DNA of 64,000 nucleotides, from contig NZ_VTOK01000003.1 of assembly GCF_009765375.1 (NCBI RefSeq), positions 186,001 through 250,000 on the forward strand, read 5' to 3'. The DNA comes from Alteribacillus sp. YIM 98480. Its GTDB lineage: Bacteria > Bacillota > Bacilli > Bacillales > Marinococcaceae. Both the position numbers and the translations under genes were made by a program. Below, in pieces: positions 1 to 64,000 of the stretch (position 1 is the stretch's first letter; the number at the start of each line of letters is the position of its first letter). The notes beneath the pieces were generated by a model. It searched no databases and was not told where the DNA came from. It worked only from the letters and a program-made list of their open reading frames with translations.

Positions 1-925
1 AAACATAAATAATTTTATTCATCTGTAATTCTGCTATATCCTTAAACCCGTCTGTCATAATGACCATATTTATACCTTCTACGTCCATACCGGTTCCTTT
101 TAAAGATTTTTCTGTTGATCCAGGGTCGTATAATCGAATAACCGCAGGTGTAAGACGATTCAACATAATTTCTCTTCCTGCTTCAATGCCATCGTGGATA
201 TTTCTAAAATTAACCATTCGAAAAAAACGGGCTTCTGGAAGGGGATCAAGTCGCATTCTGATTTTGGTGATAACACCCAGAGTTCCTTCTGATCCAACAA
301 ATAATTGGAGAAGTCCAGGACCACACGCATGGCTCGGTACAGGAAGAGTTTCAACAATTTTTCCGTCTGGTAGTACCACTTCTACGGACATTACGATATC
401 TTCCGCTTTTCCATATTTAGTAGACATGACACCTGAGCCTCTAGCTGCTAAATACCCACCAAGTGTAGCTGTGTCAACAGATGAAGGATAATGAGAAAGC
501 ATTAAGCCATGCTCATTTAACGTATTTTCCAGTAAACGTCCATTTATGCCTGGTTGAGCCGTAAGCACATAAGAGGTTTTATCTATATCGATAATCTCGT
601 CCATTCTTGTAACATCTAGTAATATACCTCCATACATCGTCGCAGCTCCACCCTGGGTTCCAGAACCACCACCACGAGGTACTACGGGTACTTTATAAAC
701 GTGACAAGTTTTCATCACTTTAGAAACTTCCTTTGTTGTTCTTGGTCTTACTATAAAATAAGGCATTGGAATTTCTTCATTCTTCTCTTTCCACATATAC
801 GTTAACCAATATTGATCCATAGTCTTCTCTTTTTGTTCATCTGTAACATCGACAACATATTCAGACCCTACAGCGTCTTCCAGTTCACTTCTAAACATCT
901 CGAGTGCATATCCTTTAAGTTTCAA
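1..925 (-). CDS. FAD-linked oxidase, GlcD/alkyl-DHAP-synthase type (C-terminus cut by window edge)
   Basis: This gene reads leftward off the window, and about 308 codons are visible. The start is a TTG at 923-925, chosen because a good Shine-Dalgarno (AGGAGTGA) lies just upstream and no in-frame ATG fits. The translation has the PCMH-type FAD-binding domain (FAD_binding_4): VVPRGGGSGTQGGA near residue 80, then LGGYLAARGSG and GSEGTLGVITKIRMRL. Family members are flavoproteins that oxidise 2-hydroxy acids (glycolate, D-lactate) or related substrates; the exact substrate is unknown. It is the last visible gene of a leftward unit formed by an SDR remnant, a GntR regulator and this oxidase. A GTnTAnAC operator lies 27 bp upstream of the start, so repression by the neighbouring GntR protein is likely. 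Confidence 0.85.
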   Translation of the reverse strand, partial: MKLKGYALEMFRSELEDAVGSEYVVDVTDEQKEKTMDQYWLTYMWKEKNEEIPMPYFIVRPRTTKEVSKVMKTCHVYKVPVVPRGGGSGTQGGAATMYGGILLDVTRMDEIIDIDKTSYVLTAQPGINGRLLENTLNEHGLMLSHYPSSVDTATLGGYLAARGSGVMSTKYGKAEDIVMSVEVVLPDGKIVETLPVPSHACGPGLLQLFVGSEGTLGVITKIRMRLDPLPEARFFRMVNFRNIHDGIEAGREIMLNRLTPAVIRLYDPGSTEKSLKGTGMDVEGINMVIMTDGFKDIAELQMNKIIYV

Positions 926-951
926 TTTACTCACTCCTATAGAACAATAAC

Positions 952-967
952 GTATATTCGTCTATAC
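952..967. promoter_or_regulatory. Candidate UTRA/HutC-type GntR operator upstream of the oxidase
   Basis: A 16-bp site of form GTATA-N6-TATAC containing GTCTATAC, which fits the GTnTAnAC consensus known for HutC-subfamily GntR regulators. A second site of the same form lies at 1921-1936. The site sits between the regulator gene and the oxidase start. Confidence 0.5.
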
Positions 968-986
968 AACTTTTATAAAAAAATAC

Positions 987-1712
987 TTAGTTTGACAAGC
1001 TAACGGTATATGAAAACTTATCTCCTCGAAAATACGAATGTAGCATTTCCACAGGAGTTTGATCTTCTAGGTAAGAAACTCTTTCAAAAAAGAAAAATGG
1101 AATTGTTTCTGGGATATCAATGGTCTTTGCAACATTTTCATCCATTACAGCCTCCATACGCTGTTCAGCATATGCTAAAGGCTTGTTAATTTCTTTTAAA
1201 TAGGAGTAAAGGGATTCTTTTTCTAAATCGACTTTATTAAAATCAGGAACCAGGTACACTGGAACCACCAGATTCTGCAGACCATATGGCACTCCGTCGA
1301 CGTACCTTATTCTTTTTACTGCAAAGACTTGATTTATTTTTCTTATATTTAAACTATTACACTCTTTTTCCGTTGGTTTTCTTTTATTAAAACTCACTAT
1401 TTTTGCCGTAGGATGTAAACCCATTTCTTTTATATCCTGATGAAAACCAGTAATTTTATTTAAACTTCTCTCTAATTTTCTCCGTCCAACAAAAGCACCT
1501 TTTCCATGAACCCTGTATACCAATCCTTCATTGACCAGTTCTGTTACCGCTTGTCTTGCTGTCATCCTTGAAACTCCATAATCGTTACCAATTTCATCTT
1601 CAGTCGGAATTTTATCTCCTTGTTCGTAATGACCTAATAAAATCATTTTCCTGATGTTTTGTGCTATTTGTATATAAATCGGGGTAAAACCCTTTTTTTC
1701 TGTATTAAGCAT
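987..1712 (-). CDS. GntR-family transcriptional regulator (HutC/UTRA type)
   Basis: A 241-residue repressor-type regulator. The N-terminal winged helix-turn-helix (about residues 10-75) contains DKIPTEDEIGNDYGVSRMTARQAV and GLVYRVHGKGAFV, both typical of GntR. The rest is a UTRA ligand-binding domain, with the family pattern of VKRIRYVDGVP and ending in a CYFRGDKF-like strand (LHSYFRGDKFSY). The ATG at 1712 is preferred over an upstream in-frame one because AGAAAGGA lies about 10 bp before it. It lies between a decayed SDR gene and the FAD oxidase on the same strand. Two matching operators flank this unit, suggesting it represses the oxidase and itself. The effector is unknown. Confidence 0.88.
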   Translation of the reverse strand: MLNTEKKGFTPIYIQIAQNIRKMILLGHYEQGDKIPTEDEIGNDYGVSRMTARQAVTELVNEGLVYRVHGKGAFVGRRKLERSLNKITGFHQDIKEMGLHPTAKIVSFNKRKPTEKECNSLNIRKINQVFAVKRIRYVDGVPYGLQNLVVPVYLVPDFNKVDLEKESLYSYLKEINKPLAYAEQRMEAVMDENVAKTIDIPETIPFFFFERVSYLEDQTPVEMLHSYFRGDKFSYTVSLSN

Positions 1713-1749
1713 ATTGTAATTTTCCTTTCTAATCGACATCCAACATTTT

Positions 1750-1898
1750 CTATTGAGCTGTAAACCCTCCATCCCAAATCCCTATTTCATCCATATCACT
1801 AATTACAACTTTGCACCTCTTCAGCTAATTTTTACATAACACTCCTCAATTCCATTCGCTTCTCCAGTAACCACCGCTACCTTATTTACTAATGCAAT
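1750..1898 (-). pseudogene. Remnant of a short-chain dehydrogenase/reductase (N- and C-terminal ends only)
   Basis: Reading leftward from a strong AAGGAGG site, the frame gives ALVNKVAVVTGEANGIE, the Rossmann-fold start of an SDR. It is followed by a stop codon, GAKL, a frameshift, and ISDMDE. The frame then runs straight into WDGGFTAQ-stop, which is the usual SDR C-terminus. About 200 central codons are therefore missing, and the glycine motif is damaged. The first codon is now ATT where ATG is expected. The remnant lies directly upstream of the GntR gene, so an SDR, regulator and oxidase probably once formed one operon. Confidence 0.75.
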
Positions 1899-1920
1899 TG
1901 TTTCCTCCTTTTTATAATTC

Positions 1921-1936
1921 GTATATACAACTATAC
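1921..1936. promoter_or_regulatory. Candidate GntR operator upstream of the SDR remnant
   Basis: Same layout as 952-967: GTATA-N6-TATAC, with GTATATAC matching GTnTAnAC. It lies just upstream of the AAGGAGG of the SDR remnant, where the promoter of the whole unit should be. The remaining intergenic bases to 2208 show nothing else I can name. Confidence 0.5.
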
Positions 1937-2208
1937 TTAGTATATCATTATATTCTGAACATTCAATATTTTATTTAAAATTAAAGGGTATTCTTGTAAT
2001 TATATATTTAAAGAATAGTTCCACTCTATTTATTCTAAAGGAGCTTATTATATTCTTAAGAGAAAGATTCTAATTCTTATCGATTTTTCCAGATAATCAG
2101 TTACTAAAAAGGTAATTCGGTGACTCTCCTTTTAAAAAGAGGGATTAATAAAACCCTTCTTAACATGAACATCACTTGTCATAAAAAAGCATTCTAAATA
2201 TGAAAGCT

Positions 2209-2844
2209 TCAAACGCTGTTAAATACTTTGTTTTTGCTAATAACAATCTTTCGGTACATACCATTAAACATTATTGATTCATCCTGTTTAACAGTTAAAT
2301 TTTCTTTGTTTTTCTCATACAATGTTTCAAAGTTTACCCCGATATCAGTCCCTAAAAGCTTGATAAACGGTCTAATTATTTTTTTCATAAGAGAAAGTTT
2401 CTTTCCTTTAGGCGAAAACTTATCAAAAATGATAATCTTTCCATCCGGTTTTAGTATTCGTACCATCTCCTTCATACACTTATCTGTGTCAGGAACAACG
2501 GATAGAACAAGACTTGCTGCTACAACATCAAATTGATTATCTTTAAAATGCATATCTTGAGCATCCATTTTAAAAAACTGAATGGAAGAAGATTGGAATT
2601 TTGCTTTTGCCTTCTCAAGCATTTCATGAGAGTAGTCTATAGCGGTAATATGTAAATCCTTATGATTAATGAGTTCCAAGTCTGCCCCTGTTCCCACTCC
2701 AACAAATAGAATATGTTGAGTTTCACCAAATTCCTGTCCTTGAAATATCTTCTTGCGAGCCTCGAGAAATTTCCCTGAATTAAACAACTTATCGTATATA
2801 GGCGGCCAAAATTTATATATTGCTGTATTCCAGCGATTGTTCAT
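2209..2844 (-). CDS. Class I SAM-dependent methyltransferase (UbiE/phospholipid-methyltransferase-like)
   Basis: A 211-residue protein. SAM-binding motif I is ILFVGVGTGADLEL (about residues 45-58), followed by the acidic ribose-binding strand ITAIDYSHEMLEKA, then FKMDAQDMHFKDNQFDVV and the post-II region LKPDGKIIIFDKFSP. This is the Methyltransf_11/25 fold. The N-terminal YKFWPPIYDKLFNSG resembles small phospholipid or quinone methyltransferases, but the substrate cannot be told. The ATG start has GAGGTG seven bases upstream. It is a single gene with its own upstream gap, and no pathway partner is adjacent. Confidence 0.85.
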   Translation of the reverse strand: MNNRWNTAIYKFWPPIYDKLFNSGKFLEARKKIFQGQEFGETQHILFVGVGTGADLELINHKDLHITAIDYSHEMLEKAKAKFQSSSIQFFKMDAQDMHFKDNQFDVVAASLVLSVVPDTDKCMKEMVRILKPDGKIIIFDKFSPKGKKLSLMKKIIRPFIKLLGTDIGVNFETLYEKNKENLTVKQDESIMFNGMYRKIVISKNKVFNSV

Positions 2845-3197
2845 TTTTCACCTCGTTATCTAAAACAACTTTTCAACTCTTTTATTCATAGTTTAAGTGT
2901 AACATTCTACCAACAGTTTTTAATTAGTATTTTCACTCTTGCTATTATTTCATTATGCAGCCCTAAAACGGTCGTATTTCCTTATTATAAAAATACGATA
3001 GATGGTAAGATTGATAAAAAAAAATGGAACGTTTATTCTTAAACAAGCTGAACCAAGCCTTAGCTCTTATATTTAGAAGCTGACAATAGAAAGCTGCAAA
3101 TCCTTTTGTATTGAAATCCAAGCTTACAGATTGGACATATTCGAATGATAGAGATACAATTACCCATGATCATTTTAAGAAAAGGAGGTAATGTATA
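2845..3197. other. Intergenic region without a recognised gene
   Basis: AT-rich spacer between divergent genes. One inverted repeat (TCGTATTT ... AAATACGA, about 2970-3001) is visible. It is not followed by a clear T-tract, so I do not call it a terminator. The Shine-Dalgarno of the symporter lies at the right end. Confidence 0.5.
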
Positions 3198-4427
3198 ATG
3201 GTGATGTTGAAACGATATGTAGAAGTGCCATTAATTAAAAAAATCACCTTCGCTCTTATTCTCGGTATTTTAGCTGGCTTTATCTTCGGTGAAAAAACGG
3301 AAGTACTTGCACCGTTTGGGGACCTGCTGCTTCGCCTGCTTCAATTCATTATCGCCCCGCTGATTTTCTTTACACTAATTGTCGGTGTCAACCAGACAAA
3401 GATTACCCATTTAGGACGCATGGGCGGAAAAGTGTTTGTATATTATCTTATTACTTCAGCACTAGCTATTATGATTGGAATTGGGGTTGCCAGCCTGTTT
3501 AATCCTGGTTCAGGCATGACGCTTGAAGGAAATGAAAGTGTCGAAGTTCCAGAAAACCCTGGTGTTGTAAACGTCCTGTTAAACATCGTGCCAGAAAACA
3601 TCGGTACAGCTTTTACAGAATTGAACCTTCTCGGAATAATCTTTACTGCACTTGTTTTCGGGATTGCTATTTCCTATTTGAGATCATCTAAAGAACAAAG
3701 CGAGTTTGGTGAGCGAGTCTATCGTATAGCAGATTCGCTCAATGAAACGACGCTCACCGTCATGAAAGGTTTGCTGCAATACGTACCGATTGGTATATTT
3801 GCGATTATTGCCGACGTCGTTGGAAGTCAGGGCATAGACACCCTATTCTCGTTAGGGAACTTCATTTTTGTATTGTACGTGGCTCTTTTCATACAGCTTT
3901 CAGTCTATATTGTCTTTTTGCTTTTCATAAAAAAACGCCCAGGGGAATTTTTCCGTGAAGCACGGAGTCCGATGATTACTGCATTCGTAACACAAAGCAG
4001 TTCTGGAACACTTCCGCTTACGATAAACGCAGCTAAAAATCTTGGTTTGCCTAAAAGCCTGTATGGTTTCAGCCTGCCGTTTGGAGCAACGATTAATATG
4101 GATGGTGCTGCTATTCGTATTGCAGTATCTACTGTTTTTGCTGCTAACATTATCGGAGAACCACTTAGTTTTGCAGCAATGCTGCAGGTTGTCCTGATTG
4201 GTACCCTTGCATCAGTCGGTACGGCTGGTGTCCCCGGTGCCGGCATCATTATGATTGCAACGGTATTTTCCCAACTCGGCCTCCCAATGGAAGCTGTTGC
4301 CTTACTCGCAGCAGTTGATGTCTTGATCGGAATGGGGGCTACTTGTTTAAACGTTACCGGTGATCTCATTGGTACGACAGTGATAAATAAAACGGATGAA
4401 AAAAAGAAAGAAAACGTAAAGGCATAA
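3198..4427 (+). CDS. Dicarboxylate/amino acid:cation symporter (DAACS/SDF family)
   Basis: A 409-residue membrane protein that imports glutamate/aspartate or C4-dicarboxylates with H+ or Na+. The family hallmarks are visible: the serine-rich re-entrant loop TQSSSGTLPLT, the TM7 motif GATINMDGAA (most members have NMDGT), and GVPGAGIIMIATVF in the second re-entrant hairpin. The length is typical of GltP/GltT/DctA. The start has AAAGGAGG at a good distance. The A in place of T in the NMDGT motif is a small deviation at a cation-binding position. It is a single gene ended by a strong terminator. The substrate is not resolved. Confidence 0.92.
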   Translation: MVMLKRYVEVPLIKKITFALILGILAGFIFGEKTEVLAPFGDLLLRLLQFIIAPLIFFTLIVGVNQTKITHLGRMGGKVFVYYLITSALAIMIGIGVASLFNPGSGMTLEGNESVEVPENPGVVNVLLNIVPENIGTAFTELNLLGIIFTALVFGIAISYLRSSKEQSEFGERVYRIADSLNETTLTVMKGLLQYVPIGIFAIIADVVGSQGIDTLFSLGNFIFVLYVALFIQLSVYIVFLLFIKKRPGEFFREARSPMITAFVTQSSSGTLPLTINAAKNLGLPKSLYGFSLPFGATINMDGAAIRIAVSTVFAANIIGEPLSFAAMLQVVLIGTLASVGTAGVPGAGIIMIATVFSQLGLPMEAVALLAAVDVLIGMGATCLNVTGDLIGTTVINKTDEKKKENVKA

Positions 4428-4463
4428 TGGTCTACAGTGGCTGCTCCAAAAGCACTTAAAATG

Positions 4464-4507
4464 AACACCTGTTGTGAAATAGGAGTTTTCACAACAGGTG
4501 TTTTTTG
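4464..4507 (+). terminator. Rho-independent terminator of the symporter gene
   Basis: Stem AACACCTGTTGTGAAA / TTTCACAACAGGTGTT with a short loop, followed by TTTTTT. Confidence 0.85.
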
Positions 4508-4660
4508 CGTATTTTGCTGTTTTCCTGAAAACAAGGAAGTTGTCGGTGCTAGCGAAATCAAAAAGTGAGTAAAACCTTACACGCTGGAAAAGATGCATTT
4601 TCAGCCGACAACCGTCCAAATATTTGATGTATCACTAATCTTTAGACATTTTCTTTAGTG

Positions 4661-5560
4661 TTATGGTAAATGAATATCCGCAACAACCGGGTAATGATCA
4701 CTAGGGTATTGACCATTTTTTTGGTAGTCTACGATAGCAGTTGTCTCAGTCGTCACATCCTCACTGGAGAGAATCCAGTCGATTCTATTATCCGCTCCTC
4801 CTCCAGAAGGGTTGTCAAAACCATTAAACGTACCGAGATGTTCATTAATTCTTGTCTGAGCAGCAGCCCAAGTATCAACGAAAGGCCCCTGTTCCGTGAG
4901 AATACGGTGAGGTTCACTGTCAGGTCCTGCATTAAAATCACCCGTTACAATAATTGGAACGTCGGGATCAAATTCTTCTATTTTTTCAGTAATAAGCTCA
5001 GCACTTTTCTCTCTAGCCTCTGTGGAGATATGATCAAAATGAGTGTTTACGAAATAGAGGGGCTTGTCCGTTTTGGTATCAAGAAATTTAACCCAAGTGA
5101 CCATCCGCGGGATCGTATTCCCCCATGAAGTGGACCCAACCACATCGGGAGTATCTGATAACCAATAATGGTCATATTCTAAAGGAGTAAAGCGGGTTTC
5201 ATCATAATAAACAGCCATAAATTCTCCTTTATCTCCTCCCTCTCGACCTAAACCAATCCAATCATAATTAGGTAAATCATTATCCACGTCTTTTACTTGT
5301 TGATAAACAGCTTCTTGTGTTCCAAAAATATCAGGCTGCTCCATGCGAATAACCTGACGAACCGTGGAACGTCTCTCCTCCCACGTATGCGGGGATGAAT
5401 CAAAATTATTCATATACCTCAAGTTAAACGTCATTGCCGTTAAGTCTGTCTTTGTTGAAGGTTTTTCTAAGGCAAAGGCCTCTGTTGAAAAAAGAAATAA
5501 GTTTCCAATCAGTAAGATAGAAAATGACCACAGAAAAAAAGATTTCACTACTGCTTTCAC
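4661..5560 (-). CDS. Secreted endonuclease/exonuclease/phosphatase-family hydrolase
   Basis: A 299-residue protein with a Sec signal peptide (about residues 1-30, hydrophobic core FFLWSFSILLIGNLFLF, cleavage near AFA-LE). The mature part is an EEP-fold phosphodiesterase. It has MTFNLRY, GTQEA (metal-binding Glu), NTHFDH, TGDFNAGPDS, RIDWIL and the C-terminal YPSDHYPV with catalytic Asp-His. Members cleave phosphodiesters in nucleic acids, inositol phosphates or lipids, so substrate assignment is not possible here. The start is GTG at 5560 with AGGAGGG upstream; an ATG overlapping it is out of frame. It is a single gene, probably exported for phosphate or nucleotide scavenging (inference). Confidence 0.88.
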   Translation of the reverse strand: MKAVVKSFFLWSFSILLIGNLFLFSTEAFALEKPSTKTDLTAMTFNLRYMNNFDSSPHTWEERRSTVRQVIRMEQPDIFGTQEAVYQQVKDVDNDLPNYDWIGLGREGGDKGEFMAVYYDETRFTPLEYDHYWLSDTPDVVGSTSWGNTIPRMVTWVKFLDTKTDKPLYFVNTHFDHISTEAREKSAELITEKIEEFDPDVPIIVTGDFNAGPDSEPHRILTEQGPFVDTWAAAQTRINEHLGTFNGFDNPSGGGADNRIDWILSSEDVTTETTAIVDYQKNGQYPSDHYPVVADIHLP

Positions 5561-6073
5561 ATTAAATCCCTCCTATGAAATGTTTTACAAATAGAGAATA
5601 CCAAAAAGATGTAAATTTCCTACTACAGTTACATAAAGCTTTACATGGCCATAATTAATAAAATTTATCTTTGAAGCTGATAAAAGCAGCAAACTTCTCA
5701 TTTTGCAGGAAATTACTCCCATACCTATTTCACTTTTTTTTCCTACTAGGTTTCGAACAGTAAATATATCCCCATTTTTTCACGATAAATCATGCTAAAG
5801 TCACAGATTTTGATACCTTTTCCTTTGTCAGTGAAAAAGTTGATATTTTCTTTATTTTCTCTTTACATTTTTCCGTTATTGTCATAGACATAAAAAATAT
5901 AGGACGCAACACATTGTATAGAAAAATGAAGCAATACCTTATATCTAAACCATTTTGAATAACTAAGTGTAAAAAATCGCCATCGTTTGGTTTCATCACC
6001 TAAAAAGGATTAGGCAATTTTTTATATAAATAGATAGATGAAGGACTTGCTCCTGCTAAAAAGGAAATAGATC
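5561..6073. other. Intergenic region without a recognised gene
   Basis: About 510 bp of AT-rich sequence. A 69-codon open frame on the minus strand (5790-5999) has no ribosome site and no familiar motif, so it is not called. I see no terminator with a clear stem. Confidence 0.5.
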
Positions 6074-6616
6074 TTACAATCTATGAATATCATTCACCAG
6101 CTCCGGCAAACCTTTTTTGAACCAATGTCCGTCATTAAGAATTCGGGAAGCTGCATACTGAATCTTTTCTAAGTAGTGTGTTTGGTGTACTAAGGGTACT
6201 ACTTCATCATTGCTGCTATGATAGAAAATAATTTGCGGTATAGAAGGAAGATTCAAATGAAAATTTTCTTGTAGTATAAACTCTCCGCTCTGCCAATTTT
6301 TATCCTTCCCCCAATAAGGTGCTGCAATAATAAACAATCCAGCAATGCGAGGTGTGCACGTTTCTTCGGAAAGATATTTTAATAGAACCGACCCGCCCAA
6401 TGAGTGACCGATAAGGATAACTTCAGAGTCCAACCTCATAAGTTCTTTTTCAATTTGCTCTTTCCATCTCGTATACTTAGGATTTCCCGGCTCGGGCATT
6501 TTTGGATTAGAAATATTGTTTTTACCAAATGCCTTTTGTAAACAAAGTATCAACTCACTATTCTCCTGATGAGATCCTTTCATCCCTGCCCCATGAATGA
6601 ATAATACTTTTTTCAT
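6074..6616 (-). CDS. Small alpha/beta hydrolase (RBBP9/YdeN-like serine hydrolase)
   Basis: A 180-residue alpha/beta hydrolase. KKVLFIHGAGMKGS forms the first strand and oxyanion region, LIGHSLGGSVLLKYL carries the nucleophile Ser in GHSLG, SSNDEVVPLVH supplies the acid, and NDGHWFKK supplies the His. The size fits the RBBP9/YdeN group of single-domain hydrolases. The start is ATG at 6616, seven codons inside the longest open frame, because AAAGGAG lies six bases before it. The substrate is unknown, and the protein is cytoplasmic with no signal peptide. Confidence 0.85.
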   Translation of the reverse strand: MKKVLFIHGAGMKGSHQENSELILCLQKAFGKNNISNPKMPEPGNPKYTRWKEQIEKELMRLDSEVILIGHSLGGSVLLKYLSEETCTPRIAGLFIIAAPYWGKDKNWQSGEFILQENFHLNLPSIPQIIFYHSSNDEVVPLVHQTHYLEKIQYAASRILNDGHWFKKGLPELVNDIHRL

Positions 6617-6708
6617 TCTTAACTCCTTTAGAAACATTGTGTTATTTCATTCAAAACCCTTCCATTGCTAATACATTCCACCATTATACATATCTCGTGT
6701 ACTAATAC

Positions 6709-7857
6709 TTAAAAATCATCAAGCGGTACATAACCTGTTTTTTCAATTAACGTTTGCCCTTGTTCAGATAACATCCATTCGATAAACGGTTGGGCGTGTG
6801 AATTGTCTGTTCCATTTGTAATGGCATAAAAATGGCTAGTAAATGGGTACTCATCTGCTTGGATTGATGGCACATCTGGACGTATATCATTCACTTTCAA
6901 AAGCTTGATCCCGTTGTTTTCCACCATTTCTGTGGCGAAATAACGATAAGAAAAGCCGATTGCATTTCGGTGGTTGCGATAATTTGATGCTTTCTCAATA
7001 ACCCCGCCCATGCCGGTGACTCGTTGATCGGTGGGCGGGTCCATAATCGATTTTCCATCCATCATCTTTTGCAGTCCCGTCTGGCTCCCGCTGCCTTCAG
7101 GTCTTTGAAAAGCAATGATTTCTTGATCACGCCCTCCTACTTCTTCCCAGTTCGTGATATCGCCTGCGTAAATGTTCTGGAGTTCCTCTACCGTCAAACT
7201 TTGAACAGGGTTACTTTCGTGTACGAAAAAAACGAACGCTTCCTTCCCAATAGGTGTTTGTTCTATATCGGACAACTTTGATTCTTGCTTATCAGAAGGG
7301 CCCGCTGCAAATATCATATCCACTTCATGATTTGCCAAACGATCATAAGCACGATTTGTCTTTGAAACAACCACTTCACTTTGACTAGATGCACTATGAG
7401 GATAACTATCCTCTGGGTAAACGGCACGAACAAACGCAGCATACACCGGATATAAAGCAGTAGCACCGTCCAGGGTCAGCAGATTATCTTTTATTTGGAA
7501 GGTTGAACTTTCTTCCAATTTTACAGTCTGCGTATTTTCATGAAACGGTTCATATGTTGTCAAATCTACTTCTGCATTTTGTATTTCGATATGACTCATA
7601 TAAGCTTCATAACTACCATAACCAACCAGGGGAACGGCAAATATAGTAAAGGGTATAAGAATTCGCTTCCTTTTTGAAACACGGGTGAATACCCCTGAAA
7701 TAAATAAATTTCCTATAATTAATACAGTTGCGGCTATTATTCCTACATATATATAACCATTCTGAGTTGAGGTCAATAACGAAAAAACGACTGCTATGAA
7801 ACTGAAAAAACCAAATATAACAGTGAATACGATAATGCCAAAAATTCGCTTTGCCAC
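6709..7857 (-). CDS. Membrane-anchored PstS-like phosphate-type substrate-binding protein
   Basis: About 382 residues. The first ~90 form three hydrophobic segments (IIVFTVIFGFFSFIAVVF, VGIIAATVLIIGNLFISG and a third near FTIFAVPLVGYGSYEA). The rest is a PBP-like domain of the PstS type: LTLDGATALYPVYAAFV, DMIFAAGPSDKQ, EELQNIYAGDITNWEEVGG and RPEGSGSQTGLQ are typical of phosphate-binding proteins. Normal PstS is a lipoprotein with one signal peptide. Here the domain is fixed to the membrane by several helices, and no pst permease genes are adjacent. It may be a phosphate sensor rather than a transport partner (inference). The GTG start at 7857 is preferred because GGAG lies nine bases upstream; the upstream TTG sits inside that site. 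Confidence 0.8.
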   Translation of the reverse strand: MAKRIFGIIVFTVIFGFFSFIAVVFSLLTSTQNGYIYVGIIAATVLIIGNLFISGVFTRVSKRKRILIPFTIFAVPLVGYGSYEAYMSHIEIQNAEVDLTTYEPFHENTQTVKLEESSTFQIKDNLLTLDGATALYPVYAAFVRAVYPEDSYPHSASSQSEVVVSKTNRAYDRLANHEVDMIFAAGPSDKQESKLSDIEQTPIGKEAFVFFVHESNPVQSLTVEELQNIYAGDITNWEEVGGRDQEIIAFQRPEGSGSQTGLQKMMDGKSIMDPPTDQRVTGMGGVIEKASNYRNHRNAIGFSYRYFATEMVENNGIKLLKVNDIRPDVPSIQADEYPFTSHFYAITNGTDNSHAQPFIEWMLSEQGQTLIEKTGYVPLDDF

Positions 7858-7945
7858 GGCTGCCAACTCCTTTCACTTCCATTATTCGTATAAAATTAAA
7901 TAAGGCCTGTGTTCACATCCTATTTCCGTTTTCATTATTCGAATT

Positions 7946-8539
7946 TTATTCAATAGATAATTTTTCCTCTACCCCTTTTTCTTTTAACTTAGTAATTCCC
8001 CCGTATTCAAATTCAGATTTTCCATGTTGAATAACCTCAATATCAAAAGTTCTCGGATATGTATCGTCTATATTTAAAATAGCTATTTGAATGTCGTCAT
8101 TAAATAAATATTCACTCGTATTGGGGCCTTGTTCTATTAATGAATCAATTGCCTCTTCAAAGGCAAAACCAGTATCAAATTTGTCTTGTATGGCGTAATG
8201 GTATAACGCCAAGTAGTCTTGTTTGAATTCTGGTTCGGCAGGTCCTATCATTCGGGTACGCATCCGTAGTTCCCCTGTTTCTTTATCAAGAAGTTGAGTG
8301 CTATGGTCGACCGCAATCGCATCTTTTAACCAAAACTCAAAAAGACCAGTCGTTTCTAATTCACTAAAGTCTTCAAAGCTATACTCCCCGTTTTGAACCA
8401 AATGATAAAAACGCTCCGCTCTTTCGTTTCCATAGTCATTAAGCTGAGACTTACTTACTGTTATTTGATCATTACATGCTGTTGAGGCAAATAACACCCC
8501 TGCCCCAACCAATATAGATTGCAATATATTTTTCCTCAT
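7946..8539 (-). CDS. Putative lipoprotein of unknown function
   Basis: A 197-residue protein. The N-terminus (MRKNILQSILVGAGVLFASTAC) is a signal peptide ending in a cysteine, so lipid anchoring is likely although the lipobox is not ideal. The mature part is acidic and soluble, with no motif I recognise. It lies 88 bp upstream of the PstS-like gene on the same strand, so the two could be co-transcribed. The function is not assigned. Confidence 0.65.
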   Translation of the reverse strand: MRKNILQSILVGAGVLFASTACNDQITVSKSQLNDYGNERAERFYHLVQNGEYSFEDFSELETTGLFEFWLKDAIAVDHSTQLLDKETGELRMRTRMIGPAEPEFKQDYLALYHYAIQDKFDTGFAFEEAIDSLIEQGPNTSEYLFNDDIQIAILNIDDTYPRTFDIEVIQHGKSEFEYGGITKLKEKGVEEKLSIE

Positions 8540-8760
8540 CTTTACATCTGCCTTTCGTTGTGTCTATGGATTTAATTCATGAAATTTTACTACCTTCTTT
8601 AGAAAGCAGCATTCCATCCAACAATGATTTTCACAGGTACATACGAAAACGAAGGCTATTAGGTTGCAGCTTGGGGATACTGCCCATGAAATAGAATCGG
8701 GCCTTTTGGAATATAAAATATTCCATCAAAAGATTTGTCTTCTTAACATTAATTTTCATA

Positions 8761-8921
8761 TAAGAAAAGCGCAAGCGCCTTGCTCACAAGCGACAAGTCC
8801 TGGAGGGGCGGCATATGGAAAGCTGATCTTTGCTTTCCATTGATGAACCGAAGGAATCTCGAGCGAGTAGGCGCTTACGCTAGACATGTAAAACGCCAAA
8901 TCTTTATAATTTCTTACCTTT
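8761..8921 (+). repeat. Dispersed Bacillaceae-type repeat, copy A
   Basis: An approximately 160-bp element beginning TAAGAAAAGCGCAAGCGCC and ending TAGACATGTAAAACGCCAAA plus an AT-rich tail. The end segments AGCGCAAGCGCC and GGCGCTTACGCT are nearly complementary, and an inner pair GGAAAGC/GCTTTCC gives a second stem, so the RNA or single strand would fold into one long hairpin. Closely similar copies lie at 35870 and 47986, and a diverged one at 35652, all in the same orientation. It occupies the gap between the lipoprotein and phnW-like genes; the rest of 8540-8995 shows nothing further. Confidence 0.85.
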
Positions 8922-8995
8922 AAAAAAAACCTACCTACATGGGTAGTAACATAAGATTTCTCTGTTGTTTTCCATTACCGTACCTTCTATTCAAC

Positions 8996-10096
8996 TTAAA
9001 TGGTATGGAGGTATTTTTCCATCACATGTAAAAAATGCTGGATGTCTTTTTCTGTAATATCTCCAATGTTTGCGATACGAAAAGAATTCGCTGGTGCCAA
9101 TTTCCCTTTATAAATAGTGATTCCGTGCTGCTTAAGATACTCATGCATTTTTTCAAAATGATAGGATTTGTTTGTTGGCTCATAGACGGCAGAAACAAGT
9201 TTGGAATGATGTTTTGGAGCTACGACTAGATTCAGTCCTAATTTTTTCAAACCATTCGTTAACAAGTTCCAACAACGAATGTACCTTTCATACCTTTTGT
9301 CGACCCCTTCTTCCATCAATTCTTCTAAAGCAGTATTTAAAGCATAAAGAGTCTGAACAGGCGGAGTGAAGCGAAAGAGATCAAATGTTTCAAAATGTAA
9401 ATATTGGTCATAGAGATTTAAATAATAGTTTTTTGCTTTTACCTTTTTTAACTTTTCAAACTCATCCTTTGCCCCAATTACAAACGAAATTCCTGGCAGC
9501 CCTTGAATATTTTTATTTGCACTTCCGGCCATAAATGAGACTTTCCACTTTTCCATATCAATGGGAATTGCTCCAAATGCGCTTACCGCATCTACTAACA
9601 AGCTAATGTTATTGGACTTACAAAGGCGGCTTAATGATTCGATATCGTTTAATAAACCTGTAGATGTTTCGTGATAGACAACTGCTAGATGAGTAATTGC
9701 TGTTTTTTGTTTATTCATGAATTGCTCCAGCTCTGTTATCTTAATGGGTTTATCAAGGGGACTTTTATATTCGGCCACAGATATCCCATACGCCTTCGCC
9801 ATTTCTAACATTCTAGCACCGTACACCCCATTGTTAATCACACATAAATGGCCGTCTCCTACGGTTGAACTGATTATCGCTTCTACAGCAGCTGTGCCAG
9901 ATCCGCCAAATAAGATCGTTTGGTATCTATCGCTAGTTGCTGCTATACCACTGATCATGGAAGAAACTTTCGTAATCAACTGTTGAAACTCTTTTTCCCT
10001 CGGACTTTTATCAGGAATAACCTGTGCCCGTTTCACCTGATCGCTAGTAGTGACCGGCCCAGGATTTAAAAGAAGGTGTCTCGTTTCTTTCTTCAT
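8996..10096 (-). CDS. phnW: 2-aminoethylphosphonate:pyruvate aminotransferase-like enzyme
   Basis: A 366-residue class V PLP aminotransferase closely resembling PhnW. LLLNPGPVTTSDQVK at the start, FGGSGTAAVEAIISS (cofactor phosphate site), LLVDAVSAFGAIPID (Asp for the pyridine nitrogen) and GSANKNIQGLPG with the Schiff-base Lys are all PhnW hallmarks. PhnW converts 2-aminoethylphosphonate and pyruvate to phosphonoacetaldehyde and alanine (EC 2.6.1.37). No phosphonatase (PhnX) or PhnA/PhnY partner and no phosphonate transporter is adjacent. Either the partners are elsewhere or the substrate differs. The start is ATG with AAAGGAGTG upstream. Confidence 0.82.
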   Translation of the reverse strand: MKKETRHLLLNPGPVTTSDQVKRAQVIPDKSPREKEFQQLITKVSSMISGIAATSDRYQTILFGGSGTAAVEAIISSTVGDGHLCVINNGVYGARMLEMAKAYGISVAEYKSPLDKPIKITELEQFMNKQKTAITHLAVVYHETSTGLLNDIESLSRLCKSNNISLLVDAVSAFGAIPIDMEKWKVSFMAGSANKNIQGLPGISFVIGAKDEFEKLKKVKAKNYYLNLYDQYLHFETFDLFRFTPPVQTLYALNTALEELMEEGVDKRYERYIRCWNLLTNGLKKLGLNLVVAPKHHSKLVSAVYEPTNKSYHFEKMHEYLKQHGITIYKGKLAPANSFRIANIGDITEKDIQHFLHVMEKYLHTI

Positions 10097-10365
10097 TTTC
10101 TCACTCCTTTTTTCATTTATTCAAAAATCTATTACATTTACTTGTACACTTTTTATAATATTCCTTGCTATAAGAAGGGGGATGGGCCAGTGGCAGGTGA
10201 ATCTATTAAATCAATTTCTTAACCATTACAAGCCATTACATTAAACCACATCTTATCACATAGTAAAAAAGCCTTTTTCACAATACTAGGAGCTTTCATT
10301 GCACAAGCTCTATTTTTGAAAATAATATAAATAGAAAAGACAAAAATCTAACAGGAGGAAAATGT

Positions 10366-11469
10366 ATGGCAGCCAAGATTCCTAAAATTCCTGCTATTGG
10401 AGTGACAGGGAGTGCTGGAAAGTCAACTACCACTGCTTTTATTTATTCTATTTTTAAAACAAAGTGGAAACATGTACTAAAAACACGAGGAAATCGTAAC
10501 CTGCCTAAGCATACTAAAAGGTATGTGCAACAAATTAACCCTTCTCATAAAGCGGTCATTTTAGAAATGGGATTAGGCAGAGAAGCAGGGAAATATCACT
10601 TTCGTTATCTCAAACCTAATTTTGGAGTCATCACAAATGTCGGAACCGCCCATTATGGAAAATTAGGAAACAGTATTAAAGCAACAGCCAAAAAAAAATC
10701 GGCTATGGCTAAATATATGAACCCTAAAGGGACACTACTCATCAATAATGATGACAAGAACTCGAAACTTCTCTCTACCAAAAAATTTAAAGGCAAGCTA
10801 GTGACAGTAGGAATAAAAAAACATGCTCACTACCAAGCAAAAAATATCAAGTATTCCAAAAACGGTGTATCTTTCAGCGTTCGCTTAAATAGAAAAATAG
10901 AACGCTTTTTCATCCCGACATTCGGTGATCACAATGTGATTAATGCACTGTTTGCGATTGCGATAGCACATCGACTCCGGTTTTCTCCACGACAAATAAG
11001 ATTGGGGTTAAAAAGATTTAAACCCCCCAAACGAAGGTTAAATGTTATTTCATTACCTAAAAAATCTCTATTAATCGATGACACGTTTAATGCAAACCCC
11101 CAATCCGTAAAAGCAGCTACGGATGTACTAGTAAAGCTAGGCAAACGTAAGAAAAAAATAGCCGTCGTTGGAAGTATGCTGGAATTAGGGAGTTATTCAA
11201 GGAAAGGACATCATAAAGTAGGTAAATATTTAGCACGAAAAAGAATGGATAGGATATTCGTATTTGGAGTGAAAGCAAAGCAGATAAAAAGAGCAGCTAT
11301 TTCTAGAGGCTATCCTTCTAAAAAAATTTATGCCTATACTGATCGTTACCAATTACACAATAAGTTAAAAAATTATGTCTCTGCGAACACCATTATATTA
11401 GTTAAAGGATCACACCGCATGAGAATGCGGGATACGGCTGAATTTGTCGCAAGATATAGTCTAAAATAA
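10366..11469 (+). CDS. MurF-like Mur ligase lacking the N-terminal UDP-binding domain
   Basis: A 367-residue ATP-dependent peptide ligase of the Mur family. It begins directly at the central ATPase domain: VTGSAGKSTTT (P-loop, residues 13-23), EMGLGREAGKY, ITNVGTAHYGKLG and the basic stretch KATAKKKSAMAKY where the carbamylated Lys lies in relatives. The C-terminal domain has DDTFNANPQSVKAA and ILVKGSHRMRM. Standard MurF is about 450 residues and starts with a UDP-MurNAc-binding domain, which is absent here. The protein is unusually rich in Lys and Arg. The next gene, 57 bp on, is a D-Ala-D-Ala ligase, so a D-Ala-D-Ala dipeptide is the likely donor; the acceptor is unknown. It has AGGAGG upstream of ATG. 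Confidence 0.85.
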   Translation: MAAKIPKIPAIGVTGSAGKSTTTAFIYSIFKTKWKHVLKTRGNRNLPKHTKRYVQQINPSHKAVILEMGLGREAGKYHFRYLKPNFGVITNVGTAHYGKLGNSIKATAKKKSAMAKYMNPKGTLLINNDDKNSKLLSTKKFKGKLVTVGIKKHAHYQAKNIKYSKNGVSFSVRLNRKIERFFIPTFGDHNVINALFAIAIAHRLRFSPRQIRLGLKRFKPPKRRLNVISLPKKSLLIDDTFNANPQSVKAATDVLVKLGKRKKKIAVVGSMLELGSYSRKGHHKVGKYLARKRMDRIFVFGVKAKQIKRAAISRGYPSKKIYAYTDRYQLHNKLKNYVSANTIILVKGSHRMRMRDTAEFVARYSLK

Positions 11470-11526
11470 TATGGAAAAAAACGATAGTTACGTAAAAACA
11501 CCTATAAATACAAGAGGAGGTGAAAC

Positions 11527-12612
11527 ATGAAACAAAAAGTAGGGTTGCTTTTTGGCGGAAAATCAACGGAACATCAGGTTTCTTTACAATCGGCCAAGAG
11601 TGTCTATGAGGCCATTGATAAAGATAAATACGAGGTTCTTCTTATTGGAATAGATAAAGAAGGAAATTGGAACTTTTATCATAATATAGACACCTGTCTA
11701 GTAAATATAAATAATCCAAATAAGATTGCATTAAGAAAATCCGACAAACGCCTTGCGTATTTCCCTGGAAAAAAACGCTATTCCTTTTTTGAATGGCCAA
11801 GTGCTGCTCCATTTGAGAAAATAGATGTTATTTTTCCGTTAGTTCATGGAGGTACAGGCGAAGATGGCAGTATGCAAGGATTATTGCAGTTAGCGAATAT
11901 ACCGTTTGTAGGTCCTGGTGTTTTAAGTTCTGCTGTTTGCATGGATAAAGATATCACAAAACGGCTGCTCCGTGATGCAGGGTTAAGCGTCGCCAATTCC
12001 TTTACTTTTACAAGAGAGATGAAAAATACCATCCAATTCAATAAATTGAAAGCAAAATTAGGAACACCGATGTTTATTAAACCAGCTGATCAAGGGTCAT
12101 CTGTAGGGATCAGCCAAGTCGAAACGGCAGAAGAATTCTCGCAAGGAGTAAATCAAGCTTTTCATTATACCAACAAAATTATAGTGGAAGAAACAATAGC
12201 AGGAAGAGAACTAGAATGCGCCGTGTTAGGGAATGATTCCCCCGCTGCATCTATACCGGGAGAAATTTCAAAAAAACAATCATTTTATTCTTATGAAGCA
12301 AAATATATCAATGAAGACACTCAATTAATGATCCCTGCAGACCTAAATGATAGCACCATCCAAAAAATTAAAAAGGAAGCGGTAAAAGCATTTAAAGCTT
12401 TGCATTGCGAAGGCATGGCAAGAGTCGATTTTTTCCTCACCAAGGAAAAAAGATTAATTATTAATGAGATCAACACCCTTCCTGGCTTTACACTCCGAAG
12501 TATGTATCCAAAATTATGGGAGGCAAGCGGTCTTTCCACTCGTGAACTTATTAATACCCTCATTCAATTAGCAATGGAAAGACAGAAAAATAACGAGACA
12601 TTAAAAAGCTAA
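11527..12612 (+). CDS. ddl: D-alanine--D-alanine ligase
   Basis: A 361-residue ATP-grasp ligase (EC 6.3.2.4). Visible landmarks are LLFGGKSTEHQVSLQSA, FPLVHGGTGEDGSMQGLL, the phosphate loop KPADQGSSVGIS, and the C-terminal metal site RVDFFLTKEKRLIINEINTLPGF. The omega-loop reads SFYSYEAKY, keeping the Tyr typical of D-Ala-D-Ala ligases rather than the changes seen in VanA or VanC types, so D-Ala-D-Ala is the expected product. It follows the MurF-like gene by 57 bp with its own AGGAGGTG, and one terminator closes the pair. This may be a second copy beside the housekeeping ddl, which usually lies next to the full-length murF. Confidence 0.9.
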   Translation: MKQKVGLLFGGKSTEHQVSLQSAKSVYEAIDKDKYEVLLIGIDKEGNWNFYHNIDTCLVNINNPNKIALRKSDKRLAYFPGKKRYSFFEWPSAAPFEKIDVIFPLVHGGTGEDGSMQGLLQLANIPFVGPGVLSSAVCMDKDITKRLLRDAGLSVANSFTFTREMKNTIQFNKLKAKLGTPMFIKPADQGSSVGISQVETAEEFSQGVNQAFHYTNKIIVEETIAGRELECAVLGNDSPAASIPGEISKKQSFYSYEAKYINEDTQLMIPADLNDSTIQKIKKEAVKAFKALHCEGMARVDFFLTKEKRLIINEINTLPGFTLRSMYPKLWEASGLSTRELINTLIQLAMERQKNNETLKS

Positions 12613-12634
12613 GATAAAATGTCTTAGCTTTTTT
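12603..12634 (+). terminator. Terminator of the MurF-like/ddl pair
   Basis: Stem AAAAGCTAAGA / TCTTAGCTTTT with a seven-base loop and a T run, overlapping the ddl stop region. Confidence 0.85.
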
Positions 12635-12776
12635 CCAGCCTCATCTTATTTTACTAAATAAGGTAGGTGTTCGAGAAGTCAACGCATCGATTATACGACA
12701 ATTTTATTCAGCAGCATAAGTATAATGTAATATCCCCTGTAAGATTTATTTTTCTCTAAAATTCTGTCAGTATAAT

Positions 12777-12820
12777 GAGAAGCTGGCCTGGGCAGTACTT
12801 TTCTGCCAAGCCAGCTTCTC
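12777..12820 (-). terminator. Probable terminator of the SLH protein gene
   Basis: Long stem GAGAAGCTGGC / GCCAGCTTCTC just beyond the stop codon of the SLH gene. The T-tract on the minus strand is weak, so this is less certain. Confidence 0.55.
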
Positions 12821-12832
12821 CTTTCATGCCTT

Positions 12833-15112
12833 TTAATACCTTTCTTCTAATGCTCCTATACTGTAAGAACCATGAATAACAACCCCGTGCGTATAGGCAT
12901 AGATTGTATCGCCTCTTTGCTCAAGCGTGAAACCTCCATATGAATAAAAGTCGCCAAGACCTTTTTCAGGGTTTGTGGTTTCTCCGTTTTCATTTATAAT
13001 TTCAACCGTCATTTCGTTTTTGTCTTTAAAAATATAAAAACCGCTTTGTTTTCGTTCAATAAATTCGAACATATCTTCCGTTCCATACAAAATTTCAAAT
13101 TGGCTCTCTTCTTCGTTTAAACGTATGAGGTAATAAGAAGGTTCTCCTCTGTCATCATCTACTCGTGCCCTTGCATAAATCACGTTATTAATATATTCAT
13201 GTCCTAAAATTTCGGCTTCATTTTCAAAAGGCAAACTCCATTCTTCCCACTGGAAGCCGCTGCTATCCCCAACAATAGCGTGATATTCGTCAGTGTGCCG
13301 TCTTTCTGCAGCAAGAAATTGGTCTTTCTCTGCCAGGTGTGTTACTAGACTTGGTTCATTACTGCTTACTTGCTCATATTCAAATGATTCAAACGTACCG
13401 TCTCCCGTATTCATTGCATAGATCACGGTATTTCCTGCTTTATCTCTATGATAGCGAAAAGATTCTAACTGGAGAAACACTATATCTCCATCGGTATACG
13501 CATTACCATGATACCTATTATCTTTCACATCTCTTTCGGCAACTTTTTCATCTTGAATAACATAAATATACGTTTTATCTTCCACATCGACTCCAATAAT
13601 ATATCCATTTCCATCGTTAATCTCTGCTTTCCATTCATAACTGTCATGGACAGAAAGACTCATATTTTCTTCGAGTGTTTCGATTTCTTCAGCATCGAGG
13701 TCCCATCGGTACAATGAATGCTCACTAAGAATATATAGAGAGTTTCCAAATGCTTTTATGTCGAGGAATTCACCATCTCGAATTTTGTTTTTCTTGCCCG
13801 TTTTTTGATTCATTGAATAGAGCCCTTCATCCGTGCCGATGATAAGCCGGCCTTCTGTAAGATATAGTTCATTTGCAGACTCACCGTGCAGTTGTTGTTG
13901 GTCACTTCCATCGATTGAGCTGCGGTATACAGCGGTGTCAGTGCTGTAATACATCGTATCGTCATCGTATTCTAATACATAGTATTGATCACGTTCCTGA
14001 TCAAAAAAAATGTTTTTACTATTTAAAGTCATCGACTGCAAGGATTCACGATTAGACCCGTCCAAGTCTGCTCGCTTCCATTCGGCTTTTTCTGGTCTGT
14101 CTGTCGTGCCAAACGTGAAATAGTACAGTTGGTTGTCATGAATATAAGGAGCTTGGACCGATTCATTGATCACTTTTTCTTTGCCGCTGCCATCCGTACG
14201 GACGCGAAACAGTTGAAAGGAATCTTTACCAGAGTGGGTATCAACGTAACCACTGAATGTGTAGTAGATCCACCCATCATGAAGCAGCAGCTGGGTGCCC
14301 TCTGTTAACGCACTTCCATCATTAGCTGGATTATCCCCGCAGTCACACGTATAATCCTCTCCGATGTCTTCTCTCGTTAGCACAAACTCCTTTTCTTTGT
14401 TTTCATTTATACGCACTAGCTCTTTGTCTTGAATGGTATATGTCCAGCCGTCTTCTTCAACTTCGAGGCCTCGTTTTGCATCATCTTTTGGAGCAGGCGA
14501 TTCACCTTTTTGCTCAGGATTCATAGCATTCTCTAGAAAAACAGAAAATTGACCACGTGTTGTTTGATTGCCCGGCCGGAATGTCCCGTCCTCATACCCA
14601 CTGGCAATACCGTTTGCAGCAATTGTACTTATATCCGTGAAACTCCAATAGTTGGGCCCGACATCAGTAAACATTTCTTCGTCTGACTTTTTAAGATTGA
14701 ATCCACGCCGAATTACGGCAGCCATTTGTGCACGCGTAATATTTTCTCCAGGCCGGAACTGTTCGCCGCTCCCTCTCATGATTCCTTCTTCACTAATTGT
14801 GCTAATGATGTCTTTTCGATCATTATTATTTGAGACGTCCTCATAACCGGCATCTGGCCTGTTATCGGTATCAAGATCAAGCGCATTTACCATCATCGCT
14901 GCTGCTTGTGCTCGGGTAATCGGTTGATTCGGCTGAAACGAACCGTCCGGATAGCCGCTGATAACCCCTTCCTCTGTTAAATACTCAATACTTCCTTTTG
15001 CCCAAAAGTCATCCGAGACATCGTTGTAATGGGCCGCGTCTGCTTCTGGTGCAGTACATAACATGACCGCTGCTCCTGCTAACCCTGCCGCATAAACACC
15101 TAATTTCTTCAT
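12833..15112 (-). CDS. S-layer-homology protein with C-terminal beta-propeller-like region
   Basis: About 759 residues from the ATG at 15112 (AAAAGGAAG upstream; the longer frame has no ribosome site). A signal peptide ends near ADA-AH. Three SLH domains follow (about residues 28-80, 90-140 and 148-198), with ISGYPDGSFQPNQPITRAQ, MRGSGEQFRPGENITRAQ and ASGYEDGTFRPGNQTTRGQ. They anchor the protein to pyruvylated secondary wall polymer. The large remainder has recurring DGWIYYTF, LFRVRTDGSG, NQLYYFTFG and RADLDGSNRESL units, the pattern of DUF5050-like beta-propellers. The protein is surface-exposed and acidic; its ligand is unknown. It is a single gene between two terminators. Confidence 0.88.
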   Translation of the reverse strand: MKKLGVYAAGLAGAAVMLCTAPEADAAHYNDVSDDFWAKGSIEYLTEEGVISGYPDGSFQPNQPITRAQAAAMMVNALDLDTDNRPDAGYEDVSNNNDRKDIISTISEEGIMRGSGEQFRPGENITRAQMAAVIRRGFNLKKSDEEMFTDVGPNYWSFTDISTIAANGIASGYEDGTFRPGNQTTRGQFSVFLENAMNPEQKGESPAPKDDAKRGLEVEEDGWTYTIQDKELVRINENKEKEFVLTREDIGEDYTCDCGDNPANDGSALTEGTQLLLHDGWIYYTFSGYVDTHSGKDSFQLFRVRTDGSGKEKVINESVQAPYIHDNQLYYFTFGTTDRPEKAEWKRADLDGSNRESLQSMTLNSKNIFFDQERDQYYVLEYDDDTMYYSTDTAVYRSSIDGSDQQQLHGESANELYLTEGRLIIGTDEGLYSMNQKTGKKNKIRDGEFLDIKAFGNSLYILSEHSLYRWDLDAEEIETLEENMSLSVHDSYEWKAEINDGNGYIIGVDVEDKTYIYVIQDEKVAERDVKDNRYHGNAYTDGDIVFLQLESFRYHRDKAGNTVIYAMNTGDGTFESFEYEQVSSNEPSLVTHLAEKDQFLAAERRHTDEYHAIVGDSSGFQWEEWSLPFENEAEILGHEYINNVIYARARVDDDRGEPSYYLIRLNEEESQFEILYGTEDMFEFIERKQSGFYIFKDKNEMTVEIINENGETTNPEKGLGDFYSYGGFTLEQRGDTIYAYTHGVVIHGSYSIGALEERY

Positions 15113-15311
15113 TTTTTCCACTTCCTTTTTATTACCTACCAATCGGTTTCCTTTTTCATTGGGTATTTTTAAACAGCTGGGAATATAGTCAGCTGTTTAT
15201 TCTATTATTCTAGCACATTAATTGGATATAACTGTTTTTTAAAGAACAATTTTCCTACCTTTATTGAAAGTAAGTTTTTTGTTAGCGGACACCAAACGAT
15301 AAGATTAAGAC

Positions 15312-15349
15312 AAAAGCCTAATTTCTCCATTACGTAGAAATTAGGCTTT
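15312..15349 (-). terminator. Terminator of the DoxX gene
   Basis: Stem AAGCCTAATTTCT / AGAAATTAGGCTT with a loop of about nine bases, followed by TTTTG on the minus strand. A further inverted repeat (AAACAGCTG/CAGCTGTTT, about 15171-15201) lies upstream of the SLH gene and its role is unclear. Confidence 0.75.
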
Positions 15350-15419
15350 CAATGCATGTTTTATTCGTTTGGCTATTGTAAAAACCAATGAGATCTAATT
15401 ATTTACGTGGAAATATAAT

Positions 15420-15833
15420 TTATACTTCTGCTCGTTTACTATAGCCTTGTTTTGACTGAAAAAAGATGTTGTCTAGTGAAAGGGCCATTCGGTTTGCCAA
15501 TAAAACATAAACAGACATCGCTAATAGAGCTAAATCAAATTCAAATCCATCCAAAAATCCAGCGGAAAATTTCACCGTAAACATAGCACCTATTAAAATA
15601 ATGACGAATAAAATGGATACTATTTTCGTCCCGAGACCTAATATCAACGCCAGACCGCCAATAAGCTCAATAACAGCAACAATATAAGCTAAAAATCCAG
15701 GAACACCAATACTTTCAAAGAATCCAACGGTATTGCTGATTCCCGCTTGAAATTTGTCCAGCCCATGAATGAAAAATATGAGACCTAAAACAATTCTTAA
15801 GATGACAGCTCCTACCTCTTGTTTGCTTACCAT
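15420..15833 (-). CDS. DoxX-family membrane protein
   Basis: A 137-residue protein with four transmembrane helices. The DoxX pattern is clear: ILRIVLGLIFFIHGLDKF at the start, then GVPGFLAYIVAVIELIGGLALILGLGTK in helix two. In relatives (YfiD/CatD type) these proteins accompany thiol or quinone stress systems; the biochemical role here is not known. It is divergent from an HxlR regulator 139 bp away with a palindrome between them, so it is the probable regulatory target. The start is ATG with AAAGGAGTGG upstream. Confidence 0.85.
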   Translation of the reverse strand: MVSKQEVGAVILRIVLGLIFFIHGLDKFQAGISNTVGFFESIGVPGFLAYIVAVIELIGGLALILGLGTKIVSILFVIILIGAMFTVKFSAGFLDGFEFDLALLAMSVYVLLANRMALSLDNIFFQSKQGYSKRAEV

Positions 15834-15876
15834 CCTTTACCACTCCTTTTTGTTTTCTCTATTAATTACTTTTCGT

Positions 15877-15890
15877 AAGTAAGTTTACTT
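15877..15890. promoter_or_regulatory. Palindromic candidate operator for the HxlR regulator
   Basis: AAGTAAGTTTACTT is a perfect inverted repeat (6-bp arms, 2-bp centre) between the divergent DoxX and HxlR genes. Similar TTAATTACTT half-sites flank it. Confidence 0.5.
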
Positions 15891-15972
15891 TAATAACTTA
15901 ATTACTTCAATAAATTAATTTACTAATAGTAAAAAGTAATGGTAAAATCTCCTCACAAGGAGTGATAAAAAC

Positions 15973-16296
15973 ATGAATAATTCTCATCTCTGCCCTAAAT
16001 TTGAAAAAGCAATGAATATAGTAAGTAAACGCTGGACCGGCTTAGTTATTTACCAGCTGCTTTCAAGCCCCCAACGTTTTTGCACGATACAATCCTCTAT
16101 TGGAATAAGTGGACGACTCTTATCGGATAGGTTAAACCATTTAGAAAATGAGGGCATTGTAAAACGAGAAGTATATCCGGAAACACCTATTCGAATTGAA
16201 TACTCGCTGACTGAAAAAGGATTAGCGTTAAAACCACTGATGAAAGAATTAGAAATTTGGTCGCAAACGTGGGTAGAGCTTGAAGATAAGAAATAA
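15973..16296 (+). CDS. HxlR-family winged-helix regulator
   Basis: A 107-residue HTH regulator. The HxlR signature is present: an N-terminal Cys (CPKFEKAMNIVSKRW), LSSPQRFCTIQSSIGISGRLLSDRLNHLENEGIVKREVYPETPIRIEYSLTEKG in segments, and a short C-terminal helix. The Cys near residue 7 is the usual redox- or electrophile-sensing residue in YodB-type members. It is divergent from doxX, so sensing of quinones or thiol stress and control of that gene is a reasonable inference. AAGGAGTG upstream of ATG. Confidence 0.88.
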   Translation: MNNSHLCPKFEKAMNIVSKRWTGLVIYQLLSSPQRFCTIQSSIGISGRLLSDRLNHLENEGIVKREVYPETPIRIEYSLTEKGLALKPLMKELEIWSQTWVELEDKK

Positions 16297-16431
16297 AAGA
16301 ATGGGTCAAGTTAAAGTTTCCTCGAGCAACCTATCCTTTCAGAACAGGAATATCCATACCGATTATTATCAATACTGAAAATCAAGGTCCTTATATTTTC
16401 TTCAAGAAATAACTTTAAGGATGGATAAATC

Positions 16432-17046
16432 ATGCAAAGATACTACTCCAACATATATTGGCATTTTACAGGCAGCCCAAGTGATGTGGATTGGAAAAAA
16501 ATCAAAAAGCCAAAAGAATTAAAAGATTATCCACCAAAAACGATTAAAGACACGTATGAAACATTAGAAACTATTCTTTTATCCAAAACGTTAAAAGCAA
16601 CAAGTGCGGAGAAAGTTTCCTCTACAGAAGAAACCGCACCGTTTTGCTGTGTTTGTGATATTCCATTAAAAGATTTAGATTATCATATGAAGTATTATGG
16701 AAAAGTAGCGATCGGCTTTAATCATAAAGCAATTCACGGAAACTTTAATCCTGTTTTATATATAGACCCCGAACATATGCCTTATATAAATCACTCCGTA
16801 TCCCTAAAAGACGGAAGCAAAAGCCTGATAAATTTAATCAAGCATACGAATTTCGGCGTGGAGCGGGGTGAATCCTTTTACGGGGAAAGAGAATGGCGGT
16901 ATATTGGGGATTACCGATTTAACGAATCGGATGTCGAAGTAATTATCGTTCCAAAAGATTTTAAAGACAAGTTAATACACTTTCTTCAGCAGAACCATTA
17001 CGACGACACGACCGTTCTTACATGGGAGCTGATTCAATTACTTTAA
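16432..17046 (+). CDS. AbiGi-like abortive-infection (putative antitoxin-family) protein, orphan
   Basis: A 204-residue soluble protein. IYWHFTGSPSDVDWKKIK at the start, FCCVCDIPLKDLDYHMKYYGKVAIGF in the middle and GESFYGEREWRYIGDY near the end are the recurrent motifs of the AbiGi family (putative phage-resistance protein, described as antitoxin of AbiGi/AbiGii). No AbiGii-like toxin gene lies on either side: upstream is an HxlR regulator, downstream a convergent CstA gene. It therefore stands alone with its own AAGGATGG site and terminator. It may act by itself or be a leftover of a defence pair. The family assignment is from memory of the motifs. Confidence 0.65.
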   Translation: MQRYYSNIYWHFTGSPSDVDWKKIKKPKELKDYPPKTIKDTYETLETILLSKTLKATSAEKVSSTEETAPFCCVCDIPLKDLDYHMKYYGKVAIGFNHKAIHGNFNPVLYIDPEHMPYINHSVSLKDGSKSLINLIKHTNFGVERGESFYGEREWRYIGDYRFNESDVEVIIVPKDFKDKLIHFLQQNHYDDTTVLTWELIQLL

Positions 17047-17060
17047 AATATTACCATAAC

Positions 17061-17099
17061 AAAAGCTACCCTTCGACTTGTTGAAGGATAGCTTTTTTC
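17061..17099. terminator. Bidirectional terminator between AbiGi-like and CstA genes
   Basis: AAGCTACCCTTC / GAAGGATAGCTT stem with T runs on the plus strand and TTTTG on the minus strand, between convergent genes. Confidence 0.8.
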
Positions 17100-17104
17100 T
17101 TCAT

Positions 17105-18541
17105 TTACGCCGCATGGGAAGCTGCGCTGTCTTGCTTTTTCTTTTTATATTTCATTATTTGAGCTACATACCAAACGATGACGAGGGACGTCAGGGAGAA
17201 CCCGATGATCATCGATAATTGATAGTCCAGGTTTAACCCTTCCGGTGCGTAAAAGATGTAGGTACAAACGACACCTGTCATAAAAATAGCCGGGATCCCG
17301 CAAATCCAGTGGAGTTTATGGTGTTTTAATAAAAATATCGCTGCAGTCCACAACATAAACGTTGCCACGACTTGGTTTGTCCATCCCACATATCTCCATA
17401 AGAACGTGTAGTCAATCGTTGCTAAGAAAAAGGTCGGAATCGCAACAGGAATACTAACGAACAAGATTTTTATTTTGCTTTCCATATTGATAAATTTAGC
17501 AAGTACATCCGCTAAGATCATTCTAGACGAACGAAGCGCCGTATCCCCTGTTGTAATCGGTAAAATAACTACGGTCAAAATCGCGAGGATTCCGCCGATC
17601 GTTCCAAGAAGCGACGTTGAAATATCATTAACAACACCAGAAGGCCCTCCTGCATCAAGAGCTCCTTGTAAGCCTGCCGTACCGTTAAAGAACGTCATTC
17701 CAGCAGCTGCCCATACAAGTGCAATCACACCTTCTGTAATCATGGCGCCATAAAAAATCTTGCGGCCATCGGATTCTTTTTTCATCGTCCGAGCTATAAT
17801 AGGACTCTGCGTACAATGAAATCCTGAAATAGCACCGCATGAGATCGTAACCATAAGAAGCGGCCAAATTGGCAGTTCGCCAGGATGTAAATTTTCGACA
17901 GTTACGTTTGGTATCGGTTGTTCAGAAAACATCAGTGCAATCGCTACAGCAGCCGCCATAATCAGCAAGATTGCCCCAAAAAGAGGATAAATGCGCCCAA
18001 TGATCCGATTAACCGGTAAAATCGTGGCAATCACAAAATAAGCAAAAATTAGCACCAGCGCCATAATAAAACTAAGTGATGTAATTTGAGAAATTAATTG
18101 GGCAGGACCGGCAGTGAACGCGGCAGCCACTAAAATCATTAAAACTAACGATACCCCATTAATAAAAGCTTTCGCATACTTCCCTAAATACCGTCCCACT
18201 AAGGAAGGAAATTGAGCACCATTATGGCGCAAAGACATCATTCCAGAAAAATAATCATGAACCGCGCCTGCAAAAATACACCCAACGACAATCCAAATAA
18301 AAGCGGCCGGTCCATATAACGCGCCAGCAACTGCACCATATATGGGTCCTAAACCAGCAATATTTAATAATTGAATCAAATTACCTTTCCACCAGCTCAT
18401 CGGTACGAAATCTAAATTATCTCTTTTTGTATAAGCCGGAGTAGCTGCTTTATCATCTATTACAAAAACTCGTTCTACGAATTTTCCATACACTATATAA
18501 CCAACTATAAGTAAAAGGATTGCTCCCAAAAAAGTGATCAT
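17105..18541 (-). CDS. cstA: CstA-family carbon starvation membrane protein
   Basis: A 478-residue polytopic protein. The hallmark NLIQLLNIAGLGPIYGAVAGAL and GCIFAGAVHDYFSGMMSLRHNGAQ segments of the CstA domain are present, as is GFHCTQSPIIARTMKKE. CstA/BtsT proteins import pyruvate or peptides and are induced on starvation. This one is short compared with classic CstA (about 600-700 residues) and matches the compact Gram-positive type. The start is ATG with GGAGGG upstream. No BtsSR or LytST-like two-component pair is adjacent, so its regulation is unknown. Confidence 0.87.
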   Translation of the reverse strand: MITFLGAILLLIVGYIVYGKFVERVFVIDDKAATPAYTKRDNLDFVPMSWWKGNLIQLLNIAGLGPIYGAVAGALYGPAAFIWIVVGCIFAGAVHDYFSGMMSLRHNGAQFPSLVGRYLGKYAKAFINGVSLVLMILVAAAFTAGPAQLISQITSLSFIMALVLIFAYFVIATILPVNRIIGRIYPLFGAILLIMAAAVAIALMFSEQPIPNVTVENLHPGELPIWPLLMVTISCGAISGFHCTQSPIIARTMKKESDGRKIFYGAMITEGVIALVWAAAGMTFFNGTAGLQGALDAGGPSGVVNDISTSLLGTIGGILAILTVVILPITTGDTALRSSRMILADVLAKFINMESKIKILFVSIPVAIPTFFLATIDYTFLWRYVGWTNQVVATFMLWTAAIFLLKHHKLHWICGIPAIFMTGVVCTYIFYAPEGLNLDYQLSMIIGFSLTSLVIVWYVAQIMKYKKKKQDSAASHAA

Positions 18542-18840
18542 GCTGTTTCCCTCCTGCTGTTATTCCTCTATCAAATATGAATATACTAACACTTATTTAT
18601 AGTCGAATCAATCTGAGTAGTCTATCTTTTTTAAAAAGTCTAAAGTGCCAGATATTCCGTTTCTTAATTCGTTAAAAACGGAACTTGTGAAAGTTACAGA
18701 TGGCGTTCATTTATTTTGTATAATAACGTCGACAAATGTAAAACGATTACAACAGGGTTTTTGTTTATTTTGTAGAAATGAATAGTATATGGGTAACGTC
18801 ATTACAAAACGATACACACTAAAGAGGGAAGGTGAATGGT

Positions 18841-19323
18841 ATGTTCAAATGGATGCCACATAAAGAGCAGGAAATGTGTGAGAGAAAACTTAATAAGGTT
18901 ATGAAACGTTTAAAAATTGAAAATTTTAATTTCAATTGGGATCGAAGCAGTTGTTTTATTGAATTTAGTTATCAAGAAAAGTCGTACAAGATGGAACACT
19001 CTGTTCTAAAAGCCAAGAAAAAGGGCATTATTTTAAGGAACGGATTGGATTGTTTACTCGAATTAATTCGATCCCTTGAAGATCTGAGTGAAATCATTGA
19101 TAGAGGGACATATAAACTCGAAATTTGGCTTCATGGCATGAAACAGTCATCGGCAGCTGAAGAGATCCCTGAATATGAAGAAGAATTCCATATAAGATAT
19201 AAGACATTACGGAAGCAAAAGACTGAATCTAACAGGAATGAGGATTTTGTACAAGTTGCACCAGAAGCCTCTCTTAGAAATTTTAACCGAGCCCAGATTC
19301 TTCAACGATCTGAGCGTGAATAG
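18841..19323 (+). CDS. Hypothetical protein
   Basis: A 160-residue soluble, basic protein of no family that I recognise. The first half (CERKLNKVMKRLKIENFNFNWDRSSCFIEFSYQEKSYKMEHS) looks like a small alpha/beta domain. The middle is helical (LDCLLELIRSLEDLSEIIDRGTYKLEIW), and the C-terminal 50 residues are polar and probably disordered. The ATG at 18841 has GGAAGGTG upstream; the longer frame starts inside that site. It is a single gene, convergent with the thioesterase, with a terminator between them. Confidence 0.7.
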   Translation: MFKWMPHKEQEMCERKLNKVMKRLKIENFNFNWDRSSCFIEFSYQEKSYKMEHSVLKAKKKGIILRNGLDCLLELIRSLEDLSEIIDRGTYKLEIWLHGMKQSSAAEEIPEYEEEFHIRYKTLRKQKTESNRNEDFVQVAPEASLRNFNRAQILQRSERE

Positions 19324-19440
19324 AGACTTAACTTAAATAAACATAAGCTCACCTATATATACTTTTTCTCTTCCTACTTTTTAAAAATAATCTTATAAGC
19401 TTAAAAACAAGATTCATTCAAAAACGGAACCATATGTAAG

Positions 19441-19478
19441 ACAGGCGCTTTCTTATTTAAGAATGGCGCCTGTTTTCT
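19441..19478. terminator. Bidirectional terminator between convergent genes
   Basis: ACAGGCGC / GCGCCTGT stem extended by inner TCTT/AAGA pairs, with TTTTC following on the plus strand. Confidence 0.75.
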
Positions 19479-19492
19479 AGAAGTGAATAAGG

Positions 19493-19885
19493 TTACGGGA
19501 AACATTGAATGATCTCTTTAGCAATAGCTATACTTTTTCTTGCTTCTTTATCAAACATCACGTTAATAACCGTACCCTCTAATATCACTTCCTCTTTTTC
19601 GTTGATGATGGTTTGTTCAAAAGTAAAGCTTTTTTTCCCTATCTTTACTGGCTTCGTATTTATTTGCAGCTGTTCTCCTAGTCTTGCTTCTTTCTGAAAG
19701 GAGATGTCTAACCTTACTACTACTGTCCCTAAGTTTTGTTCTGCCATATCGGCAAAAGATAAGCCAGCCTCTCTATACCAATGGCCGCGCCCTTTTTCTA
19801 AGTATGAAACAAAAACACTGTTATTCACATGGCCTACTTCATCAATATCCTCTTCTTTGACTTCCACTTCTGTATTAGTTATCAA
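19493..19885 (-). CDS. Acyl-CoA thioesterase of the 4HBT hotdog family
   Basis: A 130-residue hotdog-fold protein. DIDEVGHVNNSVFVSYLEKGRGHWY carries the D-x-x-G-H-V-N-N catalytic/CoA signature of the YbgC/FadM group. The later strand VVVRLDISFQKEARLGEQL and KKSFTFEQTI complete the fold. Such enzymes hydrolyse short- or long-chain acyl-CoA. The start is a TTG at 19885 with AAAGGTAG upstream, and no better ATG exists. A short gap separates it from the TehA-like gene on the same strand. Confidence 0.83.
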   Translation of the reverse strand: MITNTEVEVKEEDIDEVGHVNNSVFVSYLEKGRGHWYREAGLSFADMAEQNLGTVVVRLDISFQKEARLGEQLQINTKPVKIGKKSFTFEQTIINEKEEVILEGTVINVMFDKEARKSIAIAKEIIQCFP

Positions 19886-19973
19886 ACAGAATCACTACCT
19901 TTCGTATTGCGCTCTATGTCTTTTATTTTCACAATAGCTTTTAAAATTCCTTTTTATTTTTTATGAAACACTA

Positions 19974-21011
19974 TTAAAATGGAAGTACACTCTTTTTCCT
20001 TTGAGAAATGGGCCATTTCGATTCCACCCATAAACCAATCTCGACAACCAAAGTGACTAATACCATCCACGCCCAAAACGACAAGAAACTTTCATGAAAA
20101 TTATACATTGCATTCATATAATAAGGGTTTTCATGCATTGTCCATGAAAAGGCGAAAAACATTCCAAAAGTAAAATTCCTTGCCCACTGACTAATATTAT
20201 AAGTGAAAACCCCTACTTTCCAGCCAAATTGTCGGATTCGCTTCACGGCTCTTGTTATTTCTATCATCTCAACAATAATCAATAACGTAAACACAACTAA
20301 CCAGAAAATCATTATAAATAAGGCCGACATCCATTGAGATGAAACGATCGCCAAGCCTGTTATGGATAAAGCCCCATGAATAATACAGTTGGTATTCGTC
20401 CAATCTTCTGCAAGAGACCATTGTTTTGCTTTTCCATAACGAATCCCGATCAAAAACACACCGCATATATAAAAGAAAATACCTAGCACCATGACAACTA
20501 CTTCCAGTGAATCCGGGAGAAACGGAAATACTTCTACCCACACGATAACAAGCGATTGAGTTGCAACGGTTGACAACAAAATAACACCATGGATGGAGTG
20601 TCTTCTAGGCTGCTGAAATAATTGTTTAAAGTTATATACACAACTGACCAAGAAAAGAAACCAAAGTATGGTGTTTATTACCGCCATGACTTGAACCACT
20701 GCACTTAATTCAGGAAAATACTTTATGATGACATTACATAAAACCGAGATACCGGCAATCCAAGTCCCCGTCACAAAAGAATTAACTGGATTTTTTAAAA
20801 AGGGAAGTAAAAAATCTTTATGAAAAAATTGAAAAGTGAGCGATTTATAAACCAGTAATGCTATCACCGCAAGCACTACGGTAAGTGTCTCTCCCATTAC
20901 ATGATCTAAGAAAGGAAAGGCTTCAATTGCAGCATAAAGAAAAATCCCCAGCGCCATAATGACAGACCCTGAAGCCGGATTTATTATTTTCATATTATCT
21001 TTGGACCTCAT
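19974..21011 (-). CDS. TehA/SLAC1-like (TDT family) membrane protein
   Basis: About 345 residues with ten predicted transmembrane helices and few soluble segments. Features such as INPASGSVIMALGIFLYAA at the start and WTNTNCIIHGALSITG in the middle fit the voltage-dependent anion channel/TDT superfamily (TehA, SLAC1, malate exporters). The assignment is by general pattern, not by a decisive motif. The start is uncertain: I chose the ATG at 21011 (GGGTGA upstream), but in-frame ATGs at 21038 and further up exist. It is a single gene with AT-rich leader sequence to its right (21012-21319), in which I see nothing else. Confidence 0.65.
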   Translation of the reverse strand: MRSKDNMKIINPASGSVIMALGIFLYAAIEAFPFLDHVMGETLTVVLAVIALLVYKSLTFQFFHKDFLLPFLKNPVNSFVTGTWIAGISVLCNVIIKYFPELSAVVQVMAVINTILWFLFLVSCVYNFKQLFQQPRRHSIHGVILLSTVATQSLVIVWVEVFPFLPDSLEVVVMVLGIFFYICGVFLIGIRYGKAKQWSLAEDWTNTNCIIHGALSITGLAIVSSQWMSALFIMIFWLVVFTLLIIVEMIEITRAVKRIRQFGWKVGVFTYNISQWARNFTFGMFFAFSWTMHENPYYMNAMYNFHESFLSFWAWMVLVTLVVEIGLWVESKWPISQRKKSVLPF

Positions 21012-21319
21012 ACACATCTCACCCGCTACTTTAATCATACACCCTAACATTATATGATTACTTGCCTTTATGGAAAAGGACTTCTTGGAGTTTGTGTGAT
21101 AATTTTGTTAAATTAGCCATAGCTAAGTGCCTCCAATGCTTGTTTTTTATATTTTTTTCTACTATTCAATTAATAGAAGGTAAAATGTTCGTGACGTAGA
21201 AGATTGGTAGAAGATTGAATGATGAATAATACACGAACAATCTCTTTCCTTTTTTAAGGACTGGCCTTTTTCAACCAGAGTTGTTGTAGGTTGTATAACA
21301 TTTGGAGAGGAGTGTTTAA

Positions 21320-21985
21320 ATGACGGGGAAAAAGGTATTTGCTTTTGATGTTTACGGTACCTTATTTGATGTTCATTCCATAGCAAAAACATGTGAAGAA
21401 TATTTTCCCGGCTTTGGAGACGCTATTAGTGCGATGTGGAGAGAAAAACAAATTCAGTACACGTTTTTGCGGCAGGCCATGGGAACGTACCGCCCGTTTT
21501 CTTATGTAACAAGGGATGCTCTGCAATTTGCAGCTGCATTTTATGACAAAGAGCTTACAGCGTCACAAGAAGATGATCTCCTAGAAGCATACAATTCTCT
21601 AGAGCTCTACCCCGAAAGCAAACAAGTTTTACAAATGTTAAAAGATCACCAATATTTACTGCTAGTATTTAGCAACGGTTCTCGTGATATGCTTGAACCG
21701 CTTTTAAAACAAGCTGGAGTTGATACATACATTAACCATATTTTAAGCGTGGATGACGTAAAACAATACAAACCATCCCCCGCCTCTTACCAGTTGATTT
21801 TAGAAAACATACATTACCGCCGCGACAAAATAACTTTTTTATCAAGCAATGGCTGGGATATCAGTGGAGCAAAAGCATTTGGATTTACGACTGCTTGGAT
21901 TAACCGCTCCGGACAGCCCGTAGAAAAGCTGCAGTTGACACCGGATTATACCTATACTTCGTTGCTGCCGCTTATGAATTGGTGA
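21320..21985 (+). CDS. (S)-2-haloacid dehalogenase (haloacid dehalogenase type II)
   Basis: A 221-residue HAD-superfamily enzyme of the type II subgroup (EC 3.8.1.2). FAFDVYGTLFDV holds the nucleophile Asp10. WREKQIQYTFLRQAMGTYRPF is the cap-domain segment specific to haloacid dehalogenases, and it is followed by LVFSNGS (motif II), KQYKPSPASY (catalytic Lys) and FLSSNGWDISGAKAFGF (motif III). The match to L-2-haloacid dehalogenases is good along the whole length. It hydrolyses L-2-haloalkanoates to D-2-hydroxyacids in characterised members; the natural substrate here is unknown. GGAGAGGAG lies upstream. It is a single gene. Confidence 0.88.
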   Translation: MTGKKVFAFDVYGTLFDVHSIAKTCEEYFPGFGDAISAMWREKQIQYTFLRQAMGTYRPFSYVTRDALQFAAAFYDKELTASQEDDLLEAYNSLELYPESKQVLQMLKDHQYLLLVFSNGSRDMLEPLLKQAGVDTYINHILSVDDVKQYKPSPASYQLILENIHYRRDKITFLSSNGWDISGAKAFGFTTAWINRSGQPVEKLQLTPDYTYTSLLPLMNW

Positions 21986-22121
21986 ATTTCAAGTAGGATA
22001 AAGAAGTAGGAGCAAGCCGCTCCTACCCCAACATTAGACATAAAACCTATAAAAATCTATGAAAGTATTCTTATATCTAAATGGATCATACACAAAAACC
22101 TATGCGGGCTTACCGTTCTTT

Positions 22122-22964
22122 TTACTTTTTATTTCGATACATGTACATCGTCAGCGGAGCAAAAATGGCAGTTATAATGGCCGAGGCGAGCAAGATCCAG
22201 CCGACCTGTTCCCACGTAACAGCACCGTGCATGGATCCTCTAACTCCAGTGACGAGCAGTGAGATGGGATTAATGTCTACGAATCCCTGCAGCCAGGAAG
22301 GCAAGGTTTCAGGATCAACGAACACGTTGCTGACAAACGTCAACGGAAAAATCACCATCATGCTTGCCATCATAAGCGATTTTTCTGAGCGCATGATTAA
22401 GCCGAGTGTTGTCCAGACCCACGATAAACTGAATGAAAAGATTAACAACAAAATCAGTGCACCTAATACACCAGCTAAGCCGCCTTCTGGTCGAAAGCCA
22501 AGAATCAGGCCCAGCACCATCATAATCGTTGCAGCCATGGTGTAGCGAACCGTGTCGACAAGCAACGCGCCAACAAGTGCTGAGGGAAGCCATATCGGTA
22601 ATGTCCGAAAACGATCAAACACGCCTTTTGTAATGTCATTGTTCAAGTCTACACCAGTATACATGGTAATTTGTGATACTGTCATAACAAGTATCCCTGG
22701 GAGAAGGAATTGTAAGTATTCACTCGTCGAACCTGCAATCGCACCGCCAAATAAATAAGTGAACATAAGTAAGAAAATAACAGGAAAAACGGTAACGTCA
22801 AACAATTGTTCCGGAACATGTTTGATTCTAAGCAGCGCACGTGAAGCAAATGTTAGAGAGGAAGACAAAGGATTTGGTTTCGCAGGCCGGTCAGTTGATG
22901 CAATAGCCTCTCGTAATTGCTTGTCGGTCCCGCTTTGGACATTTGTTTTGTTCGTGTTCGTCAT
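22122..22964 (-). CDS. ABC-2 type exporter permease (DrrB-like)
   Basis: A 280-residue permease with six transmembrane helices. [23 protein letters not shown] and [39 protein letters not shown] (in parts) match the ABC2_membrane family of DrrB/NodJ type, and [26 protein letters not shown] is the conserved C-terminal loop. Its ATG overlaps the ATPase stop by four bases, so the two genes are translationally coupled. The pair should form a homodimer-of-each exporter; the substrate (drug, lipid or polymer) is unknown. Confidence 0.9.
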
Positions 22965-23941
22965 CGTGTTTCCTCCTCCACGGGCTGACCGGTTATCGTT
23001 AAAAATACTTCATCAAGACTGGGTTGTCCAAATGAAAAGTCACTGACTGAAATATTCGCTTGAGCCAGTTCTCCTAGTGTTTCAGCTGCTAGCCCGGGAT
23101 CCGTCAATTGAGTGGAAAAACCAGCAGGATCAGAAGCACGCTGGACAGAGGCCTTAAGTTTGGTTTCTAATAATTCTATTGCTCTTTGTCGATTATTCGA
23201 TTCAACAAGACGTACGTGCAAAGTACCGGAACCAACAGACGCTTTTAACTCCGCACTTGTTCCTTCTGCAATGATTCTGCCTTGATGAATGACACCAATA
23301 CGGTCCGCAAGCTGATCTGCTTCATCTAAGTACTGCGTTGTGAGTAAGACTGTTGTTCCTTCACTCACTAATGTACGAACAATGTTCCATACTTGACTGC
23401 GGCTGCGCGGATCCAATCCCGTCGTTGGTTCATCAAGGAAAAGCAGATCCGGTGTGACAACAATACTGGCTGCAATGTCAATGCGCCGGCGCATCCCTCC
23501 TGAATATTTTTTCAGCTGCCGTTTTTTAGCTTCTTCTAAACCAAAAGCGCTCAATAACTCTTTTGCGCGCGCTTTTGCCTGCTTTCGAGAGTAACCCATC
23601 AGCCGCGCCATCATAACAAGATTTTCGATCCCGGTGAGGTCCTCATCAAGTGATGCGTTCTGACCAGTTACGCTGATCCTGCTCCGAACGGCTTTTTTTT
23701 CAGTAGCAAGGTCGTGGCCGAAAATAGTCGCTGTCCCTCCGTCTATAGGAAGCAGAGTAGAAAGCATGCGAATCGTCGTCGTTTTTCCCGCTCCGTTCGG
23801 TCCAAGAAAACCATAAACCGTTCCTTTTTGAATAGATAGATCTACACCATCAACCGCTCGGTGTTCACCAAAAAGTTTTACTAGTCCTTTGGCCTCTACA
23901 GCCAGATTAGAGGTTGACTGTTTTGATGCGTTATCGTTCAC
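22961..23941 (-). CDS. ABC exporter ATP-binding protein (DrrA-like)
   Basis: About 326 residues. Walker [16 protein letters not shown]-loop [15 protein letters not shown], signature [13 protein letters not shown], Walker [17 protein letters not shown] and the H-loop region [16 protein letters not shown] are all intact. The C-terminal ~90 residues are the DrrA-type extension ending [16 protein letters not shown]. The start is GTG at 23941, since AAGGGAGA lies seven bases before it; the overlapping ATG is out of frame. It is the first gene of the two-gene exporter operon. No regulator is adjacent. Confidence 0.9.
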
Positions 23942-24819
23942 ATGGATATCTCCCTTCATATTGTATTTTGTTTACATCAAGTCAACCTGCAGTCCCGTTA
24001 TTGTTGAAGATACTCTGTTATGTTAAGGGGATCCTTTTAAAGGCTGAGTTTCATTTTATACGCAGTACACTCCGCCGATGACCATCCAAATCAAAAGTTT
24101 TGCAGCTTTGAATCCATTCTAAAAGAATTACTCTAGATAGATTGATGTTATAAAAATTCGTTCAGTTTGTAGAAAAAAATTTGGCTTATCACCATATAAA
24201 AGGAAACAGATTAGTTTTAGAAGTTTTACATAGTCAAATGTAAGGCTAAACTCTTTCCATTTCCCATTCACTATACTCCTTCTAGTTAATCAATATTACT
24301 GCTGTTTGCTTTAACAAAATGAATTACCGCATTTTCCCACCCCACTCTAAATTTTTCCAATTCATGAACTAAATAATATACTTCTGGAAGGAAAGGAGAA
24401 TCCATTCTTTTTTACACAATTTTTACAATTGTAATCTCTTCGCCTAACACTCCACGTCCTGTAGTTAACCTGCGGTGTACTTATGTTCAAATGCCGAATG
24501 CCGTTGTTTCGCTGGTACCGTGTACTAATAAATTCCATACTTTTTAACAGCGTGAAATAGGCGTACATTAAATAATGGCACGCCTTCTTTTTATTTTTCC
24601 TTTCCGTTCAATCATTCATTATTCTGATGATATGGAAAATTTTCATCATTTTGGCCGATCTTTTTCCCTTTACCCCCATTCTCTTCTATTCTCATCTTTT
24701 GCATCATCCCTTATGTTGAAAATGATGCAGACAAACATCATGCATTCGTTCAAGTATCCGTATTACATTCGTTTCATTGCATCCACATGAAATGAATCTG
24801 TTATAAAGATAGTTAATGA
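23942..24819. other. Long intergenic region without a recognised gene
   Basis: About 880 bp, AT-rich. Short open frames on both strands (about 24362-24568 and 24575-24790) lack ribosome sites and familiar motifs. A short phrase on the minus strand around 24300-24480 reads like decayed coding sequence (GRGVLGEEITIVKIV, then PEVYYLVHELEKF after a stop), but I cannot name a family. A weak 6-bp stem lies near 24556-24584. Confidence 0.45.
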
Positions 24820-26046
24820 CTATGAATTGTTCGGAAAAACGAGCTGTACTAAAGTTCCCCCCTTTTCTCGTTTCTTTACCTTTGTTACCCCCCCTTCTTC
24901 TCCAAAATAATATTTAATACGTTTATCTACGTTTCGTAATCCAATTCCTGTCGTATGACCCTTTTGTTTGGCTGGAGGAAAGGGTGGATATTCTGAGGTT
25001 TCCCCATCTTGTATTCCTACACCATCATCAAGAATGTCGAGAAAAATTTTTTCTTCTATATTATATGCTTCTAGAGTAATATTCATTGGCTCTCCAACTG
25101 GCTCAAAGCCATGAACAATGGCATTTTCAAAAATTGGCTGAAGTGTAAAGATAGGTATGTTTATTTCTTTTATGTCTTCACTTATATCCATTTCAAAATG
25201 TAATTTGTTTCTGTATCGAGTTTGTTGAATAAATAAATAGTTTCGGACATGTTCAATTTCTTCGTGCAAAGGCACGAGCTGGTCGATGTTTCGTAAACTG
25301 TATCGTAAAATATTTCCAAGCATGTATGTTACATCTTGCGTTTGCTCGGCATTTTCAAAAAAGGCAATACGTGAAATAGTATTCAATGTATTAAATAGAA
25401 AATGAGGGTTGATTTGTGATTGGAGGACTTGAAGCTGCGTTTCCTTTAACGTTTTTTCTAAAAGAGACCTAAGCTGCAATTCTTTAATAAAGTTTTCGTT
25501 TTTATTAATGAGTTCTTTTTTTGTCAAGTAAGCGTCACCAATTTTGACTATGTAATTAGACGTTATAAACAGTAAATCAGCGATAGCTTTAATGCGAGAG
25601 TTATTTTTATATTCTAATGTTTCAAAGTAAGCAGTCAATTTTTCTTTATCCAATGGTAAATCATCTAAATCCATCTTCATATCTTCAAGGGGTTCTAGTT
25701 CTTCATCATCCATAAGCACTTGTCCACAAAGAACAGCTCCTAGATACTGTTTGCGTAAAATAATTGGTGCAGCAATATCTACTAAACCAGAATGACAGCG
25801 ATGAATAACAGGCTTGCCATTATCTAATGCCATCTTTCCTACTTTTTCATCCGAAAGAATACAGCGGTGCAGCCCCTCCGTAGAGGAACGAATATAGGTA
25901 CAAAAATTAGTAAAATTACTTGCCTTTGTTAAAGGAACTCCTTTAGCATCACAAATAATAACAGCAACACCAACAGCATCAGCGAACTGGTCTTGTATTT
26001 CTTGCAGCGTCCCCACATCTACAAAGTCTCGTAAATTTTTAATCAC
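24820..26046 (-). CDS. Cytoplasmic sensor histidine kinase with PocR ligand-binding domain
   Basis: A 408-residue kinase without transmembrane helices. Residues 1-165 form a PocR-type sensory domain with the conserved Cys pattern (C49, C62, C84 in HRCHSGLVDIAAPI). A short coiled linker follows. The LytS-type His_kinase domain has QSQINPHFLFNTLNTI (phospho-acceptor His215), and the HATPase domain has IFENAIVHGFEP, LDDGVGI and GIGLRNVDKR. PocR domains sense 1,2-propanediol or similar small diols in known regulators. With an AraC-type response regulator upstream and the glycerol/diol dehydratase operon beyond it, the kinase probably senses glycerol or propanediol inside the cell. The start is GTG with AGGAGTGG upstream. 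Confidence 0.9.
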   Translation of the reverse strand: MIKNLRDFVDVGTLQEIQDQFADAVGVAVIICDAKGVPLTKASNFTNFCTYIRSSTEGLHRCILSDEKVGKMALDNGKPVIHRCHSGLVDIAAPIILRKQYLGAVLCGQVLMDDEELEPLEDMKMDLDDLPLDKEKLTAYFETLEYKNNSRIKAIADLLFITSNYIVKIGDAYLTKKELINKNENFIKELQLRSLLEKTLKETQLQVLQSQINPHFLFNTLNTISRIAFFENAEQTQDVTYMLGNILRYSLRNIDQLVPLHEEIEHVRNYLFIQQTRYRNKLHFEMDISEDIKEINIPIFTLQPIFENAIVHGFEPVGEPMNITLEAYNIEEKIFLDILDDGVGIQDGETSEYPPFPPAKQKGHTTGIGLRNVDKRIKYYFGEEGGVTKVKKREKGGTLVQLVFPNNS

Positions 26047-26049
26047 TAT

Positions 26050-26193
26050 CTACCACTCCTGCTTATTAATGGTACTTAATATACCTATCACAATAATCAA
26101 AATTGGCGGCAAGTAACCAAAGTCTCGAAAAGGAACTTTATTATAAATACCACGTCCAATTTTTTCCTCAAAAATGATAAATAGTCCGCTCAT
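26050..26193 (-). pseudogene. Small membrane-protein frame, likely C-terminal remnant of a permease
   Basis: A 47-codon frame ending directly before the kinase start, with the kinase ribosome site inside its last codons. It reads GLFIIFEEKIGRGIYNKV and then a hydrophobic helix PPILIIVIGILS. Upstream, other frames continue hydrophobic phrases broken by stops (WVLLNGYK; about 26194-26330), as if a polytopic membrane protein had decayed. There is no good ribosome site of its own. It fills the unusual 327-bp gap between kinase and response regulator. I do not recognise the family. Confidence 0.4.
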
Positions 26194-26373
26194 TAACACC
26201 ACACTATTAATTTATATCCATTTAGCAAAACCCAAAGCCTCATACATGGGAATTTAATACTTTAGAATCCATACATTATTCCGATACAAAGCTGTCATAA
26301 GAAAAATATAATTATTTCTGGCATCTTATTCCCTTCAAATATTTAGATGACAGTTGTTTGCTAGTTTCAATTC

Positions 26374-27144
26374 TTACATTATATTATTGAAATAGTGTCT
26401 GTTTATTTTTTCTTTTTTCAATGCTTGTTCGTTTTTTCTAAATTGTTTCGGAGGCATCCCCTCCATTTTTCGAAACACTCTCGTAAAATAGTTGGCATCC
26501 GTAAAACCGCAGCTTTGGCTTATTTCTGTGATCGCCTTTTGACTATTTCTTAGGTACTCTTTTGATTTTTCTATTCGTTTAACAGTAATAAATTCCGTGA
26601 TTGTCATCCCGGTCTGTTGTTTAAATAATCGGCTGACGTATTGAGGATGAAGATGAACATACCTTGCAACTTGTTCTAGCGTTATTTTATGATCTAACTT
26701 TACGTTAATATAATTAGTGATCATCTCTACTACACTATTTGATTCGACGCTATCTTTCATGTCTGTCACTGTTTCATCCATAGATTCGATTACTTTTTTT
26801 ATAGCTTCAATAAATTCTTCAGGTCTTACCGGCTTTAACAAAAAATCTTCTGCCCCAATTTTTATTGTGTTTAGAGCATAATCGAAATCATTGTACGCTG
26901 TTAAAAATAATATTTTTAACTGAGGAGTGTTTTGTTTCATTATCTTGGCGGCGGAAATTCCATCTAAAATCGGCATTTTAATATCCATCAATACGATGTC
27001 AATACTTTCATTACTGACTATTTCCACAGCTGAGGCTCCATTATTGGCTTCTATACATTGTTTGATTCCAGGATTATGTCGTTTCACCATCTCCATTATT
27101 ACTTCTCGCTCTAATGGTTCATCCTCCGCAATTAATAGATTCAA
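26374..27144 (-). CDS. AraC-type response regulator (YesN-like)
   Basis: About 256 residues. The receiver domain has LLIAEDEPLERE (acidic pocket), VLMDIKMPILDG (phospho-acceptor Asp), FLTAYNDFDYA and LLKPVRPEEF (Lys). The C-terminal 100 residues are two AraC helix-turn-helices: ITLEQVARYVHLHPQYVSRLFKQQTGMTITEF and ITEISQSCGFTDANYFTRVFRK (in parts). The start is a TTG with ATGGAGGTG six bases upstream; the upstream ATG lies within that site. It pairs with the PocR kinase and probably activates the dehydratase operon, whose upstream region carries four regularly spaced AAAnnCTTAA sites. Confidence 0.9.
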   Translation of the reverse strand: MNLLIAEDEPLEREVIMEMVKRHNPGIKQCIEANNGASAVEIVSNESIDIVLMDIKMPILDGISAAKIMKQNTPQLKILFLTAYNDFDYALNTIKIGAEDFLLKPVRPEEFIEAIKKVIESMDETVTDMKDSVESNSVVEMITNYINVKLDHKITLEQVARYVHLHPQYVSRLFKQQTGMTITEFITVKRIEKSKEYLRNSQKAITEISQSCGFTDANYFTRVFRKMEGMPPKQFRKNEQALKKEKINRHYFNNIM

Positions 27145-27239
27145 ATGAAACACCTCCATTTCCTATCATATTGACAGCGCTTTCAAAAGATAACAAAGGG
27201 AATCTTAACTTCCACATTATTCGACTTGAAAGCATAAAT

Positions 27240-27273
27240 GTCCTTCCCAATTTTATTAGAGTTGAGGAAGGAC
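27240..27273. terminator. Possible attenuator between dehydratase operon and regulator genes
   Basis: GTCCTTCC / GGAAGGAC stem in the 196-bp gap. The T-tract is poor on the minus strand, so it may only reduce read-through. Confidence 0.4.
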
Positions 27274-27355
27274 TTTACTTATTTCTATTTTATTGAAAAA
27301 AATGGTTAATATTAGAAGTAGTTTAAACTCCAAAACCAGCTTTCAATGTGATTGA

Positions 27356-27775
27356 TTATTGATGCTGCAGCGAATGAAATAAAGACACTGCTGCCTGGGC
27401 CACTTCAATATCATCAGCCACCGCTCCGCCGCTTACACCAATGGCACCGACTATCTGTTCATTTACTTTTAGAGGGATTCCTCCCCCAAATAAAACGATT
27501 CTTCCATTATTGGTCGTATGAATACCAAACAACTCACCACCCGATTGGCTTAGATTTGATAAGGTCTCTGTCGGCATTTTTAATGCAGCCGAGGTCCACG
27601 CTTTATTAATAGAAATATCAATACTAGCTAAAAGAGCATCGTCCATTCGATGACTTGCTACAAAATTCCCTCCTTCATCGACTATAGCAATCACCATCGG
27701 AACTCCAATTTCTTCGGCTTTTTTTTCCGCTTCTTCAAGCAATCTTTTTGCGATAGATAAACTTAATTTGGTCAT
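27356..27775 (-). CDS. HbpS/GlcG-like haem-binding-fold protein
   Basis: A 139-residue protein of the Haem_degrading/GlcG (PF03928-type) fold: AIVDEGGNFVASHRMDDA, INKAWTSAALKMPTE, FGGGIPLK and IGVSGGAVADDIEVAQAA are all characteristic. The same domain forms the C-terminal half of PduO, the cobalamin adenosyltransferase of propanediol operons. Here the domain stands alone and no adenosyltransferase domain is present, so cobalamin activation must be supplied elsewhere. It is the last structural gene of the dehydratase operon. AAAGGAGG upstream of ATG. Confidence 0.88.
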   Translation of the reverse strand: MTKLSLSIAKRLLEEAEKKAEEIGVPMVIAIVDEGGNFVASHRMDDALLASIDISINKAWTSAALKMPTETLSNLSQSGGELFGIHTTNNGRIVLFGGGIPLKVNEQIVGAIGVSGGAVADDIEVAQAAVSLFHSLQHQ

Positions 27776-27816
27776 AAAAATCCTCCTTTTTTCTTGTGTA
27801 AAATAACCGTTTATAT

Positions 27817-28137
27817 TTACTTCCGTCCTTTTTCCATTACCATTGGCAGCCCCTTTACAAGACGAGCTGCATTTTTTCCGATCGACCTTTCTAACCCCTT
27901 TTTTTCTTCCATGTATGGATTTTTTTCAGCAAGTTTGTCGTGGCAAATTTTATTGCTGTGCTCATCCATCATGATCTTTACATGAAGAGAAGAGGGGGGA
28001 GCATGTTCCACCCTTTTCATCTCTTTTAAAATATAAGGAACTCCCTCTTCTTCCAACCCGGCGCATATTTCTTTGAGCTCAAATGGATTCGTATTTTTTC
28101 GAAACAAAATAGGTATATAAACATTTTTATTAGCCAT
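27817..28137 (-). CDS. Glycerol/diol dehydratase reactivase small subunit
   Basis: A 106-residue homologue of DdrB/GdrB/PduH. It matches the family in size and in YIPILFRKNTNPFELKEICAGLEEEGVPY and HVKIMMDEHSNKICHDKLAEKNPY (in parts). With the large subunit it removes damaged cobalamin from the dehydratase. The ATG at 28137 follows GGAGGAGG; it overlaps the large-subunit stop by eight bases, indicating coupled translation. Confidence 0.88.
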   Translation of the reverse strand: MANKNVYIPILFRKNTNPFELKEICAGLEEEGVPYILKEMKRVEHAPPSSLHVKIMMDEHSNKICHDKLAEKNPYMEEKKGLERSIGKNAARLVKGLPMVMEKGRK

Positions 28138-29971
28138 CAACAGCCTCCTCCTTCACCTTTGAAGAAAGCACCAACCCTGTCGCCACTGCATTACGAGGTC
28201 CTTGTGTTCCTCGTACATTTGCAAATCCCGCCACGATTCCATACTTTTGCAGTTCTTCGCTGATCATTTGGGGTATTTCAAAATCAAGAGCAGATCCTCC
28301 TAACATCACTACAAAAGAAATATGTCTTATGTTTCCTGTAGGAATTACTTGTTCCAACGATCTTTTGGCGTTTGTAACAAACACTTTTCTTTTTGCTTCA
28401 CGGCGTATGGACCGAATTTTTTCAAGCGGCTCTTTCAATGGAAGCGGGGTCAGACCTCTTTCTTCTCGAATGACCACTCTGCCGAATGTTTGCGGTGGGT
28501 AGGGGGTCTCTGAAAAAATTATTGTCCCATCTTCTAGCTGCATGTGAAATAAACTTAGAATTTTTCCTAGCGGGAATTTTTTTATTTTTTCAGCCAATTC
28601 ATGATCTTGAAGGGCTAACTCTGAGTTGATAAGCATAGTTACCATATCTCCTGCCCCGGCTAAATGAGCTGTGCGCCATTTACCTCTTCTATCCACTGTT
28701 GCTGCGTCCGTTGAACCTCCTCCCATGTCTAAGATTACAATGGGGTTCTCCGTTCCAGGTGTCGTTAATGCACCTGTAACAGCCATTTCAGCCTCTACAC
28801 CGCCTACCTCTACTGGTACTTTTAATTTTTTTTCTAAATGTTCCGACACTTTATTAATGGAAACTTTTTCTGTTTTCACCATAGACGCCAATGCAACACC
28901 CGTTTCCATCGATACTTCGCCAGCCATCGCTCCGCTGATGGAAGTTGGAATCACTGCATCTACAGCAAGTATATCCGTAATGTAAATATCGCTCATGTGC
29001 TGACCGGTTAAATCTGCTAGATCCTGCACGAGTCCATTTAACATTCCACCTGCATTTGTGCCGGTTTCTCCCCTAATATCCACTAAGGTCCCTAGCTCTT
29101 TATACGAATCCATCATTTGTTTGGCACCATCATTAATAGCTACATTCACATGACTTGTCTCCCCGATAAGGGTGATGCTGCCTGCCTCAATTTGTCGTTC
29201 TACTATTTCCCCTTGTGGAGTTCTTATAACTACTGCAGATCGATTGCCAACTAAAGATTTTGCTACAGGTGCAATTTGTTTTGTTTCCTCTGGACTTAAA
29301 TCAAATACCGTTGATAATCCATATGGATTACTGAGCATTCGAATAACATGTCCTGGCAGTGCAACCTCAACAGCTGCCATCATTCCGATAGGTACTTTTT
29401 CTATCATAGACACTTCATCTACAATGGGAATTTTCTTTTCTAACCGATTATGAATGAGCGTTCCATCGTCTTTTTGAACGACCGCGCCTGTAATCGATAC
29501 GCCTCTTGAGAAAGCTTTATTAATTACATGTGCAACGATTTCATAATCATAGCTATCCGGAATGACTACTATATAATCAGTATTATCATTTAATTTTTGT
29601 TTCAATTCCTCTATTAATATGGTAGTACCAACACCTAATCCTACTCCTCCAGGAGTGTCGGGATTGTGTCCAATCATCGATGATTCCGTTATTACGGTTT
29701 CGCTGATCAAGTCCATCGTCAGATCCCCAATGACTGGAACTGCATGATTGATACGAATTAAGTTAATATCCAAAAGTTCAATATCAGCTTTTGAGGAAGC
29801 CGCTTTCAAACATTCTGACACCCCCTTCAAATTATCAACTGTTCCTTTTACTCCTGTGGTGGGCACCAGATGCTGGGATAAAAACTTTGTCTCTGATCGG
29901 CCGACTTTTGCAATCGCTATTTCAGTTGATGAGTTGCCAATATCTATTCCAGCTATGATTTCGTAACTCAT
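28130..29971 (-). CDS. Glycerol/diol dehydratase reactivase large subunit
   Basis: A 613-residue homologue of DdrA/GdrA/PduG (about 607-610 residues). The actin-like ATPase start IAGIDIGNSSTEIAIAKV, the motif PDTPGGVGLGVGTTI, RGETGTNAGGML and the second phosphate loop VILDMGGGSTDAATVD are visible. The subunit uses ATP to release inactivated B12 from the dehydratase. Its start lies two bases after the stop of the dehydratase small subunit, with GAGGGG upstream. Confidence 0.93.
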   Translation of the reverse strand: MSYEIIAGIDIGNSSTEIAIAKVGRSETKFLSQHLVPTTGVKGTVDNLKGVSECLKAASSKADIELLDINLIRINHAVPVIGDLTMDLISETVITESSMIGHNPDTPGGVGLGVGTTILIEELKQKLNDNTDYIVVIPDSYDYEIVAHVINKAFSRGVSITGAVVQKDDGTLIHNRLEKKIPIVDEVSMIEKVPIGMMAAVEVALPGHVIRMLSNPYGLSTVFDLSPEETKQIAPVAKSLVGNRSAVVIRTPQGEIVERQIEAGSITLIGETSHVNVAINDGAKQMMDSYKELGTLVDIRGETGTNAGGMLNGLVQDLADLTGQHMSDIYITDILAVDAVIPTSISGAMAGEVSMETGVALASMVKTEKVSINKVSEHLEKKLKVPVEVGGVEAEMAVTGALTTPGTENPIVILDMGGGSTDAATVDRRGKWRTAHLAGAGDMVTMLINSELALQDHELAEKIKKFPLGKILSLFHMQLEDGTIIFSETPYPPQTFGRVVIREERGLTPLPLKEPLEKIRSIRREAKRKVFVTNAKRSLEQVIPTGNIRHISFVVMLGGSALDFEIPQMISEELQKYGIVAGFANVRGTQGPRNAVATGLVLSSKVKEEAVDG

Positions 29972-29973
29972 AT

Positions 29974-30396
29974 TTACCCCTCTTCTTGTCGTAGAATCCC
30001 CTTTCTTTCATACACTTCCGCTGCCTCCATGACTAACTTTGAGTTTTCTACAGCTCCATACTGCTGTTCCAATTCTTCAGCTGCCAAAAGTAATTCTTCC
30101 TTTGTTGAACGATAAGGTCTAAGAGAATTATAAATATCAAGTATTTTTTTATCTGATAACTGAATGAGCTCAGCTGCCCGTCTAAAATTTGTGCCTAATT
30201 GCATTCGGTTCAAACTTTCGGCAATTTCTGCCTGCATGAGTAATGTTTCAGGACTTATCCGCATGTCACTGCTCGAAATGTCTCCTTGTAATGCTGCTTC
30301 TAATGTTATTTGATCATAGGACTTTTTCGTAGGTGTATAAAGTAAATCTGCTCTTTTTTGTCCTAACGGATAATCTTTTCTCGTTAAGCTGCTCAT
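29974..30396 (-). CDS. B12-dependent glycerol/diol dehydratase small subunit
   Basis: A 140-residue gamma subunit. DYPLGQKRADLLYTPT, MRISPETLLMQAEIAESL, NFRRAAELIQLSDKKIL and YNSLRPYRSTKEELL match DhaE/PduE throughout. The length equals the non-compartment glycerol dehydratase subunit (DhaE, about 141) rather than PduE (about 173), which carries an N-terminal extension. It sits between the medium subunit and the reactivase with one- to two-base gaps. Confidence 0.92.
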   Translation of the reverse strand: MSSLTRKDYPLGQKRADLLYTPTKKSYDQITLEAALQGDISSSDMRISPETLLMQAEIAESLNRMQLGTNFRRAAELIQLSDKKILDIYNSLRPYRSTKEELLLAAEELEQQYGAVENSKLVMEAAEVYERKGILRQEEG

Positions 30397-30397
30397 T

Positions 30398-30982
30398 TTA
30401 TTCCTCCTCTTTTACTGAGAACATCCATTCTAATTCCGTTGACCTTTTATTTTTCACCACATACTGTGCTTCTTTCAAATATAAAATTGCGGCAACTGCT
30501 TGATATCTCGGTCTCGCCATCTGATCATTAACTACCGGTACTGGGTCTACACTTTGCCCAAGAGCATATAGTGCCGCGTTCCGCCCTATTGCCCGATAGG
30601 TTTCAAGAGTAATTAATGGAGATTGCGGGAATAATTCAAAATTACTTAGAGGATCTAAATCTTTTTGGTGAATTACCGTTGTGCCCCTTGATTGCAACCC
30701 AATCCCAATACCTGATCCACTTAATTTTGCCGCTTCTAATCCCATAAACGCTAAATCAGCTGTCCGGTAACTGCGAATAACACGCGGAATTCCTCCTTGT
30801 TCCTCAATCCCAGAAATAATTTCTCTTAATACCATGGCATGGTCTATTTTTACAATCGTTTTATTTAATTGTTTGCCAAAACCAGGTGAAATGCCAATAA
30901 CAACTTCTTGTGGGTTTGTTCCCTGTTCTGCTCTGTCTTGCTCTAGCAGTTCCATTTCAATGGAAAGCGTCCCGATTGACAT
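30398..30982 (-). CDS. B12-dependent glycerol/diol dehydratase medium subunit
   Basis: A 194-residue beta subunit. VVIGISPGFGKQLNKTIVKI, LREIISGIEEQGGIPRVIRS, LSGSGIGIGLQSRGTTVIHQ, PLSNFELFPQSPLITLETYR and VVNDQMARPRYQA are strongly conserved with DhaC/PduD. The length is that of DhaC; the roughly 30-residue N-terminal helix that directs PduD into microcompartments is absent. GGAGG lies before ATG. Confidence 0.93.
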   Translation of the reverse strand: MSIGTLSIEMELLEQDRAEQGTNPQEVVIGISPGFGKQLNKTIVKIDHAMVLREIISGIEEQGGIPRVIRSYRTADLAFMGLEAAKLSGSGIGIGLQSRGTTVIHQKDLDPLSNFELFPQSPLITLETYRAIGRNAALYALGQSVDPVPVVNDQMARPRYQAVAAILYLKEAQYVVKNKRSTELEWMFSVKEEE

Positions 30983-31003
30983 TATTTTCCTCCTTTCTTG
31001 CTA

Positions 31004-32689
31004 TTAATAATCACTTGGACTTATAGCTTGTCTAATATTTTTTATTTCTTCCCAACGCTCATCACTTAATCGATAACCTGTCCCTGGTCCCCTATAATCA
31101 TTTTCATTGTTGACAGCGCTAATGACCGTGTTGTTAGCGTTTATTATTGCAGAAGTATGCAAATAATCTCCCGCCACCCTTTGTTTTAACATGTTAAAAA
31201 TGCGTTCTGCGGTTTCTTGAAATCCGCGGCGTGCAAGAATTAAAGCTACATCAAATCCCGTAATTTCTTCTTCTAATATACGTTCTGCTGCTTTTAGATC
31301 CTCCACCACGTTTCGTTTTGGCATGTCTGAGCTGCCATTGGCATAAGTAGCTGCATTTATTTCCTCTTCTGTAATGGGAGGAAAATCCAGCTCTTCAAAA
31401 ATGGCCTGCATTGCTTTTACGGCTTTATAACGAACTTCAATGACACTATCTTCATCAACAGGCTTTAATCCTCCATCCACCATCATGTCGCGCTGAATAA
31501 CCAAATAATCATCTAGATCAGAAGAATCCATATTCGAACCTGCAAACATATCGTCATTATTTGGAACCGCACTATATCCTGAAAAAATAAAATCCGTACC
31601 TGGAAGCATTTGACAAAGCATTTTTGCACTGCGGCGAATTTCAGAGTGAGAGAACGTTTGGTCATTACCTGATGCCACTTCAAGATCAAACATTGTAGTG
31701 GCTAAGTTTTCAGCAAGAACTGCTCTAAGACCGCTAGGAACAGATGCCGGTATTCCTATACAGCTGATCGAACCGTTTTGTAATCCTTGAACTCCTGCAC
31801 CTTTTGCCATCATAATGCAGCGAACTTCTAAATAAAGCATGGACTTCCCTTCTGCACCTGCCATTTGTACTTCTGAGCCGGTACCTGACGTGAACCGCAT
31901 TTTCGCTCCGCGTGAAGCGTAAGCGGAGGCAAGAAACGATTTTGACCAAGGCGTATCATCTCCATCCATAAAAACGGAGTCTGTGCCATAAATAGAAATG
32001 GTTTCAGCATAAGTCGTTAATCCCAGCATAGTCAGGCGCAATTCCGTTGCTTCTTCCAAGGCATCCTGTGTTAATACACCATTTCTTGCCGTTTGTGAAC
32101 CAACGAGAAGGGCAAGAGCATTAAAAGGGGCATAACGTACAATACCTACAGTAGTTTCTTGTTCGTCAAATCCAAGAAGCCCTGCTTCAGCTGCATCAGC
32201 TGCCATTAGAACAGGATTGTCACGTACATTCGTAACATGACATTGGTTAGAAGGTTTTTTCCTGGCTCTCATTTTTTGTAAGGCCATCATTAATTCAACC
32301 ACATTTAAATGATTGAGAACTTCCACAACCTTCGCCGGAGTCATACCTTTTGTTATATTTAATATTTCAGTGCGAGAAACATTAATGTCTACTAATTTTT
32401 TTGATATGTCTAAACTGTCCATATCCATAATTTTCTCTGCGACACTTGCATCTATTGTATAGTCCGCAATAAATTGATCCATCATATCAAAATCTTCACG
32501 GCTTTTACCATCTAACTCTACAATTTCTCCTGCTTCTACTTTAATAGAAGGTAAAGGATCATTTGGACTTGACATCGCTACAAAACCTTTTTCAGGCCAT
32601 TCTTGGACAAACCCGTCCTTATTAACCGGTCTGTCTTCAAGTACTTCAAAGCGTTTAGAACGTTTTACAGATGATGTAGAATTACTCAT
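31004..32689 (-). CDS. B12-dependent glycerol/diol dehydratase large subunit
   Basis: A 561-residue catalytic alpha subunit (EC 4.2.1.28/4.2.1.30). KRFEVLEDRPVNKDGFVQEW, MTPAKVVEVLNHLNVVELMMALQKMRARKKPS (in parts), QCHVTNVRDNPVLMAADAAEAG (substrate-binding Gln/His and Glu), GFDEQETTVGIVRYAPFNA, GDDTPWSKSFLASAYASRG, ASGNDQTFSHSE (catalytic Asp) and GDYLHTSAI are all in place. It converts glycerol to 3-hydroxypropionaldehyde or 1,2-propanediol to propionaldehyde. The ATG at 32689 has AAAGGAG eight bases upstream; the longer frame begins inside that site. It follows the aquaglyceroporin gene by 14 bp. Confidence 0.95.
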   Translation of the reverse strand: MSNSTSSVKRSKRFEVLEDRPVNKDGFVQEWPEKGFVAMSSPNDPLPSIKVEAGEIVELDGKSREDFDMMDQFIADYTIDASVAEKIMDMDSLDISKKLVDINVSRTEILNITKGMTPAKVVEVLNHLNVVELMMALQKMRARKKPSNQCHVTNVRDNPVLMAADAAEAGLLGFDEQETTVGIVRYAPFNALALLVGSQTARNGVLTQDALEEATELRLTMLGLTTYAETISIYGTDSVFMDGDDTPWSKSFLASAYASRGAKMRFTSGTGSEVQMAGAEGKSMLYLEVRCIMMAKGAGVQGLQNGSISCIGIPASVPSGLRAVLAENLATTMFDLEVASGNDQTFSHSEIRRSAKMLCQMLPGTDFIFSGYSAVPNNDDMFAGSNMDSSDLDDYLVIQRDMMVDGGLKPVDEDSVIEVRYKAVKAMQAIFEELDFPPITEEEINAATYANGSSDMPKRNVVEDLKAAERILEEEITGFDVALILARRGFQETAERIFNMLKQRVAGDYLHTSAIINANNTVISAVNNENDYRGPGTGYRLSDERWEEIKNIRQAISPSDY

Positions 32690-32703
32690 TATCCGTGCTC
32701 CTT

Positions 32704-33555
32704 TCAAACATTAGTTACATTAGTCTCCCTTTGTGGACTGCTTCTTGTCTCCATAATCTCTTTTACCTTTTCCCCTTGTTCAAGAGCTGGCAAATTTTTG
32801 CGGATAAGGAAGTCGTATGCAGCTCCTCCAATCACAGCGCCTATTAATGGAGCTATAACTGGCACTAAAAAATACCAATTTTGTGCTGGAAGAGCAACTT
32901 CCCCCCAACCTGCCAAGGCAGTAAATAGTTTTGGTCCAAAATCCCGCGCAGGGTTCATTGCAAATCCAGTCATACTGCCAAATGCCCCTCCTAATATAGC
33001 CACAAGAATTCCTACCGCAAGCGGGAATAAAAATTTCGGCGGAGCAAACACGTTACGTTCATCAATAAATGAAAAAATACCGGCAATCAACATGGCTGTT
33101 AAGCACATTTCCACTAACCCAGCACTAAACCAATTCAAATACACCGCTGGATAGGTTGAAAAGATACCAGCCATCTCTTGACTGTTTTCACCTCCGATTA
33201 CGATACCGGTGGATTCTTGATAGGATACAAAGGCTGGATAATATAACCCAAAAACAAAGGCAGCACCTGTAAATGTTCCAGCAACTTGCGCACAAACATA
33301 CGGAATAACTTTACTCCATGGAAAGCCTCGATATAAAGCCATGGATAAAGTTACTGCAGGATTAATATGGGCCCCTGAAATAGCTGCCGTCATGTACAGG
33401 GCCAATGAAATTCCCAGTCCCCATATAATAGAAATTTCCCACATGCCAAATTCACTGCCATTAAGAACTAGACTTGCAACACATCCGGCACCAATGAAAA
33501 TAAGAATAAAACTTCCAATGAACTCTGCAATTAGCTCACCTTTTGATATAGAAAT
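32704..33555 (-). CDS. Aquaglyceroporin (MIP family, GlpF-like), apparent ATT start
   Basis: About 283 residues with six helices and both half-helix motifs: GAHINPAVT (N65 in this numbering) and GFAMNPARDFG (N201); the Asp after the second NPAR marks glycerol facilitators. The first in-frame ATG (33444) would delete helix 1. Upstream codons clearly encode it (ELIAEFIGSFILIFIGAGCV), and an in-frame TAG precedes ATT-TCT-ATA. An AAGGAGG lies exactly eight bases before ATT at 33555, with no ATG, GTG or TTG in frame. It is the first gene of the operon and should supply glycerol or propanediol to the dehydratase. Confidence 0.85.
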   Translation of the reverse strand: MSISKGELIAEFIGSFILIFIGAGCVASLVLNGSEFGMWEISIIWGLGISLALYMTAAISGAHINPAVTLSMALYRGFPWSKVIPYVCAQVAGTFTGAAFVFGLYYPAFVSYQESTGIVIGGENSQEMAGIFSTYPAVYLNWFSAGLVEMCLTAMLIAGIFSFIDERNVFAPPKFLFPLAVGILVAILGGAFGSMTGFAMNPARDFGPKLFTALAGWGEVALPAQNWYFLVPVIAPLIGAVIGGAAYDFLIRKNLPALEQGEKVKEIMETRSSPQRETNVTNV

Positions 33556-33631
33556 CTATACTACCTCCTTATTTCATTTCCTAAAAAACATTTAATATTT
33601 TTAGAATGTTAAAATTAATTATAGTGGTAAT

Positions 33632-33696
33632 AAACACTTAATTCTCTAGAAAATAAATACTTAAGCTAGGATTATAAATACTTATAAAACGCTTAA
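33632..33696. promoter_or_regulatory. Four spaced AAAnnCTTAA-like sites upstream of the dehydratase operon
   Basis: AAACACTTAA (33632), AAATACTTAA (33655), AAATACTTAT (33676) and AAACGCTTAA (33687) lie in the same orientation with start spacings of 23, 21 and 11 bp, about whole helical turns. They are placed where an AraC-type activator would bind upstream of the operon promoter. They lie between the operon and the divergent LTA synthase gene. Confidence 0.45.
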
Positions 33697-33818
33697 TAGC
33701 ACTATTAAAACTAAATTGCCTAAATGTTAAATAACATATTACTTTTTTACTGCTTCATTATTAATTTTTTTTAGAAATGCAATATATGATTTGTTAAAAT
33801 AAAAGAGAGGTGGAAACG

Positions 33819-35651
33819 ATGAAATCCTTGTTTAATAGACAAATGTGGTTATATATTTTGCTTATATACTTGAAAACAATTTTAGTAACCCTTGTCTTAT
33901 TTCAAACTGTGCCATCAACATGGTTTCAATGGTTTACTTTTATACTTAACCCGATTATTTTTCTATTTATCGTTTTTAGTTTTGGCTTATTTTTTAACCA
34001 AAAATGGCAGCACGTTTACTTTTTCATAATCAGTCTGTTCGTATCTATTGTCCTTTATTGCAATGCTGTTTATTATCGTGAATTTTCAGATTTGATCACT
34101 GTTCCTATGCTTGCTATGAGTGCAAATATGGGAGATTTAAGCACAAGTATCATTGAATTAATTCAATGGTATGACATCTTCTTATTTGCGGACTTATTGA
34201 TCATTTTGTGGTTTTTAAGTACAAAATCGGTTCAATTAACCTTTCAAACGTTGGGATTTCGCCAATGGCGTGGAGCTGCAATTTTTATTGCTGTCTTTAT
34301 GGTCTTCAGTACTTTCCTTTTGCAGACGGGATCTACCGAAAATGTGCGCCATTCTTTTGACCGGCAAAGATTAGTAAGCGCTTTAGGATTATACAATTAT
34401 TATATCTATGACACGTTTATGTTAATGAAATCGCAGGCAAGCAGTACATTTGCAAAAGAAGAGGATTGGGAGCCGATCGACAAACATATCGAAAACCATG
34501 AAGTAAAGTCTAGTAAAGAATATTTCGGTGCAGCAGAAAATAGAAATATAGTTGTCATTTCACTAGAATCGTTCGAATCTTTTGTAATCGGTGACAAAGT
34601 AGATGGAAAAGAATTGACACCGAATTTAAATCAATTGATAGATGAAAGCTACTACTTTAAAAATTTCTTCCATCAAACAGGGCAAGGAAAAACATCAGAC
34701 GCTGAGTTTTTAATTAATACATCCCTATACCCTGCAGGCAGCGGTGCCGTCTTTTTAAAGCACCCAGACAATAAAATCGAAGGTCTCCCAGAGATACTAT
34801 CCTCTCATGGTTACAGTACAGCCAGCTTTCATGCAAACAATCGATCATTTTATAATCGTGAGGAGATGTATGATACGTTAGGGTACGATAGATACTTCTC
34901 TGAATCGTATTATGATATTAGTGAAAAAGAAGAAGTTGGCTGGGGGATGAAAGATGAAGCCTTTTTTGATCAGGCCATTGATCACTTACATGAATTAGAC
35001 GAGCCGTTTTATGGAACATTTTTAACGTTAACCAACCACTTTCCATATGAATTAGAAGAAGAGGACCGCTTTATTGAACCATTGGATTCAGAAAGTGAAG
35101 TCTTAAACAATTACGTTTCTACCGTTCGATATACAGATGAAGCGATCGGTAAATTTATAGAGAAGTTAAAAGATAATAATATGTATGAAAATACAATGTT
35201 TGTCATCTATGGTGACCACTATGGCATTGCAGACAGTCACAATGATGCGATGGGTGAGTTTTTAAATAAAGATATTGATGCCTATGAAAATGCAAAGCTG
35301 CAAAGAGTACCCCTTATCATCCACATTCCAGGCATGGAAGGAAAGACGCTTGATGTTGTGTCAGGTCAAGTCGATGTAATGCCGACCATTTTAAACTTGC
35401 TAGGTATTTCGGTTGACGATTACACGATGTTTGGAAGAGATTTATTTTCTGAGGAACGAGAGGACTTTGTCGTTTTCCGTGATGGAAGTGTTGTTGACAG
35501 AGAGGTCATATACACAGCGGACACATGCTATGATCGAGAAAACGGTGAAGAGATTTCGATGGATCACTGTTATGATGCAGTGAATAAAGGAAACAATGAA
35601 CTATACTATTCAGATCAAATTGTTTATGGTGACCTTTTCCGTTATCGTTAA
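33819..35651 (+). CDS. LTA synthase-family sulfatase-fold membrane enzyme
   Basis: A 610-residue protein. Five N-terminal transmembrane helices (to about residue 170) are followed by an extracellular sulfatase-fold domain: NIVVISLESFESFVIG, FHQTGQGKTSDAEF with the catalytic Thr292, SFHANNRSFYNREEMY, GTFLTLTNHFPYE and TMFVIYGDHYGIADSHN. It matches LtaS/YfnI/YvgJ, which polymerise glycerol phosphate from phosphatidylglycerol into lipoteichoic acid. The ATG at 33819 has GAGAGGTGG upstream; the longer frame starts inside it. It is a single gene, and two dispersed repeats follow immediately. Confidence 0.9.
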   Translation: MKSLFNRQMWLYILLIYLKTILVTLVLFQTVPSTWFQWFTFILNPIIFLFIVFSFGLFFNQKWQHVYFFIISLFVSIVLYCNAVYYREFSDLITVPMLAMSANMGDLSTSIIELIQWYDIFLFADLLIILWFLSTKSVQLTFQTLGFRQWRGAAIFIAVFMVFSTFLLQTGSTENVRHSFDRQRLVSALGLYNYYIYDTFMLMKSQASSTFAKEEDWEPIDKHIENHEVKSSKEYFGAAENRNIVVISLESFESFVIGDKVDGKELTPNLNQLIDESYYFKNFFHQTGQGKTSDAEFLINTSLYPAGSGAVFLKHPDNKIEGLPEILSSHGYSTASFHANNRSFYNREEMYDTLGYDRYFSESYYDISEKEEVGWGMKDEAFFDQAIDHLHELDEPFYGTFLTLTNHFPYELEEEDRFIEPLDSESEVLNNYVSTVRYTDEAIGKFIEKLKDNNMYENTMFVIYGDHYGIADSHNDAMGEFLNKDIDAYENAKLQRVPLIIHIPGMEGKTLDVVSGQVDVMPTILNLLGISVDDYTMFGRDLFSEEREDFVVFRDGSVVDREVIYTADTCYDRENGEEISMDHCYDAVNKGNNELYYSDQIVYGDLFRYR

Positions 35652-35869
35652 TAAGAAAAGCACAAGCGCCCTGGTCAGCCGCGACAGGTTCTGGAGCTTT
35701 CGCGCAGGGTCGCCTGCGGCCCGGAGTCGAAAGGGAAGACATAAGACGTTCAGCTAAAACCGTCACGTCCTGTGACAACGCTGAACTGACCCACATCGTG
35801 TGCGCCTGAGCGGCTGGGCGCTGAAGCTAAACATCAAAAACGCCAACTATTTATAATTTATTATCTTTT
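35652..35869 (+). repeat. Diverged copy B of the dispersed repeat
   Basis: Starts one base after the LTA synthase stop with TAAGAAAAGCACAAGCGCC and ends ACGCCAACTATTTATAATTT like the other copies. The core differs and is GC-rich (GGTTCTGGAGCTTTCGCGCAGGG ... in short pieces; inner GTTCAGC/GCTGAAC stem). No coding potential. Confidence 0.7.
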
Positions 35870-36118
35870 AAGAAAAGCGCAAGCGCCTTGCTCACGAGCG
35901 ACAAGTCCTGGAGGATCGGCATATGGAAAGCTGACCATTGCTTTCCATTGACGAACCGAAGGAATCTCGAGCGATTAGGTGCTTGCGCTAGACATGTAAA
36001 ACGCTAACTATTTATAATTTCTTACCTTTTTTAGAAAAACATGGCTTCTCGCCGAGTCCTTATGGCGAAAGCCCTCATTTGGCTTATACTTTGATCCTTT
36101 CACAAAGTTTCCTAAGGT
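35870..36118 (+). repeat. Dispersed repeat, copy C, with extended right part
   Basis: The first 160 bp match copy A (8761) and D (47986) closely. The next ~90 bp (AGAAAAACATGGCTTCTCGCC... hairpin TCGCC/GGCGA, then CTTATACTTTGATCCTTTCA) match the sequence after copy D, so the unit is at least 250 bp. A 60-codon minus-strand frame inside is not a gene. From 36119 to 36411 I see nothing. Confidence 0.8.
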
Positions 36119-36411
36119 AAAAGAAAAACTTGGCTTGCCTCCATGATCAAATGACGGCAAGCCTTTGTATTTTTCCTTATTACCCTTCATTTGTGGTCCT
36201 TTTGGTAAGCTAGTTTCGGCTCGTTATTCATAAAACGCGTCCAACTCTGTGATATATACCTTTTTTAAAGTAGATGCTGAGCCAATTCAATTTTCTTTTC
36301 CTTTTACATCTAATGCTGAAAAGTACACCACTGTATTCAGTGATGTACGGTAAGGAAAACTATGCTCTAAACAAAAAGAACAGGGCTTGTCCACGCTTAC
36401 TAATCTCAAAA

Positions 36412-37521
36412 TTAACTTTGAAGAGACTTTTGCTCATATGCCACGGTATAGGAGGGATTTGGTTTGTTTTTATACCCCGCACCTATTTTGCCTACAATAT
36501 ATTTTCCATATTTCCAATGATTCAGGTTATATATCGAAATAATTGAACACGTCGTACTGCCGAAAAATAATAGAAAAACGTAAGAAACACCCAGGGTTCC
36601 AGGGTAATAACCGTAGATAGCATCAAATAATAATAGATAAAAGAAATGTAGCAAATAGATCCCAAACGAATATTGACTGATATAAATGACAACGTTTGGT
36701 ATTTGTTTTAAATAAGATGTGACATAAAGAATAAAAAAGCCAATAGCTGCTGTATGCAGCATCATATCGATTCGCTTCGAGCTATGAACGGTAAGGAATT
36801 CACTATGATATACATACAACAAGAAAGCAGTTGAAACAATCGGTGCAGCGATGACAGCCGCTTTGTATTTTTTTAAGCCGGCAATAAAACGTTCATAGTA
36901 AAGACCGCAGTAATATCCTAAGGAAAAATAGAAAATCCATCCTAAGAACGGAATCCAATAAAACCGTTCCCAAATGTATTCAGAGTAAAGGATATTGTAT
37001 GGTTCTGTCATATTAAAAAATGCTAAATAACCAGCATTTAGCAGAAACGAAACGGTGATTATCACGCTGGGTTTTGCTCTTTTTAAATAATGATGAAAAA
37101 ACAAATGAAGCAAGTAAAATTGAAAAATAATTAACACAAAATAACCATGAAAATCACCAATAAATGCATTTAAGAAAAATTTTACTGCCCAATCTTGAAA
37201 GGTTGATGCATAAGGTATCGAATAAAATAACGCCATACATAAAAACGGTATAAATATAAAAGTAAAACGCTTTCGAAGAAAATGTTTCGGTATGTTTTTC
37301 TTTCGATATGAATATGCGATAAGCAGCTCCGAAATAAATATAAACATAGGGGTTCCATAGTAAAGAATTACATTGATGGAGTCAAAAACAAGATATGTAA
37401 ACGAACCGATCTCATATTTAATAGATTCCATCCCTATTTCGATAGCATGCAAAAAAACGATACTTAAGCAGGCGATACTTCTAAGTAAGAAAATTTCCTT
37501 AATGATTGTGTTATTTTTCAC
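36412..37521 (-). CDS. Acyltransferase 3-family membrane protein
   Basis: About 369 residues with ten transmembrane helices. The conserved start LLRSIACLSIVFLHAI (catalytic His in VFLHA), YGTPMFIFISELLIAY with KHFLRKRFTFIFIPFL, and the late QYSFGIYLLHFF are typical of Acyl_transf_3 (OatA, IcaC/PgaC types). It probably moves an acyl group onto a wall polymer or exported glycan; the acceptor is unknown. The start is uncertain: the GTG at 37521 (GGTGG/GGAAAG upstream) is favoured over the GTG at 37533. It is a single gene. Confidence 0.8.
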   Translation of the reverse strand: MKNNTIIKEIFLLRSIACLSIVFLHAIEIGMESIKYEIGSFTYLVFDSINVILYYGTPMFIFISELLIAYSYRKKNIPKHFLRKRFTFIFIPFLCMALFYSIPYASTFQDWAVKFFLNAFIGDFHGYFVLIIFQFYLLHLFFHHYLKRAKPSVIITVSFLLNAGYLAFFNMTEPYNILYSEYIWERFYWIPFLGWIFYFSLGYYCGLYYERFIAGLKKYKAAVIAAPIVSTAFLLYVYHSEFLTVHSSKRIDMMLHTAAIGFFILYVTSYLKQIPNVVIYISQYSFGIYLLHFFYLLLFDAIYGYYPGTLGVSYVFLLFFGSTTCSIISIYNLNHWKYGKYIVGKIGAGYKNKPNPSYTVAYEQKSLQS

Positions 37522-37671
37522 AGTACTTTCCACCCAATAAAATAGTTACTACCGGTCAATATAACGAAACACCGATTATTTGTTAATAAAATCTATAATA
37601 TTATGATTTTTTACATATTTTAGCGACATTTTCACAAAACGCAAACACAAAGGATGTTAAACAACTTAAAA

Positions 37672-37701
37672 ACAAAAAGGACGCTGTTCCTTAAGCGTCC
37701 T
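37672..37701 (-). terminator. Terminator of the opine/TRAP operon
   Basis: Minus strand AGGACGCT / AGCGTCCT stem with an eight-base loop, followed by TTTTTGTTTTT. It lies downstream of the FAD oxidase gene. An additional inverted repeat GGGGCTG/CAGCCCC (37761-37831), resembling the ends of the element at 55735, lies between the terminator and the gene. Confidence 0.8.
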
Positions 37702-37866
37702 ATAAACAAAAATATCTTTATGCTTATTTATTCGATGCAAACTTATTATCCATTCACATTGGGGCTGATCCATCAGTCGGACTAGCAAAAATTTTATTAA
37801 TTTCAGCCGAAAATTCTTTTGGGACAGCCCCTTTTGCAGAGCGAAGTCGCAATCTAAAAGAAAATT

Positions 37867-39024
37867 TCAGCCGGGCGAATTGTGAATATGTTTTTTTATT
37901 GAAGGTACATGGTCAAAATGTCTATCAACCGTTAAACCTTTAATGGAGATAGAAGGTGTTTTTGATTGAGCCATTTCGGCTAACACTTGTCCAACTGCTG
38001 GTGATAAGGTAAATCCATGGCCGCTGAAACCTGCAGCTAATAAATATCCACTAACGTTTGGCATAGCTCCCAAAATAGGAATATCATCTACACAATGGCC
38101 TTCTACTCCGTGATAAACAAAATCCACCTGATAGTCTTTCATTGACGGAATAATTGATTCCGCTGTCTTACGCTGCCTGAAAAGACTTTCTTCATTAAAT
38201 ATCCCTGTATAACGATCTGGTCCCTTCTTGGCAGCATAACCTCCCCCTGCTCGGATTCGGCCATCTATTGTTTGCTTAAGTGAAATACGTTGGCCGTGAA
38301 CACTTATAACCGGGCCTTTTAAAATAGGAGGAGCAGCAAAAGTGGCTGACATTTGATGGCAATACGGTTTTATAGGCAGTGATAAACTTAAGGTGTTGTG
38401 AAGAGCTGGGGCCCAGGCTCCAGCTGCGTTAATTACTAAGCCACAATGTATATTTCCTTCACTTGTTTGAACTCCTGTAACTTTCCCGCTCTTTTTAATG
38501 ATGGAATATACTTCTACACCTTTTTTAAATGTTGCCCCTAGTCGTCGAGCTGCTTCAGAAAAAGCAACTGTAGTGAGCAACACATTTGCATGTCCTCCAC
38601 TCGGATAGTAGATGCCACTAAGGAATTCAGACGAGAGTCCGGGAATTAAATGTTGTAATCTATTATGGTTAACAATCTCATATTGTATCTTATGTGCATC
38701 GTTTTTCTTTTCTTGATTTTTCAATTCTTCAAGAGAGGTTGAATGATCATACAACATGATTTGTCCAGTTGGGCTATATTCCAAATCAGCATCTAATTCT
38801 TCCTCTAACGATTTCCAGCGTGTGATACTAGCTTTAGCTAAGGGGAACTCTCTAACATCTCGATTATTTAACCTAACCCCGCCAGCTGAGGCTCGCGATG
38901 CAGCTCCTTGATTAGCTATACTGCCTTTTTCTAGCTGCATAACTTTCACCCCATCACGGGCTAAATGATAAGTAATCGATGAGCCGATAACTCCTCCACC
39001 TATAACGACTATTTCTGGTAACAT
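37867..39024 (-). CDS. FAD-dependent amine/amino acid oxidase (DAO family)
   Basis: A 385-residue flavoenzyme. VVIGGGVIGSSITYHLA is the Rossmann GxGxxG motif (residues 6-22). SRASAGGVRL follows, then GLVINAAGAWAP and the C-terminal GYLLAAGFSGHGFTLSPAVG, as in sarcosine, glycine and iminodiacetate oxidases. It should oxidise a secondary amine or D/N-alkyl amino acid to an imino acid. It is the last gene of the lyase-TRAP-opine dehydrogenase operon, 64 bp after the dehydrogenase, with AGGGAG upstream. Together with an opine dehydrogenase it points to breakdown of an N-substituted amino acid (inference). Confidence 0.88.
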   Translation of the reverse strand: MLPEIVVIGGGVIGSSITYHLARDGVKVMQLEKGSIANQGAASRASAGGVRLNNRDVREFPLAKASITRWKSLEEELDADLEYSPTGQIMLYDHSTSLEELKNQEKKNDAHKIQYEIVNHNRLQHLIPGLSSEFLSGIYYPSGGHANVLLTTVAFSEAARRLGATFKKGVEVYSIIKKSGKVTGVQTSEGNIHCGLVINAAGAWAPALHNTLSLSLPIKPYCHQMSATFAAPPILKGPVISVHGQRISLKQTIDGRIRAGGGYAAKKGPDRYTGIFNEESLFRQRKTAESIIPSMKDYQVDFVYHGVEGHCVDDIPILGAMPNVSGYLLAAGFSGHGFTLSPAVGQVLAEMAQSKTPSISIKGLTVDRHFDHVPSIKKHIHNSPG

Positions 39025-39088
39025 GCTGAAAACTCCCTATTCTAAAAGCAAGTAACTTTTTTTTCAAATAATAAATCATTCTGTTGCA

Positions 39089-40153
39089 TTAGTAATTTAA
39101 ATATTCAACAATTTCTCCTCTCGTTACATTACCGAGCCCTAATTTTTCCATATTTATTCCTTTGGATCTTAATTCCTCATTCACAGCCACCTCAGCTAAA
39201 TCTATGAGTAAGTCAATACAAGGCGTTTCAACATCTAATGCTTTACCCAATTCAGACATCGGTACTAAGCCATACGGTATATCTTCATAAATATAGCGGT
39301 ATTTTAAGGTGGTAGGTGCTTTACCTCTCTGATAAGCTTTATTTTTATTTATCCCATCATATAACGTTTTTTCGTTAACGTTATAAAAACGATGAAGCAA
39401 TTCCAAAGCTGAGGCCAATTCCACTCCAATGGCTTTTCCTAACATTAACCGTTCTTGGTCCACTTTTTCTATTACATTTACAACAGAAGGGGTGGCTCCC
39501 TCTGGGTAAAAATAGAAGTCTCCTTCAGATTCTATTCGTCCAGCATTCATAAGTGTAATAGGGGTATGAAATATAGGATTAACATTGTTTAAAGTTGTGT
39601 TAAGTATGCTTTTTTGCGGTGTCAATTGGGGATAGACACTTTCCAATCTTTTCTTTACTTCATACACATCTTCTGAAGGGTATGTTGCAAATTCCAGCTG
39701 CTGCTTGATGCTCCGGACATTAACATATCCGGGTCTCATGTACCTGCATGTGTATATTAACGATTCCGTTTCCGCTATAAAAATCCTCTTGTTATTCTCG
39801 TATTGTTCTAACACTTGTGAAAACTCGAGCGCTCCCCAATATCCTGGAAAAATTAAAACAATCTGGTTGTCTTGAATAAAAGGAGCAATAGATTTAGCTA
39901 CTCTTTCGTGAGCATTAGCGTTCGTTGTACACATTATCACTTCTGCACCTTCAAGGGCTTGCTGTATATTTGTAGTAGCTTCAATAGGAACGAACCCATT
40001 AATCACTCCTTCACATTGAATTCCTCCTAATTCATTTAAGTCTGAAACCAGTTTCTTGTTAATATCATATAAACTGACAAGGTGGCCCTCCATCGTTAAA
40101 TGTGCAGCCATTGTTTGTCCACCATTACCTGCCCCTATGATTGCAATATTCAT
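39089..40153 (-). CDS. Opine dehydrogenase-family protein (octopine/nopaline type)
   Basis: A 354-residue NAD(P)-dependent enzyme. MNIAIIGAGNGGQTMAAHLTM is the dinucleotide-binding start, and VNPIFHTPITLMNAG carries the His-Thr-Pro-Asn site of the Octopine_DH domain. Known members reversibly join or split an amino acid and a 2-oxo acid through a secondary amine. The placement between a TRAP-TAXI transporter and an FAD amine oxidase suggests a catabolic direction. AGGAGGAATT lies before ATG. Confidence 0.88.
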   Translation of the reverse strand: MNIAIIGAGNGGQTMAAHLTMEGHLVSLYDINKKLVSDLNELGGIQCEGVINGFVPIEATTNIQQALEGAEVIMCTTNANAHERVAKSIAPFIQDNQIVLIFPGYWGALEFSQVLEQYENNKRIFIAETESLIYTCRYMRPGYVNVRSIKQQLEFATYPSEDVYEVKKRLESVYPQLTPQKSILNTTLNNVNPIFHTPITLMNAGRIESEGDFYFYPEGATPSVVNVIEKVDQERLMLGKAIGVELASALELLHRFYNVNEKTLYDGINKNKAYQRGKAPTTLKYRYIYEDIPYGLVPMSELGKALDVETPCIDLLIDLAEVAVNEELRSKGINMEKLGLGNVTRGEIVEYLNY

Positions 40154-40207
40154 GCTAATTCCTCCTATTTTTTAATCACAAACTGCAGCTTAATCATTTT
40201 CTCCTGC

Positions 40208-42172
40208 TCATAAAGCAGCAGATTCTTCTTGTTTTTCTATCGTTTTTTGTTTAAAAATAGTAAACCTTAAGACGTAACTTATAAAGATTAACAACAAGCC
40301 TATAGAATCACTTAGTAAACCTGGCTTTATTAAGATCAAAGCGGAAGAAAATAAAAGAATTTGAATTATTAAGTTTGTACTTTGCCCCCAAAACCATCTT
40401 TGCAGGGCACACCCTAAAGCAAAGACACCAATCAATGATGAAACAATAGAGACCATAATATTTAGTGGCGAGCCTATGCCAAGCAATGAAGGACCATATA
40501 CAAACATGTAAGGTATGATAAATGCGACTAAGCCCAATTTCATTGCAGTGAAAGCTACTTCCATAGGTTTAGCCCTGGAAATACCCGCTCCAGCATAAGC
40601 AGCCAAAGCTATAGGAGGGGTGATAGCTGACAAACAAGCAAAATAAAATACGAACATATGGGATATTAGATGATCAACACCTAATTCAACTAACGCAGGT
40701 GCGACTACTGCTGCAGTTATTAAATAAGCGGCCGTAGTCGGGAGCCCCATACCTAGAATGATACTTGCGATCATTGTTAATATTAAGGCTAATGGGAGCA
40801 TGTCTCCTGCCCATGAGATTATTAAACTAGCAAATTTCAACCCACTTCCAGTTAAATTCAAAACTCCGATAATAATCCCTGCTGTTGCACAAGCAGCAAT
40901 CATTTGCAGTGCATTTTGTGCACCTTTAGAAAGGGCTTCGAGTATTTTACTTAAACCCATTCTTGATTCTTTTTTAAAAAGAGTAACGACAAGTGTAGAA
41001 AGTATAGCCAATAGAGCAGCTCTTATCGGGCTTGCTTGTAAAACGGCGAGAACAAAAATTAATACAAACAACGGTACAATCAAATGAGCATTTTTTAGAA
41101 CTTGTGTTAATCTCGGCAATTGTGAGCCTGGTAATCCTTTAAGCCCCTTTTTAGCCGCTTCTAAGTCAACAATTAATAAAACAGACGTGAAATACAAGAG
41201 GGCTGGAATTATTGCAGCAGTCATAACAGTTAAATACGGGACGCCTACTAGCATCGCCATTATAAATGCTGCTGACCCTAAGATTGGAGGCATAATTTGC
41301 CCGCCTGTTGAAGCAACAGCTTCAACAGCCCCGGCAAATTTAGGTTTGTACCCAATTTTCTTCATTAAAGGAATCGTAAAAGCACCCGATGAAACGACAT
41401 TTGCTACTGAATTTCCTGTAACAGTTCCAAATAGAGAACTAGCCACTACAGATGTCTTTGCCGGTCCTCCTCTTGCCTTTCCTGTAACACTCATTGCAAA
41501 ATCAATAAAAAACTTTCCTGCTCCTGATACTTGAATAAAAGCACTAAAAACGATAAACAGAAAAACAAAGTTAGCAGAAGCTGCTAAAGGAACGCTAAAT
41601 ATAGCATCTAATCCTTTTAGATAGCTGATAATTCGCTCCCAGCTGTATCCACGATGACCTAACACACCAGGAATATGCTCTCCAAATCTTGCATATAAAA
41701 TAAAAACTATGGCAATAAGTGGTAAAAGAATTCCACAAGTACGTCGAGTAATCTCTAAAACAATGGCTAAAATCGTAATGCCAACTACAATATCCCAATT
41801 TGTTGGAGTAATTCCAATTCGGTAAATAAGCTCATCCATGTTTATTACAAGATAAGAAACCACAAGAACCATTAATATACTTAAACCAAAATCAATATAA
41901 GGAATCTTCGATTGCTGATTACCTTTTTTGGTTAGGGGATATAATAACAAAATTAATACGGCTCCCATTCCAAGATGAATAGAATAGAAAATCCAGGGAG
42001 AGAGAGGACTGAATCCCAATGTATATATATGAAACAATGACATGAAAATAGCAATAGAAACGACAAGATAATGGGAAACTCCTGTTAAATTTCTTGTGTT
42101 ACTTTCATTTTCTTCTTCTTTATTTTTAAGCTCTGTGTCCTCAATTTTTAAATTGTTCTTATACTCATCCAT
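40208..42172 (-). CDS. TRAP transporter fused permease (DctQM fusion, TAXI type)
   Basis: A 654-residue protein with about 16-18 helices. The N-terminal 4-helix part corresponds to DctQ. The rest is DctM, with SSLFGTVTGNSVANVVSSGAFTIP, EAVASTGGQIMPPILGSAAFIMA and MGLPTTAAYLITAAVVAPAL, all typical of the fused 4TM/12TM permeases. It uses a Na+ or H+ gradient with the TAXI binding protein encoded upstream. An internal terminator-like hairpin separates the two genes and may keep the binding protein in excess. Confidence 0.93.
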   Translation of the reverse strand: MDEYKNNLKIEDTELKNKEEENESNTRNLTGVSHYLVVSIAIFMSLFHIYTLGFSPLSPWIFYSIHLGMGAVLILLLYPLTKKGNQQSKIPYIDFGLSILMVLVVSYLVINMDELIYRIGITPTNWDIVVGITILAIVLEITRRTCGILLPLIAIVFILYARFGEHIPGVLGHRGYSWERIISYLKGLDAIFSVPLAASANFVFLFIVFSAFIQVSGAGKFFIDFAMSVTGKARGGPAKTSVVASSLFGTVTGNSVANVVSSGAFTIPLMKKIGYKPKFAGAVEAVASTGGQIMPPILGSAAFIMAMLVGVPYLTVMTAAIIPALLYFTSVLLIVDLEAAKKGLKGLPGSQLPRLTQVLKNAHLIVPLFVLIFVLAVLQASPIRAALLAILSTLVVTLFKKESRMGLSKILEALSKGAQNALQMIAACATAGIIIGVLNLTGSGLKFASLIISWAGDMLPLALILTMIASIILGMGLPTTAAYLITAAVVAPALVELGVDHLISHMFVFYFACLSAITPPIALAAYAGAGISRAKPMEVAFTAMKLGLVAFIIPYMFVYGPSLLGIGSPLNIMVSIVSSLIGVFALGCALQRWFWGQSTNLIIQILLFSSALILIKPGLLSDSIGLLLIFISYVLRFTIFKQKTIEKQEESAAL

Positions 42173-42304
42173 AATGTTGAATATCCCCCTTTTGAGGAAT
42201 TTCTATTATTTGTACTTTCGTTATAATTTTTCTTTCTATTTTTGTATCTGCCTTGTTCTAAGAATTAGGGATAAATATTTACTAAATGGTGGTATTGAGT
42301 AAGA

Positions 42305-42341
42305 AAGAGACCCTTTCTCACATTTTATGGGTCTCTTTTTT
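42305..42341 (-). terminator. Intra-operon hairpin between binding protein and permease
   Basis: AAAGAGACCC / GGGTCTCTTT stem, with T-rich flanks on both strands, lying in the 208-bp gap inside the operon. It probably causes partial termination. Confidence 0.65.
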
Positions 42342-42380
42342 ACTCTAAAGGTTCCTTAGAATAGTATATTTTTTCTTTCC

Positions 42381-43463
42381 CTATTTTTCTTCAGGCGGAA
42401 TTAATTCATCAGGAATATCAATTCCTTCTTCTTGATAATATCTATAAGCTCCAGGGTGAAGGGGCATACTGCTATGAACGATGTTTTCTGCTAGTGTATC
42501 TTTTGCAGAAGGATCAACATTAATTAATTCTTCTTGGTTTTCAAATGTTGTTTTGACAAGATCATAGACTAAATCGTCAGACAAGTCTTTAGAAGCAACT
42601 GCAAAGTTCCAAAAAGCAATATGAGTAATATCTTCTTCTAAATCTTTATAAGTGTCAGCTGCAATATCTAACGTCGACCAGAATGGATATTCTTCAAGTA
42701 AGGCATCTATTTCCTCATCATTCAATTCAATGTGCCTGACATTATGTGTTGTTTCTAAATCCAGCATGAAAGGTCCTGGCACTCCAGTTACAGCAAAACC
42801 AGCATCTACTATTCCATCTTTAAGATTATCTACAGCGTCATTTGTTGGCAAAGAACTTACTTTATTTGGCTCAACATCTAATGTGTCAAGTACAATTTTT
42901 CCAGCTTGATCACTTGTACTTCCTGGAGCACCTACACTAATATGTTGGCCTGCAAAGTCACCAATGGAATCTATCGGATTATCCTCTAGCGTATATAAGT
43001 AGAGAACACTTGGGTACATCGGAAAAATAGCTCCAAAGTTTTCATATTTATCTTCTGTCCAGCCTATCCCCTCATGAGCTTCACCCCCAAGCCATGAGGT
43101 TACAAACCCTAATTCCATTTCCTTTTCTTCTATTAACTGTATATTGGTAGTAGGACCTCCTGTTACTTCTACACCTATGTCTGCCTCTGGGACATTTTCA
43201 TTCATGATATCAGCCCATCCACCACCCCAAACATAGTAAGTTCCTCCTTGGCTGGATGTTCCTAACAATAACTTTTGTTCTTCAACATCTCCTGCACTTT
43301 CATTATTTTCCGCTGCATCATCTTCTTCTGATGCACTGTCATCACCTGAAGTTGCCTCATTGTTCTCGCTTACTGACTCTTCTGGCTCATAACCACATGC
43401 CGCCCCTATAACCATCATCATGAGAATAGTTATAATAAGACTCCAAAAAGTTTTCTTTCTCAT
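42381..43463 (-). CDS. TAXI-family TRAP solute-binding lipoprotein
   Basis: A 360-residue binding protein. The signal peptide ends in a lipobox (VIGAAC). An acidic Ser/Glu/Asp-rich linker of about 50 residues follows. The mature domain begins LLLGTSSQGGTYYVWGGGWADI and has DFAGQHISVGAPGSTSDQAGKIVLD and IVDAGFAVTGVPGPFMLDL, as in TAXI proteins that bind glutamate-like or other carboxylates. The ligand should be the substrate of the adjacent lyase and opine enzymes. GAAAGG upstream of ATG. Confidence 0.92.
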   Translation of the reverse strand: MRKKTFWSLIITILMMMVIGAACGYEPEESVSENNEATSGDDSASEEDDAAENNESAGDVEEQKLLLGTSSQGGTYYVWGGGWADIMNENVPEADIGVEVTGGPTTNIQLIEEKEMELGFVTSWLGGEAHEGIGWTEDKYENFGAIFPMYPSVLYLYTLEDNPIDSIGDFAGQHISVGAPGSTSDQAGKIVLDTLDVEPNKVSSLPTNDAVDNLKDGIVDAGFAVTGVPGPFMLDLETTHNVRHIELNDEEIDALLEEYPFWSTLDIAADTYKDLEEDITHIAFWNFAVASKDLSDDLVYDLVKTTFENQEELINVDPSAKDTLAENIVHSSMPLHPGAYRYYQEEGIDIPDELIPPEEK

Positions 43464-43537
43464 CCACTATCAACCTTTCTTAATTTTTAGAATAAAATTA
43501 ATATTTCAAAAATTATAGCGCTATCTCAAACCAAGAA

Positions 43538-44236
43538 TTATCTTGATTTAAGATAAATACGACACCTGTCTCCGCGAATAATACTTTCTGTAAAAACAAC
43601 TGGCTGATTTGTCATATCTTTCCCTAGTCTAGTCAGCTTTAAAGCAGGAGTCATAGGTTGAACTTCTAACTTGCTTGCTTCGTATTCTTCTAAAATAATT
43701 GGTTCTATATAGTTCTCAGCTTTTACAATGTCTATCCCGTATTCGTCAGATAATAAATCATATAACCTGCCTTCAAAATTGTTATTTTCAAAGTTAGGCA
43801 CTAAATCAGAAGTGATATAGGATTTTTCTAAGGCTGCAGGCTCTTCATTAAACAGTCTTATTCTAAATAATTCATATACCTTCTGGTCGGATTGAATTTC
43901 GAGTAACTCGTTGATAGACGGCAAGCATTCCATTTCTTTGTTTCTAATCAACTTGTGCTGAGTACCTAAATCTTGAGGGAAATAGAAGTTGATAAAATCG
44001 GCATCAAGCTTCGGTTTAGCAACAAAAGTTCCTCTCCCTTGTTTACGGTATAACGCCCCCTCCCTTACTAGCGTTAATATAGCTTGTCTAACTGTCGACC
44101 TACTTAAGTTGTATTGTTTAGCTAAATCAATCTCATTTGGTATTCGGTCATCGACTCCCCAAACACCATTATTAATTTTTTCTTTAATTATTTCTTTTAA
44201 TTGGTAGTACAATGGAATCCCGTTATTTTCATTCAT
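43538..44236 (-). CDS. GntR-family regulator (UTRA type) of the opine/TRAP operon
   Basis: A 232-residue regulator. GIPLYYQLKEIIKEKINNG, DRIPNEIDLAKQYNLSRSTVRQAI and GALYRKQGRGTFVA form the GntR winged helix. A UTRA ligand-binding domain follows and ends VVFTESIIRGDRCRIYL. It is the second gene of the operon, 15 bp after the lyase, with AAGGAGAG upstream, so it should control its own operon. A long inverted repeat upstream of the lyase (45801-45846) is the best operator candidate. Confidence 0.9.
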   Translation of the reverse strand: MNENNGIPLYYQLKEIIKEKINNGVWGVDDRIPNEIDLAKQYNLSRSTVRQAILTLVREGALYRKQGRGTFVAKPKLDADFINFYFPQDLGTQHKLIRNKEMECLPSINELLEIQSDQKVYELFRIRLFNEEPAALEKSYITSDLVPNFENNNFEGRLYDLLSDEYGIDIVKAENYIEPIILEEYEASKLEVQPMTPALKLTRLGKDMTNQPVVFTESIIRGDRCRIYLKSR

Positions 44237-44251
44237 TACACTTGACTCTCC

Positions 44252-45751
44252 TTAAATTTCCTCTCTTTGCCCCAATAATGCTTGAGTTTTATTTAATAGA
44301 ATGTATCCTTCTTCTATTTGGTTGATCTTCATCCAATACGTTCTCTGATCTTGATTCACTTTTTCTTCTAATTGTTCAAGCTGTCGTTTAACTTCTTCTG
44401 GAGAAGGTCCACCTTTTGTATTTTTTCCTGCTACATTGTGAGCAGGATCTAATGCCATTTCAATTAATTCGGTTGTAATTTTTGTTTCTCGTCCCACGCT
44501 TTCATAAAAAACTTCTTTTAATAATGTTTCATTTGCATCACTAGAGTAATTGCCTTGCCGTATCTTTTCAGCAACAAACCGAGCTACTATCGTATGTGCC
44601 ATTCTAAATGATAATCCTTCCGTTCTTACAAGCACATTAGCCAATTCAGTAACAGTAGCAAAATTAGTGTTAAATCGAGCACTTAATTTTTCTTTATTAA
44701 CAGTTATTGATTCAACAGCTGCTTTCATTAACACTAACGCAGTTTCTGTTTCGTTTACAGCATCCCAGAAAAATTTAATTACTTCAACACTACTTTCCCG
44801 TGTGTGTGTAAACGGAATATTTTTCAAAGCGCTGGAAGCAGAAATATAAGCTCCCTGCACGTGGGCTGCTTTAGCTTTAATATGTTCTAGGATAATCGGA
44901 TTTTTTTTCTGCGGCATAATACTGCTAACTGCAGCTACTGAATCATCCAGTTCAATGATTGAGAATTCATCTGTAGACCATATATACAAATCATGACTAA
45001 AACGGCTTAAAGTAATTAACGAAATGTTTAGAGATGATAGTATTTCTAATACATAATCCCTTGATGCTACTCCATCCATTGAATTATTCATTATATCATC
45101 GAATCCTAGCATCTCAGCTGTTCTTTCTCTATTTATAGGAAAGGACGTCGAAGCAAAAGCAGCTGACCCCAGCGGGCATAAATTGAGGTGGCGATAGGCT
45201 TTAACTAAGCGAAAAAAGTCTCGTTCCAAAGAAAATAATATTCCGGACAGATAATGGGCTAAGGTCACGGGTTCAGCAGGCTGCATATGGGTGTATCCAG
45301 TCATAACCATGTCTAGGTTTTTGTACGCTTTATCCAAAAGTTCCTGTCTTAGCTCATTTAATGTTTTTAGTATATCCAATATTCTTTCTCGAGTGTTCAT
45401 TCGAGTCACAGTAGAATACAGGTCATTTCGGCTGCGTCCAGTGTGCAGACGCCCTCCTACTTCTACCCCTATTTCATCTACTATATACTTTTCCATATTA
45501 AAATAAAGTTCCTCAAGCGCAGGATCAACTGTTAAAACGTTTGGTCCTGATTTTTCCATATATTGAAGTGTTTGTAAAATCTGTGCTCCATCGCTGCTAT
45601 TTACTATCTTTTCTTCCATAAGCATGAGAAGATGAGCCTTGCTTGCTGTGATCATGTTATAAAAGGAACGTTTTAAATCTTTCTGAATAGCAGGTTTAAA
45701 AATATGTTCAAGCATTTCTTTTGATGGACCAGTTTTCAGCCTTTCCCTCAT
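44252..45751 (-). CDS. Argininosuccinate lyase-like C-N lyase (fumarase/aspartase superfamily)
   Basis: A 499-residue lyase. GGRLHTGRSRNDLYSTVTRM, VMTGYTHMQPAEPVTLAHYL and the signature SSIMPQKKNP (flexible loop) are intact, so it should eliminate fumarate (or a similar acid) from an N-substituted aspartate. It is longer than usual ArgH (about 460), and no argG or other arginine gene is near. Instead it heads a transport and opine catabolic operon. EDDS lyase and related aminopolycarboxylate lyases belong to this same family (established knowledge), which makes a degradative role more likely than arginine synthesis. AAGGGTGA precedes ATG. Confidence 0.85.
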   Translation of the reverse strand: MRERLKTGPSKEMLEHIFKPAIQKDLKRSFYNMITASKAHLLMLMEEKIVNSSDGAQILQTLQYMEKSGPNVLTVDPALEELYFNMEKYIVDEIGVEVGGRLHTGRSRNDLYSTVTRMNTRERILDILKTLNELRQELLDKAYKNLDMVMTGYTHMQPAEPVTLAHYLSGILFSLERDFFRLVKAYRHLNLCPLGSAAFASTSFPINRERTAEMLGFDDIMNNSMDGVASRDYVLEILSSLNISLITLSRFSHDLYIWSTDEFSIIELDDSVAAVSSIMPQKKNPIILEHIKAKAAHVQGAYISASSALKNIPFTHTRESSVEVIKFFWDAVNETETALVLMKAAVESITVNKEKLSARFNTNFATVTELANVLVRTEGLSFRMAHTIVARFVAEKIRQGNYSSDANETLLKEVFYESVGRETKITTELIEMALDPAHNVAGKNTKGGPSPEEVKRQLEQLEEKVNQDQRTYWMKINQIEEGYILLNKTQALLGQREEI

Positions 45752-45800
45752 ATATCATTCACCCTTTTATAATTTTGTTTATTTTTTGTAGGGTTAATCT

Positions 45801-45846
45801 AAAGTTCATACATTAGTTTGTTCGTACATACGTATGTTTGAACTTT
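45801..45846. promoter_or_regulatory. Candidate operator of the opine/TRAP operon
   Basis: A 46-bp region with outer arms AAAGTTCA / TGAACTTT and an internal perfect palindrome ACATACGTATGT (45826-45837), 50-95 bp upstream of the lyase start. It is well placed for GntR binding at the operon promoter. Confidence 0.5.
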
Positions 45847-46230
45847 GTTGAATTAATAATAACACAGTTGGAACAAAAATCAAATGAATTTTTAAAAAAT
45901 TCGTTAAATTATAAATAATCAACTTATGTGATTTATTTCTTTAGCACTTGTACTGCAACAATGCCTGCATACATTATATGGAGTTACGCCCGTCCTATAG
46001 ACACATGTGCATTAAGAAAGCAGATAGATCATCCCAAAATCCTAATAATAAACTAGAGGCATCTAGGGAAAACGTGTTTTTTTGAAAGAATACGCCCTTG
46101 ACTAGTCCTTCTTCCATTCAAATCATATATTAAACTATGCTCACAATAATAAGCATTATGAACAAGACAACAATGAATCAAAATGTTAGATAAATTACCT
46201 TCTAATGTGGATTGCCGCATTTCTTTAAAA

Positions 46231-46264
46231 TTCCTGTTGTGAGAAAAGCACAACAGGTTCTTTA
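46231..46264. terminator. Isolated terminator-like hairpin in a long intergenic region
   Basis: CCTGTTGTG / CACAACAGG with a seven-base loop and a modest T-tract on the plus strand (TTCTTT). No gene ends nearby. The region 45847-46521 otherwise holds no gene I can support; a 103-codon minus-strand frame spans this hairpin and lacks a family. Confidence 0.5.
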
Positions 46265-46521
46265 TGTCATTTGTTTTTCTGAAACAGACTATTCCGCTAA
46301 GGATGTTTTTTACAGGATGCACAACGGCAACCATGGAAAACATATTGCTTTGGTGCGGTGCCACTGAAAATTATTTCGAATAGAATCGAAATTACCTTTC
46401 CTACTCTTCACAGGCTTCCTTTAGAAATGATATTTATAGATTCACTGTAAATAATATTGATTTTTCACTTATAATAAGGTAGAATGCAACGTGTTCATAA
46501 CTTTGTAACAATTATGATACG

Positions 46522-46685
46522 AGGCAGCGATCCTGTTTTCGGTTATAATTCGTGTATACATAATTTAAAAGATTGAACGTTGGTAAAAAGTAGCGTTCCT
46601 GCTCTATACTAACCGTCGCTTTTTTTTGGTGATCGAAGATTTCTTTGAAACGATCATTACTCCAAAAGAAGGCGGCGGTTTTTTT
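46522..46685 (+). ncRNA. Structured leader RNA 1 upstream of the OFA transporter
   Basis: Hairpin P1 (AGGCAG-CGATC-CTGTTT, 46522-46538). A linker follows, then helix GTTGGTA/TACTAAC (46579-46585 with 46607-46613) enclosing hairpin GTAG-CGTTC-CTGC. The 3' strand of that helix overlaps the 5' strand of a terminator (AACCGTCGC with GGCGGCGGTT, then TTTTT; 46611-46685) that ends just before the gene's ribosome site. The same layout precedes the next gene (48265-48412), with compensating base changes. It looks like a terminator/antiterminator switch. I recognise no known class. Confidence 0.7.
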
Positions 46686-46707
46686 GAACAAAAAGGAGTG
46701 AACAACC

Positions 46708-47970
46708 ATGGAAAAAGTAAAAAATCGTTGGCTTATTGCCTTATCAGCCGTTGGCATCCACCTCTCTATTGGTTCTGTCTATGCCTGGAGTAATTTTACT
46801 CAGCCATTAACAGAGCAATATGGATGGTCGGACAGCCAAGTGCAGTTAACCTTTAGTTTAGCTATCTTATTTTTAGGATTATCTGCTGCTTTTATGGGAC
46901 ATTTTGTGGAAAAATACGGTCCTAAAGCTGCAGGGTTAGTAGCTGCTGCCTTTTTCGGCGTTGGTGTTGCTGGTTCAGGTGTGGCAGTAATTATGGAATC
47001 TCTAACACTTCTGTATTTCTTTTACGGGGCACTCGGGGGAATCGGTCTTGGTGTTGGATATATTGCGCCGGTATCCACGTTAGTTAAGTGGTTTCCCGAC
47101 CGAAGAGGTTTAGCAACAGGGCTTGCCATTATGGGATTTGGGTTTGCAGCAGCTATCGCCAGCCCGATTATGGACGCTTTGATTCAATCAACAGGAATTG
47201 CGAATACTTTTTTCATATTGGGAATCTCTTATTTCATGATTATGCTGTTATCCTCCCTTTATCTTGAAAAACCTCCTAAAGGCTGGCTGCCAGAAGGATT
47301 TAATGAAAAAGCAAGTACGTCTAAAATGAAAGTAAATGAAGATTTAGCTCAATTAACAGCAAACGAAGCCGTTAAAACAAAGCGTTTTTATTTTCTATGG
47401 TTGATGCTTTTCATCAATGTGACGTGCGGTATTGCGGTTATCTCTGCGATGAAGCCATTAGCCATTGAAAGCGTTGGATTAACAGCAGGTGCAGCCGCCG
47501 CTTTAGTTGGAGTATTAGGCATTGCGAATGGGCTTGGCCGTATCGGCTGGGCTGCTGTTTCAGACTACATCGGCAGACCAAATACATATACAACCTTCTT
47601 CGTACTGCAAATCCCTATCTTTTTCTTCTTGCCTTCCATTACACATCAAGTCGTGTATGCGGTGATGGTTGTCATTGTATATGCCTGTTATGGAGGCGGT
47701 TTCGCTTCTGTTCCAGCGTATATAGGAGACATTTTCGGAACAAAGCAGCTCGGAGCGATTCATGGGTATATTTTAACTGCCTGGTCCGCAGCCGGCTTAG
47801 CAGGTCCTATGTTTGCAGCCTGGATGAAAGATACAACGGGAAGTTATGCAGCCAGTTTAAATTTCTTCAGCGGATTATTTATTTTAGCACTCATTATTTC
47901 TATCTTGACTCGATTAGATATTAAAAAGATTAAAAAAGAAAAAGAGTCGAAGGAGAAACTAGTAAGCTAA
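46708..47970 (+). CDS. OFA-family MFS transporter (oxalate/formate antiporter type)
   Basis: A 420-residue protein with twelve helices. WLIALSAVGIHLSIGSVYAWSNFTQPL is the typical OFA start. GALGGIGLGVGYIAPVSTLVKWFPDRRGLATGLAIMGFGF (in parts) and SVPAYIGDIFGTKQLGAIHGYILTAWSAAGLAGP are the family signatures. Characterised members exchange oxalate for formate, while many others carry unknown monocarboxylates. It precedes the FdhF/YdeP-like oxidoreductase, and both have the same leader motif, so formate or another small acid is a sensible substrate (inference). AAAGGAGTG precedes ATG. Confidence 0.88.
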   Translation: MEKVKNRWLIALSAVGIHLSIGSVYAWSNFTQPLTEQYGWSDSQVQLTFSLAILFLGLSAAFMGHFVEKYGPKAAGLVAAAFFGVGVAGSGVAVIMESLTLLYFFYGALGGIGLGVGYIAPVSTLVKWFPDRRGLATGLAIMGFGFAAAIASPIMDALIQSTGIANTFFILGISYFMIMLLSSLYLEKPPKGWLPEGFNEKASTSKMKVNEDLAQLTANEAVKTKRFYFLWLMLFINVTCGIAVISAMKPLAIESVGLTAGAAAALVGVLGIANGLGRIGWAAVSDYIGRPNTYTTFFVLQIPIFFFLPSITHQVVYAVMVVIVYACYGGGFASVPAYIGDIFGTKQLGAIHGYILTAWSAAGLAGPMFAAWMKDTTGSYAASLNFFSGLFILALIISILTRLDIKKIKKEKESKEKLVS

Positions 47971-47985
47971 TCGAAATCTGTTTAT

Positions 47986-48237
47986 ATAAGAAAAGCGCAA
48001 GCGCCTTGCTTACGAGCGACAAGTCCTGGAGGGGCGGCATATGGAAAGCTGATATTTGCTTTCCATTGACGAACCGAAGGAATCTCGAGCGAGTAGGCGC
48101 TTATGCTAGACATGTAAAACGCCAAATATTTATTATTTCTTACCTTTTTAGAAAAACTTGGCTTATCGCCAAGTCCTTAATGGCGAAAGTCCTTAGTTTT
48201 TCTTATACTTTGATCCTTTAACAAAGTTAAACTTTCC
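47986..48237 (+). repeat. Dispersed repeat, copy D, with extended right part
   Basis: TAAGAAAAGCGCAAGCGCC to TAGACATGTAAAACGCC matches copies A and C. The following 90 bp (GGCTTATCGCCAAGTCC hairpin, CTTATACTTTGATCCTTTAA) match the right extension of copy C. It is inserted between the OFA gene and leader 2. Confidence 0.85.
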
Positions 48238-48264
48238 TAAAGTATAATGAAGAGGATGACACCT

Positions 48265-48412
48265 TAGCAGCGCTCCTGTTTAAGGCTCCCCGTTAACTGT
48301 CTTAGATCTATCGAACCATAAATCTTATTAAAGGTTGGTACTTGACAGCGGCCCTGTTAAAGACTCAACCACCGTTATATTTTTCAAGCAAGAAAGATGG
48401 CGGTGGTTTATT
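48265..48412 (+). ncRNA. Structured leader RNA 2 upstream of the FdhF/YdeP-like gene
   Basis: Homologous to leader 1. P1 is TAGCAG-CGCTC-CTGTTTA (48265-48282). The second hairpin CTTGACAG-CGGCC-CTGTTAAAG is enclosed by GGTTGGT/ACTCAACC (48333-48370). The AACC strand is also the start of terminator stem AACCACCG/CGGTGGTT (48367-48408), followed by TTTATT. The coding start lies 63 bp on. Aptamer-like helix and terminator cannot form together. Confidence 0.7.
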
Positions 48413-48474
48413 CTAACCTTTCGGCAAAGAATTGCGTATGGAAACATAGTATTTTCATAAAGGAGCTGATTCGA

Positions 48475-50862
48475 ATGAGTAATGTAACGAAAAAAGATCC
48501 TAAAAAAGGAACTTTACATAGTGGTCCTACCAGCATTTCAAAAATCCCCGCTCCCAAACATTGGGTAAGCCCTGTTCCGTTTGGTTTAGGAAAAATTAAA
48601 CCAAAACATATTCGTGACACCATGAAGGTAGCTTGGGAAAATAAAGACAACTTAAAATACGCCACAAACATTCTCACAAAAGGGGTTTGTGACGGCTGCG
48701 CGCTCGGTGTTTCCGGTTTGTATGACCAAACATTAAAAGGACCGCATATTTGCACGACCCGCTTGAATGTCTTGCGTTTAAGCACGATGCCGCCTTTAAA
48801 AGAAGAGATTGTCCATCAGGATGTCGATAAACTGCGGCAATATTCAAGCGCAGAGCTTCGTAAAATGGGACGCATCCCCTATCCATTAATCCGCCGCAAA
48901 GGGGAAAATAAATTTTCTCGCATCAGCTGGGATGATGCGATGGATATGATTGCTCAGAAAATGCAAACATTAGACCCAAAACAATATGCTTTTTACCTTA
49001 CTTCAAGAGGGATCACAAATGAATCCTATTATACTGCAGGCAAAGTTGCACGCTTTTTAGGGACAAACCATGTCGATAACGCATCCCGTATTTGTCACTC
49101 TCCATCAAAAACAGCTTTGAAGCGTTCGGTTGGAATCGGGGCCTCCAGCTGTACGTACAAAGACTGGATCGGAACGGACGTCCTTGTATTCTGGGGAAGC
49201 GTCGCATCAAACGCTTCACCGGTATCTACCAAGTATATGTTAGCTGCTAAGAAAAAAGGAACGAAAATTATTGTTATTAATCCGTACAAAGAACCGGCCA
49301 TGGATAAATATTGGGTTCCGTCCAATGCCGAATCCGCATTGTTTGGCACACAGGTTGCTGATGATTTCTACCAGGTGAATATTGGCGGCGACATTGCTTT
49401 TATGCATGGAATCATGAAGCACTGGTTTGAAATGGAAGAAGAGCAGTACGGTTCTGCTATTAACCATGAATTTGTACAAAATCATGTTAATGGCTATGAA
49501 GAGTTAAAAGCAAAAGTCGATGAACTTTCATGGGAGGACATCATTCACTCATCCGGTATGCCAAAAGAAAGAATTCGAGAATTAGCTGAATTACTAGCTA
49601 ACAGTAAAAATGCTGTATTTGCCTGGGCTTTAGGGTTAACAATGCATTCCTTTGCAACAGATAACATTTCCCAAGTAGCCAACCTTGCCCTCTTAAGAGG
49701 GTATCTCGGCCGTGAACATGCCGGTTTAATGCCATTTCGCGGGCACTCTAGTGTACAAGGCACAGGCGAAATGGGAGCCGATCCATTTGTTCTCCCTGGC
49801 GGCGGCTGGGATGAGGACAATGTAAAACGGATCGAAGAATTATGGGGTTTTGATCTTCCTAAATGGCAAGGAGACATTGTAGGGGTTAACCTTGAACATG
49901 CAGCACTTCCTGATGACCATGAGAAAAAGCTGAAACTCTACTATATGAGCGGCGGTAACTTTTTAGAAACGATGCCAAACCCAGAATTTATCGAAAAAGC
50001 TCTCTCAGAAGTAGACATTCGCGTCCATCAAGATATTATACTGAATACCTCGACGCTAGTAGACGCTAAAGAAGCGGTAATTGTTCTTCCAGCAAAAACG
50101 CGCTTCGAACAAGAAGGTGGCGGTACGTCAACGTCAACGGAACGTATGGTTTATTTCTCGCCTGAAATTGAAGGAAACAAGCAGCCGGTCGAAGAAGCTC
50201 GGGCTGAATGGAAAATTTATGTAGAACTTGCAAAACGAGTGAAGCCTGAAACAGCGCACCTTGTAAACTTTGAAACAGCCCAGGAGATTCGAGACGAAAT
50301 TGCCAAAGCAAACCCTGATTACGACGGGATTCAGCACCTGAAAAAACAAGGAGATGTTTTCCAATGGGGCGGCGCCTGGTTATGTGAAGACGGTGAATGT
50401 CCAACGCCGGACGGCCGCGGGAACTTAATTCCGATTGACATACCAAACCTTGAAAAGCCAGAAGGTACATTTTATGTAACCACAAGACGCGGCAAGCAGT
50501 TTAACTCCATGGTATTTAAGGAAAATGATCCGTTCAATAATGCTGGACGATATGACGTCCTTATGAATTCAAAAGATGCGAACACTTTAAATATAGTGGA
50601 AGGAGAAGGAATCGTTGTGTACAATCAGCATGGCGTTTTCCAGGGCAAAGCGCTCTTTACAGATATTGCACGCGGAAACATAGGACTCCATTTCCCTGAA
50701 GGTAACTTCCTCATTCCTAAAGGTATCTATGACAGTCCTTCAGGCATTCCACAATACAGTGTTGCTGTTAAAATAGAAAAAGCAGAACGATTTAATGCTA
50801 GAAAAGACATCGACTATCTAGAGAAAAAACTAGAAGATGATGAAATCGATGCACCTGTCTAG
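48475..50862 (+). CDS. FdhF/YdeP-family molybdopterin oxidoreductase (formate dehydrogenase-like)
   Basis: A 795-residue protein. The N-terminal cluster region GVCDGCALG (Cys72, Cys75) with HICTTRL (Cys93) is that of the YdeP branch. The molybdenum-ligand position is Cys207 in ASRICHSPS, aligned with Cys/Sec of formate dehydrogenases. Later landmarks are KKKGTKIIVINPYKEPAMDKYW, GHSSVQGTGEMGADPF and the C-terminal molybdopterin-binding barrel with TRRGKQFNSMVF. The ATG at 48475 has AAAGGAG upstream; the longer frame lacks a site. Family members are annotated as formate dehydrogenase-like, but the true substrate is unproved. No fdhD or electron-transfer subunit is adjacent. Confidence 0.87.
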   Translation: MSNVTKKDPKKGTLHSGPTSISKIPAPKHWVSPVPFGLGKIKPKHIRDTMKVAWENKDNLKYATNILTKGVCDGCALGVSGLYDQTLKGPHICTTRLNVLRLSTMPPLKEEIVHQDVDKLRQYSSAELRKMGRIPYPLIRRKGENKFSRISWDDAMDMIAQKMQTLDPKQYAFYLTSRGITNESYYTAGKVARFLGTNHVDNASRICHSPSKTALKRSVGIGASSCTYKDWIGTDVLVFWGSVASNASPVSTKYMLAAKKKGTKIIVINPYKEPAMDKYWVPSNAESALFGTQVADDFYQVNIGGDIAFMHGIMKHWFEMEEEQYGSAINHEFVQNHVNGYEELKAKVDELSWEDIIHSSGMPKERIRELAELLANSKNAVFAWALGLTMHSFATDNISQVANLALLRGYLGREHAGLMPFRGHSSVQGTGEMGADPFVLPGGGWDEDNVKRIEELWGFDLPKWQGDIVGVNLEHAALPDDHEKKLKLYYMSGGNFLETMPNPEFIEKALSEVDIRVHQDIILNTSTLVDAKEAVIVLPAKTRFEQEGGGTSTSTERMVYFSPEIEGNKQPVEEARAEWKIYVELAKRVKPETAHLVNFETAQEIRDEIAKANPDYDGIQHLKKQGDVFQWGGAWLCEDGECPTPDGRGNLIPIDIPNLEKPEGTFYVTTRRGKQFNSMVFKENDPFNNAGRYDVLMNSKDANTLNIVEGEGIVVYNQHGVFQGKALFTDIARGNIGLHFPEGNFLIPKGIYDSPSGIPQYSVAVKIEKAERFNARKDIDYLEKKLEDDEIDAPV

Positions 50863-50876
50863 CCATCATTAATGAC

Positions 50877-50927
50877 AAAAGGGCTGTTCCATAAGTCGAT
50901 AAAACCGGCTCATTGGGGCAGCCTTTT
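50877..50927 (+). terminator. Terminator of the FdhF/YdeP-like gene
   Basis: AAAAGGGCTG / CAGCCTTTT stem with a long loop, immediately after the stop codon. Confidence 0.65.
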
Positions 50928-50983
50928 GGGTGTGACTTAACAAATGATTAGAGGAATATTAGCATTTCTTCGAGATTTCATGA

Positions 50984-51020
50984 GAAAAGCTCTGTGGAGT
51001 TTACTTTCCACAGAGCTTTT
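50984..51020. terminator. Strong bidirectional terminator
   Basis: AAAAGCTCTGTGGA / TCCACAGAGCTTTT stem with an eight-base loop, 19 bp beyond the end of the acidic secreted protein gene. Confidence 0.88.
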
Positions 51021-51038
51021 AAGAGCGGCTGCAAATGT

Positions 51039-51776
51039 TTATTGATTTGCTGCTTCTTCTGTTTCTTTATCATCTGCATCTTCTTCCGATTCTTCTATAC
51101 GTGCAAGAACAGCCGAATGAAAGGCAGCGTGAATGACAGCTTGCTCGCTTGCTTTTTCACTTGCCAGCGCCAGCAGCTTGTTTTCAGCAGATGGGTTTAC
51201 CATTTCATTTGTATTCTCTTCGGTTTCTTCCTCTCCTGCAGCTGCGTCTTCATTTTCTTGTTCTTCTGCGTCGTTATTCGTTTCTCCATTTAATACTACG
51301 GCATCTTCCATTACTTCTTTTACTTCTTCATCTGCTGCTTCTTCTTCAGTCGTTTCTTCTATAGCGGCTTCCTCTGCAGTTTCCTCTTCTATGGTTGTTT
51401 CGTCTGCCGATTCTTCTGCTGCTTCCTCTTCTATCGTTTCTTCTTCTACTGCTTTTCCTGTTGAATCCTCTTCTATTTTTTCTTCTTTTGCTCTGTCTTC
51501 GTTATTTGAAAAATGTACAGCTGCATTCGCTGAGGCGTTGGCTTTTGCTTGTTCACTGGCTTTTTCACTCGCTTTTGAGTGTGCTTTCTTTTCGGCAGAT
51601 GGATTTTGTTTTTCTTGCGCTTTCTTTTCAGATGGAACATTTTGTTCAACCTTCGCATCGTTCATTTGCTTACCGCCTTTTCCTGCGGCTTCACTCACTT
51701 GAACTCCCACTCCAATAGAAAGCACACTTGCTAGAATGAACGTTTTTACAACTGCTTTACCGTTTAAAAAATTCAT
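51039..51776 (-). CDS. Secreted acidic low-complexity protein with two Ala-rich repeats
   Basis: A 245-residue protein. A Sec signal peptide (FILASVLSIGVGVQVSEA, cleavage near SEA-AG) is followed by a Lys/Glu-rich part and a motif SAEKKAHSKASEKASEQA with AAVHF. Then come about 100 residues dominated by Glu and Ala. The motif returns as SAENKLLALASEKASEQA followed by HAAFHSAVLA near the C-terminus. The protein is expected to be disordered and very acidic outside the cell. I recognise no family. Its plus strand carries long open frames because GAA/GAG codons read as TTC/CTC on the other strand; they are not genes. A neighbouring secreted gene lies 38 bp upstream. Confidence 0.7.
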   Translation of the reverse strand: MNFLNGKAVVKTFILASVLSIGVGVQVSEAAGKGGKQMNDAKVEQNVPSEKKAQEKQNPSAEKKAHSKASEKASEQAKANASANAAVHFSNNEDRAKEEKIEEDSTGKAVEEETIEEEAAEESADETTIEEETAEEAAIEETTEEEAADEEVKEVMEDAVVLNGETNNDAEEQENEDAAAGEEETEENTNEMVNPSAENKLLALASEKASEQAVIHAAFHSAVLARIEESEEDADDKETEEAANQ

Positions 51777-51814
51777 GTTTATTTCGCTCCTTCATTTCTA
51801 TTATTTTTTAGGTT

Positions 51815-52657
51815 TTATACATGACGTAAAAATGAAGGAGCAAGCTTTGGCGGTGGTGTTGGCGGTGCATTAACCCATTGGTTGCGGAATATATGGTTCC
51901 TCTTTACAAAAGGTTGTTTCCGTCTAACTCCTAATCGAACGGTCTCCCCAGGTAGAAAATCCAGTTTGGTCTTACTGCTCCCTTTATAATCATTGGCGGC
52001 ACCAGCATGAATTTTCATAGATTGTGGAGCTTGAAGAATGTGCAGCTCCCATTCCTTCTTAGTTGGTAATGGAGCAGGCAAATCTTGTTGTGAAGGCTCC
52101 GACACGTTATGTTCACTAGCAGGGACGTCCTTACTCTTTTCAATTGGTGTATGAACTTTTTCACGAGAATAAGGCGCTGTATTTCGAGCTGAGACAGGTT
52201 CTTTTTGTTTTTCCATCCCCTTTTGTTTTTGCGGAGAACGATCTGATTTTGTTTCTTTTTCTTTATATTGACCAGTTTTATTGATTGCTTCATTTGCTTT
52301 GTCATTTGCTTGATCGGGCAAATCCTTCGATTTTTCTTTCTTTTTAACCGAGGTGCTGCCGTTCTGACTGTTATTTTCTTTCGTAGATGGGTGCTTCGTG
52401 TCATCAGAAACATCTCTTGATTTCCCTTTATTTTCAACAGTCGTTTCAACATTCTGATTTTTATTCGCTTGAACAGATGGTTTCTTTGCGTTGTCATTAG
52501 TTTCTTTTGCATGCACGGCTTGTGGAGCTTGATCTTGCTGAACCACGTTCCCTTTTTCTTTAGACGGATGGCTGCCTCTTTCCGCAAATGCCTGAGCAGG
52601 CAAACATAAAGCTAATAGGAATAGTAAAGGAAGAATCACTGTAATGTGTACGTTCAA
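51815..52657 (-). CDS. Secreted Lys/Asn-rich protein of unknown function
   Basis: A 280-residue protein. The signal peptide (ITVILPLLFLLALCLPAQAFA) is followed by about 170 residues of low-complexity, Lys/Asn/Glu/Ser-rich sequence, then a more ordered basic C-terminus (LHILQAPQSMKIHAGAAND, LDFLPGETVRLGVRRK, NQWVNAPPTPPPKLAPSF). The start is TTG with AAAGGAGGTG upstream. It is the first of two co-oriented secreted genes; they may be co-transcribed. No family recognised. Confidence 0.65.
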   Translation of the reverse strand: MNVHITVILPLLFLLALCLPAQAFAERGSHPSKEKGNVVQQDQAPQAVHAKETNDNAKKPSVQANKNQNVETTVENKGKSRDVSDDTKHPSTKENNSQNGSTSVKKKEKSKDLPDQANDKANEAINKTGQYKEKETKSDRSPQKQKGMEKQKEPVSARNTAPYSREKVHTPIEKSKDVPASEHNVSEPSQQDLPAPLPTKKEWELHILQAPQSMKIHAGAANDYKGSSKTKLDFLPGETVRLGVRRKQPFVKRNHIFRNQWVNAPPTPPPKLAPSFLRHV

Positions 52658-52923
52658 CCCTTCACCTCCTTTCCATAAGCAGCAAGTACCCTTTCATAAT
52701 ATTTCCATAGGATTTGGCTTGTCAACAAAACAACAGGTAATGTTATGAAGATGTAATGAATAAAACAGTTCGTTAATTTCGAACGCACGTTTACTTTTGT
52801 ATATCGTTTGAATAACCTTACCTGTTAAAGACCGTTACATGAACGAGAGTCTTAATCCTGTTTTGAATGTTTAGATCCTTTCTGCATAGGTATAGAATGA
52901 CACCTTTAGAAAGGATGATGAAA

Positions 52924-53307
52924 ATGGAAATACCTGTCGCAGGTTTCATGTATTCATTCGATTCAGATGGCATGCATACACATCAACTTTATCTGACGTC
53001 ATGGAATAGACGTCCTCTTCATGTCCATGAATTTGCTGGAGTGACCTCTGTCAACGTTGATCATCGTCATGAATACGTCGGAACAACAGAACCTGCTCCT
53101 AGTGGTGTAGAGCATAAGCACGAATACATGACCATTACATCTGTTGATGCAGGACATAGACATGAAATTAGAGGTATAACGGGACCTGCTGTCCGAATTC
53201 CTGGAGGGGGACATTTTCATTACTTTGAAGGGGTCACTTCCGTGGATGGAGATACACCTCATCGACATGCGTACAGAGGAAACACAGAAGGGGAACTAGA
53301 CGTATAA
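52924..53307 (+). CDS. YmaF-family His-rich repeat protein
   Basis: About 127 residues. It contains several repeats of the form H-x-H-x-(Y/F)-x-G-x-T-S-V, for example HVHEFAGVTSV, HRHEYVGTTEP, HKHEYMTITSV, HRHEIRGITGP and HFHYFEGVTSV. This is the YmaF pattern, and it suggests metal binding. The ATG at 52924 has AAAGGA eight bases upstream; earlier in-frame ATGs are not supported. It is divergent from the secreted-protein pair. The role is unknown. Confidence 0.8.
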   Translation: MEIPVAGFMYSFDSDGMHTHQLYLTSWNRRPLHVHEFAGVTSVNVDHRHEYVGTTEPAPSGVEHKHEYMTITSVDAGHRHEIRGITGPAVRIPGGGHFHYFEGVTSVDGDTPHRHAYRGNTEGELDV

Positions 53308-53463
53308 ATTACTTATTCTAGTGAGGTATAATATCATCCCAGTTATACAAGATTATGTACAAAAATTGTATACTGGTTCCTTTATTATAATCGTTCTATG
53401 TTTGTATGTTAATGTTGCTGTACCTTAAATTCAAAATGTACAATCGGTAGGAAAATGGTTTTA

Positions 53464-53498
53464 ACCGGCCGTAAAATGTATCTATTCACGGCCGGCAT
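53464..53498. terminator. Bidirectional terminator downstream of tyrZ and ymaF
   Basis: CCGGCCGT / ACGGCCGG stem with CATTTTTATT on the plus strand. Confidence 0.8.
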
Positions 53499-53500
53499 TT

Positions 53501-54766
53501 TTATTCAAAGGTATTTGAGACATTCATCTTTATTTTAACGAATTTCCTTTTCCCTACTTGCACAATTAAGTCATTGGTTAGAACGATGTTTCGTTTCGTG
53601 TCTTCTATTCTCTTTCCATCCACTTTAACACCTCTATTTTCGATCATTCGGCGGGCTTCACTTTTAGATTTTAGCAGATTTAGATCTACAAGCAGATCGA
53701 GAATAGACACTTCCTTATCCCCATCCCATTCAAACGCTGGTATGTCATTTGGTACTCTTCCTTTTTGAAAAACGGAAATAAAATGCTGTTCTGCTTGTTC
53801 CGCTGCTTTTTCACTATGGTACATCCTGACAATCGTTTTCCCTAAAAACATCTTTGCATCTCTTGGATGAAGCTCACCTGCATCCAATTCGTGTTTTATC
53901 ATTTTCACTTGATCAGGCGATAAATCCGTAACCAGTTCTAGGTACTTGATGAGTAACTCGTCTGGAATAGACATAGCTTTTCCATACATTTCATTGGGAC
54001 TTTCATCTATTCCAATGTAGTTTTTCTTTGATTTAGACATTTTTTCTATACCGTCAAGCCCTTCTAGCAAAGGCATTAATATAGCTGCTTGCCGTTCTTT
54101 CTCGTATCTCTCTTGAAAATGTCTTCCCATTAGGATATTAAAATGCTGGTCGGTTCCGCCGAGTTCAATATCACTATTTAATATAACCGAATCATATCCC
54201 TGCATAACTGGGTAGAAAAATTCGTGCAGGGAAATAGGTTTTCCAAATGCAATACGCTCTTCAAAATCATCTCGTTCAAGAAGCCTCGCAACGGTTACCT
54301 TTCCAGCCAAATTAATAACATCTTCAAAATGTAAGGGATTCAGCCATTTAGAATTGAAATGAAGCTCTACTTTCTCCATATCTATCACTTTTCCAAATTG
54401 CTCAAAGTATGTCTTGGCATTTTGCTTCACTTCGTCATCTGTTAGTTGTTTTCTAGCGATAGACTTTCCTGTAGGGTCTCCGATTTTACCTGTAAAATCG
54501 CCGATAATTAATTGAATGGTGTGGCCGTTTTCTTGAAATTGCCTAATTTTATGAAGTACAACCGTGTGCCCAATGTGCACATCTGGAGCAGAAGGATCTA
54601 ACCCTAGCTTTATTTTCAAGGGAATTTTTTCCGACACAGACTTTGCCACTTTATTTGCTAACTCTTCCGCCGGTATAATCTCTTGTGCTCCTTGGGTGTA
54701 AATATCTACTTGTCTTTTTACCTCTCTTACCTGCTCTTCGGTTAACTGTTCCATAACTGTACTCAT
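53501..54766 (-). CDS. tyrZ: Tyrosyl-tRNA synthetase, TyrZ type
   Basis: A 421-residue class I synthetase (EC 6.1.1.1). HIGH motif [17 protein letters not shown], then [18 protein letters not shown], the tyrosine-site region [21 protein letters not shown] and KMSKS in [16 protein letters not shown]-terminal S4 domain has [19 protein letters not shown]. The [10 protein letters not shown] form is that of the TyrZ subgroup, the second tyrosyl-tRNA synthetase of Bacillus. The ATG at 54766 has GGAGG seven bases upstream. A Tyr T-box lies directly before it and a MarR gene before that, as in the ywaE-tyrZ locus of B. subtilis. Confidence 0.93.
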
Positions 54767-54790
54767 TTTCATTCCTCCAAATAAAAATAT

Positions 54791-55015
54791 AAAAACCACG
54801 CCCCCGTTGAAGGGACGTGGCTATTTTTGTACGTGGTACCACCCTTATTGAAGAATAGGTCCTATTCTTCCACTCATTTGATTAACGGCTCAACCGTTCT
54901 TTGTTACTACCCGTTCACAAAGAAATCTCAAGGAGGTAATTCATAGCTATCTTTATGCCGGTTCACACCACCCACCGACTCTCTGGAAAAGGGAGATAGT
55001 CTATTACTGGGTTCC
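54791..55015 (-). promoter_or_regulatory. T-box leader of tyrZ (Tyr specifier) with terminator
   Basis: On the minus strand the conserved T-box AAGGGTGGTACCACG lies at about 54832-54847. The terminator CCACGTCCC / GGGCGTGG plus TTTTT lies at 54791-54820. Upstream, stem I contains GAATTACC with TAC as a Tyr specifier codon. Uncharged tRNA-Tyr would stabilise the antiterminator. Confidence 0.92.
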
Positions 55016-55053
55016 TATCATTGATTTTGTTCTATGCATTTGTATACTCAATA

Positions 55054-55575
55054 TCAGAACTTATTTTCTTTAATCACTCGTCTCAGCAGCCCTGATATCT
55101 GTTTTTTTTCTTCTTTTCTTAAACTGCTTGCGATTTCGACTTCTCCTTGATGAAATCGCGGATATAATTTCTGCATGACTTCCCTGCCTTGTTCCGTGAT
55201 CGAAAGATACGTAATCCGCCTGTCTCGATTATCTGTCCTTCGCTGGCAAAGTTCTTTTTTTTCTAATGTTTTCGTTATATTACTTACGGTTGCTTTGGTT
55301 ACGGCTGACAGCTCTGCTAATTGTTTTGTTTCAACCGTTTTCCACACCCATAAGTCATAAAGGATCGAAAACGATGTCCATGATAAACCATAGTCAGAAA
55401 GCACCTCGCGCTCCATTTTATTTCTTAGTCCTTGCGCAATACGATAAATATTAGTAACAACCGCAATAGCTTCTAAATCTAAAGACTCTATAGGCATTTT
55501 CGTTAAAAGATTTATCGTATCTAATTCTTCTGGAAGCAATTCACTATCATGATTAAACGAATGAACGATGGTCAC
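55054..55575 (-). CDS. MarR-family regulator (YwaE-like)
   Basis: A 173-residue winged-helix regulator. The MarR core is visible: YRIAQGLRNKMEREVLSDYGLSWTSFSILYDLW (in parts), TKQLAELSAVTKATVSNITKTLEKK for the recognition helix, and RRTDNRDRRITYLSITEQG for the wing. Its position directly upstream of the tyrZ T-box matches ywaE of B. subtilis. The start is given as the GTG at 55575, but its ribosome site overlaps, so the exact N-terminus is uncertain. Confidence 0.85.
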   Translation of the reverse strand: MTIVHSFNHDSELLPEELDTINLLTKMPIESLDLEAIAVVTNIYRIAQGLRNKMEREVLSDYGLSWTSFSILYDLWVWKTVETKQLAELSAVTKATVSNITKTLEKKELCQRRTDNRDRRITYLSITEQGREVMQKLYPRFHQGEVEIASSLRKEEKKQISGLLRRVIKENKF

Positions 55576-55734
55576 CTCATTATTGTCAGAATCATTAGCT
55601 ATGAAACGATTATAGCAAAATTAATACGAAGAAGCAATAGAGATTTATTTACAAATGAAACATTTTTTGTTTGGTCCGTTTCTTAAGCCATGCTAAAAAT
55701 GCTTGCTTGTCATTGTATGTACCCCTCTAATAAG

Positions 55735-55930
55735 GGACGGGGCTGTCCCAAAAGGTTTTTTCAGCTGAAATACACTTCGCTTTCCGCGGGCAACGCTTCA
55801 GCTTCCTCGTGAGCAAAGACCGCTCACTGCGGGATCTTCAGCTGTTGCTTTTCCCGCTGGAGTCTACGTGTATTTCAGCTGAAGTTAATTAAAAAATGTA
55901 GCCGATCCGACTTATGTGATAGCCCCGTCC
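55735..55930. repeat. Palindromic repeat element with nested inverted repeats
   Basis: The ends GGACGGGGCT and AGCCCCGTCC are inverted. Inside them a perfect 16-bp pair TTCAGCTGAAATACAC (55760-55775) and GTGTATTTCAGCTGAA (55868-55883) frames a GC-rich core (CTTTCCGCGGGCAACG ... TTTTCCCGCTGGAGTC). No coding potential. The type is familiar from Bacillaceae intergenic regions. The rest of the gap shows nothing else. Confidence 0.8.
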
Positions 55931-55964
55931 ATCTAGTATTTTCACCATATGTTTAACATCTTCA

Positions 55965-57077
55965 TTACGTTGTTATAGATGAGGGAATATCTATAAAACG
56001 TAAATCTTTTTTCCCGTTTTGAATGACGATTCCTTTTACAATTTCTAGCACACCCAGAGCATCATTGATGTTTAAAAGCTCTACCGGGGAATGAGAATAC
56101 CTTCTTGGCGTAGCGACAATTCCTATCGGTACTCCTCCATTCATTAACGACAGTTTCGCCGCATCTGTAGTGTAACCCTGTCCATTCAATGTCAGCAGCT
56201 GCAAAGGAACATTCATCCTTTCAGATTGTTCTTCGATCATTTCTCTTACTTTAGGATGAATATGGGTAAACGCCGTCCCCACAACACCATCTGAAACAGG
56301 ACAAGCAGGACCTTTTCCAATATAAACAGGGAGCGATTTGTCCGTGTCAATATCTGGCACGTCCCCGGCAGGAATCGTATCGAGTACAATCGCATAATCA
56401 GGTTTTAATGAGTTCCCAACCATTTCTGCTCCTTGTAGTCCAACCTCCTCCCGGACCGTAATAACACCGTACAGCGTTCCGGCAAAGTCTGCATTTTTCA
56501 GGTGATGGAACAATTCTATAATAACCGCACAATTTATCCGGTTATCAATGGATTTAGTACAGATGAGATCTTTATCATGCATTTCCATAAAATCACTTTG
56601 AAAAACGACAGAATCCCCAATATTAATACCCATATTTTCAACCTCTTGTTTAGAAGAAGCGCCTACGTCCACGTAGCATTCATGAATGGTTTTAACACGT
56701 TTCATTTCTTCAGGGGATTGCATATGCCCTGCCTTTACCCCGATGATGCCAGGAATTTTTTTGTCAGTGATCCATACTTTTCTGCCTTGCAGCAATGTAT
56801 CCGGAGTTCCGCCAATCTTATCAAGTGCAATAAATCCATCTTTTAATATATTTTTGACAATAAAGCCCACTTCATCTGAATGTGCAGAGACCATTAACTT
56901 CGGCCCCGGTTCTGTCCCGTTTTTCATGGCAATCACATTACCGCTGTTGTCTATTTTTATCTCATCTGCAACCGAATAAAGCTGTTTATATAAATACTGA
57001 ACAACTGGCTGTTCTGACCCAGACACACCAACCAAACCGGTTAAATCTCTTAAGTATCCTTTTATTCTATCTTTCAT
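55965..57077 (-). CDS. M42-family metallopeptidase (aminopeptidase/FrvX-like)
   Basis: A 370-residue di-metal peptidase. The metal ligands are in VSAHSDEVGF (His), SIDNRINC (bridging Asp), TVREEVGLQGA (catalytic and ligand Glu), IVLDTIPAGD (Asp) and RYSHSPVELL (His). The length and order match M42 glutamyl/deblocking aminopeptidases that form dodecamers. It is the last gene of the DUF5058/M20 operon, 16 bp after the M20 gene. It likely finishes breakdown of peptides imported or processed by the unit (inference). AAAGGAG precedes ATG. Confidence 0.92.
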   Translation of the reverse strand: MKDRIKGYLRDLTGLVGVSGSEQPVVQYLYKQLYSVADEIKIDNSGNVIAMKNGTEPGPKLMVSAHSDEVGFIVKNILKDGFIALDKIGGTPDTLLQGRKVWITDKKIPGIIGVKAGHMQSPEEMKRVKTIHECYVDVGASSKQEVENMGINIGDSVVFQSDFMEMHDKDLICTKSIDNRINCAVIIELFHHLKNADFAGTLYGVITVREEVGLQGAEMVGNSLKPDYAIVLDTIPAGDVPDIDTDKSLPVYIGKGPACPVSDGVVGTAFTHIHPKVREMIEEQSERMNVPLQLLTLNGQGYTTDAAKLSLMNGGVPIGIVATPRRYSHSPVELLNINDALGVLEIVKGIVIQNGKKDLRFIDIPSSITT

Positions 57078-57092
57078 ACCGACATAGCTCCT

Positions 57093-58295
57093 TTAATATA
57101 TTTTTTCTGGCGTAATAGTACTCTCAGAAAGATATTCCAATACAGCTGATATGAATAGCTTTCCTATCAAATACATTGAACGTTCATCCACATCAAATTT
57201 TGGATGATGGTGCGGATAAACGGCGTCTATTTCTGGATTCTTCCCGCCGACCACGAAAAACGTCCCCGGTACTTCTTGAACATAATAAGCAAAATCTTCA
57301 CTTCCCATCACCATAGGCACCTGTTTGACATCGTCAGGTGCTACGATTTTTTTAGCTAGTTCTTCTAACCGTTTAGCCTCTTTCGAATGATTCCAAAGTG
57401 CGGGGTATCCTCTCGTGTAGGCATAATGGAAAGATGCTCCTGCACCTTCACAGGCTGCTTTTGTCATTTGGCCAATTGCTTCTTCAACTAGCCGTCTTGT
57501 ATCTTCATCGATCGTACGTGCAGTACCCGTTATTTTCGCCGTATCGGGAATCACATTATAAACTTGTCCACTATTAATAGAGCCTACTGTGATGACTGCT
57601 GGTTTCATGGGATCCACTCTTCTTGCTACGATTTGCTGCAAATTGTTTACTAACTGGCTTCCCGTTACAACTGGGTCAATACCAAGCTGAGGCATACCTG
57701 CATGCCCGCCTTTTCCAAAAATGTCTATTTCAAACTTATCATAGGCAGCCATCGCATAACCTTCTCTGACGCCAACCTGCCCTATTGGTAAATTCGACAT
57801 AACATGCGCACCGTAAATGACATCCACATCGTCCAAGCAGCCATCCTTTATCATTGATTTAGCTCCTCCCGGGAGTTTCTCTTCAGCGAATTGATGGATG
57901 AAGACGACATTCCCCGTAATCTTTTCTTTTTCTTCACTTAATATTTTAGCCACACCTAGCAAAGCAGCGGAATGAATGTCGTGCCCACAGGCATGCATTA
58001 CCCCGGGTACACGCGATTTGTAAACGACGTCCTTTTCATCCTGGATTGGAAGAGCGTCAAAATCCGCTCTAAGCGCAACAGTCTTTCCGGGTTGTCCTCC
58101 CCGTAACACAGCTACTACTCCTCTGCCGCCAACATTGGTTTTCACCTCTAGGCCAATCTCTCTTAAAAATCCGGCAATCTTTTTTGGTGTATTTTCCTCA
58201 CAAAATGATAATTCTGGATACATGTGGAGATCTCGTCTAAATCTGACTAGTTCAGGCTGCAACTCTTCAAGTTTTGTAAATAATTTCTCAAACAT
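57093..58295 (-). CDS. M20-family amidohydrolase (N-acyl amino acid hydrolase type)
   Basis: A 400-residue hydrolase. FRRDLHMYPELSFCEENTPKKIAGFL (in parts), ALRADFDALPIQDE, GVMHACGHDIHSAALLGVA, FIHQFAEEKLPGGAKSMI and GSEDFAYYVQEVPG give the metal site and dimerisation domain of the AmhX/HipO group. Known members release the acyl or aminoacyl part from N-acylated amino acids. The ATG at 58295 has GGGGGAGG upstream; the longer frame runs back into the previous gene. It is co-transcribed with the membrane genes upstream and the M42 peptidase downstream. Confidence 0.92.
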   Translation of the reverse strand: MFEKLFTKLEELQPELVRFRRDLHMYPELSFCEENTPKKIAGFLREIGLEVKTNVGGRGVVAVLRGGQPGKTVALRADFDALPIQDEKDVVYKSRVPGVMHACGHDIHSAALLGVAKILSEEKEKITGNVVFIHQFAEEKLPGGAKSMIKDGCLDDVDVIYGAHVMSNLPIGQVGVREGYAMAAYDKFEIDIFGKGGHAGMPQLGIDPVVTGSQLVNNLQQIVARRVDPMKPAVITVGSINSGQVYNVIPDTAKITGTARTIDEDTRRLVEEAIGQMTKAACEGAGASFHYAYTRGYPALWNHSKEAKRLEELAKKIVAPDDVKQVPMVMGSEDFAYYVQEVPGTFFVVGGKNPEIDAVYPHHHPKFDVDERSMYLIGKLFISAVLEYLSESTITPEKIY

Positions 58296-58354
58296 GGTTC
58301 CTCCCCCTTGTTTATTAAAAATATTCGGCTTGTCCTTTAGAAGTCTTAAAAAAG

Positions 58355-59086
58355 TTAAACCTTTCTCAAATGTTTCCATTTATCCAAATAATAGGCAATG
58401 AAGGTCGTTCCAATGACTGTTATTAAAATACCGTAATAACCAATTGGCGTAAGAGTGTGTAAAATAATACCCAGCGTCAAAGCAATTGCTCCATATATGG
58501 GGACTTTCATAGAAAATTGAGCAAAAATTGCGCCAAATGTTGCTGGAAGTATAAAATCAAATGCTGTTTTCATCCCTTCTGGGAGAATGGATACCAGGTA
58601 ATATCCCGCAAAAATAATTGGGATTAAAACAATGATATGAACAATAGCAGCAGCAGATATTCCTAGTGTTGCCGCTAATTCAGCTTTTTTAGATCCAGGT
58701 TTGGCATCAATGGACGTTTGTGCTGCGGCAGAACAAGGAAGACACATATTTGAAATATTCCCTACCAGAAATGCCATATAGGTTCCCGATACCCCTAATA
58801 GCGGGAAATAAGTAACTGGTTCTAGCACCCAAAAAACGCCGAATGCTGCTGTCACCCCTATTACACCTGCAATAATCGGGGTCCACCCCGGGTGAAAACC
58901 ATAGACAAATGAAAGGTACAGGGGGGCAATAATTGTTGCAGCAATCACCATCCAAAGAGTAATTCTTCCCCATAAATGAACTTTATTATGAAATTCCCTT
59001 TCAAACACCACGTCCTCATTTAAACTGGTATCCTCCTCCAATGGTCCAACTGAGGAAACTTGGTGCTGCTCTAGTTCTTCTTTCAT
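58355..59086 (-). CDS. Polytopic membrane protein, partner of the DUF5058 protein
   Basis: A 243-residue protein. The first 38 residues are polar (LEEDTSLNEDVVFEREFHNK), followed by about six helices, e.g. LWMVIAATIIAPLYLSFVYG and GVSGTYMAFLVGNISNMCLP. A Cys-rich loop NMCLPCSAAAQTS is notable. I do not recognise a named family with certainty. It lies 20 bp after the DUF5058 gene and before the M20 hydrolase, so both membrane proteins likely form one transporter. Confidence 0.75.
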   Translation of the reverse strand: MKEELEQHQVSSVGPLEEDTSLNEDVVFEREFHNKVHLWGRITLWMVIAATIIAPLYLSFVYGFHPGWTPIIAGVIGVTAAFGVFWVLEPVTYFPLLGVSGTYMAFLVGNISNMCLPCSAAAQTSIDAKPGSKKAELAATLGISAAAIVHIIVLIPIIFAGYYLVSILPEGMKTAFDFILPATFGAIFAQFSMKVPIYGAIALTLGIILHTLTPIGYYGILITVIGTTFIAYYLDKWKHLRKV

Positions 59087-59106
59087 ATCTTACAAACCTC
59101 TCTTTC

Positions 59107-59814
59107 TTATATAATTGTTGCTATATAACCTGCGCTCATCCCTATTACCAACGCTGCACCAAGAGACCACTCCCGCATCCAATTCATTTGAAACTTTTTG
59201 GCAGCAATCATCATGATTATCATTGTTAAGGCAGAAGCAGCTGTCACAAATAATGACACTGTTCCTGCAACAGCATGTTCGGCGGCAAAAAAGCCGAATG
59301 CCCCCACCAATGCTGCTGACGAAACAATAGTCGCAATCTTTGTGTTTCGTTTGGTCACTTTTTTCTGTACCTTACCTAGAGGTTTAGTAAATAGCGCTGC
59401 TACCAATAACCAGCCTAATCCACCGATACACATCGTCCACACTGCAACAGTAAACCCTGTTACATCAAAACCTTCTCCTCCAAGTGTCACTCCAAAAGCC
59501 TTCGCCCCGATATTGGCTGCTGTTAACTCGTAAGCAGCCGAACCCATTATGCCAATTCTCATAAGGGTGATGGGTCCACCGAGAATCGTTAAAAGCGATA
59601 CTGCAATAATCAGAATACCTAAAGAAGGACCTATACTGCTAATAAGACCTGTACGAAAAGCACTTTTCACCTCTGAGCGAGTCATGCCTACTGCCGGTGC
59701 CGTTTTAGCTGCAAAACGAGAAAATATAACCGCTTGCAGTATAGGAATAGTTACAACAACAATAGCAATGATCCATAATGGAAGACTATTTGCTGCTTGC
59801 AAAACTTGGTCCAT
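59107..59814 (-). CDS. DUF5058-type membrane protein
   Basis: A 235-residue protein with about six helices. ILQAVIFSRFAAKTAPAVGMTRSEVKSAFRTGLISSIGPSLGI (in parts) and GGPITLMRIGIMGSAAYELTAANIGAKAFG match the DUF5058 family as I remember it. Such genes often accompany M20 amidohydrolases. It is the first gene of the four-gene leftward operon, divergent from the GAF/PucR regulator. AAAGGAGTG precedes ATG. The transport function is inferred only. Confidence 0.8.
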   Translation of the reverse strand: MDQVLQAANSLPLWIIAIVVVTIPILQAVIFSRFAAKTAPAVGMTRSEVKSAFRTGLISSIGPSLGILIIAVSLLTILGGPITLMRIGIMGSAAYELTAANIGAKAFGVTLGGEGFDVTGFTVAVWTMCIGGLGWLLVAALFTKPLGKVQKKVTKRNTKIATIVSSAALVGAFGFFAAEHAVAGTVSLFVTAASALTMIIMMIAAKKFQMNWMREWSLGAALVIGMSAGYIATII

Positions 59815-59962
59815 AACCTTTCACTCCTTTTTTGTTTTTTATAAATGTTTTCATTACCTTTGTTTAAAATTTTAGAAACATCAGAATATTATTTCAATGT
59901 AGGAAATTCTATAATATAATGATACTAAGTGTATATATTTACATTTAAGGTGGTTTGAAAGA

Positions 59963-62050
59963 ATGGAAATACTTAAATCAGTTCAACCAATATTACATAA
60001 AAAACTAGAAAATACCAACTATCAAATTTGGATAAGAATACCTAAAAACAAAACGCAGAATCTATTATATAAGAAAGGGGAAATCCCACTCTCTCCCCCT
60101 CCTTTCGTACCTGATTTAAACAAATATGAAGAAGGCTATAAAACGTATAGTGATGACAATAAACTGTATCTGTCTTTTTTCTATCAAGAAGAGTATCAAG
60201 TTATTATCTGTTTGTTTCAGCAGCACTCCATTTTCAGCACAACGGACTTAGACCAATTCTATCTTCTGTTTTATCTTGCTTTTTTGCAGGAGCTCATTGA
60301 AACAAAAGACAAAGAACTTAACCAATTGATTGATGGCATCCACTCTATTACCTCCTCCCTTGATGTAGATAAGGTATTGTCGAATATTATAAAAAATGCC
60401 CTTATGGTGTTTCCAAATGGAGACGCCGCTTTTCTGCAATTGTATGATCCTGCTCAAGATCGTTTAATTCCAAAAGCTTCTGCCGGTTTTAATAAAAGTA
60501 TTAATTTTTTTAAAACAAAAGTCGGAGAGTCCATTACGGGCAAGGTTTTTAAAGAGGGAAGTTCTAAAATTTATTACTCAGTTGATGATATCTATAAAGA
60601 CATGAGCAATGTATCCGATGAGAACGCATTTCACATTCATCGTGCTGTAGAGAACAGAACAGCCAAAGCTCTTATTTGTGTACCTGTTTCCATTGGGGAT
60701 AAACAAATCGGGGTGATGACCATACACCTTTATAAGGAAGGAAGCCTAACTGCAGATTCAGCTCACTTATTGCAGGGGTTTGCAGACCAAGCTGCTATCG
60801 CTATTAGAAATGCACAGCTTTATACGGACTTAAAGAAAAACTTGAGCGAAGTTACCGTGTTAAGCGAAAAACTAAAAGAAAAAAACCAAGTTCTTTTAAA
60901 AGGCAATGAAACCCATAAAACCTTAACCCGGCTATCGCTTCAAAATAAAGGAATTCATCCCATTGTTTTAGAATTAAATCGAATGATGGGCACAGCGCTT
61001 TACTTTGTTGATGTACTTGAAAATATTTACTATCCAAAACGATCTAGCCATTTTCAACCTTTTAAGCGTGAAACGATTGCAGAAATTTTTTCTAAAAAAC
61101 GAGAACCTGTTTATATGTCTGGAGGCAATGGTAAAGACTTTTATTTGTATCCAATCATAAACAGAGCTGTTTTTCTCGGTTGTTTGGTTGTATTGATTTC
61201 AAAACCGCTTTCCCGGCTGGAGCACGTTACCATAGAACAAGGGGCCTCAGCTCTCGCTTTGGAACTTGTAAAAAAACAAACGTTAACTGAAATACAATAT
61301 AAAAAAACACATGAATTTTTCAATGAACTCCTCGAACATAAGGATCCTGAATCTCTTACGGAAAAAGGCAAAGACTTCGGAATTGACCTTTCATCCTGTT
61401 TATTTGTGACCGTATTGGAGTTAAAGAACATTAGTGACCTGGAGCTACTTGAAGCTAACATTCACCAATTAGTTTCAAGCTTAAAAAGTCAGCTTACATC
61501 TTTTGACTACTTAGTGTTCGGATTTCACAACAAAATCAATTTAATGGCAGCAATGCAAAGAGACACAGACATGCAGAAGGTGACGTCAATTATTACGAAT
61601 ACCGTGAAAGAATATAATCAGAGAAACTCTCATCACTTATCTGTTGGGATTGGCAGGCTGTATAAAGGAATGGAAAATATAAATAAAAGCTATGATGAAG
61701 CAAACAAAGCACTTTCCTATATTACTAAAAGAAAAAAAAGAGGCATTATCCATTATGAGGATATTGGGGTTAATCGTTTATTTTTGGATCAATCCTCTGA
61801 AGAAATGAATAGATTTGTAGATGAAATTTTTGAGCCGCTTAAATCCAATGACTTGGACTTGAAAAAAACACTTATGGTTTACATGGAATCGAACAGAAAC
61901 GCTAAGTTATCGGCAGAAAAATTGCATATCCATATTAATACCTTATACCAGCGCCTCAAAAAAATCGAAAAAAGACTAAACCTTGACCTTAATAACCCCG
62001 AAGACATTTTAAAAATTCAGCTGGCCTGCCATTTGATGAATCATTTTTAA
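59963..62050 (+). CDS. GAF-domain PucR/CdaR-type transcriptional regulator
   Basis: A 695-residue regulator. The first ~125 residues are an unknown sensory part. A GAF domain follows (about 135-285; FLQLYDPAQDRLIPKASAG, ICVPVSIGDKQIGVMTIHL, FADQAAIAIRNAQLYTDL), then a coiled linker. The second half is CdaR/PucR-like: LSVGIGRLYKGMENINKSYDEANKAL (GGDEF-like) and the terminal HTH_30 ESNRNAKLSAEKLHIHINTLYQRLKKIEKRL. It is divergent from the DUF5058-M20-M42 operon with a 148-bp shared gap, so it is the likely activator of that operon. AAGGTGG precedes ATG. Confidence 0.9.
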   Translation: MEILKSVQPILHKKLENTNYQIWIRIPKNKTQNLLYKKGEIPLSPPPFVPDLNKYEEGYKTYSDDNKLYLSFFYQEEYQVIICLFQQHSIFSTTDLDQFYLLFYLAFLQELIETKDKELNQLIDGIHSITSSLDVDKVLSNIIKNALMVFPNGDAAFLQLYDPAQDRLIPKASAGFNKSINFFKTKVGESITGKVFKEGSSKIYYSVDDIYKDMSNVSDENAFHIHRAVENRTAKALICVPVSIGDKQIGVMTIHLYKEGSLTADSAHLLQGFADQAAIAIRNAQLYTDLKKNLSEVTVLSEKLKEKNQVLLKGNETHKTLTRLSLQNKGIHPIVLELNRMMGTALYFVDVLENIYYPKRSSHFQPFKRETIAEIFSKKREPVYMSGGNGKDFYLYPIINRAVFLGCLVVLISKPLSRLEHVTIEQGASALALELVKKQTLTEIQYKKTHEFFNELLEHKDPESLTEKGKDFGIDLSSCLFVTVLELKNISDLELLEANIHQLVSSLKSQLTSFDYLVFGFHNKINLMAAMQRDTDMQKVTSIITNTVKEYNQRNSHHLSVGIGRLYKGMENINKSYDEANKALSYITKRKKRGIIHYEDIGVNRLFLDQSSEEMNRFVDEIFEPLKSNDLDLKKTLMVYMESNRNAKLSAEKLHIHINTLYQRLKKIEKRLNLDLNNPEDILKIQLACHLMNHF

Positions 62051-62228
62051 TGTTTAGTTTTTCTATCGTTTCTTAGATAATCTGGAGTGCAAACAGATAT
62101 AGCACAGACTTGCATATGTGAACCCTACTGCGTGGGGCAATGTACAGTTCTTTTCTCATTTGGAGTATGTATCAAACGTTTCAGGAGGGGCATCCACAGC
62201 ATGCTTTTTTTCCCATTTAATTGGTAAT

Positions 62229-62320
62229 ACTCGCCGAATAGACGCATTTACTCGACAACTTTAAGCTTTTTCTCGCCGTTCATACGAAAATACTAGCCGT
62301 TTTTATAGATTTACTAGCCG
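62229..62320. repeat. Five-unit degenerate tandem array with 21-bp period
   Basis: ACTCGCCG, ACTCGACA, TCTCGCCG, ACTAGCCG and ACTAGCCG begin at 62229, 62250, 62271, 62292 and 62313, exactly 21 bp apart. The bases between are AT-rich and variable. It is in the 590-bp gap after the PucR-type gene (62051-62642), where I see no gene. Confidence 0.6.
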
Positions 62321-62642
62321 AAGAAGAAAGCACTAAAAGCTATATTGTTCTAGTTACTAAAATCCATTATCACCTAGAAGTGTTCTTTGTCCAGCGATTT
62401 CTGCTAAATAGCTTGAAAAAGGGGTAATGGAAGGTTTCGCGGATATCTGATCCTTTGTTTGAGGATGGATTTCGCCCCGTTTGCAGCAAATAACGGATTC
62501 AATTTCCGCACGCCTCCCATTTTCTCAGGATTTCACCAAAATAACGTACCATAAGTCCAATGTCATGCTTTTCTTCCTAGTGTGTGGTGCCCCAAAAACT
62601 CATCATTACCTACGAAACTATAGAAATAACCGGTATGGAGTA

Positions 62643-63212
62643 TCATTGTTTCGTTTGCATAAACCTTATTCTTTCTATCACTGAAAGTATTTCATTCATA
62701 TCAGCATGGTCGGGGGGATCCGTGTCTATATGCTGCCAAAGTATTTCTCCTGTCGTTTCAATAAGCCAAGTGGCCCCCAACTGATGGACATCCTGATGAA
62801 ACATAGCTTTTTTCACTATTCTCTTTTGATGTTTATCTTTAGGGAAAATTTCGCGGATCTTATCCGACATAAGGTACTGGGTAATCATGGTTAGAGCTCT
62901 TTTTATAGATAGACGTTTAAGGGATAGATCTTTATAAGATTGTAAGGTTGGATCGCCTAATATTTGAAAAGGATACGGCCCATAAACGCTTATAAACTCC
63001 TTTAATTGTTTTGTGTCCGCTGGGATGACAGCAGCAATGGATACTCCGTTTTGTTGAATCGTGTCTGCATGCTCACGCAACTGCGCGAGAAAATGACGGG
63101 TGCAGGGTCAGCCGGTGTGTCTTAATAATATGAAAAGGAGAGGATTTTCTTGATAGAGATCAGAAAGCTCAACTTGTTCCCTTTCTTCTTCCGTCTCAAA
63201 GGTATACTTCAT
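62643..63212 (-). CDS. Peroxiredoxin-like (AhpC/TSA) protein with in-frame TGA at the catalytic Cys; candidate selenoprotein
   Basis: Reading from the ATG at 63212 (AAGAGGA upstream) gives KYTFETEEEREQVELSDLYQ and PLLFILLRHTG, then TGA at 63108-63110 (residue 35), then PCTRHFLAQLREH and an uninterrupted frame to 62643 with GPYPFQILGDPTLQSYKDL and GATWLIETTGEILWQHID. AhpC-TSA-like proteins of this type have RHxGCxxTR, so TGA stands exactly where the redox-active Cys belongs. A hairpin fitting the bacterial SECIS model follows. Either selenocysteine is inserted, or a TGC/TGT to TGA mutation broke the gene. Ordinary gene calling would start at the TTG at 63080 and lose the active site. SelA/B/C are not in this window. 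Confidence 0.6.
63072..63089 (-). promoter_or_regulatory. SECIS-like hairpin downstream of the in-frame TGA
   Basis: Minus strand CTCGCGC-AGTT-GCGTGAG: seven pairs (one G-U) with a four-base loop that has G at its second position. The stem starts 18 bases and the loop 25 bases after TGA. This agrees with the described bacterial SECIS model (apical loop about 16-37 bases after UGA, G near the loop start). Confidence 0.45.
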
Positions 63213-63238
63213 TTTCATTCCTCTTTTCTTTAAAAAAT

Positions 63239-63623
63239 TTAAGACAGCTTATCAGGATTTAAAGTTATATAAATTTCTTTTACTTACTGATTAATGATAT
63301 ACACCAATAAGGCTATGAACCGCCCCATTCGCGTAATTAACAACCGCTGGCTAACCGATCACGTTTTTCATTTCTAAATCAAAATTCCATGTAAAAAGGC
63401 AAATACTAATGTCATTCTTTATTTAGATGACGACAGTAAAGTAAAAGCTGCTGTGCGGCCGATTCTATGCCGGAAATAAGATCAGTAATTTTTCCGCGTT
63501 TTGCATTTGAAAAGCTTGAATAAATCGTTGAATAACAGATTTATTCTGTTCATGATGTAAACTTTCGCCGGGGGCTTTTGAAAGCATTTGTTGACCCGGC
63601 TGTAGTTTTAAGCTTTGGTTCAT
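63239..63623 (-). pseudogene. ECF41/SigJ-type sigma factor remnant with internal inversion
   Basis: The minus strand from 63623 reads SLKLQPGQQMLSKAPGESLH, then VIQRFIQAFQMQNAEKLLILF, the sigma-4 linker and start of the SnoaL-like domain. The continuation lies on the PLUS strand at about 63408-63470: NVILYLDDDSKVKAAVRPIL. The C-terminal part is again on the minus strand: PAVVNYANGAVHSLIGVYH, then after a stop and frameshift YITLNPDKLS-stop at 63239. NPDKL and the DDDSKV (usually DGGGKV) position are ECF41 marks. Sigma domains 2 and 4 are missing. Thus the gene is truncated, frameshifted and internally inverted. Confidence 0.7.
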
Positions 63624-63661
63624 TAAAAATTTTACAATTTAGCTAGGACTGAGGCAAATTT

Positions 63662-63689
63662 TCATTTATGATAACACTATCATAAATGA
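63662..63689. promoter_or_regulatory. Perfect 28-bp palindrome upstream of the EamA gene
   Basis: TCATTTATGATA-ACAC-TATCATAAATGA: 12-bp perfect arms and a 4-bp centre, ending just before the ribosome site of the transporter gene. Likely a repressor operator overlapping the promoter or leader. Confidence 0.6.
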
Positions 63690-63703
63690 TGAGGTGGACA
63701 TCA

Positions 63704-64000
63704 ATGTTGGATAGACCTTCTAAAAATACAGGATTATTCCTTGTTATTACCGGAGCGATATTTTGGGGTGTTGGCGGTACCGTTTCCCAAAAACTCTTTC
63801 ATCAACACGCCATTGATGTAAATTGGCTTGTCACCATTCGCTTGCTCATAGCCGGCCTGCTACTTTTAGTCGTACAATATTTTAGAAAAGACCTTTCTTC
63901 TATACTTGATGTTTGGAAAAATAGAAGGACAGCTGTACAGCTAGTTATCTTCGGATTACTAGGCATGCTTGGGGTCCAATATACATATATGGCATCCATT
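63704..64000 (+). CDS. EamA/DMT-family transporter (C-terminus beyond window)
   Basis: The first 99 codons are visible. [23 protein letters not shown] is the first helix of the EamA domain, followed by [20 protein letters not shown] and [19 protein letters not shown], the usual helix order of drug/metabolite transporters (RhaT/YdcZ-like superfamily). GAGGTGG lies before ATG. A perfect palindrome just upstream suggests specific repression. The substrate is unknown. Confidence 0.85.

Follow-up and report, generated by a model that had tools for sequence, protein, structure and literature searches.

In bacteria, the SelB-dependent insertion of selenocysteine (Sec) at a SECIS hairpin is an established pathway. 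A CxxC or UxxC active motif is typical of the AhpC-TSA_2 redox proteins, though not required by the Pfam model, and the human prostamide/prostaglandin F (PGF) synthase is presumably PRXL2B. Peroxiredoxin-like (Prx-like) selenoproteins with the motifs UxxC, UxxU and UxxS appear in Table 1 of a 2026 review, which covers 119 families and subfamilies; NF040769 is absent from that table, and the review's main text contains no word beginning with "Bacill" (PMC13188914). The bacterial SECIS model given there has a loop of 3-9 nt with a G in its first two positions, a stem of 4-16 bp, a spacing of 16-37 nt and an energy of at most -7.5 kcal/mol (PMC13188914). Three selenoproteins are listed in Bacillales in a table of a 2006 survey. 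A search of the open-licence literature found no title or abstract start naming the clade described below; the kind of gene is known, and the window gene and its clade look undescribed as such.

The frame and its predicted product

The window, the whole stretch of 64,000 nucleotides that was analysed, carries on its minus strand a frame of 189 residues (63212-62643, ATG to TGA) whose sole interruption is a TGA at 63108-63110. Neither a frameshift nor another stop was found in the 189 codons, in agreement with the sequence-only reading, which had described the frame as intact on either side of this TGA. The features of the locus are as follows.

62643-63212, minus strand: putative selenoprotein gene, AhpC-TSA_2 / peroxiredoxin-like fold, Sec predicted at residue 35 (frame, Pfam, homologues, AlphaFold2)
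62643-62645, minus strand: terminal stop, also TGA (sequence)
63108-63110, minus strand: in-frame TGA, probably read as selenocysteine (TGA in 69/69 full-length homologues; selA, selB, tRNA-Sec and selD in the genome)
63072-63089, minus strand: predicted SECIS hairpin, 7-bp stem of 63083-63089 with 63072-63078, AGUU loop 63079-63082 (sequence, SECIS model, covariation)
63220-63224, minus strand: probable Shine-Dalgarno sequence AGAGG, 7 nt ahead of the ATG at 63210-63212 (sequence)

The read-through product is MKYTFETEEE...LLRHTG-U-PCTRHFLAQLREH...QTKQ-stop, with the motif RHTG-U-PCTRHFLAQLRE around Sec35. A further in-frame ATG lies at 63216-63218 on the minus strand. Under table 11 the longest frame at the locus begins at TTG 63080, downstream of the interior TGA, so that standard gene calling would probably lose the active site; the N-terminal mis-call suspected earlier is a fair inference. 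The earlier assignment to a Bacillaceae genome also fits NCBI's family placement of a relative.

The product matched Pfam AhpC-TSA_2 (PF13911) with 50.8 bits against a cut-off of 27. The AlphaFold2 model (pLDDT 89.4) has a Prx/thioredoxin fold in which residue 35 immediately precedes a helix (36-54), and this predicted model shows the typical peroxiredoxin arrangement, helix 1 having the reacting residue as its N-cap. The typical peroxiredoxin motif PxxxTxxC/U is absent, and residues 31-35 read RHTGU. The best solved matches in Foldseek were structures of human prostamide/PGF synthase (9usa, 9us9), with ResA structures also high, and a sequence alignment places Sec35 opposite Cys44 of the human enzyme. 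VIA-align ranked peroxiredoxins first (Z about 19), level with prostamide/PGF synthase (Z 18.4), the ten best rows having an rmsd of 1.9-2.5 over 143-152 residues. The protein is a Prx/thioredoxin-fold member of AhpC-TSA_2 (PRXL2/SelL-like), with Sec replacing the first active-site Cys.

The nearest named family is the SelL-related redox protein family NF040769 of NCBIfam, which was matched at E up to 0.001 by all 69 full-length homologues described below. Its cut-off of 120 was missed both by the window protein (99.8) and by the best of the 69 (114.8), and since the whole clade lies below it, the window protein is not filed in NF040769. In a sample of 398 genomes of the phylum, 17 genomes matched this family and two of the matches (L213 and L214) exceeded the cut-off; both carry an AGUU hairpin as well as the TGA at the site, which means that the nearest named family also has selenoprotein members. 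Cys at the site was found in three full-length matches below the cut-off (L217, L218, L230) and in a shorter one (L228), and these forms count against a purely Sec family.

Two genomes of the same phylum were seen to carry TGA-bearing SelL-like genes in tandem (L213/L231 in G642 and L214/L232 in G774), one gene of each pair being full length and the other a frame of about 110 aa. Short TGA-bearing matches occurred in eight other genomes of the 398, with frames of 107-119 aa that all read U-P-[FY]-C.

Conservation of the interior TGA and its hairpin

A search of 397 genomes of the order returned 82 match rows in 79 genomes, and 69 full-length homologues (E at most 2.2e-24, window copy included) were retained. 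In every one of the 69 a TGA stands at exactly the codon of residue 35, and none has another internal stop. This conservation lifts the observation beyond chance, and it is the comparison, not the hairpin alone, that decides. Excluded from the counts were 13 weaker rows. Among them were the decayed second copy of this genome, a partial match of the same type (in G199, with a TAG besides the TGA at the site), five short rows each containing a single TGA (G284, G304, G045, G089 and G232), a stop-free fragment (G304), stop-riddled short rows (G130, G148) and three remote stop-free proteins (G370, G034 and G330), the first two with Cys; the short rows of G284, G304 and G045 represent another redoxin, with the motif GTWUPNC.

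In a collection of named organisms the single protein, used as query, gave no matches, and alignment A2 gave 77 loci. TGA was present at the site in 70 of them; the other seven were three fragments ending short of the site and four remote Cys proteins with 18-30% identity (from a planctomycete, a myxobacterium, a Nitrospirae bin and a Bryobacter bin). No match at E 1e-5 was found among plasmid records. The sequence-only reading had placed the TGA where relatives have Cys, which is true of remote homologues only, the near relatives having UGA too; close relatives with an intact Cys codon, which it had named among the evidence that would overturn it, were found neither among the 69 nor among these 70 loci.

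Another TGA-bearing redoxin of the order, with the motif GTWUPNCR, was observed at four loci (L112, L113, L114 and L234), either as a protein of roughly 170 aa (L114) or as the start of a protein of 400-440 aa (L112, L113).

The hairpin noticed earlier, 18 bases on and with a G in its short loop, is indeed present: CTCGCGC (63089-63083) and GCGTGAG (63078-63072) form a perfect 7-bp stem 18 nt past the TGA, closed by AGTT (63082-63079; AGUU in the RNA). With 7 bp, an AGUU loop, a spacing of 25 nt and -10.1 kcal/mol it conforms to every constraint of the SECIS model as given in the review (PMC13188914). Taken alone, it is only suggestive of a SECIS. With both strands and every frame counted, the window contains 2264 TGA trinucleotides; a hairpin that satisfies the model with 7 bp or more comes after 127 of them, and a conforming one as stable as that of the window copy after 8 (0.35%). 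The fold stability of the 76-nt stretch is ordinary for its composition (z -0.08), and no SECIS match was returned by an Rfam scan of 62000-64000 at E up to 10. Downstream of the terminal TGA there is no comparable hairpin (best 5 bp, -1.2 kcal/mol). The five weak Rfam matches in 62000-64000, none of them to SECIS, were taken as chance.

Codon choice within the hairpin is highly restricted. Its Gln codon is CAG in 69/69 homologues (in the rest of these genes, 289 of 630 Gln codons), its Leu codon TTG in 68/69 (148 of 928 Leu codons elsewhere) and its Arg codon CGY in 68/69 (150 of 365). All seven stem pairs are formed in 63 of the 69 homologues and six of seven in the remaining 6, against an expectation of 0.19 fully paired sequences out of 69 when synonymous codons are drawn from the genes' own usage. 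Covariation was examined in 71 aligned elements, 65 of them distinct (the 69 together with L014 and L115), in which 98.7% of 455 cells are paired. Three stem pairs show changes in both partners (for one pair, in one sequence only), a number reached by 2 of 500 shuffles, and the covariation score of 0.254 was reached by none of the 500, under a shuffle control that is lenient where sequences are related; the number of further pair types equalled the shuffled mean. When the partner was shifted by one to three columns, pairing fell to at most 60.4% and the score to 0.004-0.110. As judged from these alignments, compensatory changes and a codon choice that goes far past what the amino acids require maintain the hairpin, an indication that it is selected as RNA.

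The variable pairs go with particular residues: pair 3 is C-G, U-G or U-A and goes with Glu or Lys at position +12, and pair 4 is A-U, G-U or G-C and goes with Thr or Ala at +8. Three distant sequences of the same phylum (L213, L214 and L219) keep the AGUU loop, with G-C at pair 3. Five of the seven short genes examined in this phylum have a GATGC-AGUU-GCAUC stem; of the other two, L221 carries AGUU on a GACGC-GCGUC stem and L233 is off the pattern. A scan of the bacterium's own genome with SECIS model R1, at E up to 10, returned 19 matches, led by the decayed copy (51.8 bits) and the window element (45.0 bits), both of which are in the alignment from which R1 was built. The third match (19.7 bits, E 0.0025, C9) runs antisense to a long open frame and was dismissed as a chance match; for the remaining 16, E was 0.66 or worse.

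One could suppose that a peroxiredoxin-like gene has simply been hit by a chance nonsense mutation and is decaying, with the hairpin a coincidence. The second copy in this genome (L014) and the copy of a sister species (L013) are truly broken, the usual +3 Cys is gone from the window copy, and an equally stable conforming hairpin follows 0.35% of the TGA triplets in the window. Against this, the TGA occupies the same codon in 69/69 homologues, the hairpin codons are constrained beyond the needs of the protein, and the 189 codons, free of any further stop or frameshift, show a dN/dS of 0.22. Decay of this kind has a practically negligible probability, and the chance mutation already held improbable by the sequence-only reading is as good as excluded by the TGA in 69/69. 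Given 68 homologues, an assembly error is unlikely as the source of the TGA. The stop codon and hairpin shared by many Bacillus-group bacteria mark a kind of gene that is in use, not broken.

Selenocysteine machinery and history of the gene

The selenoprotein proposal had been staked on a search of the genome for selA, selB, selC and selD, and all four were found. The selA match scored 474 bits, and selB (631 aa, 356 bits) was above its cut-off. A tRNA-Sec adjoining selB scored 58.1 bits against the RF01852 cut-off of 47, which is of limited specificity, 5 of 14 control genomes passing it; ARAGORN assigned it the anticodon tca. The selD gene of the same genome (L002:9976-11028, G000:C30) has a TGA of its own at residue 18, the usual Sec site (KAGUGCKIGP), followed by a hairpin similar to that of the window copy, TGGCGCAA-GTA-TTGCGTCA; its longest table-11 frame begins only at TTG 10066, which is too late.

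Across the order sample, the UGA gene was found in 69 of the 181 genomes with a strong selA match and in none of the 216 others (Fisher p 4.8e-28, overstated since the genomes are kin); 57 weak SelA-like matches (E above 1e-50) were classed as no selA. In G025, a member of the taxonomic family, selA and the UGA gene are present without any PF00384 molybdopterin oxidoreductase match, and the Sec machinery of this genome is not likely to be kept by a molybdopterin-type formate dehydrogenase. In this genome and seven relatives, no TGA was found in the 30 stretches matched by PF00384, a domain at whose edge the Sec site of formate dehydrogenase may sit, so that some of these enzymes may still be of the Sec type. 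The sister species G001 was observed to have a second selA in pieces with TAA stops between (L044, L045 and L047; G001:C1:3864834-3865911) besides an intact selA elsewhere.

Taken together, the conservation of the UGA, the covariation of the hairpin, the machinery genes and the co-occurrence with selA support the selenoprotein reading, and we estimate at about 96% the probability that the interior UGA is decoded as selenocysteine and that the gene encodes a bacterial selenoprotein; the insertion of Sec itself we infer from the first three of these together with the predicted fold. Decoding of the UGA as Trp, Cys or Arg, or plain readthrough, might be considered instead, as the inserted residue cannot be told from sequence alone. 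Such decoding appears very improbable: UGA is in use as a stop, since the window gene and 17 others among the 69 terminate with it; in the sample, only genomes with selA carry the gene; the site lies opposite Cys44 of human PGF synthase and the Cys of remote homologues; and selD of the same genome has a TGA at a known Sec site.

The nearest relatives of the window copy are those of G150 and G409 (61 and 55% identity), with which it forms a common clade (support 99/100). A blastp comparison of the window neighbourhood with the regions of these two found, in addition to the gene, a single similar frame, in G409 only and with 47% identity. In five other genomes of the taxonomic family the gene belongs to another clade, and in two of them, G020 and G017, it stands in a conserved gene neighbourhood. 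The second copy of the present genome (L014/L206, G000:C1:518717-519157) lies at the ancestral place shared with the intact copies of G020 and G017. It is broken, with several in-frame stops and its N-terminus missing, and its SECIS still matches well. The sister species G001 has a broken remnant of the window-type gene adjoining an apparent remnant of a regulator-like gene; a regulator-like gene (59963-62050, identified by eye) also flanks the window copy. No copy was found in the sister species G002. With both L014 and the sister-species copy broken, the gene is not indispensable in the genus. Most simply, this distribution would be explained by replacement of the ancestral copy in the genus by a second, diverged one, which in the sisters subsequently decayed or disappeared.

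The window copy is apparently under purifying selection, its NG86 dN/dS against the nearest relative being 0.22, a rough value with dS near saturation. Two other pairs of the family gave lower values (0.11 and 0.06), and its branch is longer (0.45) than those of the two nearest relatives (0.25 and 0.23). Together with the UPCT motif, the branch and the higher dN/dS make some relaxation of selection possible. This leads to the further proposal that the gene is a selenoprotein by origin but that the window copy, as a replacement copy under relaxed selection, is drifting, Sec still being inserted while function fades. Besides the motif, unique among the 69, and the longest branch in its clade of three with a dN/dS above that of the two other pairs, the broken copy in G001 and the lack of a find in G002 would fit such drift. 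The frame, start and hairpin are intact, however, dN/dS is still 0.22, and of 34 strongly conserved columns the copy deviates from the family in only 4, in two of which both nearest relatives differ too. We consider fading function unlikely.

Active site, proposed reaction and comparison with known systems

Among the 69 homologues the motif is UxxC in 60, UPYY in seven, UPIY in one and UPCT in the window copy only, so that CxxC/UxxC is absent from the window copy and eight other members. Cys is wholly absent from the seven UPYY proteins, and apart from the one at +3 the set has no conserved Cys; Sec is the sole Cys/Sec position common to all 69. The family therefore cannot depend on a resolving Cys within the chain, and the Sec must be open to resetting by an outside thiol. 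R31 is invariant and H32 is present in at least 90% of members; placed at a helix N-cap after Arg and His, the Sec would be suited to attack a peroxide or a disulfide.

In the mechanism that we propose, SelB with Sec-tRNA-Sec and GTP would bind the hairpin just past codon 35, and the ribosome would put selenocysteine at UGA 35 rather than terminate, whereas the final UGA, with no such hairpin after it, would still terminate. The product would be a single-domain, probably cytosolic enzyme of the Prx/thioredoxin fold whose helix 1 is N-capped by Sec; no hydrophobic N-terminus was seen by eye. Its selenolate would most likely reduce a peroxide or a similar oxidant, and the oxidised Sec would most likely be reduced by an outside thiol (thioredoxin, bacilliredoxin or bacillithiol). 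The outside reductant is preferred to a fixed resolving Cys because +3 is Thr here and there is no other conserved Cys.

A peroxidase-type reaction is favoured over disulfide exchange, and the Sec would then be the peroxidatic residue. A thioredoxin-like or reductase-like selenoprotein that exchanges disulfides is a plausible if somewhat doubtful alternative, as UxxC, the motif of thiol-disulfide oxidoreductases, occurs in 60/69, ResA structures rank high in Foldseek, and the closest relative of solved structure bears the name of a prostaglandin synthase rather than of a peroxidase. Yet the +3 Cys is missing from the window copy and replaced by Tyr in eight relatives, seven of which are devoid of Cys, and the VIA-align comparison was headed by peroxiredoxins, albeit tied with prostamide/PGF synthase.

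Tentatively, and with somewhat less than even confidence, we suggest that the clade is Sec-obligate: the Cys form would hardly ever persist, and the gene would be lost or decay without the Sec trait or the need for it. The protein would be a one-selenium enzyme with no in-chain resolving Cys, served by an outside low-molecular thiol, and Ala or Thr at +8 and Glu or Lys at +12 would vary in ways that preserve hairpin pairing, whether Watson-Crick or G-U, the RNA steering the protein.

The points of interest are the near-absolute commitment of the clade to Sec and its freedom from a resolving Cys, whose role is directly testable in the natural UxxC, UxxY and UxC variants. Ordinary annotation would probably shorten or drop the window gene and its relatives, and the clade is common, being present in 69/181 selA-bearing genomes of the order sample. 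It represents a reason besides formate dehydrogenase for Bacillus-group genomes to retain the Sec machinery, as in G025.

With human PGF synthase the window protein shares the AhpC-TSA_2 domain, the top Foldseek structures and the position of its Sec35 opposite Cys44; the human enzyme has Cys44 and Cys47, whereas the window protein has Sec35 and Thr38. The listed Prx-like selenoproteins (PF00578 with UxxC or UxxU; cd02970/PF13911 with UxxS) belong to the same domain group and likewise have Sec at the first active-site Cys, but UPCT is not among their motifs as tabulated, the comparison being one of listed motifs and not of sequences (PMC13188914 Table 1, PMC9312934). Sec-containing peroxiredoxin (TxxU) shares with the window protein the Prx fold and Sec as the presumed reacting residue, and differs from it in its PxxxTxxU motif, in place of which the window protein has RHTGU.
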